From the IMG/VR virus record IMGVR_UViG_3300048927_000297, positions 1 to 25,180 of that record: a stretch of DNA of 25,180 nucleotides. One strand, 5' to 3'. The notes under the pieces are model-generated. The model was not told the origin of the DNA. It did not search any database and was given only the letters and a program-made list of their open reading frames with translations. Of the stretch, positions 1 through 25,180 are shown in pieces; positions within the stretch are counted from its first letter, which is position 1, and each line of letters opens with the position of its first letter. The position numbers and the translations under genes were made by a program. Source of the DNA: a virus.

Positions 1-2
1 GG

Positions 3-23
3 ATGTTTGAACAATGGCACAAC
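3..23 (-). promoter_or_regulatory. Probable late activator (Ogr-type) site for the next operon to the left
   Basis: On the plus strand TGT at 4-6 is followed by 12 bases and ACA at 19-21, and the block GGCACAACGTGG matches the blocks upstream of O and V almost exactly. P2 late promoters are activated by Ogr at TGT-N12-ACA dyads about 55 bases upstream of the transcript start. In P2 the sheath/tube operon begins just after G, so this site would drive genes outside the window. The site is seen; the protein that binds it is inferred. Confidence 0.5.
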
Positions 24-34
24 GTGGCTGCAGC

Positions 35-91
35 ACAGTCGGATTTGACTGTGTTACCAGGCGCTGGCCAGAACAGTCAGATATGACTGTG
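35..91. repeat. Two near-identical dyads, 38 bp apart
   Basis: A 19-base unit at 35-53 and another at 73-91 match at 17 of 19 positions. Each has the form ACAGTC-N7-GACTGT. They lie between the terminator after G and the late activator site at 3-23. The arrangement looks like a pair of operators, but each unit could also fold as a hairpin. No binding protein is known from the sequence. Confidence 0.6.
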
Positions 92-98
92 CTCGATA

Positions 99-119
99 CA
101 AAAAAGCCCCTTTCGGGGC
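99..119 (-). terminator. Intrinsic terminator after the tail-fibre operon
   Basis: Read on the minus strand, GCCCC, loop GAAA, GGGGC is followed by a run of T. It lies 15 bases past the stop of the fibre assembly gene and closes the V-to-G operon. Confidence 0.85.
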
Positions 120-133
120 ATGAATTACATGAA

Positions 134-589
134 TTAAGCGGGAATTTCAGGCCAGGTAATATCCGGTGCGGCAGACAAATCCAGCCGGTTAAGGGCGACA
201 CGGTATTTTTTCCAGGCGGTCAGGCTTGCCCGTTCCGCTTCCGTGGCATCGTCAATATCGACGGCATCCTGCAAAGGCGTAATGGCGGCGTTTGCTTTTG
301 CCATCAGCGAGGACAAGGCCGTGACGGCTTCGGCCTTGCGTTCTTCAACCGTCGGCGGCGGAATATCCCCCCAGGCGGGCAGACCGTCCGTGCCCGCAAC
401 CCGCATTTTCCCCTCCGGCGGCGGGAGGGTTTGGTATTCACGGTAAACCACATCACTGACCGCAATGCCATCCTCCGGCCAGCTTCCGGCATCGTCGTAC
501 ACGTCCCGCAACTCACGCGGATAAAAACCGTTGGTGAGCGGGCTGTAAACATAAAGACTTGAGGTGACTGCGCTGTAATAGTTGCTCAT
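134..589 (-). CDS. G: Tail fibre assembly protein, gpG-like
   Basis: A 151-residue chaperone-type protein for folding or attaching the tail fibre. The N-terminus (NYYSAVTSSLYVYSPLTNGF) and the middle region with SDVVYREYQT, then LPAWGDIPPPTVEERKAEA, are typical of the phage tail fibre assembly family. The C-terminal part is helical and ends TWPEIPA. It lies 9 bases downstream of the fibre gene H, the usual place for G, and a terminator follows. It is somewhat shorter than P2 gpG (about 175 residues). Such proteins are normally matched to the C-terminus of their own fibre and so change with host range. Confidence 0.9.
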   Translation of the reverse strand: MSNYYSAVTSSLYVYSPLTNGFYPRELRDVYDDAGSWPEDGIAVSDVVYREYQTLPPPEGKMRVAGTDGLPAWGDIPPPTVEERKAEAVTALSSLMAKANAAITPLQDAVDIDDATEAERASLTAWKKYRVALNRLDLSAAPDITWPEIPA

Positions 590-598
590 TATTTTCCC

Positions 599-3094
599 TT
601 ACCAGCCGGTGGCTTCCCAGTAGCTGCCGCCGCTGTCCTGGCCGCAGGTGAAACCGATGTTATTGATAATTTGCGCCGTACCAAAGTTGTCATTGAACGT
701 CCCGCCGCCGCCATTGATGGCGGTCACCTGAACGTTGACGCAAGTGCTCGGGAAGGGAATGGGGAAATTCACCGTTGACCAGCCGCGACTCCCTTTGTTG
801 ACGACGCCCCACTGCTTAATCATTCCCGTGTCACCGCATCGCCACCAGCCGCCGCCGAGGTTGGCGGTGTTGGTATTGACCGGCTGCCGGTTATTGGGGC
901 TGAAAACGCGCTGCCCCATCTCGTTCACGGTGCCGGACGTATTGCTGTCGCCGTTGCCGGACAGGGTCATCTCGCCGGTTTGTACCGTATTGCCCTGGTT
1001 GACGATGCGAAATTTGAACCCGCCCACGCCGCCGCCTTTGTTGTTCACAAAGTTGGATTCGCCCTGGCCGCCGCTTTCGTTCCAGCCTAAATACGTCCCC
1101 TGTCCGTCGCCGGGCTGTGGGATGGTTATCGCCCGGAGATAATTCGCCGTGACGCGACCGTTGACATCACCGCCCGCGCGGGGAAATGCGCCCACATTAT
1201 CCGCATTCAGCCCGATATCCTGGGTGCCATCGAACGCCACACCGGCAATCTTGCGGGCAGTGGCGAGTTTGGTCGCGGCAACGGCGGTGCCATTTGCAGG
1301 AAGTGCGCCCACGTTTGCCGCGCTAAGGTTGATATCCTGCGTGCCATCAAAGGCCACACCGGCAATTTTGCGGGCGGTGGCGAGTTTGGTCGCCGCGACT
1401 GCCGTCCCGCCCGCCGGTAACGCGCCGACGTCTGCCGGTGTCGGTTTGTTCGCCTGGCAGTAAATTTCATTCCAGGCCGTCCAGGGACCATCGACGCCGT
1501 TCCACGCCCCCGACGCGCCCCGCGTAAACTGTCGTCCGTTGTTGTTAAAGGCAATCTGCTGCGTCGCATTCGGTCCCCAGGTCACGAAAATCACGCCGAC
1601 AAACCCGTTCATCGGGTAGCCTTTGTCCGTGGTCGCGGCGGCGGCACCGGGCACGCCGTAATGCCCGAACATGGCCGTACCATGCAGCGCGTTGGGGGAG
1701 TCCGTCGCGGTTAGGTTCGTGCGGATTTTAAAGGCCGTCGCAATTTCATCCGCCAGCGCCTTTTCACTGGCGGCGCTTTGCGTGGCCGTCCACGCGCCCA
1801 CGTCGGCGGCGGTGGGTTTGTTATTCGCGCTGTACGTGGGCACCCACTCTTTCCAGGGACCATCCACGCCGTTCCAGTCAGCGGACAATCCGCGATTCCA
1901 GATATTGCCGGTGAACGTGATGTACATCTGCTGGCACCCGTAGGCGCTCGGCGTGACGTACAGCGTGCCTGCGATGCCTTGCGGATAGTGCAGCGCCGCC
2001 GTGGCGTTGGCATTTTTAGGCTGCGCGTACAGGGCTGCGCTTCCGGCTCCGCTGGCAAAGCCCAGGGTATTGATATCCGTGGTGGTCAGGATGGCCGACG
2101 GCACCGTGACGGAATTCACCGCGCTGGCTTGCACCCAGTCACGCCAGGGTCCGTCCGCGCCATTCCAGGACGCATTCAGCGCCCGCGTCCACACCATGCC
2201 GGTGTTTTGCACGGTGTAACGCTGCAGCACGCCGCCCGTCCAGGACGCGGGGATAACCTCCAGCACGCCCGCCGCCTGTGAACCGGCCGGATAGCCATTG
2301 GCGACCGTGGCATTCGCGCCGGTGCTCTGCACGTAAACCCCGATGTTTGCCAGATTAAACGTGTTGATATTCGCGGTGCCGAGCACGGCGGACGCGACCG
2401 GCAGCGCCCCCACGTCCGACGCCGTCAGGGTTACGTCAGCGCTCAGCGCTTTATTGTTCACCTTGCGGGTGGACGGTACGCGGGTGTTGGCATTGTCGTT
2501 TGCGGTCTTCACCGCTTTCGGCGTCGCCGCCAGCGTCTCGCTGGTACTGCTGACCGAGCTGTTAAGCTGCACAAAACCCTTTGCCGTCAGCGTGCCGTCG
2601 GGGTGGTTGCGGGATTTTTCATGTGCGGCCAGCAGGTCATTCACATATTCTTCGGTCGCCATAATCACCGAGTCGTCGATCAGCAGGCTAATGGCCTCGG
2701 TGTTACTGACGGCAATCACCATACGCAACGTTTGCGTGCGGCCGGAACCTTCCGCCAGCGTCGGCTTGTAGGTGTCCGCCATGTTACACACGGCAATCAG
2801 CGTGCCGTCGTCGGCAAACAGCCCCATTTCACGCATCCAGAAACCGCCGACGCTCGCAGAAATCACCGCCTCGGCAATGACCCAGTTGCCGTGAGTCGGA
2901 TCGAGCTTTAAGGAGTTGAGCGGCGTGCGGTACACCTCTTTAACCAGTTTTGTCTGCGTGGCAACCGGCGTGGTCGCCTTGCCGTTGCCGTCACCGACGG
3001 CAAGCTGCGTAATGTTGATGTCAGTCCCCGCCGCAATGGCGGCCGCAATGCGCGACTGGCCGAGCGTGGTGACAACGGATTTAAATGTGCTCAT
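599..3094 (-). CDS. H: Tail fibre protein, gpH-like
   Basis: An 831-residue receptor-binding fibre, longer than P2 gpH (about 669). Residues 1-160 form the conserved baseplate-attachment part (STFKSVVTTLGQSRIAAAI, then GGFWMREMGLFADDGTLIAV). A linker follows with HPDGTLTAKGFVQLNS. The shaft has three modules resembling pyocin knob domains, marked by WNGADGPWRDW, WNGVDGPWKEW and WNGVDGPWTAW near residues 315, 410 and 535. Two 39-residue repeats follow near 553-631. The C-terminus contains GGGWWRCGDTGMIKQWG and ends GGSYWEATGW, like the gp53-type fibre tips of enterobacterial phages. The mosaic build suggests tip exchange; the receptor cannot be inferred. Confidence 0.92.
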   Translation of the reverse strand: MSTFKSVVTTLGQSRIAAAIAAGTDINITQLAVGDGNGKATTPVATQTKLVKEVYRTPLNSLKLDPTHGNWVIAEAVISASVGGFWMREMGLFADDGTLIAVCNMADTYKPTLAEGSGRTQTLRMVIAVSNTEAISLLIDDSVIMATEEYVNDLLAAHEKSRNHPDGTLTAKGFVQLNSSVSSTSETLAATPKAVKTANDNANTRVPSTRKVNNKALSADVTLTASDVGALPVASAVLGTANINTFNLANIGVYVQSTGANATVANGYPAGSQAAGVLEVIPASWTGGVLQRYTVQNTGMVWTRALNASWNGADGPWRDWVQASAVNSVTVPSAILTTTDINTLGFASGAGSAALYAQPKNANATAALHYPQGIAGTLYVTPSAYGCQQMYITFTGNIWNRGLSADWNGVDGPWKEWVPTYSANNKPTAADVGAWTATQSAASEKALADEIATAFKIRTNLTATDSPNALHGTAMFGHYGVPGAAAATTDKGYPMNGFVGVIFVTWGPNATQQIAFNNNGRQFTRGASGAWNGVDGPWTAWNEIYCQANKPTPADVGALPAGGTAVAATKLATARKIAGVAFDGTQDINLSAANVGALPANGTAVAATKLATARKIAGVAFDGTQDIGLNADNVGAFPRAGGDVNGRVTANYLRAITIPQPGDGQGTYLGWNESGGQGESNFVNNKGGGVGGFKFRIVNQGNTVQTGEMTLSGNGDSNTSGTVNEMGQRVFSPNNRQPVNTNTANLGGGWWRCGDTGMIKQWGVVNKGSRGWSTVNFPIPFPSTCVNVQVTAINGGGGTFNDNFGTAQIINNIGFTCGQDSGGSYWEATGW
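1214..1440 (-). repeat. 117-bp direct repeat inside the tail fibre gene
   Basis: Two near-identical units begin at 1214 and 1331 (both start GATATCCTG on the plus strand). The period is 117 bp, or 39 codons, so the frame is kept. The repeated protein segment begins GTAVAATKLATARKIAGVAF. Further partial units with VGALP extend on both sides. This is a shaft repeat that could expand or contract by recombination. Confidence 0.85.
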
Positions 3095-3103
3095 AACGTC
3101 CTC

Positions 3104-3631
3104 TTATGCAGGGTAAACGGTCAGCAGTTCGCCCAGGCAGTGCGCCGCGCCGGTGTAAACGTCGCCTTTAATATCCTGGGTGATGGTCAGGCCAATCAGA
3201 TGGCGGCTGGCCGGTTTGGCGTCGGCAATCAGCCGCTCCATCTCCAAATACATGTCTTCTGTGATGCCGGTTTCCAGCACGCCGATATCAAGCCGAAACG
3301 TGCCGGGTTCGTCATTCGTTTCCCACCACTCGGTCACGTTAATCAGATAGCCGAGCGGCTCCACCACGCGGCGGATAGCGCCGATGGTTCCCTTATGGCA
3401 GTGAATGAACCAGGCCGACTGAATGACGCGGCGCTTAGTCGCGACAGGCCAGTTTTCATCCCAGCGGTCAACCGACAGCGCCCACGCCAGGTAAGGCAAA
3501 AACTTCGCCGGACAGGTCAGCGGATCCCAGAGCTGCCGCAGCGGCACCGGCACGTTTTCAAGCGCGGCGCAGGCCTCGGCGGCGGCAACCTCAAGAGCCG
3601 AGGAACCGACGGGCAGCAGGCGATCACTCAT
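3104..3631 (-). CDS. I: Baseplate/tail protein, gpI-like
   Basis: A 175-residue protein, the same size as P2 gpI (about 176), which forms part of the baseplate wedge and links to the fibres. Typical gpI features are the opening SDRLLPVGSSALEVAAAEA, the central LWDPLTCPAKFLPYLAWALS, and the segment RRVIQSAWFIHCHKGTIGAI. Its start overlaps the end of J by 8 bases, indicating coupled translation, and H starts 9 bases after its stop. Confidence 0.94.
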   Translation of the reverse strand: MSDRLLPVGSSALEVAAAEACAALENVPVPLRQLWDPLTCPAKFLPYLAWALSVDRWDENWPVATKRRVIQSAWFIHCHKGTIGAIRRVVEPLGYLINVTEWWETNDEPGTFRLDIGVLETGITEDMYLEMERLIADAKPASRHLIGLTITQDIKGDVYTGAAHCLGELLTVYPA

Positions 3632-4532
3632 CGTAGCCGCCCACTTTCAGGGTGTAGGCGGTGCAGAATGACGCCTGCGTTTTATCCAGCTCGATGTCAG
3701 CGGCGGGGCTTTTCAGCTCCACCCGCTGCACGCCTTCAACGTGCAGCGCGGCATAAATGGCGGACAGCCGGATGTCGCGGCCTAACCGGTGCTGCGCGGT
3801 GGTGTAGGCGATAAGCCTGGCTTCGGCGGCTTCGCGGATGGGTTCAGCTTCCGGACCCGGAAACAGATACAGCACGGCGTCAATGGTGTAACTGACCACG
3901 GTGGCAGACTGGACGGTCACGCGGTCAGCCACGGGGCGGACGTTCTCGTCATTGAGCGCGGCCTGAACTTTCGCCAGCAGGTCGGCGGGGGCGGTGCCGT
4001 TGCCGGTCTGTGCCAGCACGGAAATTGTCACGCAGGCGGGCGACGGACTGATCACCGAAATGTCCGCCACCCGCCCGTCAGCCGAGCGCCCGTGATACTC
4101 ATAAGAGCCAACCGGACCGGCGACGCTCAGCCCTTCAAACGCCTGCTGCGCACGGACACGCAAATCCGCATCGCTTTCCATGACTGCCGCCACGGCGGGC
4201 ACGCTGACCGTATCCGCAGGGGTGATGGTCAGGCGCTCCACGCTGAACGTGGCGGCGATATTGTCCAGGTCTGTGCCGGTGGCATAGGCCAGCATCACCG
4301 CCTGCGCCGCCTCGTTTACCCGCTGACGCAGGATCACTTCGCGGTAAGCGTTCTCCTCCAGCAGCTTCACCATCGGCTCAGATTCCAGGGTCAGCGTGCG
4401 GGCGATGGCGGCCTGCTGGTCTTCGGGGTACAAGGAGACCAGCGTGGCTTTGCGCTCCGCCAGGAGGATTTCGTAATCCAGCACCTCCACCACGTCGGGG
4501 GCGGGTAACTGGCTGAGATCAATCGTTGCCAT
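3624..4532 (-). CDS. J: Baseplate assembly protein, gpJ-like
   Basis: A 302-residue protein, matching P2 gpJ in length. gpJ belongs to the Mu gp47/T4 gp6 baseplate wedge family. The N-terminus (TIDLSQLPAPDVVEVLDYE) and the segment YREVILRQRVNEAAQAVMLA are characteristic, as is the central block with VAGPVGSYEYHGRSADGRVA. It lies 3 bases after W and overlaps I by 8 bases. Confidence 0.95.
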   Translation of the reverse strand: MATIDLSQLPAPDVVEVLDYEILLAERKATLVSLYPEDQQAAIARTLTLESEPMVKLLEENAYREVILRQRVNEAAQAVMLAYATGTDLDNIAATFSVERLTITPADTVSVPAVAAVMESDADLRVRAQQAFEGLSVAGPVGSYEYHGRSADGRVADISVISPSPACVTISVLAQTGNGTAPADLLAKVQAALNDENVRPVADRVTVQSATVVSYTIDAVLYLFPGPEAEPIREAAEARLIAYTTAQHRLGRDIRLSAIYAALHVEGVQRVELKSPAADIELDKTQASFCTAYTLKVGGYDE

Positions 4533-4535
4533 AAT

Positions 4536-4886
4536 TCAGCTCACAGGTAGGGTTAAGGAAATGGCGGCGGACGTGTCTTTGCGGGTGCCGGTGAGTTCAA
4601 CCACCGCTTTCCCGTCAAACGTTGTTTCAAAGCTGATGCCAGTCAGGCTGACGCGTGGCTCCCACTTGAGGATCGCGCTGTAGCAGGCCGCCATGATTTG
4701 CAGTCGCAGCGCCGCATTCTGCGGGCGGTCAGTCAGCATCGATAGCAGTGAACCATAATCACGGCGCATGACGCGGGAACCGACGGGCGTGCGCAGAATG
4801 TCGCTGACCGACTGCTGAATGTGCGCCAGGTCTTCGACGCCGCGCCCCGTGTCGCGAGCCAGGCCGATGTATTTCGCGTTAGTCAT
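4536..4886 (-). CDS. W: Baseplate assembly protein, gpW-like (gp25 family)
   Basis: A 116-residue protein of the T4 gp25-like baseplate wedge/sheath-initiator family. P2 gpW is about 115 residues. Diagnostic segments are DLAHIQQSVSDILRTPVGSR, RRDYGSLLSMLTDRP and the lysozyme-like fold tail. I chose the ATG at 4886 (MTNAKYIGLARDTGRG) rather than a longer frame from 4916, because it fits the family length and slightly overlaps the small gene before it. Confidence 0.94.
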   Translation of the reverse strand: MTNAKYIGLARDTGRGVEDLAHIQQSVSDILRTPVGSRVMRRDYGSLLSMLTDRPQNAALRLQIMAACYSAILKWEPRVSLTGISFETTFDGKAVVELTGTRKDTSAAISLTLPVS

Positions 4887-5010
4887 TTTTGAACAATAAA
4901 TAGAGGCCAATACCACCCACCAACCACCAGCCAGGCGTCCCGTTTGCCAGCATCACGCCCGCTGTCGTTGCAGCGAAAACAGACAGAAAAACGCTTAGAT
5001 TCCTACTCAT
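4879..5010 (-). CDS. Small membrane protein between V and W
   Basis: A 43-residue hydrophobic protein (MSRNLSVFLSVFAATTAGVM, then a glycine-rich stretch and LVGGIGLYLLF) with two short membrane segments and the charged end KND. The ATG at 5010 has a good Shine-Dalgarno (AGAGGA, about 5 bases upstream). The stop overlaps the W start by 8 bases, so it is probably translated with W. P2 itself has no gene here. Function unknown; it could be an assembly accessory or a host-interaction peptide. Confidence 0.65.
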   Translation of the reverse strand: MSRNLSVFLSVFAATTAGVMLANGTPGWWLVGGIGLYLLFKND

Positions 5011-5020
5011 ACAATCCTCT

Positions 5021-5665
5021 TTATGTTGTCGGTGTGCCGGTACTGCCGCCGCCCGTCTGGACGCCACTGTGTTTATGGGTATGAACAACCACGCCGTTTG
5101 ACTTGAGGCTGCCGCCTGAGTGGGTGATGTTGCCGGTTAGGGTGCCGCCCTGTTTCACCTCCAGGCTGCCCGTGGTGAGCTTCTTGGTGCAGACCACTTC
5201 CGGCGTGTCTAGCGTGATACGCGTTTTCGCCGTGCAGGTGATATACGGTGCAGTCACAGCGACTTTTTCCGACGCTTTTACCGTGGCGGACTTGATACCG
5301 GTTGCCAGCAGTGCGCCGGTTTTTGGTTCGTACTCGATCACCGCGCCGTCAGGGAAAGTGACGTGTACGGCTTCGGCTGACGCTGACGGCGCGGGGAATT
5401 CATCAGAGAAAACGCCTGGCATCACAAAGGCGGTATCCAGCTCACCGCCCAGGCAGAACAGCAAAACCTGCTCACCGGTAGACGGTGCCCACCAGGAACG
5501 CGAGCGCCCTGCGCGGGAGGTCAGCCAGTGCAGCCAGTCGGTGACGTTGCCGCCGGTGTTCACGCGACAGGTGCCCGCAACTAAATCCACCTCGGCAACG
5601 GTGCCAATGCGGATCAGATTGCGCAGCAGGCGCGGAATATCGTTGTTTGGGATGGATGTATTCAT
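5021..5665 (-). CDS. V: Baseplate spike protein, gpV-like
   Basis: A 214-residue protein (P2 gpV 211) forming the membrane-piercing spike under the tail tube. The N-terminal OB-fold part contains WLHWLTSRAGRSRSWWAPS and GEQVLLFCLGGELDTAFVMP. The middle is beta-helical (VIEYEPKTGALLATGIKSA). The tip carries HTHKHSGVQ followed by a glycine-rich end, the HxH pattern that binds iron at the spike tip in P2. The start aligns with P2 V. There is no strong Shine-Dalgarno, and a terminator-like hairpin lies immediately upstream. Confidence 0.95.
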   Translation of the reverse strand: MNTSIPNNDIPRLLRNLIRIGTVAEVDLVAGTCRVNTGGNVTDWLHWLTSRAGRSRSWWAPSTGEQVLLFCLGGELDTAFVMPGVFSDEFPAPSASAEAVHVTFPDGAVIEYEPKTGALLATGIKSATVKASEKVAVTAPYITCTAKTRITLDTPEVVCTKKLTTGSLEVKQGGTLTGNITHSGGSLKSNGVVVHTHKHSGVQTGGGSTGTPTT

Positions 5666-5668
5666 GGA

Positions 5669-5697
5669 TAAAAGAATGCCGCCCTGTCAGGCGGCAT
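5669..5697 (-). terminator. Terminator-like hairpin just upstream of V
   Basis: The arms ATGCCGCC (5676-5683) and GGCGGCAT (5690-5697) flank a 6-base loop. On the minus strand a short T-rich stretch (TTCTTTTAT) follows. It lies between the late activator dyad at 5712-5732 and the V start codon, and could stop read-through from the accessory genes. Confidence 0.6.
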
Positions 5698-5711
5698 ACA
5701 ATTTGAGGCGG

Positions 5712-5732
5712 GTTGATGGCAGGTGGCACAAC
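5712..5732 (-). promoter_or_regulatory. Late activator (Ogr-type) dyad for V
   Basis: GTTG at 5712-5715 and CAAC at 5729-5732 are separated by 13 bases. The right half lies in GTGGCACAACG, shared with the sites near 3-23 and 13557-13577. Its centre is about 57 bases upstream of the V start codon, so a transcript starting 55 bases from the site would have almost no leader. Confidence 0.6.
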
Positions 5733-6002
5733 GCGGGGATCACTAACTAAGGAGTATTAGCCAAAACTTGAGCTAACACATTTCGTAGGTAGAACATCAT
5801 TAAATCTGACATATTAGTTTGAGTAAAAGCGGATATTCACCATATCCAGCCAGGCTGCATTGAGTAAAAAACTGATTAAAATTATTACCACTGACTAGTC
5901 GAATCCGATTTCAAAGTCAGACTTGTGAAAATATCATGCCTGTTAAACGAATTTCGGGGTATACCCCCTTATAGCAGCTATTAATTTTAAATATCAATAA
6001 AA
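5733..6002. other. AT-rich stretch with no gene
   Basis: No convincing gene. It holds a perfect 12-base palindrome GGGGTATACCCC (5956-5967), a TAAAAGCGGATATT block near 5827, and an AAGTCAGACTT block near 5912 related to motifs in other junctions of this prophage. It marks the left edge of the accessory insertion between V and S. Confidence 0.5.
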
Positions 6003-6197
6003 TCATTTTCTTTGAGAATTAAATATTCCAGTTAAAAACACTTTGAAAGTATTTATAGTTAATTTAATGTAGTTATTGCTAATAACTATATCGTCATTTT
6101 TAAATAGACTTAACCCTTCGGTTGTTTCTATGTAATTTTTAATTTTTTTCGAAATCAGGATGTTTTTAATTAGATAAATGACCATCACTATTAACAA
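6003..6197 (-). CDS. Possible small membrane-anchored protein
   Basis: A 64-residue AT-rich ORF. The N-terminus is hydrophobic (LIVMVIYLIKNILI), giving one likely membrane segment, followed by a lysine- and asparagine-rich tail. The frame opens with TTG at 6197, which has AAGGA 6 bases upstream; an internal ATG at 6185 lacks a well-placed site. No family recognised. It could be a real moron product or a chance frame in AT-rich DNA. Confidence 0.4.
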   Translation of the reverse strand: MLIVMVIYLIKNILISKKIKNYIETTEGLSLFKNDDIVISNNYIKLTINTFKVFLTGIFNSQRK

Positions 6198-6278
6198 GAA
6201 TATTCCTTATTTTGTTTATGAGCAGAATGTTCGGCCACTCTTCACTGTTATCGTTGAATGCTGAATAATAATGGGCAA

Positions 6279-6485
6279 TTACTCTTGTATCTCATGATAT
6301 TCACTGTAAATTTCAGCAGAATAGTATTTCCAGTCTTCATGGTCAATTTTTTCGGTTACTCTCTTCATTGTCTCATCCAAATTATCCTCGTAAAGCTTTA
6401 AAGATTTATCAAGTATTGATGTTGAAATGACTAATTTACCCATGAGATCTAATGATTTTCTCTCTAAATATCTAAATCTTTCCAT
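6279..6485 (-). CDS. Small acidic protein of unknown function
   Basis: A 68-residue ORF starting with ATG preceded by AGGA at 6 bases spacing. The predicted protein is helical and rich in acidic and lysine residues (SILDKSLKLYEDNLDETMKR). No family recognised. It sits in the AT-rich accessory insertion. The good ribosome site makes it the most likely of the three small ORFs here. Confidence 0.5.
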   Translation of the reverse strand: MERFRYLERKSLDLMGKLVISTSILDKSLKLYEDNLDETMKRVTEKIDHEDWKYYSAEIYSEYHEIQE

Positions 6486-6672
6486 ACAGTATCCTATGAT
6501 TAGGTGAAATTTTTATTTTTAATGTTGGGTGTTGTTTTTCAGTAAGCGTTGAGAATTTTAAGCTTCGTTTAAATGTATTAACTACTATTGCGAGGTGATG
6601 ATGATCATCATTGGTTATTAATTTTAAAGAATTAAACGGCCATTTGGAAGATGAAAATTCTGAAAGTCTCAA
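6472..6672 (-). CDS. Doubtful small ORF
   Basis: A 66-residue frame that opens with TTG at 6672, with only a weak AGAAG upstream. It overlaps the next gene by 14 bases, as coupled genes would. The sequence (SSKWPFNSLKLITNDDHHHL) is not recognised. It may simply be the leader of the following gene. Confidence 0.25.
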   Translation of the reverse strand: MRLSEFSSSKWPFNSLKLITNDDHHHLAIVVNTFKRSLKFSTLTEKQHPTLKIKISPNHRILYGKI

Positions 6673-6967
6673 AAGTCTTCTATTGGCACTTAACGACTAC
6701 GAGCAGGAGCAGCTATGAGCGAGGAGTGGACGTTTGCATTAAAGGGAGTTTAATCCGTATAGCGGAAGCGCTCTAAAAGCGATCAGCCCGATGTAAATTG
6801 AGACTAACATATCTCTTTGAAATATTTAAACTTTCCCTTTAATCTCATGTTTATATATAATTTCACTCATTTAATTGAGATAGCCTCACATAGAGTTCAG
6901 TAACGCATGCGCGAGGCATTTTATGCAAAGAACGACCTTCTTTCAGAAGGATCGCAGCTAGGTAGTG
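6673..6967. other. Non-coding stretch within the accessory insertion
   Basis: No gene seen. It contains the block GAGGAGTGGACGTTTGC near 6720, related to motifs elsewhere in the accessory DNA, and the hairpin at 6936-6950 below the end of the 200-residue gene. Confidence 0.5.
6936..6950 (-). terminator. Weak terminator candidate after the 200-residue gene
   Basis: The arms CCTTCT and AGAAGG surround a 3-base loop, followed on the minus strand by TCGTTCTTTG. It lies about 20 bases past the stop at 6968. The T-run is poor. Confidence 0.35.
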
Positions 6968-7570
6968 TTATGAAATGGCTAAGAGGGCATTTAGTTCATG
7001 ACTACTCAGTATCTCGTGAGCCATTTGTCGAATAGCTACAAAATGTGCTTCAGTAATTGGCTGCTGAACTGATTTATCTCCCTTGGTATAAGTGAAGTAA
7101 CCAATTACTCCGTCAGTAGATAGCGCCTCATATTCTTTTGAAAGCTTGGCATCAACATGTGCTCCACCGTCCTGATTTGCTGCTGACAGAACTATTTTTC
7201 TTCGAGATAAGCGGGTTTGCGGACCAAGCACGAACACGATTTGGTCCCACCATTGACTCACTGGGATCAAATTCTCAGTGGAGTTCAAATCGAGCGAAGC
7301 AAAATACTTACTACCACCATTACCTAATTGTATTGTACCAAGGCCAAAATACATGACTGCATCGGGCGGAGCACCCTGAGTGGTACTAAGCAAATTGATC
7401 GTCGTTGCGTTCAAATGTTTTAGAAGAGATGTGGAAGCCTTTGTGTTATGCACCAAAACTCGAATTATTGTCGCCATGCGAATCGCTTCGTCAGTTGCGC
7501 CCCCATCATAGGCTTCGCAGGATCGTGCAAGGAACGTAAGTTGTCTTCTGAGATGGGTTCGAAAATCCAT
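6968..7570 (-). CDS. Accessory protein of unknown function, 200 residues
   Basis: A clear gene: the ATG at 7570 is preceded by AAAGGTG at good spacing, and an upstream in-frame TTG is less likely. The N-terminal third is helical (DFRTHLRRQLTFLARSCEAY, then DEAIRMATIIRVLVHNT and STSLLKHLN). The rest appears to be a mixed beta domain with QWWDQIVFV and GVIGYFTYTKGDKS. It resembles scattered conserved hypothetical proteins, but I recognise no named family or catalytic motif. It lies alone in the insertion between S and V, where P2 relatives carry cargo such as orf30. A defence or conversion role is only an inference from position. Confidence 0.8.
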   Translation of the reverse strand: MDFRTHLRRQLTFLARSCEAYDGGATDEAIRMATIIRVLVHNTKASTSLLKHLNATTINLLSTTQGAPPDAVMYFGLGTIQLGNGGSKYFASLDLNSTENLIPVSQWWDQIVFVLGPQTRLSRRKIVLSAANQDGGAHVDAKLSKEYEALSTDGVIGYFTYTKGDKSVQQPITEAHFVAIRQMAHEILSSHELNALLAIS

Positions 7571-7935
7571 TTGTGCACCTTTCAATTTAGTGAGCGGAGA
7601 AATTCTATGTAATCATAAGTTCTATTACTTCTATGGAATGAAGGTGAGAAATTTCATAGATTTTGAACTCAACCAACAAAAGGGATTGAATGATAGTGTC
7701 AGATGCGTAAGCAAAAAGAAAGCTTCAAATAAGGGTTTTTGGGGATTTGTTACGTATGCTGAAATTTACTAATAAAGATCGTAAGTAACCAATGGTTTTA
7801 GTTCCTTGTAAGTATTCCAGCAAACAAGCCCATCCGCCTTTATATATCAGACCTAACGTGCGGTGCCATTTGCAATTTCTGTTTCTGGCTCAGAGCTGCC
7901 TGTCAGATTAGGTTTGGCTCTGTGCCACACCTGTG
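7571..7935. other. Intergenic stretch upstream of the 200-residue gene
   Basis: No convincing gene; a 60-residue plus-strand frame at 7590-7772 lacks a ribosome site. The stretch should hold the promoter of the minus-strand gene. It also contains TAACCAATGGTT at 7786-7797, which recurs after Q, and most of the 90-bp repeat at 7868-7956. Confidence 0.5.
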
Positions 7936-7956
7936 TCAGGTGAAGTCTGAGCTAAT
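7868..7956 (+). repeat. Copy A of a ~90-bp repeat (inverted relative to 18155-18245)
   Basis: By eye about 85% identical to the reverse complement of 18155-18245, with the shared blocks GCTGCCTGTCAGATT, TTTGGCTCTGTGCC and AAGTCTGAGCTAATA. Copy A runs across the last codons of gene S (LISSDFT), so the S terminus is part of the repeat. Confidence 0.85.
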
Positions 7957-8394
7957 AAGTATTAGCAATTCATCTTCCACAATCTTCATATCCTCCGCGC
8001 CCAGCCCCAACAGCGGGCGCGCCGGATACTGCATTTCCTTAGCACGGACGGACGGGTGATCCCGCAGCCCGTACTGATGCACCTTCGCCATGCGCTGAAC
8101 CTGACCGGTGAATTCCACCACCGCATCGTCAGTGGTGCCTTTGGCCTTCATGTATTTGGCCGTGCGCAGCTTGGCGAACATTTCCCGCTTAATGCGGCCT
8201 TTCTTTGCTCTTAGAGGCTGCGGGCGGCGCGGCGTGAAGGGTTGCCCCTCCGGCGTGATCTGCTGCTTAATGCGCTGCTGCTGATGTTTGCGCAGACGCT
8301 TCGCAATGGTCGCTGCCATCACCTTCCGGCTTTGCGGTGAGAGTGCCGCAATCAGCCCGGCGAGACGGGTATCAAATGCTGACAGTTCACTCAT
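7936..8394 (-). CDS. S: Tail completion protein, gpS-like
   Basis: A 152-residue protein (P2 gpS about 150), a virion morphogenesis/tail completion protein of the Mu gpG family. The recognisable parts are the helical N-terminus (LIAALSPQSRKVMAATIAKR), the basic RPQPLRAKKGRIKREMFAKL, and YGLRDHPSVRAKEMQYPARP with LLGLG near the end. The start overlaps R by 8 bases. The last codons fall inside a repeat shared with the cos-proximal region. Confidence 0.93.
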   Translation of the reverse strand: MSELSAFDTRLAGLIAALSPQSRKVMAATIAKRLRKHQQQRIKQQITPEGQPFTPRRPQPLRAKKGRIKREMFAKLRTAKYMKAKGTTDDAVVEFTGQVQRMAKVHQYGLRDHPSVRAKEMQYPARPLLGLGAEDMKIVEDELLILISSDFT

Positions 8395-8854
8395 GCCACT
8401 GACTCACTAACTCGCCGTGCAGATACAGTTCACGCGGCCTTTCCACCGGCTCCGGCAGGGGTGGTTCCGGAAAATGCTCCACATACAGACCGGCATCAAT
8501 CTGTTTCACGATCACGCGCTCGGTGAGCTGCACATCAATCGCGATATCGTAGGAACCATCATCGAGCATATCGGCCTTAAATTTAAAGCCGGTCTGCTGC
8601 TTTTCCGGTGTCGCCATGATGTCCGGCTGGTTCTCCCGCAGCCACGCCAGGATAGGGACAATGATCAGATCGCAGTCCTGCGAAAAGTTAGTAATCAGCA
8701 GCTCCGTCTGATACTGATATTCAAACGACAGCGAGCTGGCCAACGTGGAAACGATGCGGCCATTATCCACAAACATCCGCAGGGTGTCGGGGCTGGTTTG
8801 CAGCACCGGCACGGCGTCAGTTAAGGCTTTTCGCAGTTGAGCGGGTTTTAACAC
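8387..8854 (-). CDS. R: Tail completion protein, gpR-like
   Basis: A 155-residue protein, the exact length of P2 gpR, which acts with gpS in completing the tail. The start MLKPAQLRKALTDAVPVLQT and the segment LLITNFSQDCDLIIVPILAW are characteristic. The start overlaps the end of lysC by 38 bases and the stop overlaps S by 8, so it is read in a tight late operon. Confidence 0.94.
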   Translation of the reverse strand: MLKPAQLRKALTDAVPVLQTSPDTLRMFVDNGRIVSTLASSLSFEYQYQTELLITNFSQDCDLIIVPILAWLRENQPDIMATPEKQQTGFKFKADMLDDGSYDIAIDVQLTERVIVKQIDAGLYVEHFPEPPLPEPVERPRELYLHGELVSQWHE

Positions 8855-9107
8855 GGTGTTCCTCCTGGCATTGTTTGACCGCTTCCACCTGGAGGCCGCA
8901 GGCGGTCAGCGCGGCCTCCAGGTTTCTGACATCACTGCTTAAATCGCCGTTAGTGGCCGGTGAGCTTGCCGGTATCGGGCAGCTCGTGACCGCCGGACAG
9001 CCAACGTAAATAATCTGCGGCGCTGGCAAAGGCGGGGCGTTGGTGCATCCGGCCAATACCGTCAGGCAGACGAGCGCCATACCAATCGCGCATTTCCTGA
9101 TTTTCAT
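8817..9107 (-). CDS. lysC: Outer-membrane spanin lipoprotein, LysC (Rz1-like)
   Basis: A 96-residue o-spanin. The N-terminus KIRKCAIGMALVCLTVLAGC is a lipoprotein signal with an LAGC lipobox; the mature part begins CTNAPPLPAPQ, proline-rich as in Rz1. The gene starts inside lysB in another frame, the nested spanin arrangement. I chose the ATG at 9107 because it places the signal peptide correctly. The partner is LysB; together they fuse inner and outer membranes at lysis. Confidence 0.88.
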   Translation of the reverse strand: MKIRKCAIGMALVCLTVLAGCTNAPPLPAPQIIYVGCPAVTSCPIPASSPATNGDLSSDVRNLEAALTACGLQVEAVKQCQEEHRVKTRSTAKSLN

Positions 9108-9375
9108 TAAGTAACCTTTGAAGGTGAATTTCACGATCCCGAGCTAACTGCCCCGCTTGTGAGAGCTGTGTGCGCAGGCTTTGTTCCTGGCGTTCGCGCC
9201 TCAGTGCTTCATCGTTCAGGCGGTGAATGGCGTTATCGCGACTTTCAATACCGGCGGCTAGCGTGCCGATAATGCGCTGCGCCTGGTCTGCTTCATCATG
9301 CAGGCCGCCGATGCGCCAGGTTTGCAGCCCCGCCAGCGCGCAGGCTGCCAGCAGTAAAACAATCACAATGCGCAT
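8950..9375 (-). CDS. lysB: Inner-membrane spanin, LysB (Rz-like)
   Basis: A 141-residue i-spanin. Residues 1-18 (RIVIVLLLAACALAGLQTW) anchor it in the inner membrane. A coiled coil rich in Q, R and E follows (about 25-95), then a C-terminal part with DWYGARLPDGIGRMHQRPAF. The start overlaps the endolysin stop as TGATG. There is no separate lysA-like gene between endolysin and lysB, unlike P2. Confidence 0.9.
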   Translation of the reverse strand: MRIVIVLLLAACALAGLQTWRIGGLHDEADQAQRIIGTLAAGIESRDNAIHRLNDEALRRERQEQSLRTQLSQAGQLARDREIHLQRLLNENQEMRDWYGARLPDGIGRMHQRPAFASAADYLRWLSGGHELPDTGKLTGH

Positions 9376-9884
9376 CAGACACCCCGCAGGCAGTAGGCCA
9401 GCTCATTTGCGCGGCGGCGTTCCAGGCCGGTGACGCGCTCGCCCTTCACAAATACCCAGCGCGGCAACTGCTCACAGGCTTTTCGCCATTCGCCTTTGTT
9501 GATGAAAAATGCCAGCGTTGATTTGCAGGCCGTTGTCACCCCGACGTTAAACGCAAAGGACACCACGGCGTCATACACCGGCTGCGGCATGGCAACCGGC
9601 ATACAGCGCGCAATGCCTTTCTCCACCCGCATCACGTCTTCCACCAGGTTAACGGCGGCCTGGTGTTCGCTGATTTGGGTCTGCGGCTTCACGCCTGCGG
9701 TGTGCCCGATGCCGTTTGTCCAGACGCCCGCGCTGCACTGATAGGCTGACAGGCGGCAGCCTTCAAAATCGGCAATCAGTGCCAGACCGGCGGCGGAGGT
9801 TTTCAACGTCGGCGTTTGCGGCAGCAGCGCGGCAATCGCAAGTACAGCGGCGACGGCGCAGCGTCTAACGATTGATGGCTGCAT
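9375..9884 (-). CDS. SAR endolysin, T4-type lysozyme (GH24)
   Basis: A 169-residue muramidase. Residues 10-21 are a weakly hydrophobic signal-anchor-release segment (AVAAVLAIAALL) next to C9. The active site region reads FEGCRLSAYQCSAGVWTNGI, giving E41, C43 and C50 with T56 downstream. C50 occupies the usual catalytic Asp position. This pattern of a cysteine in the anchor, one after the Glu and one replacing Asp is that of P1 Lyz, which is kept inactive by a disulfide until it leaves the membrane. Similar enzymes occur in Fels-2-like phages. It differs from P2 gpK. Its start overlaps the holin by 20 bases. Confidence 0.93.
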   Translation of the reverse strand: MQPSIVRRCAVAAVLAIAALLPQTPTLKTSAAGLALIADFEGCRLSAYQCSAGVWTNGIGHTAGVKPQTQISEHQAAVNLVEDVMRVEKGIARCMPVAMPQPVYDAVVSFAFNVGVTTACKSTLAFFINKGEWRKACEQLPRWVFVKGERVTGLERRRANELAYCLRGV

Positions 9885-10080
9885 TGATTTCCCCCCTGAC
9901 GCCCATTGCTTTCAGCAAACGGTAAGTTTTGCGCCGGTAGTACCAGTTCACCAGGAAGGTCGCGACGCCGACGGCGGCACCCACCAAAAAGGCGATATCC
10001 TGATAAGACATCCCCCCCAGCCAGGCCAGAAACACGGCGACGCAGTAACAAATAAACGAGGTGATGCGCTCCATGGTCAT
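9865..10080 (-). CDS. Short holin (S21-like, two membrane segments)
   Basis: A 71-residue holin that times lysis. It has two membrane segments, about residues 7-23 (SFICYCVAVFLAWLGG) and 30-48 (AFLVGAAVGVATFLVNWYY), then the basic tail YRRKTYRLLK, as in the phage 21 holin. P2 Y is longer with three segments. I start it at the ATG at 10080, which overlaps the X stop as ATGA; the longer frame opens with TTG. A second ATG two codons in (MTMER) could give two products, as in S21. Pinholin action fits the neighbouring SAR endolysin. Confidence 0.88.
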   Translation of the reverse strand: MTMERITSFICYCVAVFLAWLGGMSYQDIAFLVGAAVGVATFLVNWYYRRKTYRLLKAMGVRGEINAAINR

Positions 10081-10283
10081 CAGTCCCAAAGTGAAACGGT
10101 TTCACTGACTGCGGCCTGGGTTATGTCCGGCAGCTCCACCGCGTAGCCATGGGGCAATATTGCCCCGGCAGCGGCCAATCCAACATTAGCCGCGTAAACC
10201 TGCTCAACCACCGACTGGGTGCGTCCGTAGTATCGCCAGCAGAGCGAATCCACGGTGTCGCCTTGCTCGGCAATGACTTTCAT
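10080..10283 (-). CDS. X: Tail protein, gpX-like (LysM-type)
   Basis: A 67-residue protein, exactly the length of P2 gpX, with a LysM-like fold (VIAEQGDTVDSLCWRYYGRT). Needed for tail completion in P2-like phages. The start overlaps L (TGATG) and the stop overlaps the holin (ATGA). Confidence 0.95.
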   Translation of the reverse strand: MKVIAEQGDTVDSLCWRYYGRTQSVVEQVYAANVGLAAAGAILPHGYAVELPDITQAAVSETVSLWD

Positions 10284-10753
10284 CAGAGCAGCCCGATGAT
10301 GCAGTGAGACACACCGGCGACGTCGCTGATCGCGTTGCGGCCGTCACGCCATAAATCATCAACGGTGCTTTCGACGATCACGGCCTTTTGGCTGCCCGCG
10401 TCGGTGGTGTCGCTGTTCGGGTAACGCTCTGCCAGATACGCGGCGGCAATGGACGCCACGGCGCGCTGATAGGCACCGACCTTCACGCTTTCATCGTCAA
10501 TCTGATCGGCGGGCACGTCTTCCAGCGTCTGAAATCCCTGGGACTTTTGCGCTTCGCGATAGCTGTACAGCTCGGCGTTAACTTCTGTCATGGCAAACTT
10601 TGCGGCGGCACGCAGACGCTTAGCGGTGACGGTGCCCTCCAGGCGCAGCGTGTCGCGCAGCTCAACCGGATCGACATCAGGCCAAAAATGGGTGTTCTTA
10701 ATCGCGGGTTCCGTCGCGGCGTCCGGCTTTGGTGCAGGTACAACAAGAGACAT
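10283..10753 (-). CDS. L: Head completion protein, gpL-like
   Basis: A 156-residue head completion/stabilisation protein (P2 gpL about 169). Diagnostic stretches are IKNTHFWPDVDPVELRDTLR, RAAAKFAMTEVNAELYSYR and AVASIAAAYLAERYPNSDTT. The ATG has AGAGGT upstream. A large hairpin (10771-10829) lies in its leader. Confidence 0.95.
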   Translation of the reverse strand: MSLVVPAPKPDAATEPAIKNTHFWPDVDPVELRDTLRLEGTVTAKRLRAAAKFAMTEVNAELYSYREAQKSQGFQTLEDVPADQIDDESVKVGAYQRAVASIAAAYLAERYPNSDTTDAGSQKAVIVESTVDDLWRDGRNAISDVAGVSHCIIGLL

Positions 10754-10770
10754 AATGACCTCTGAATAGG

Positions 10771-10829
10771 GGGCGGTGGACGCCAGCGTTGAACAGGGTC
10801 AAAGACCTGTCTAGGCTGGCGTGCCGCCC
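10771..10829 (-). other. Long stable hairpin between M and L
   Basis: Nested arms pair GGGCGG with CCGCCC (10771-10776/10824-10829), ACGCCAGC with GCTGGCGT (10780-10787/10815-10822), and ACAGG with CCTGT (10793-10797/10806-10810) around an 8-base loop. It fills the M-L gap and ends 17 bases before L. There is no T-run, so it is not a standard terminator; it may be an mRNA processing or stability element. Confidence 0.75.
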
Positions 10830-10847
10830 TGCGCGGGGCGCATTCTT

Positions 10848-11504
10848 TTAGCTGCCGGATGCCTTTCTGATGGCGGATTCCAGGCGCTCAATGTCTTTTT
10901 TTACGCCTGATTTGCCGTCGAGAATGAGGGCACTTTTCAGACGCGCCAGGGCTAAGGTGTCCTTGCCGTCGTCGCGGTAGAGATAGCCGATAATTTTATG
11001 CAACTGGGCACGGACTTTATCGGGCATATCCTCAGCGTCAGTCAGTTCCAGCACCTCCAGCATCAGCTCAATGCTGACCGGTTCACCGGCGGTGCGGGCA
11101 CGAACAGCCTGGTCGATCACTTCCTCCGTGAAGGCACAGCCCGCCGTGCGGGTGCCGAACGGCATCGCTAGCCGGTGTTTAAAGGCGTAGCGGGCAATGT
11201 TCAGCGCACCGGCAATGTCACCGCCGTCAATCCGCCAGATCATGACGGTCATCAGGATGGCATCCTGTGCGCCATTCCCTTCGGCGAGCACGCCCGACAC
11301 CCACGGGGCGTATTCCGGCAACAGCTTGCGTTTTAACGCCGCCTTGTCCTGGAAGGACTGGATCTTGTGCAGTGCCTGTTTATCCGCATTCAGCTTTTGC
11401 ATTTGCAGTTCGTAGCCGGTGGCATGGGTCAGCTGACCAGCGGCCTGCTGTGCGGCGATGATGGCGGACTGTCGCAACATGTGACGACGGCAAGGGCTAA
11501 TCAT
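10848..11504 (-). CDS. M: Terminase small subunit, gpM-like
   Basis: A 218-residue DNA-recognition subunit that guides P to cos. It follows P2 gpM closely: SPCRRHMLRQSAIIAAQQ at the N-terminus, LLPEYAPWVSGVLAEGNGAQ, WRIDGGDIAGALNIARYAFK and DMPDKVRAQLHKIIGYLYRD. It stops after RLESAIRKASGS and lacks the proline- and lysine-rich tail of P2 gpM (247 residues). The start is 11 bases after N. Confidence 0.94.
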   Translation of the reverse strand: MISPCRRHMLRQSAIIAAQQAAGQLTHATGYELQMQKLNADKQALHKIQSFQDKAALKRKLLPEYAPWVSGVLAEGNGAQDAILMTVMIWRIDGGDIAGALNIARYAFKHRLAMPFGTRTAGCAFTEEVIDQAVRARTAGEPVSIELMLEVLELTDAEDMPDKVRAQLHKIIGYLYRDDGKDTLALARLKSALILDGKSGVKKDIERLESAIRKASGS

Positions 11505-11515
11505 GACGTCCCCCT

Positions 11516-12580
11516 TTATTCCGCTGATTCAGGCGCGGTGGTTTTGAAGGTGCCGAGCTGGATGTTTTCGACCAGGCAGCCGCCGCGATAGTCTTCCACC
11601 ACGAAATCCTCATTAATGGATTCGTAGTTTTCGATACGGTCACGCTTTGGCACTTCTTCAATGTGGCGGCGATGCGTGCCGTCCTGCCAGTAAATGGACA
11701 GGTTATCCAGACGGGTTATAAAGAAAGCATTGGCCGGGAAGCCCGGCACGCGCACCGCCGGTAAGTTACCGATGCGCTTCTGACTGATAATCATATCCGC
11801 CGCCAGGCTTTCGGTGTTTTCCTGCGCCTTGTTCACCAGCGGGAAATACTTGTCTGCCAGCAGCTGACGACCGCAGATCACCACCAGGCCGGTATCGTCC
11901 TGATAAATCGGGTCAACCATGTTGTTGGTGGCGTCCATCACCAGCGCGTCCAGGTTCTCAAAGTCACCGCCTGCACCGACGCGAACGGTCGCAGAAATCA
12001 CGGCGTCATCATCGCCGAGAATTTTGCTCATCACGCGCTCCGGCGCATTGTTGCGGTATTTTTGCAGCCAGCCCACGTTCACGTCCTGCAACAACGGGTT
12101 TTTGGTGCGGTTCGATGTCGCCGCACGCTCAACGCCGTTGAAGCCGATGGTGATGCGATCCAGCGCCTGGCGTTTCACGATGGCGTCACGTAAACGTGCC
12201 TGGAAATCCTGATAGCGCGCCCAGAGATCAAGTGTGGCGTAACGGAAATGGAAATCGTAGTTCGTCTGACGGCACTCGTACCCCTCTGCGGTCAGGGTGT
12301 TGAAGTCAGCCGTTTGGCGTTCACCGGTGCCGCTGGTATCTGCCGTGCTGGCAATGGAGCCGGACACGCCGACGCCGACCTTTTCACCCTTCATTTCATC
12401 CACCGGGATGATGTTAATCATCTGGAGGAAGGCAGAGGATTCCTGCACGCGGGTCATCAGCGTCTGCGTCACCGACGGTTCCACGCTGAATTTTTTATCC
12501 AGGTCGCCGGTATCCACCGAGTTCAGCTCAGCAATGCGGGACAGGTAGGCGTTAAATTGAAAACGAGTTGTTTGTTTCAT
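11516..12580 (-). CDS. N: Major capsid protein precursor, gpN-like
   Basis: A 354-residue HK97-fold capsid protein (P2 gpN 357). Matches include MKQTTRFQFNAYLSRIAELN, SSAFLQMINIIPVDEMKGEK, TDTGDL-type N-terminal residues removed on maturation, and DRIENYESINEDFVVEDY near the C-terminus. In P2 the O protease trims its N-terminus. It lies 46 bases after O and before M. Confidence 0.96.
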   Translation of the reverse strand: MKQTTRFQFNAYLSRIAELNSVDTGDLDKKFSVEPSVTQTLMTRVQESSAFLQMINIIPVDEMKGEKVGVGVSGSIASTADTSGTGERQTADFNTLTAEGYECRQTNYDFHFRYATLDLWARYQDFQARLRDAIVKRQALDRITIGFNGVERAATSNRTKNPLLQDVNVGWLQKYRNNAPERVMSKILGDDDAVISATVRVGAGGDFENLDALVMDATNNMVDPIYQDDTGLVVICGRQLLADKYFPLVNKAQENTESLAADMIISQKRIGNLPAVRVPGFPANAFFITRLDNLSIYWQDGTHRRHIEEVPKRDRIENYESINEDFVVEDYRGGCLVENIQLGTFKTTAPESAE

Positions 12581-12626
12581 GCGTTTTTTTCCAAATGGGT
12601 TAACGGGTTAATCGCGAAAGTTGTGC

Positions 12627-13478
12627 TTAGCAGTCGGTGAAATGGGCTGCATCCCCCTTGCCGCCGCCGCTGGAAACGGGGCGTTGCGTGTAGTTCTGCG
12701 GGGCGGATTTCTCCAGCTTGCCTTTCAGCGCGCTGAACTGTTCGCGGTCATCTTTCGCGGTTTGTTCCAGCGCGTTCAGACGTTCTGTCACGGTGACTTC
12801 CAGCGCAGACAGCTTTTCTTCACCGACTTTCAGGCCGGTTTCAACGTGCTCCACCACCACTTCAACGGCGTCATGCACGTCTTTAAACCGGGCATCATCC
12901 GAGGCGGATCTGCTGGACAGCAGCTGCTTCACGCGGGAGAACAGCGACGGGGCAGCCGGTTTATCTTCTTCAAACTCGAACGCCGTTTCTTCGGCAACGG
13001 TGAACAGGTTTCCGGCATCCTGTTTGCGGCCAGCCAGCGGGTTCTGCTGTGCCTTCGCGCTGAATTGCAGGTACTCGGTGCCGAGGCTCGCGGGGCTGTC
13101 GGTCACGGCGAGGCCAATCAGATAGGCTTTGCCGGTATCGGAAAACGAGGGGTTCACTTCGATGGAGGTGTAAACCTTCTGGCGGGCTTTCACCAGCGAC
13201 ACTAAATCAGCTGTCGGGTCGATATCGGCATACAGTGCCAGCTTGCCTTTCAGCGCGCCGTCGGCAATTTCTTCGGCATAAACGCCGGTCACATCGCCGT
13301 ACATGCGGAATGGGCTATCAGGGTAATAACCTTTGATGTGCTCCATGTTAATGCGCGCACCGTAGACCTTCGGGTCATAGGTCGCGGCCATCTGTTCGAT
13401 CCAGTCGCGGGTAATTTCGCGGCCGTCGGTGGTTGCCCCTTCGGTACAGATGCGAAAGCGCTTTGCTTTTGTTGCCAT
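12627..13478 (-). CDS. O: Capsid scaffold and protease, gpO-like
   Basis: A 283-residue protein (P2 gpO 284). The N-terminal half is a serine protease (FRICTEGATTDGREITRDWI; INMEHIKGYYPDSPFRMYGD; VYTSIEVNPSFSDTGKAYLI), with H of NMEH and S of TSIE as likely catalytic residues. The C-terminal half is the helical scaffold (VEHVETGLKVGEEKLSALEV). The ATG at 13478 has GGAG about 9 bases upstream and gives the family length; the frame opens further upstream only because no stop intervenes. Confidence 0.95.
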   Translation of the reverse strand: MATKAKRFRICTEGATTDGREITRDWIEQMAATYDPKVYGARINMEHIKGYYPDSPFRMYGDVTGVYAEEIADGALKGKLALYADIDPTADLVSLVKARQKVYTSIEVNPSFSDTGKAYLIGLAVTDSPASLGTEYLQFSAKAQQNPLAGRKQDAGNLFTVAEETAFEFEEDKPAAPSLFSRVKQLLSSRSASDDARFKDVHDAVEVVVEHVETGLKVGEEKLSALEVTVTERLNALEQTAKDDREQFSALKGKLEKSAPQNYTQRPVSSGGGKGDAAHFTDC

Positions 13479-13556
13479 GTGTCGGACTCCAGTCGGTGTG
13501 TGCTTCTGAGGAGTCCAAGTTTCCAGACACACGCCGGACATCGCCAGCCGATGCGG

Positions 13557-13577
13557 GTTGATGCTCGATGGCACAAC
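13557..13577 (-). promoter_or_regulatory. Late activator (Ogr-type) dyad between O and P
   Basis: GTTG (13557-13560) and CAAC (13574-13577) flank 13 bases, with ATGGCACAACGTGG on the right as at 3-23. The centre is about 89 bases from the O start and 56 from the P start. It fits promoter PO best; whether it also serves P is unclear. Confidence 0.6.
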
Positions 13578-13622
13578 GTGGGCAGCAGGAAAATCAGCAA
13601 GCCGCCCGTTAACGTGGCAGTC

Positions 13623-15389
13623 ATGAAAATGACAAACTCAACCATCATCAGCGACCCACGGCGACAGGCGGCACTGCTTTACTGGCAGGGGTTTTCTGTG
13701 CGTCAGATTGCGGAGATGCTGAACCAAAAGTTACCGACGGTGCAGAGCTGGAAAACCCGCAACGCCTGGGACAACGTCGCACCCATTGCCCGCGTGGAGT
13801 CCAGCCTGGAGGCGCGCTTAATTCAGCTCGTCACTAAGGACGTGAAGGGAAATGCGGATTACAAAGAGATTGATGCGTTAGGCCGGATGATCGAGCGCCT
13901 GGCACGGGTCAACCGCTACAGCCAGAGCGGGAACGAGGCCGATTTAAATCCGAAGGTCGCCAACAGGAATAAAGGGGATCGCAAGAAGCCGACCAGGAAC
14001 TATTTCAGCGACGAAGCCCTGGAAAAGCTGGAGGATATTTTTCTGGCTCAGTGCTTCCAGTATCAGCGCGTGTGGTATGACGCGGGGCTTAAACACCGTA
14101 TCCGCGACATCCTCAAATCCCGCCAGATTGGCGCAACGTTTTTCTTTGCACGGGAGGCGTTATTGCGCGCCCTGGCTACCGGCCATAACCAGATTTTCCT
14201 GTCAGCCAGTAAAACCCAGGCTTACGTGTTCCGGGAGTATATCATTCAGTTTGCCCGCCAGGTCGATGTCGAGCTGGCGGGCGACCCGATTGTGATCGGC
14301 AACAACGGGGCAAAGCTGATTTTCTTAGGCACCAACTCCAACACCGCCCAGAGCCATAACGGCGACCTGTACGTGGATGAAATCTTTTGGATCCCGAACT
14401 TCCAGAAGCTGCGCAAGGTCGCCAGCGGCATGGCCTCGCAGGAACATCTGCGCACCACCTACTTTTCTACGCCGTCAGCGCTGACGCACGGCGCGTATCC
14501 GTTCTGGTCAGGCGAACTGTTCAACAAGGGGCGGGAAGACCGCAACGACAGGATTGAGCTGGATATCAGCCATCACGCCCTGGCGAAAGGCCAGCTTTGC
14601 GGCGACGGACAGTGGCGGCAAATCGTCACCATTGAGGATGCGCTAGCCGGTGGCTGCAACCTGTTCAACATCGACACGCTGAAACAGGAAAACAGCGCCG
14701 AGGATTTCCGCAACCTGTTCATGTGTGAGTTTGTTGACGATCAGGCGTCGGTGTTCCCGTTTGCCGAGCTGCAACGCTGCATGGTGGAAAGCGGAGAGGA
14801 AAGGGAAGATTTCAGCCCGTTTGCCGTGCGTCCGTTTGGTTATCGCGCCGTCTGGATTGGTTACGACCCGTCACACACCGGTGACAGCGCGGGCTGCGCC
14901 GTCGTGGCTCCGCCGCTGGTGGACGGTGGCAAATTCCGCGTGTTGGAACGCCACCAGTGGAAAGGCATGGACTTTGCCGCCCAGGCGAAAAGCATTGAGG
15001 AGTTAACAAAGCGGTACTGCGTGGAATACATCGGCGTGGACGCCACCGGCATCGGTCAGGGCGTGTTCCAGCTTGTCCGGCAGTTCTTCCCCGCAGCGAT
15101 GGAAATCCGCTACAGCCCGGAAACCAAAACGAAAATGGTGTTGAAAGCGAAGGACACCATCACGTCAGGCCGCCTGGAATACGACACCAACCACAAAGAC
15201 ATCACGTCGTCATTCATGGCTATTCGCAAAACCATGACCGCCAGCGGCAGCCGTTCCACCTACGAGGCCAGCCGCAGCGAGGAGGCCAGCCACGCGGATG
15301 TCGCCTGGGCAATCATGCACGCACTGCTTAACGAACCCCTGACCGCCGCGAACGGCGGCCAAAGCCCTAACATTCTGGAGTTTTATTAA
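13623..15389 (+). CDS. P: Terminase large subunit (ATPase), gpP-like
   Basis: A 588-residue packaging motor and cos nuclease (P2 gpP 590). A helix-turn-helix begins it (YWQGFSVRQIAEMLNQKLPT, about 20-40). Walker A-like KSRQIGAT lies at 165-172 and Walker B LYVDEIFW at 249-256. An RNase H-like nuclease starts at WIGYDPSHTGDSAG (D415), with GVDATGIGQG further on. I start at the ATG at 13623 (a second ATG is at 13629); the open frame runs much further upstream, but only through antisense O. Q follows by 1 base. Confidence 0.95.
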   Translation: MKMTNSTIISDPRRQAALLYWQGFSVRQIAEMLNQKLPTVQSWKTRNAWDNVAPIARVESSLEARLIQLVTKDVKGNADYKEIDALGRMIERLARVNRYSQSGNEADLNPKVANRNKGDRKKPTRNYFSDEALEKLEDIFLAQCFQYQRVWYDAGLKHRIRDILKSRQIGATFFFAREALLRALATGHNQIFLSASKTQAYVFREYIIQFARQVDVELAGDPIVIGNNGAKLIFLGTNSNTAQSHNGDLYVDEIFWIPNFQKLRKVASGMASQEHLRTTYFSTPSALTHGAYPFWSGELFNKGREDRNDRIELDISHHALAKGQLCGDGQWRQIVTIEDALAGGCNLFNIDTLKQENSAEDFRNLFMCEFVDDQASVFPFAELQRCMVESGEEREDFSPFAVRPFGYRAVWIGYDPSHTGDSAGCAVVAPPLVDGGKFRVLERHQWKGMDFAAQAKSIEELTKRYCVEYIGVDATGIGQGVFQLVRQFFPAAMEIRYSPETKTKMVLKAKDTITSGRLEYDTNHKDITSSFMAIRKTMTASGSRSTYEASRSEEASHADVAWAIMHALLNEPLTAANGGQSPNILEFY

Positions 15390-15390
15390 T

Positions 15391-16422
15391 ATGAGTAAGC
15401 GCAAATTCCGCAAGGCGACACAAACAACCGTCACAGCAGCCGCACGGCAGACAAGCGGCGCGGAGGCGTTCAGCTTTGGCGACCCGACGCCGGTGTTAGA
15501 CCGCCGTGAAATCCTGGATTACATCGAATGCTCGGGGAACGGCCAGTGGTATGAGCCGCCGGTCAGCTTTGACGGACTGGCACGCACGCTGCGGGCAGCG
15601 GTGCATCACAGTTCATCGCTGTATGTGAAACGTAATATCCTGGCCTCAACCTTCGTCCCGCACCCGTTACTATCACAGCAGGAATTCAGCCGGTTTGCCC
15701 TAGATTACCTGGTATTCGGAAATTCGTTTTTAGAAGTGATCCGCAACCAGCTCGGCGACGCCGTGGTGATGAAAACCGTGCCTGCAAAATATGCCCGCCG
15801 AGGGGTTGAGGAGAATACTTACTGGTTTGTGCAGCAATGGAAGGAGGCCCATCAGTTCGAAACAGGCAGCGTATTTCATCTGATTGAGCCGGACATTAAT
15901 CAGGAGCTGTACGGCCTGCCGGAATATCTCAGCGCCCTGAACTCAGCCTGGCTGAATGAGGCCGCTACGCTGTTCCGCCGCAAGTACTACCAGAACGGCG
16001 CGCACGCCGGATACATCCTGTACATGACTGACGCGGCACAGAGCAGCAGTGATATTGACCAGATGCGTAAGGCGATGCGTGACACAAAAGGCCTGGGCAA
16101 TTTCCGCAACCTGTTCATGTACGCGCCGAACGGCAAACCGGACGGGATCAAAATTCTGCCGTTAAGTGAAGTCGCAACCAAAGACGATTTCTTCAATATC
16201 AAGAAAGCCAGCCAGAACGATTTGCTGTGCGCGCACCGTGTGCCGCCTCAGATGATGGGCATTATTCCGGAGAACAGCGGGGGCTTTGGTGATTCAGTGA
16301 AAGCCTCGCAGGTGTTTGTTCGAAATGAGCTGACACCGCTGCAGGAACGGTTTAAAGAATTAAATGCGTGGTTTGGGGGGGAGGTGATCAAGTTTACTTC
16401 TTACGAACTGACACCAGAATAA
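15391..16422 (+). CDS. Q: Portal protein, gpQ-like
   Basis: A 343-residue portal (P2 gpQ 344), the dodecameric ring at the capsid vertex. Family segments include ILDYIECSGNGQWYEPPVSF, HHSSSLYVKRNILASTFVPH, DYLVFGNSFLEVIRNQLGDA and HRVPPQMMGIIPENSGGFGD. It is coupled to P by a 1-base gap. Its end marks the border of the accessory region. Confidence 0.96.
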   Translation: MSKRKFRKATQTTVTAAARQTSGAEAFSFGDPTPVLDRREILDYIECSGNGQWYEPPVSFDGLARTLRAAVHHSSSLYVKRNILASTFVPHPLLSQQEFSRFALDYLVFGNSFLEVIRNQLGDAVVMKTVPAKYARRGVEENTYWFVQQWKEAHQFETGSVFHLIEPDINQELYGLPEYLSALNSAWLNEAATLFRRKYYQNGAHAGYILYMTDAAQSSSDIDQMRKAMRDTKGLGNFRNLFMYAPNGKPDGIKILPLSEVATKDDFFNIKKASQNDLLCAHRVPPQMMGIIPENSGGFGDSVKASQVFVRNELTPLQERFKELNAWFGGEVIKFTSYELTPE

Positions 16423-16455
16423 GAAGCGGACATAACGCTAAAATATGGAAGTAAT

Positions 16456-16494
16456 ATAACCAATGGTTGATGTTTTTTGGGCACCATTGGTTAT
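16456..16494. terminator. Long inverted repeat between Q and the HEPN-like gene
   Basis: Perfect 12-base arms ATAACCAATGGT and ACCATTGGTTAT flank a 15-base loop. It sits between convergent gene ends (Q and the minus-strand gene), the place for a two-way terminator, but lacks a clean T-run. Part of the arm recurs at 7786-7797. Confidence 0.45.
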
Positions 16495-16508
16495 TGAGAA
16501 TCTCGTAT

Positions 16509-17354
16509 TCAATACTCAATGAATTGGATATCATTAAAAATAATGTCTAAACACTGCTTACCCGTTTGAGTTATTTTTCCACTTTCATCTAGCACAGCCT
16601 CTCCCATAGGACGCTCATCGTAATAACCACTAAACTTATACCCTGGATTATTTTCATCATGTTCAATTTCTTTAATTATCATTAATTTCAGATCGTCATC
16701 ATTCAATTTAGGATTTAACTTCTTAATTGTAAGACATAGTTTGATTAATTTTACTATCCTACCAGGTGATAATTTAAAAGTATTTTTATTCGCCTCAGCG
16801 TAATCATATTCGCAATCATAATTTTCGCACTGGAACTTATAAGAAGCCCTACCAAATTCTTTATCATTGCATGGAGCTCCAACCACCGCCTCTCTTAATA
16901 AAGTTAAGAAGCCACTATTAAATAAAATATTAGATTCTGAAAAAGAAACGCAAATATTATTAGATACACCTTCCTCATTGTAAATGTAATGATACTCATA
17001 AGGTATATGACCTTCATGAACATCATTACACCTAAAAACTTTGTAAATCATTTCTTGTAGGGCTTCTTTATCAGGGGTTAATTTTATTAATTCCTTGTAA
17101 TAAGCATTCTCACCTAAAACGAATCCCAGTATTTCAGGTATCCTCACTCCAAGAAATCTTTTATACCTTTCCGCATTTCCCATATCACCTTTAGATTTTC
17201 CATCATATAGTGACTTGGTGCCCTTAGGGAAAACCAATATCGCTGAAGCATCTATAGCAGTTAACAAAAGGAGAAGTGCAGATTCATATCGACCATTTTT
17301 TATCAAAAAATCCGAATCCTCAATTCTCTTTGCAATATAACCATGATTACCCAT
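16509..17354 (-). CDS. HEPN-like accessory protein, possible RNase
   Basis: A 281-residue AT-rich gene. The ATG at 17354 has a strong AGGAGG just upstream. The N-terminal half looks like a HEPN fold: a long helix GRYESALLLLLTAIDASAIL (about 21-40), then VFRCNDVHEGH with R108 and H113 in the R-x4-H arrangement of HEPN RNases. The C-terminal half is not recognised (KFQCENYDCEYDYAEANKNT, then LSPGRIVKLIKLCLTIKKLN). It is alone, convergent with Q, and differs in base composition from the phage genes. A toxin or abortive-infection RNase is the likely role, but no antitoxin neighbour is seen. Confidence 0.8.
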   Translation of the reverse strand: MGNHGYIAKRIEDSDFLIKNGRYESALLLLLTAIDASAILVFPKGTKSLYDGKSKGDMGNAERYKRFLGVRIPEILGFVLGENAYYKELIKLTPDKEALQEMIYKVFRCNDVHEGHIPYEYHYIYNEEGVSNNICVSFSESNILFNSGFLTLLREAVVGAPCNDKEFGRASYKFQCENYDCEYDYAEANKNTFKLSPGRIVKLIKLCLTIKKLNPKLNDDDLKLMIIKEIEHDENNPGYKFSGYYDERPMGEAVLDESGKITQTGKQCLDIIFNDIQFIEY

Positions 17355-17972
17355 AACCCCTCCTATCAAGCATAATTAATATGAAATATACCATTTTGAT
17401 TTGAAACAATCCCGCCATTCCATTTTTCAGTTTAGCTGTCATGTCCTTGATATAATGAAAGTCAGTCCGATCGCAATATTTTCTATTTGGATTTTTGATG
17501 AGTTTATTTATCTCAACGCTCAACCAAAAAATTAGGTAATTAAAAAATTAAGTGCCAATTCACTCGCACCATACCGGTATGCTTTTGAGGTTCATTGAGT
17601 GATGCCCGATTCAACCCCGATTATTTTTTAAACTCCTAGTGACATACTCCCAATTGATTAAAATAGAATAATGCTAACCAGATCTGCTTCTGGCACTCAA
17701 CTATCTTTCAGACCTAATTACTTCCAGACTAAAAAAGTTTTCAGACTTGTTATAAGCTCATGTATTTTAGGGAAGATTTTATTTCATTACTTACCCTATT
17801 GGCATAAGTCCTTAGCCAATAGTTGCATTCGAATATGTACGTCGATCCTTATATGCCGTTAATCATTCTGTATTATCTATGCTACGCAGAAATGTTTCTG
17901 TCAAGAACCGTCGTAAAAAAAAGTCCCGCGCTGCTGAGTGGTTCATTTTGACGTTCCACACCCTGGAGCGCG

Positions 17973-17991
17973 CAATGTTACCCGCCTGCCC
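17973..17991 (-). other. Candidate cos cleavage site
   Basis: The minus-strand 19-mer GGGCAGGCGGGTAACATTG resembles, from memory, the P2 cohesive end GGCGAGGCGGGGAAAGCAC, and has the orientation expected from the gene order. The next bases, CGCGCT and a GGTG-containing stretch, also resemble what I recall of the P2 left end. The match is partial (about 11 of 19). Confidence 0.4.
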
Positions 17992-18154
17992 GCTTCTGAC
18001 TTAACTCACCGTTTTTAATGCATGACTAAGATCGCCGCAAAGTAAGGCGAAAGGGGCGATCAGGTGTTTTTTGATCCTCTAGGTGGCATGCAAAACCATG
18101 CGCATCATGCATGCATGGCTCAGCCATACGACCGCGCTCGATACACATCATTTG

Positions 18155-18245
18155 TATTAGCTCAGACTTGACCTCACACAACTACGGCACAGAGCCAAAA
18201 CGAATCTGACAGGCAGCCCTGTGCCAGAAGCAGACATTGCTAAAT
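18155..18245 (-). repeat. Copy B of a ~90-bp repeat (inverted relative to 7868-7956)
   Basis: The reverse complement matches 7868-7956 at about 85% by eye, with one small gap. It lies between the cos candidate and the IS903 remnant. Unlike copy A it is not attached to an S gene. Confidence 0.85.
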
Positions 18246-18276
18246 CTGCTCTTTATTAAACATTAGGGTTCAGGTC

Positions 18277-18505
18277 AATTACAATCGCCGCACGATAGCG
18301 GAAACGGCGATGCACAGAGTAAAACCGTTGTTTGGTGGCTCTCAGATGCTGCGTGACTACGATGGGCAGGTCGCAGAGGCTCTGGCCATGGTGTGCGCAC
18401 TGAACAAAATGACAAAAGCAGCCATGCCTAAAAGCGTGCGTATTGCCTGAAAACCCGGCCTGCTACAGAGACGCTCGTCCGGAGTCTGATTTATTCAACA
18501 ATGCC
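18277..18505 (+). mobile_element. 3' remnant of an IS903-type (IS5 family) insertion sequence
   Basis: Codons 18277-18450 encode the last 57 residues of an IS903-type transposase (NYNRRTIAETAMHRVKPLFG, then LRDYDGQVAEALAMV and ALNKMTKAAMPKSVRIA), close to the known IS903 C-terminus. The right inverted repeat follows at 18488-18505: GATTTATTCAACAATGCC differs from the IS903 end at one position. The left end and most of the transposase are missing, so it cannot move on its own. Its right edge abuts the replication-gene fragment. Confidence 0.9.
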
Positions 18506-18744
18506 AATTTCTACCCCCACTTGATGAAAGTGAAGTCATCGGGATAGCTAAAATAATTTCTAAATGTAAACACAAGATACTTTCTTTTAATAGTTCCTCA
18601 GAGTATGTTAAATCGACCCACTTTTCTGAAATTAAAGTTGTAAGAGTAAAGAAAAGTAAGGGGGGTAGACCATCGTTAGGAAACCCTTGGACAGAAATGA
18701 ATATTAGCAGTTCTAAATACTTTAGGATGAAAAAGGAAAAAAGC
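18505..18744 (+). pseudogene. 3' fragment of a primase/replication-protein gene
   Basis: In frame from just after the IS end the translation reads LPPLDESEVIGIAKIISKCK, then FSEIKVVRVKKSKGGRPSLG and NPWTEMNISSSKYFRMKKEK. The first part resembles the PriCT helical domain of plasmid and phage primase/Rep proteins; the last resembles their C-terminal tail (GRPS..PW...GIS..YYR.KK). The rest was lost at the IS junction. No stop codon separates this frame from the DUF262 start at 18745. Confidence 0.55.
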
Positions 18745-19809
18745 ATGAGTGACGTAGAAGATCAGATAAAAGAATTAAAAAAAGAAGTTGATTTTGACAC
18801 AAGAGACTTCACGATAGAAATTATCGTACAGAAATACAATAAACGTCTAGATGAAGGTGAGAACGAGATTTTTGTTCCTGACTATCAAAGGGATTTTGTA
18901 TGGGATGAAGAACGCCAATCAAAAATGATTGAATCTATAATTCTCGGATTGCCCATTCCGTCTATTTTTGTTGCTGAAGATGTAAGCGGTAGACTTGAAA
19001 TAGTTGATGGTTCTCAAAGAATAAGAACGTTGAGTGCCTTTATTAATGAAGAGTTAATACTTTCCGAGTTGGGCAAAGTAACATCATTGAATGGTAAGAG
19101 GTTTAGTGATCTAGATGAGTCAAGGAAAAGGAAATTTAATAATACAGCAATTAGTATGATTGTTCTATCCGAAGATACCACCCCTGACATGAGGAACGAT
19201 CTTTTCGAAAGGATTAACAAAGGCAGTGATATCCTTAGAGGGATGGAGGTTAGGAAAGGTATTTACACAGGGGAATTTACTGACTTTATTTATAAGGAAT
19301 GCTCTGTGAATAGTAATTTTAGATCGCTAGTCCACCTAGCTAGCTCTGTGAAAAACAGACAGGAATATGAAGAGCTTATACTGAGATTCTTTGCAATTGG
19401 GGAAAAATATCCTAAGTTCCATCCTTTTTCTAGGAATGTAGGCACTGCGCTAGATGATTACATAAAAGATAAAAACACTTCATTTACGCCAGAAGAAAAA
19501 GAAATAATGTCTTGTTCATTTAATAGAATGGTTAACTTTGTTAAAAATAACTTTCTTTTTGGATTTTCAAAAGATAATGGAAAGGATACATCTAGGATGT
19601 TTTTTGAGGCTATATCTGTTGGTGTTCATCTAGCTTTGGAAGAAAACCCAGAATTAATAATTAAAGAGAAAATAGATGCAAGGAATTTATTGAGAGATCC
19701 AGCTTTCAAAAACTTCACCATGGGGAAATATAAAACGCACTCAAATGAATCATTGAAAGGAAGGATCGATTTTATTAAAAATAAAGTCTTGAATATGGGT
19801 TCTTTATAG
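18745..19809 (+). CDS. DUF262 protein, partner of a HEPN protein
   Basis: A 354-residue protein with the DUF262 (GmrSD N-terminal, ParB/Srx-like) fold. Motifs are VPDYQRDFVW (44-53), IVDGSQRIRTL (86-96, the DGxQR nucleotide-binding signature) and LFERINKGSDIL (153-164). The C-terminal half is helical, and no DUF1524 HNH nuclease follows as in GmrSD. I chose the ATG at 18745 because AAGGA precedes it; the frame is also open upstream into the replication-gene fragment, with an ATG at 18697. One base separates it from the HEPN gene. DUF262 proteins usually act as NTP-dependent sensors or nuclease regulators in anti-phage systems. Confidence 0.88.
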   Translation: MSDVEDQIKELKKEVDFDTRDFTIEIIVQKYNKRLDEGENEIFVPDYQRDFVWDEERQSKMIESIILGLPIPSIFVAEDVSGRLEIVDGSQRIRTLSAFINEELILSELGKVTSLNGKRFSDLDESRKRKFNNTAISMIVLSEDTTPDMRNDLFERINKGSDILRGMEVRKGIYTGEFTDFIYKECSVNSNFRSLVHLASSVKNRQEYEELILRFFAIGEKYPKFHPFSRNVGTALDDYIKDKNTSFTPEEKEIMSCSFNRMVNFVKNNFLFGFSKDNGKDTSRMFFEAISVGVHLALEENPELIIKEKIDARNLLRDPAFKNFTMGKYKTHSNESLKGRIDFIKNKVLNMGSL

Positions 19810-19810
19810 A

Positions 19811-20431
19811 ATGAATAGTGTCATTAAAAATGATTTTATATCTAGGTGCTCTGACATTAGGTGTCTACATGAACATTTAATTAATGTTAGTAACTGTAGT
19901 GGGACGGTTAAAATATCTTCAATTATAAAATCATCCATTTTTATGGCTTTATATAATAACGTTGAGGCCACGTTTTACTCTTTATTTGAGCGTATACATA
20001 GTGAAGCAAGTAAAATCCCATTCTCTCTGCTAGATGTAAAGCTGGCAACTATATTTAAAAATTTTTATTCTGATGGTGAAAATGCATCTAATGATATTTT
20101 ACACGAGCTTAAATTTCCAACTCTGAAAATTTATATCAAGAAGAAAAAGATATTTTCTGGTAATCTTGATGTAAGAAGAGCAATGGCTTTGTTTAAAGTC
20201 TATGGAATAGAATTTGATCCTAGTTTCAGTAAAAAAAAGTCAACAAGCCTAGTGATTATTAAGAATAAAAGAAATGCCATTGCACATGGTGAGCTTTCTT
20301 TTCCTGATGCTGGGAAATCTTTCAGCTATCAGAGAATCCTAGACCTGATAAATGATTCTGAAGGTATCTTATCTGATTTCATAGATCAGGCTGAATTATA
20401 TCTTATCAGGTTAAAAAGTAAGGTTCATTGA
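19811..20431 (+). CDS. HEPN-like nuclease (MAE_28990/MAE_18760 type)
   Basis: A 206-residue helical protein. R154 and H159 in IKNKRNAIAHGELSF form the R-x4-H motif of HEPN ribonucleases, with the polar N after R as in active members. The N-terminal helix SIFMALYNNVEATFYSLFER resembles the MAE_28990/MAE_18760 family. The start lies 1 base after the DUF262 stop with a weak ribosome site, so translation is probably coupled. A terminator follows. I infer a two-gene unit in which the HEPN protein is the RNA-cutting effector and the DUF262 protein the sensor or inhibitor. Confidence 0.88.
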   Translation: MNSVIKNDFISRCSDIRCLHEHLINVSNCSGTVKISSIIKSSIFMALYNNVEATFYSLFERIHSEASKIPFSLLDVKLATIFKNFYSDGENASNDILHELKFPTLKIYIKKKKIFSGNLDVRRAMALFKVYGIEFDPSFSKKKSTSLVIIKNKRNAIAHGELSFPDAGKSFSYQRILDLINDSEGILSDFIDQAELYLIRLKSKVH

Positions 20432-20453
20432 GACTAAACAACCTATATCAGAT

Positions 20454-20483
20454 AAAAGCCCTCTCTAGAAGAGGGCTTTTTTT
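20454..20483 (+). terminator. Intrinsic terminator of the DUF262-HEPN operon
   Basis: The arms AAAAGCCCTCT and AGAGGGCTTTT flank a 5-base loop and run into a T-tract. It is 22 bases past the HEPN stop. Confidence 0.92.
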
Positions 20484-20862
20484 CAGTTGAACTGTTCCCA
20501 TTGATTAACACAAAGTAGTGTTAGTGATTGGCTCTGGGTGATAACAATCACGAACTTCTGCTTTTCGCTCACAGCGGACCTAACGAACCTCCCACAGGTT
20601 TGCTTCGTGCCAAAAGCGGACGTTCTAGACATTGTGTCGTGCTGAGTATAAGAATTACGTTTAAGTATCAGCCATACAACTCTCTTGCAAAAAAAATGCT
20701 TGATTCTCAGATATACCGATGTATTCTTGAAAAACGGAAGAGCGCTATCGTGCCCCCGTTTTATATCACATCCTTTAGCCCATAATTTTGAGCATACGGA
20801 CGAGAGATAGCCTTAGTTCCCGGGTCAAACCGGTTTATGTATGCTTAGTTATGGAGCTTTAT
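20484..20862. other. Intergenic stretch before the 272-residue gene
   Basis: No convincing gene; the 85-residue frame at 20528-20785 has no ribosome site and an unlikely composition. Two blocks, ACAGCGGACCTAACG near 20570 and CCAAAAGCGGACGTTC near 20609, belong to a motif scattered through the accessory regions. The promoter of the next gene should lie here. Confidence 0.5.
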
Positions 20863-21681
20863 ATGAAATCTAATCTTGCTCGTGACCCTATTACCATGCT
20901 GGCAGCTGTTCTCCATGATATGATTTTTCCCCACGCTGATATTTTGACCGGAAAGGAACTGGATGACAACTCAAGAATGAGGGTGATCAAAAATACCGTC
21001 TGCTATGCATTTGGGTTTAAGAGTGCTTCTGATTTGGCTAATTATATTAACCTGACCTCTCAAAAGAAACACTTTGAATTTTTCAAAGATGAATTATGCG
21101 CCAAACTGGACATACTTAAAGACAAACTCGAAGAGAGGTTTGGAAAGACTGTAAACCTCAATATTTTCAAGAGTGAATCTATCATTCTGAAAGCATCCCG
21201 TCATCCCAGCGGTCGTCATAACTTTGAATATCAAGGGGATGATCGTAGGGCGTTTCCTGTGCAATTACAGGGTTTAATGATAGGTAATACTCATTATCGG
21301 GAATTTTACCAAGCATCTTTGAAATTGTACCATTTTCTTTTGTTAGCTGGGTTCAATGTTGAATTCCCCGGACTCATAAATCAGGATGAGTTGTACGGCG
21401 TATTAATTCCAATCGATAGTAAAACTCGCATTGTATTGCGTGATTGGATTTATAGGCGTTACGCTCCTGAGGATGATGAGAAAATTCGTCAGGATATTGA
21501 TAAAAAAATATTCGAGGCTATAAAATCAATCGGGCTTGTTTTTCAGGCTAACCTTTATGGTGAGTTTGGAAAAACAATAATACCCATGAAGATTATGGAT
21601 GACGCGCAAGGTATCATGATTCCTGATGTTTATTTCACAAGAAAATCAATTCAAGACCTACAATTGTATATTTACCGGTAG
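20863..21681 (+). CDS. Accessory protein of unknown function, 272 residues
   Basis: The ATG at 20863 has GGAG at 6 bases spacing; upstream in-frame ATGs at 20788 and 20851 fit less well. The protein begins MKSNLARDPITMLAAVLHDM, with a helical region around CYAFGFKSASDLANYINLTS, a lysine-rich helix (KLDILKDKLEERFGKTVNLN), then YREFYQASLKLYHFLLLAGF and a basic IVLRDWIYRRYAPEDDEKIR. No signal peptide, membrane segment or recognised catalytic motif. It faces A and is the last cargo gene, in the position of P2 tin/old, which exclude other phages. A defence role is inferred from position only. Confidence 0.8.
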   Translation: MKSNLARDPITMLAAVLHDMIFPHADILTGKELDDNSRMRVIKNTVCYAFGFKSASDLANYINLTSQKKHFEFFKDELCAKLDILKDKLEERFGKTVNLNIFKSESIILKASRHPSGRHNFEYQGDDRRAFPVQLQGLMIGNTHYREFYQASLKLYHFLLLAGFNVEFPGLINQDELYGVLIPIDSKTRIVLRDWIYRRYAPEDDEKIRQDIDKKIFEAIKSIGLVFQANLYGEFGKTIIPMKIMDDAQGIMIPDVYFTRKSIQDLQLYIYR

Positions 21682-21698
21682 GGATAAGTAAATTGAAA

Positions 21699-21735
21699 AA
21701 ATAAGAAATCGATTTAAAACCCCGGTTTCTTATTT
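21699..21735. terminator. Possible two-way terminator
   Basis: Perfect 10-base arms AAATAAGAAA and TTTCTTATTT flank a 17-base spacer, 17 bases past the 272-residue gene. It is AT-rich with a long loop, so its strength is uncertain. Confidence 0.4.
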
Positions 21736-21838
21736 ACTCCCATCCGGATTTATTTGGTGCACCACAAAACCGTTGACCTGCTCCCTGATAACCCACTCAG
21801 AAGGCTGTTAGCAGTGTCCGTTGATCGCTCAATCCAGA

Positions 21839-21888
21839 CTGTCAGATTTGATGATGTTTTACCTCGGATCAAGTCTGAAATAATACAC
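21839..21888 (+). repeat. Degenerate third copy of the 90-bp repeat
   Basis: It shares CTGTCAGATT and TCAAGTCTGA followed by TAATACA with copies A and B, in the same order but about 11 bases closer together. It lies immediately past the end of gene A. Confidence 0.45.
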
Positions 21889-21889
21889 A

Positions 21890-24175
21890 TCATTCAAACT
21901 CAGCCCAATCCGGCATCGGTTCAAAACTCATAACCAGATTACCAAAGCTGATTTCCGCTCCACGGCTCAGCGCTTCCAATTCCCAGCGTTCAGCCGTTAT
22001 GTTGTGTTTCATCAATTCGCTTTCTATTTCCGGCAATCGCGCCCGTTCTTCTCCCGTCAATCTTGCCGATGGGGCAACATCACGGCCTTTTGTCGGATCG
22101 AAACTGCGCTGTGCACTGCTGACTCTCGGCGTTTCCTCGCGTATACGTGCCACAACAGCCTTCATGGCCGCAGTGTCGGCCCAGTCAATTACCATTTGGT
22201 TGGCAGAAATGAACGCTGTAGCGGCGCTCCCAGCCTGGCTATCTCGCCCATTTGCGGCGGCTTTCTTTCCACCTAACCCACAGTTATTGACAGGACTCCG
22301 AGGCGCGCCGGAGGCGCTTATTAAATTCAAAGGATGAACGGCAACTTCAACAGCCTTGGCGACAATGCGCCATTTTGTTGTGCGGGTTTCGTGGATGAGG
22401 TCAGTACCAAGATGAGGCGCATAAACGCCGATGACTTTCTGGATCTCCTCATCGTACTCGTTCAACTCATCAATCACTTGGCGGGCGGTTCTTACCGTTT
22501 GCTCGTCGCGGGGGACATTCGCCCCACCCTGCGCAGAAATATATGCGGCAAAATCACCACTGTCTGCCGCTGCTCTTGCAGCTTCAACAAGTTCGTCAAA
22601 CTCGCTAGCGATGCTCACGCCACGCGGTAATCTGCGCAGCTCACGATAGGCACCCATCGTGGGTACGCCAATAGATTTAAATTGCGGGATACGCCACGTA
22701 GAAGCCCATGCAGTAACCGCAGCGGCGGTTTCTGATAGCGGCTTGCCCGTATCGTTATCCAGCTCACCATCGAGCGCGTAACCATCAATATTTTTAGCGA
22801 TGTATTTGGCGATATAACCTGCCGCACCGCCTTTGTTCATATGCTTGCACTGAAAGCGTTGCTTTTCCGCGCCGCGCTCTTGACCGTCTTCTTTCAGGGC
22901 ATAACGGCGCATGATATCTACAGCCGCCTGACGCTGCGTGCGCTCGCAAAACAGCATCATGTGCCAGTGAGGTGTAGCATCATGGTGCGGCTCCACAACT
23001 CGCATACCGTAAACCCTGACACCGGCATCTTTAAACGCCGTGCGCATTTTGCTCCAGATTTTTACCAGATAACGCTGACCGTCTTTGGGTGAAAATGCCA
23101 ACTCATCCCACTTGTGGTTAAAATTAACTTGGCGTTTTTCTTTCTTCCCGACCTGACGTGTTGGATGATATTTGGAAGGCGTGGTGATGGTAATAAACAT
23201 GCCGACATGCCCAGCACTGGCGGCATATTTTTCAATCCCGGCAATCGTGCTCATCAGCTCCATACGACGGATTTCAGGATTAGAGATACTTCCCATCACC
23301 TTATCAATGAGATCTATGCGCTCGCCGGTTTCGATGTTCTCTAAATCGCAGGATTTGAGATATTCCATATTCGCTAAACGACGAGCCCGGACATCACGAA
23401 TGGCCTGCTTGCTGGCATAACCAGACTTCTGAAGACTCACCTCCCCTACAGCGATCAGAAGAGATTCGCGCCACTGCGTGCGCTGCGCTTTTAACTGCCG
23501 GATCCACCACTCGTCATTCACCAGCCGCGCGACACTGGAGAATGCAGCGCGCATATCCAGTTTGCGTTTGCGATATTTCTGCCAGTGCATAGGCGTGATA
23601 TTAAAAACGCGGGCAGCACCGGCAACCTCACCATAAATTTTTTGCTGTGCGCTGTCGGTGAATAGCTTGGCTTGAACTCCATTGTGCTGACTTAGAAGCT
23701 GATCGCTCTGCTCTTCATATTCGGTGAACAACCGGGATGAAATTTGCATAGCGAGACGTTTCAGCGCTTTGTCATTCATACCCGCTAGCTGGCGGTAGCT
23801 CTCGGCTTCATCGGTAAATATTTCGTTAGTTCGACCATTTAAAATCAGCTCATATTTAGCCTGTACGACTTCGATACGTGGCCAAATGCGTGGCATAAAA
23901 ACGTTGATGAGATAGCGGTGAGCAGCCAATAATCCCGTGCTTTCTTTTAGGTATTCATACCGGCCATAGAAAATGCCACTTAGAAAAAATGGCAGCGCGT
24001 GGATTTTACGTAAGGCATCTTGCCCCTGATGGAATTCATCACGGGTAAGAGGTCTTTCTTTTGAGATTGCTGGGCGGGGAGCATTCCAAGGGTATGCGCC
24101 AACAAAAAGAGGTTTGTTGGCAGTATCGAATTTTGGAGGAGGAGATGGGGCAATGCGCCCCCGAACATAATTCAT
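21890..24175 (-). CDS. A: Replication initiator, P2 gpA-like
   Basis: A 761-residue rolling-circle initiator, exactly the length of P2 gpA. It nicks the origin and joins covalently to the 5' end through a tyrosine. The segment PHWHMMLFC (402-410) is the HUH-type metal site. Y454 and Y458 in AAGYIAKYIAKNIDGY are the active-site pair, equivalent to P2 Y450/Y454. Other near-exact P2 stretches are ERPLTRDEFHQGQ, VMGSISNPEIRRMELM and TWRIPQFKSIGVPTMGAYRE. The ATG aligns with P2, but no strong Shine-Dalgarno is present, so it may depend on read-through translation or an upstream leader. Confidence 0.97.
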   Translation of the reverse strand: MNYVRGRIAPSPPPKFDTANKPLFVGAYPWNAPRPAISKERPLTRDEFHQGQDALRKIHALPFFLSGIFYGRYEYLKESTGLLAAHRYLINVFMPRIWPRIEVVQAKYELILNGRTNEIFTDEAESYRQLAGMNDKALKRLAMQISSRLFTEYEEQSDQLLSQHNGVQAKLFTDSAQQKIYGEVAGAARVFNITPMHWQKYRKRKLDMRAAFSSVARLVNDEWWIRQLKAQRTQWRESLLIAVGEVSLQKSGYASKQAIRDVRARRLANMEYLKSCDLENIETGERIDLIDKVMGSISNPEIRRMELMSTIAGIEKYAASAGHVGMFITITTPSKYHPTRQVGKKEKRQVNFNHKWDELAFSPKDGQRYLVKIWSKMRTAFKDAGVRVYGMRVVEPHHDATPHWHMMLFCERTQRQAAVDIMRRYALKEDGQERGAEKQRFQCKHMNKGGAAGYIAKYIAKNIDGYALDGELDNDTGKPLSETAAAVTAWASTWRIPQFKSIGVPTMGAYRELRRLPRGVSIASEFDELVEAARAAADSGDFAAYISAQGGANVPRDEQTVRTARQVIDELNEYDEEIQKVIGVYAPHLGTDLIHETRTTKWRIVAKAVEVAVHPLNLISASGAPRSPVNNCGLGGKKAAANGRDSQAGSAATAFISANQMVIDWADTAAMKAVVARIREETPRVSSAQRSFDPTKGRDVAPSARLTGEERARLPEIESELMKHNITAERWELEALSRGAEISFGNLVMSFEPMPDWAEFE
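22287..22307 (-). other. ori: Replication origin nick region inside gene A
   Basis: The minus strand reads CGCGCCTCGGAGTCCTGTCA followed by A. As I recall it, this is the P2 ori sequence cut by gpA. It lies in the 3' part of A, as in P2, over codons for the conserved APRSPVNNCG. Single-stranded displacement would start here. Confidence 0.85.
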
Positions 24176-24213
24176 GATATTATTTGAGCCTATTCAATAG
24201 CTTTGGAGGAAAA

Positions 24214-24477
24214 ATGGATATGGATGAAATTCACGAACTTAAACAACAAGTCGAGGAACTTACGCTTTCACTCTCAGTTCAAAGGGCTTTAATACTTGGG
24301 TTAATGAGCGAATTGGGTGTTACTTCGCTTCAAGAATTCAGCACGTTCAGACGTGTTACTCAGGGAGAATTGGCCAAGTACCCGCCACAGAGCGACGACC
24401 ATCACGAATTCCGTCGCCAGTTGAATACATATCTGAACAAAGCGATGGCAGAAGCTTCATCGGACATGATCCTCTGA
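24214..24477 (+). CDS. Small coiled-coil protein on the opposite strand
   Basis: An 87-residue protein with GGAGG 5 bases before the ATG at 24214 (the frame also contains an ATG at 24184). Residues 1-35 form a likely coiled coil (MDMDEIHELKQQVEELTLSL), then helical QRALILGLMSELGVTSLQEF and a charged tail. It lies between the 75-residue gene and A but on the other strand, so early read-through to A would make antisense RNA to it. It overlaps the end of the 75-residue gene by 21 bases. Function unknown; it could be a small regulator. Confidence 0.65.
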   Translation: MDMDEIHELKQQVEELTLSLSVQRALILGLMSELGVTSLQEFSTFRRVTQGELAKYPPQSDDHHEFRRQLNTYLNKAMAEASSDMIL

Positions 24478-24684
24478 CGAAACCATAGTGACGGCTTCCG
24501 TGTAGAGGCCGTTCAAATCAATGAATACTTCTTGGATAGTTTCAGCTCGAAAGTAATGACCATTTTTCAAAATGATATGCGATACGTTGTTATCGCTAAT
24601 CGATGGATATATTTGAAAAACATTACTTTCCAAAACGATCATTGATTTCTTGTGGTTTTTAAAAGAGATGCATTTATTAATCAT
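24457..24684 (-). CDS. Early-operon protein of unknown function, 75 residues
   Basis: The start overlaps the previous stop (TAATG), a sign of coupled translation. The sequence begins MINKCISFKNHKKSMIVLES and appears beta-rich, ending EAVTMVSSEDHVR; no family recognised. It is AT-richer than A and sits where P2 has small early orfs of unknown role. Confidence 0.6.
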   Translation of the reverse strand: MINKCISFKNHKKSMIVLESNVFQIYPSISDNNVSHIILKNGHYFRAETIQEVFIDLNGLYTEAVTMVSSEDHVR

Positions 24685-24965
24685 TAATCTTTATCTCTAA
24701 TAGAATGCATAAAGGCGTTATGGCAAGCATTTCCAATTTCCTCTATCGTACAAGCCAGCTCCGCGAGAGTTGTCGCATCCGAATCTCTGATATGGAAATG
24801 CACCAAGCCTTTCACCAACTGGTCAATTTTGGCGTAGTAAGCCGTGGCTTCTAAATATTCCTGCCCTTTCTTATCGCCAGAAAGAACAGTTTTCTTTTTG
24901 TTGAGAATGAACTGGTAGCAGTCACTCGTCACAACCCAATTGTCACCTACAGAAATTCGAATCAT
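24684..24965 (-). CDS. DUF5405-like early protein
   Basis: A 93-residue protein similar in plan to the DUF5405 proteins of P2-like early operons: ISVGDNWVVTSDCYQFILNK, then GDKKGQEYLEATAYYAKIDQ, LVKGL and the SDATTLAELA helix. I chose the ATG at 24965 (AGGAG 6 bases upstream) over a longer frame from 25022 that runs into the zinc-finger gene. The role is unknown. It lies 2 bases after the zinc-finger gene and overlaps the next gene by 1. Confidence 0.8.
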   Translation of the reverse strand: MIRISVGDNWVVTSDCYQFILNKKKTVLSGDKKGQEYLEATAYYAKIDQLVKGLVHFHIRDSDATTLAELACTIEEIGNACHNAFMHSIRDKD

Positions 24966-24967
24966 GC

Positions 24968-25174
24968 TTAGCTCCTGAAATGTTTTTTCTGTTGTTCGGT
25001 GATTTCTTGGCATGACACACAACGCACGACACCGGGAAATGCAGCCCGCCGCGCCGCAGGGATTGGCTGGTCGCAGTCTTCACAGACTGAGGCCGATACC
25101 CCATTGCTATGAATACGATGTGCAGCTACCTGATGAGTCAAAATTTCGAGATTTCTTTCCTGCACGGAATCCAT
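24968..25174 (-). CDS. DksA/TraR-type C4 zinc-finger protein
   Basis: A 68-residue protein with four cysteines in two pairs, CEDC and CVSC, separated by DQPIPAARRAAFPGVVR, as in TraR/DksA-type zinc fingers of P2-like phages (P2 orf82 type). Proteins of this kind bind RNA polymerase in its secondary channel; the short phage form lacks most of the coiled coil. The ATG at 25174 is only 6 bases from the window end, so its ribosome site is not visible and the true start could lie outside. Confidence 0.88.
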   Translation of the reverse strand: MDSVQERNLEILTHQVAAHRIHSNGVSASVCEDCDQPIPAARRAAFPGVVRCVSCQEITEQQKKHFRS

Positions 25175-25180
25175 TAAATC

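Follow-up and report, generated by a model that had tools for sequence, protein, structure and literature searches.

The DUF262–HEPN locus and its proteins

The window, by which we mean the whole stretch of 25,180 bases analysed here, comes from an IMG/VR virus record of a P2-like phage, and Pfam recognised in it the P2-family major capsid, terminase, baseplate J, tail fibre, portal and replication gene A. Between the portal gene and gene A lies a low-GC cargo region containing a DUF262–HEPN gene pair, with a GC content over the pair of about 0.29-0.36 compared with 0.55-0.65 in the structural-gene stretches. This interval is named as a P2 defence hotspot in PMC9519451. The features discussed below are as follows.

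15391-16422, portal gene (Pfam)
18490-18744, + strand, C-terminal remnant of a plasmid replication protein (Rep), in frame and running up to the DUF262 start (tblastn)
18745-19809, + strand, DUF262 gene (protein P0002), 354 aa, Pfam GmrSD_N/DUF262 PF03235 (E 1.4e-28), no DUF1524
19811-20431, + strand, HEPN gene (protein P0003), 206 aa, MAE_28990/RiboL-PSP type, with R154-x4-H159
20429-20483, + strand, constant 3' border of the plasmid slot, containing the terminator hairpin
20454-20480, terminator hairpin, 3' of the HEPN gene
21890-24175, replication gene A (Pfam)

The original prediction, made from the sequence letters, had described two genes 1 base apart with their own terminator and an AT-rich composition, located before gene A in a cargo region. 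All of this was confirmed, the DUF262 TAG ending at 19809 and the next ATG beginning at 19811, with the portal gene and gene A as the flanks. The DUF262 frame is open upstream from 18490, and the ATG at 18745 is supported as the start by the N-termini of homologues and by the junctions in two related loci (L010 and L017). No promoter stands out in 16000-22000, where 14 sigma-70-like sites were found against 19.5 expected by shuffling.

Other low-GC sequence lies nearby. A 297-aa ORF adjoining the pair (20788-21681, + strand) may be a further cargo gene; it is without a Pfam match above cut-off, a PADLOC match or a strong PHROG match, and tblastn gave 0 matches in 50,697 phage records. Beside the portal is a 286-aa ORF (16509-17369, − strand), a probable cargo gene with no significant match in Pfam, PADLOC and other family scans. 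The cargo block is bracketed by imperfect inverted repeats (18147-18243 and 21808-21893; 25 nt at 84% and 41 nt at 71%), possibly by chance or as a regulatory element. On the tail-fibre side of the structural genes, a second low-GC island (5750-7900, GC about 0.28-0.44) holds a 205-aa ORF (6968-7585, − strand) without a Pfam or PADLOC match; a second P2 defence hotspot, fun, is named in PMC9519451.

The motifs attributed to the first protein are present, VPDYQRDFVW at residues 44-53 and DGSQR within VDGSQR at residues 87-92, and DUF1524/GmrSD_C is absent as had been stated, with no Pfam match at E ≤ 1. The motif [IVL]DGxQR is kept in 147 of the 148 DUF262 proteins sampled. The best structure match of an AF2 model made with a 90-row alignment (pLDDT 92.3, pTM 0.73) is BrxU (Z 9.6), with ParB at Z 8.3 and SspE at Z 7.9, and DndI matches over almost the whole length at a lower score (Z 5.6). 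Residues 17-346 of the model lie on BrxU 1-412 (283 residues) with an rmsd of 13, so the parts are probably oriented differently in the two proteins. Residue 346 of 354 falls at BrxU residue 412, short of D474/H475, given as the BrxU nuclease residues in PMC8565348. Judged by sequence and model, the protein is a ParB/Srx fold with an NTPase motif and a helical region matching BrxU ahead of its nuclease, the HNH being missing, and no nuclease motif was identified in it. On the structure alignment P0002 resembles the part of GmrSD/BrxU that precedes the HNH nuclease, with the HEPN as a separate gene, and it is predicted to be an NTP-dependent sensor or regulator.

The partner, P0003, matches Pfam HEPN_MAE_28990 (PF18737, E 6.7e-11) and also passes the cut-off of HEPN_RiboL-PSP (PF18735, E 4.7e-8), so that with the DUF262 match at E 1.4e-28 both predicted families are upheld. 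R154 and H159 were correctly called and are intact within KNKRNAIAHGE. Together with G160 they are invariant in the 90 aligned HEPN rows (90/90). Of 141 HEPN rows, 139 have the R and H of the R-x4-H, and two (L088, L134) show nothing but gaps at these columns. The AF2 model is all helical (pLDDT 94.0, 90-row alignment), and its top structure matches are HEPN toxins and YutE (HepT of MntA-HepT, SO_3166, HEPN-MNT toxins; Z 9.1-8.2), with Csm6 also among the matches (Z 7.7). A Z score near 9 is modest for a helical protein, and since unrelated helical proteins score only slightly lower the fold call leans also on sequence and motif. Among sequences of solved structures, the HEPN profile found no more than a weak match to a ribosomal protein (E 0.02). 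P0003 is a predicted RNase effector.

A search of defence-system models had been proposed for both proteins, and it succeeded for one of them. In PADLOC, P0002 is matched best by NsnA (E 3.7e-58, nearly full length) and below it by PD-T4-2_A (E 2.8e-37, residues 41-342 on 52-355 of 363); P0003 has no match at E ≤ 1, and the effector is thus covered by no defence model. There was also no PADLOC match for the other two cargo ORFs, P0004 and P0005. P0003 found no match in the phage collection by tblastn, and a search for its close relatives in viral contigs by peptide patterns gave 28 stretches with 0 confirmed.

Pairing of the two genes and the methylase split

The loci sampled comprise the best 80 of 229 confirmed genome relatives, 67 viral loci and other fetched loci, and in 149 of 164 sources DUF262 was matched over 250 model positions or more. 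A HEPN gene lies directly downstream on the same strand in 142 of these 149 loci, or 141 of 148 without the window's own copy, in a survey that favours closer relatives, since only the best 80 genome relatives were kept, and favours pairs, since the alignment used for the search consisted of nine DUF262 proteins that are paired with HEPN. The sample includes near-copies (e.g., L002 and L097 from one contig), and rows of one family are not independent events. The co-occurrence that the original prediction proposed to look for is nevertheless evident. Seven loci have no model-detected HEPN downstream, namely L014, which is a Menshen-type exception, L016, where the next gene is a RiboL-PSP HEPN beyond reach of the HEPN model used, and L015, L149, L150, L152 and L154.

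Searching in the reverse direction with a HEPN profile gave 8 matches in 369 genomes of one class, all with DUF262 upstream (8/8), at least two of the eight genomes being already in the sampled set. Among 392 genomes of one family there were six HEPN places in five genomes, five of which adjoin a DUF262 match; the sixth, in a genome for which no DUF262 match is listed, is partial and interrupted by a stop codon. A wider DUF262 group was sampled at 20 loci, of which L189 and L190 belong to genomes that had been included before. Here the gene after DUF262 is an R-x4-H candidate in 15, a larger protein without the motif in 3, and was not found in 2. Nine of these 15 partners and that of L016 were scanned and 10/10 match a Pfam HEPN family, which makes DUF262 with a separate HEPN a common theme beyond the window's family. 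Genes for RiboL-PSP-type HEPN proteins follow those of DUF262-only proteins in L179, L181, L183, L184, L186, L188, L191, L193, L196 and L016. The DNA of the window's pair matched 29 of 5,426 E. coli genomes, with no single match reaching 80% coverage of the query. By gene order, the pair stays linked throughout the bacteria and phages that were sampled.

A third gene separates the pairs into two groups. Loci were labelled using our own HMM of five linked C5 cytosine methylases, and this 5-sequence HMM (E ≤ 1e-4) found no linked C5 cytosine methylase in the 25,180-base window. When 126 thinned DUF262 sequences were placed in a tree, the window fell into a 48-row clade (SH-aLRT 97), within which its pair sits in a 9-row clade. 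In the 48-row clade no methylase accompanies any of the 31 rows that have enough flank; another 16 rows have too little, and a single row has its match 4.6 kb away. Of the remaining 71 HEPN-paired rows, 68 carry a methylase at the locus and 3 have too little flank. Counting HEPN-paired rows with enough flank, the methylase is thus present in 68/68 outside the window's clade vs 0/31 inside, a few of the 68 matches being weak (E about 1e-8 for L041 and L143). The seven outgroup rows, which are without this HEPN type, have no methylase match either. The methylase gene is convergent just downstream of the HEPN gene in 43 rows, upstream on the same strand in 22 and downstream on the same strand in 3. 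Methylase-linked relatives occupy the P2 hotspot interval in two E. coli P2 prophages (L008, L009), and another lies beside gene A of phage P2_4B2 (L003), at the end of the record. The L003 C5 methylase (2337-3041), beside an intact pair, matches the first half of the Pfam model only, which suggests that it is truncated.

With the observed labels the DUF262 tree needs two changes, placed by the topology at the outgroup and at the window's clade. Loss of the methylase is the simpler direction because a methylase is linked in each of the nine rows that branch between the outgroup and the two large groups; the root is uncertain, given long branches and an outgroup that no single branch separates from the rest. 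A second tree of 90 rows recovered the split (support 100/96, all 200 bootstrap trees), which tests the split and not the labels, since the groups were defined from the first tree. The HEPN tree was expected to mirror this split and did not recover it cleanly, requiring 5 changes for the methylase grouping, 2 of them forced by well-supported branches. This argues against strict co-inheritance, and effectors may have been exchanged.

A gene replacing the methylase was sought among 878 neighbour ORFs of at least 90 aa from the 48 methylase-free loci by all-against-all clustering. One large family consists of antisense shadow ORFs (26 loci) and the others occur in at most 5 loci, the largest clearly outside the pair in 4. 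No replacement methylase or antitoxin was found by this clustering, which a gene below 90 aa or a highly divergent one would escape. By these sequence labels, the window's clade lacks the C5 cytosine methylase that its HEPN-paired relatives have at the locus.

The two branches also differ within DUF262. The columns that separate them best are concentrated at window residues 325-335, and further ones lie at 283-286, 133 and 151, some column differences being expected between any two clades. At this C-terminal loop methylase-linked proteins read roughly S-D-[AG]-[SA]-N-S and most methylase-free ones G-x-Y-x-T-H. Six of 42 methylase-free rows have no extra residue 329 and keep asparagine 332 and arginine 286 (fractions 0.14). 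Three of these six (L053, L062, L078) represent an intermediate loop state, in which P-R-x-R-F is kept at the first loop and the second-loop aspartate is absent. Given the clustering of the separating columns, the loop is a candidate DNA-reading or partner-contact element.

Plasmid sequences flanking the pair

The 85-residue stretch that runs in frame up to the DUF262 start matches, over most of its length, the C-termini of plasmid replication proteins. A tblastn search at E ≤ 0.01 matched it in 303 of 72,556 plasmid records, the best at 53% identity, and among the 20 matches listed most are annotated as replication initiation protein. It is 43-53% identical to the Rep ends of L010-L013 and L017, and the three of these Reps that were scanned, in L010, L012 and L013, have the Pfam domains Replicase and PriCT_1; Pfam made no call on the Rep fragment alone. 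We take the remnant to be of ColE2 type. A Rep-tail match also lies upstream of the DUF262 gene in L016, an E. coli plasmid, and L004 has a short, weak one (22 residues, E 0.007); none was found in L002, the window's nearest relative.

On the other side of the pair the border is 92.7% identical over 55 bp to L010, L013 and L017 and 92% identical over 51-63 bp to L011 and L012, four of these being small-plasmid records and one a small contig, and in all five its counterpart comes after the cargo gene. Searched as a 70-base query (20421-20490) at E ≤ 1e-6, it was matched in 140 of 72,556 plasmid records and in 0 of 50,697 phage records. No viral contig contained an exact 26-base part of it, in a scan that may omit the window's own record. 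The whole order of Rep, DUF262, HEPN and then the same border occurs in a Klebsiella plasmid of 5,568 bp (L010), where a mobilisation gene is next, and in an Intestinirhabdus contig of 5,587 bp (L017), which is probably a plasmid. In L013 the same slot holds GmrSD and in L012 a DNA methylase, and AIPR-family genes lie at the border in other plasmids, which gives this slot of ColE2-type plasmids the look of a general site for defence cargo.

The block in the phage is thus, by its matches on both sides, flanked by parts of a plasmid cargo slot. Transfer was most likely from plasmid to phage, since Rep is incomplete in the phage and a whole gene in the plasmids, and the pair was probably captured from the cargo slot of a small ColE2-type plasmid. 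The Rep tail ahead of the pair, together with the methylase as a third gene in the HEPN-paired relatives with enough flank outside the window's clade, goes beyond what had been noticed from the sequence before. The scar suggests a defence cassette moving from the cargo slot of a small mobilizable plasmid into that of a phage.

Proposed function and comparison with known systems

The original prediction proposed a unit of a sensor and an RNA-cutting effector; its families, pairing and defence-type location are borne out, and the mechanism is one that we infer. The pair is probably a defence unit. At a probability of roughly 55%, we favour a two-gene anti-phage alarm in the P2 defence hotspot, in which an NTP-driven DUF262 sensor would release an RNA-cutting HEPN toxin. 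The two proteins would form a complex, within which DUF262 would bind NTP and inspect DNA. On meeting invader DNA it would hydrolyse or exchange the NTP and free a HEPN dimer, which would then cut RNA so that growth stops before the phage finishes (abortive infection). In BrxU, nucleotide binding alters the assembly of the DUF262 protein (PMC8565348). In the methylase-linked relatives, the methylase would label DNA as self; the sensor of the window's branch may have been re-tuned to a foreign feature, such as modified cytosine or a replication or packaging intermediate, and a self mark would then be unnecessary.

The anti-phage alarm is favoured by the domain matches, the BrxU alignment that stops short of the nuclease and the HEPN fold matches, by the pairing (141/148 and 8/8) and the conserved R-x4-H and [IVL]DGxQR, and by the methylase split, the loop differences, the P2 hotspot and the native T4 defence of the related PD-T4-2. 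Against it stand an effector without a defence model, a HEPN tree without a clean split, the modest HEPN Z scores and the length of the record, 25,180 bases, beyond which the phage or its host may carry a methylase. We would extend this reading only tentatively, at somewhat less than even odds, to an ancestor with three genes, in which methylated cytosines in self DNA kept in check a HEPN RNase under DUF262 control. The methylase would have been lost once, and the surviving branch, including the window, would have re-shaped its C-terminal loop so as to detect foreign DNA with no self mark required. It would have spread among bacteria, in part by way of the ColE2-type plasmid cargo slot, and from there have reached a P2 phage.

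An adjacent gene pair with the putative regulator first, found on small plasmids as well as phages, could also be a toxin-antitoxin addiction module, with DUF262 as antitoxin and HEPN as toxin, kept for plasmid or prophage stabilisation and with defence secondary or absent. The HEPN structural neighbours are indeed HepT/MNT-type toxins of such modules, and no third gene is widely recurrent in the window's clade. We nonetheless consider this unlikely, as a large NTPase-type DUF262 with motif residues kept family-wide exceeds what an antitoxin requires, a methylase is retained in all sister-branch rows with enough flank, which suits DNA surveillance, and GmrSD, methylase and AIPR genes are also found in the plasmid slots that carry the pair. 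The relationship of DUF262 to BrxU and GmrSD, which act on modified cytosines, and the ParB/Srx proteins with nicking activity cited in PMC12839542 would suit a type IV-like restriction of modified DNA, with the cutting or nicking done by DUF262 itself and HEPN as a reserve toxin. That BrxU's DNA-cutting HNH domain is absent and no nuclease motif was identified in DUF262 makes this quite improbable. It is more doubtful still that the pair is decaying or silent cargo, a passenger without current function; it does lie behind a truncated Rep remnant with no promoter standing out, but both frames, the invariant residues and the terminator are intact. The two branches, with the same effector type, with and without a methylase and differing in a short loop, offer a natural comparison for what DUF262 senses, and make the question of self-recognition testable.

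With GmrSD, BrxU and SspE, P0002 has in common the DUF262 ParB/Srx fold with D-G-x-Q-R, but GmrSD and BrxU have a DUF1524 HNH nuclease, which P0002 is without, the effector being a separate HEPN protein. The PADLOC Nsn system (NsnA/NsnB/NsnC) is presumably Menshen. The window shares its NsnA-type DUF262 (P0002, E 3.7e-58), but in the Menshen-like L014 an NsnB-type DUF3696 protein and an NsnC-type protein come next, whereas the window has a HEPN without an Nsn match. Dazbog is tabled in PMC10952713 as containing DUF262 without DUF1524, as in the window; its DzbB weakly resembles the HEPN partner in L179 (E 0.001), and no Dzb model is among the PADLOC matches of P0002 or P0003.

Operons described in Anantharaman et al. 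2013 (PMC3710099) combine a MAE_28990-type HEPN with ParB nuclease and DNA methylase genes, or a RiboL-PSP HEPN with ParB. The former shares with the window the HEPN family and the adjacent ParB/DUF262 gene, and fits the methylase-linked group of the DUF262 tree, from which the window's clade differs in having no linked methylase and a different DUF262 C-terminal loop. PD-T4-2, tabled under DUF262 and HEPN PF18735 in the review PMC10952713, is like the window pair a DUF262 without DUF1524, with a HEPN to which P0003 may correspond, and its deletion from E. coli ECOR65 raises T4 plating (PMC9519451). P0002 matches PD-T4-2_A (E 2.8e-37) and P0003 passes the PF18735 cut-off, but the best Pfam family of P0003 is PF18737 and it has no PADLOC match, a comparison made through models and descriptions. 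Among 10 other DUF262-linked HEPN proteins, 0 match a PD-T4-2_B model, if the PADLOC library includes one. The original prediction's remark that such pairs are known stands with the pairing seen elsewhere, and the combination has a precedent in PD-T4-2, a tested system (PMC10952713, PMC9519451). The DUF262–HEPN combination is already known; of the methylase-free branch with its loop signature we found no description in the open-licence literature on these systems, and we know of none of the scar of a probable plasmid-to-phage capture.

Follow-up and report, generated by a model that had tools for sequence, protein, structure and literature searches.

An orphan gene at the Q-A hotspot of a phage related to P2: a tentative candidate for a single-gene exclusion factor

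The Q-A region and its cargo

The window, that is the whole stretch of DNA analysed here (25,180 nucleotides of the IMG/VR virus record IMGVR_UViG_3300048927_000297), belongs to a P2-like phage whose nearest named relatives are P2-like phages of Yersinia, Erwinia, Salmonella and Escherichia, which share ~74-76% identity with it across portions of the genome. Between its genes Q and A, which border a variable region, lies an orphan gene encoding the protein P0001 (Table 1). This is the tin/old position: P2 keeps its tin and old genes in the Q-A stretch, which has been published as a hotspot for anti-phage systems (PMC9122126; PMC9519451), and in related phages it is occupied by unrelated cargo (DUF4238, VbhT, paraMORC3 with Dcm, an exonuclease). 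No P2 cos sequence was found in the window at up to 3 mismatches. The stretch from 16.5 to 21.9 kb is AT-rich throughout (GC 0.29-0.50). At third codon positions, the GC content of the orphan gene is 0.37, compared with 0.50 in A and 0.66-0.74 in Q, P and N, and its composition is foreign to the phage core. The same hotspot holds an AT-rich 286-aa gene (16509-17369, - strand), for which no match was obtained in Pfam, PHROGs, NCBIfam or PADLOC, and the remnant of an IS903/IS5-family transposase (18278-18506), ~82% identical to IS903.

Table 1. Features of the Q-A region and of the orphan gene.
Feature	Position	Strand	Details and basis
Q, portal protein (Phage_portal); left border of variable region	15391..16422	+	
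DUF262 (GmrSD_N) gene, then HEPN_MAE_28990 gene; neighbouring cargo	18697..20431	+	
Terminator closing the HEPN gene, between it and the orphan gene	20454..20480	+	11-pair stem followed by a T-run; terminator scan
GGAG ribosome-binding site of the orphan gene	20853..20856	+	6 nt 5' of the ATG
Orphan gene (P0001)	20863..21681	+	272 aa; ATG at 20863, TAG stop at 21681; ORF call and two relatives
N-terminal all-helical region, residues 1-104	20863..21174	+	helices 9-21, 35-49, 55-65, 70-80 and 82-93; AlphaFold model and alignment
HPSG domain, residues 105-168	21175..21366	+	beta hairpin, then strand, helix, strand; profile and model
C-terminal region, residues 169-272	21367..21678	+	common only to the two full-length relatives and L006
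Possible terminator stem 3' of the orphan gene	21699..21735	+	13 pairs, AT-rich
A, replication endonuclease (Phage_GPA); right border of variable region	21890..24175	-	

The cargo that precedes the orphan gene is of defence type, the DUF262-HEPN pair resembling the PADLOC models NsnA and PD-T4-2_A. The orphan gene could be envisaged as a third component of this system, as it lies 430 bp downstream of the pair, on the same strand and within the same hotspot. We consider this very improbable: a strong terminator stands between the two, the pair is absent from the flanks examined of both full-length relatives of the orphan gene, and the Moraxella phage Mcat24 carries the same pair beside a DNA methylase that is unrelated to the orphan protein, with no relative of the orphan gene. 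In the contexts compared, the orphan gene does not travel with the pair, which is most likely a separate system. Copies of GTGCCARAAGCRGACRTT lie at 17679-17696 (-), 18221-18238 (+), 20553-20570 (-) and 20607-20624 (+), as inverted pairs flanking the DUF262-HEPN cassette. Six matches were counted against 0.13 expected, for a pattern that was itself drawn from two of the copies, and it may represent a palindromic repeat of intergenic DNA that travelled along with the cassette.

The orphan gene and its full-length relatives

An earlier note on this DNA had described a well-formed gene beside A, at the tin/old site, with a good ribosome-binding site and terminators on both sides. The placement is borne out by the bordering genes, Q (Phage_portal) to the left and A (Phage_GPA) to the right, and the 272-aa reading frame is confirmed, with a 300-codon open run that is longer than any in 500 base shuffles of positions 20431-21890 (maximum 176); the GGAG motif lies 6 nt ahead of the ATG. 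As for the terminators, the upstream one looks real but ends the HEPN gene, and the downstream stem, which has a z of -1.5 and was not flagged by the terminator scan, is only plausible as a terminator of the orphan gene. Nothing stood out in a promoter scan near the gene, promoter-like sites being fewer than in shuffles. The coding status is independently supported by two full-length relatives at 43-45% identity. The very small number of relatives might be taken to indicate a decaying or spurious reading frame devoid of function, a proposition that is scarcely credible for a frame that is intact, has a ribosome site, exceeds every shuffle and is conserved over its full length in two other contexts.

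The first of these relatives is WP_305737706.1, a hypothetical protein encoded by the conjugative plasmid pKS2022 of Kosakonia sacchari (45% identity), and the second is encoded by the chromosome of Klebsiella sp. BIGb0407 (43% identity); they are 61% identical to one another. The Kosakonia protein is thus similar to the orphan protein over its full length, but it is found on a conjugative plasmid near the defence gene Tmn and not in a P2-like phage. The Tmn gene, which is full-length (1950 bits), is located one gene away, and small plasmid genes come after the relative on the other side. The gene between Tmn and the relative (L002:8377-11496) encodes a 1039-aa membrane-type protein with no Pfam or PADLOC match. 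The Klebsiella relative lies downstream of a serine recombinase, and genes for a YagK/YfjJ-type and an HNH protein are nearby. Both relatives are thus carried by other DNA of a mobile or island kind. In a survey of ~1,550 proteobacterial genomes with the family profile, it was the sole full-length member, accompanied by two partial relatives (L006 and a protein of genome G1261) and two further marginal matches (E 0.006-0.008). The family is very rare, with three full-length members including the orphan protein.

The orphan protein has no match above threshold in Pfam, PHROGs, NCBIfam or PADLOC, and none among PDB sequences. Weak Pfam and PHROG matches to DUF4771, phrog_16858 and phrog_17561 were not significant, and the match of the full-length family profile to a coiled coil in the PDB (E 0.033) was unconvincing. 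No relative of the gene was found by tblastn among 50,697 phage records, nor in IMG/VR when it was probed with a number of queries and patterns, and a DNA search of E. coli genomes returned nothing that matched at the orphan gene. The AlphaFold model, which rests on two sequences, has a mean pLDDT of 53, with residues 35-105 fair and the C-terminal third poor, and a second model restricted to residues 96-272 was worse (pLDDT 38). When the former was compared by Foldseek with the PDB and BFVD, no E value fell below 0.1, and the reverse transcriptases among the top matches are noise. The predicted models are too poor for a mechanism to be drawn from structure. The earlier view that no family is apparent agrees with all these searches, including the structural one that it had called for, and a relationship to some phage family of housekeeping or structural proteins, which it had named as counter-evidence, was looked for and not found. 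Judged by its sequence, the orphan gene is not a housekeeping or structural gene of the phage.

The HPSG domain and its contexts

The three regions of the orphan protein (Table 1) differ in their distribution. Apart from the three full-length members, no protein was found to have the N-terminal region. L006, a protein of 209 aa, matches residues 107-260 of the orphan protein (E = 4e-9) and has a plasmid-type HTH-like stretch in place of that region; hhalign detected no match between the two (probability 0.1%). Starting from L006, small proteins sharing a domain of ~65 residues, which in the orphan protein lies in the middle, were found on plasmids of Burkholderia, Pseudomonas, Delftia and Phaeobacter, with more from two other genomes. 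We coined the names HPSG domain and HPSG-domain group for this analysis. P-S-G, N, F and G do not vary across a nine-row alignment of the domain. When a profile was built from six of the remote proteins, leaving out the full-length family, it gave the three full-length members scores of 20.8-25.0 bits (20.8 for P0001), against 7.5 bits for the highest-scoring of 3000 shuffled versions of P0001, and the orphan protein possesses the features of the group, namely a ~65-residue domain with HPSG and conserved Asn, Phe and Gly. The Burkholderia (WP_060097623.1), Pseudomonas (WP_017362388.1) and Delftia (WP_074921770.1) plasmid proteins have this domain in common with the orphan protein but are devoid of its helical N-terminal and its C-terminal regions, some possessing an HTH and others consisting of little more than the domain. 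No Pfam model matched the domain, its profile gave E values of 0.67 or worse against PDB sequences, and nothing was found when it was searched for in the phage records. On the basis of these comparisons, neither the orphan family nor the HPSG domain seems to have been described before.

The contexts of the domain elsewhere raise the main rival explanation, according to which the orphan gene encodes a plasmid-derived DNA-binding regulator or maintenance factor, for example for a recombinase or a toxin-antitoxin module, which the phage acquired and which has no direct effect on other phages. It is consistent with the XRE-type HTH (HTH_31, above cut-off) fused to the domain in the Delftia protein and with the HTH-like stretch of L006. 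Likewise, ~220-aa tyrosine recombinases are encoded upstream of the HPSG genes of Delftia, Burkholderia and genome G1191, a serine recombinase precedes the Klebsiella relative, and toxins of the MazF/PemK type are adjacent in two cases, the Burkholderia gene directly following a MazE-ChpB pair and the G1261 gene directly preceding a PemK/MazF-domain gene. We nevertheless regard a purely regulatory or maintenance role as somewhat unlikely, as the orphan protein has no recognisable HTH, its N-terminal region cannot be aligned with the plasmid HTH, and in the window no recombinase or toxin gene adjoins the orphan gene. The loci L007, L135, L137 and L142, on plasmids and genomes, hold undescribed HPSG-domain genes located by tyrosine recombinases and MazF/PemK toxins.

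A possible role in phage exclusion

Like tin and old of P2, the orphan gene lies between A and the presumed cos/Q side, in cargo of one or two genes, but there is no sequence match between their products and the orphan protein. The ATPase and TOPRIM domains of the Old family were not found in it with Pfam, and for the Tin family neither PHROGs nor a tblastn search of the phage collection, which may or may not include P2 itself, gave a match. The resemblance to the cargo described for the Q-A hotspot (Rousset et al, 2022, PMC9122126; Vassallo et al, 2022, PMC9519451) extends to place, gene size, hypothetical status and single-gene layout, and a comparable single gene of this hotspot, encoding a DUF4238 protein, blocks T7. 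The orphan protein differs from this cargo in that it falls outside the families recognised by PADLOC and that its exclusion activity is putative. The gene is hotspot cargo, probably an accessory gene acquired horizontally, and apparently forms its own transcription unit. Such cargo is a known kind of thing, the apparently new part being the orphan family with its HPSG domain.

The position of the orphan gene, its composition, its relatives and its shared domain are established. Our best guess as to its function, tentatively held, is that it is a single-gene phage-exclusion factor. This proposition is favoured by the location between Q and A, where P2 has old and tin and relatives have unrelated cargo, by the low third-position GC relative to the phage core genes, and by the absence of the gene from the phage records, with no relative found in IMG/VR either. 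It is also favoured by the Kosakonia relative, situated one gene from Tmn, and by the adjoining defence-type pair. It is weakened by several observations. The location alone is weak evidence, given that a putative partition system occupies this hotspot in about a quarter of the P2-like phages of E. coli (PMC9122126). HPSG modules adjoin recombinases and MazF-type toxins and not obvious defence operons. In addition, the orphan protein showed no recognisable effector motif, be it of a nuclease, an NTPase or another kind, and the family is very rare. Hotspot genes are not all defensive, other functions being present too (PMC9122126), which leaves room for a gene of anti-defence, of host modification or of lysogenic conversion in some other form, helping the phage or the lysogen otherwise than by exclusion. 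This is improbable, as nothing specific favours it and no anti-restriction family was matched in Pfam or PHROGs.

Should the orphan gene indeed act in exclusion, it would most likely be expressed by the lysogen, and its product alone would exclude other phages or mobile DNA. The HPSG domain may constitute the recognising or regulating part, for a nucleic acid or a partner protein, as suggested by its HTH fusions elsewhere, and the action against the invader or on the host may reside in the two flanking regions, the N-terminal helical one and the C-terminal one. A broader proposition, which we consider unlikely, is that of a new family of single-gene defence or exclusion proteins of mobile elements, built on an HPSG domain which, on plasmids, doubles as a regulatory or sensor module, fused to an HTH or beside MazF. 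If exclusion proved true, the orphan family would be added to the repertoire of the P2 hotspot, and a first function would be provided for a small domain found repeatedly on the plasmids of various Proteobacteria. Elsewhere in the window, a second AT-rich island lies among the tail genes (5900-7900, GC down to 0.28), with small ORFs and a phrog_7805 gene (6968-7585), and is perhaps a second P2 cargo hotspot.
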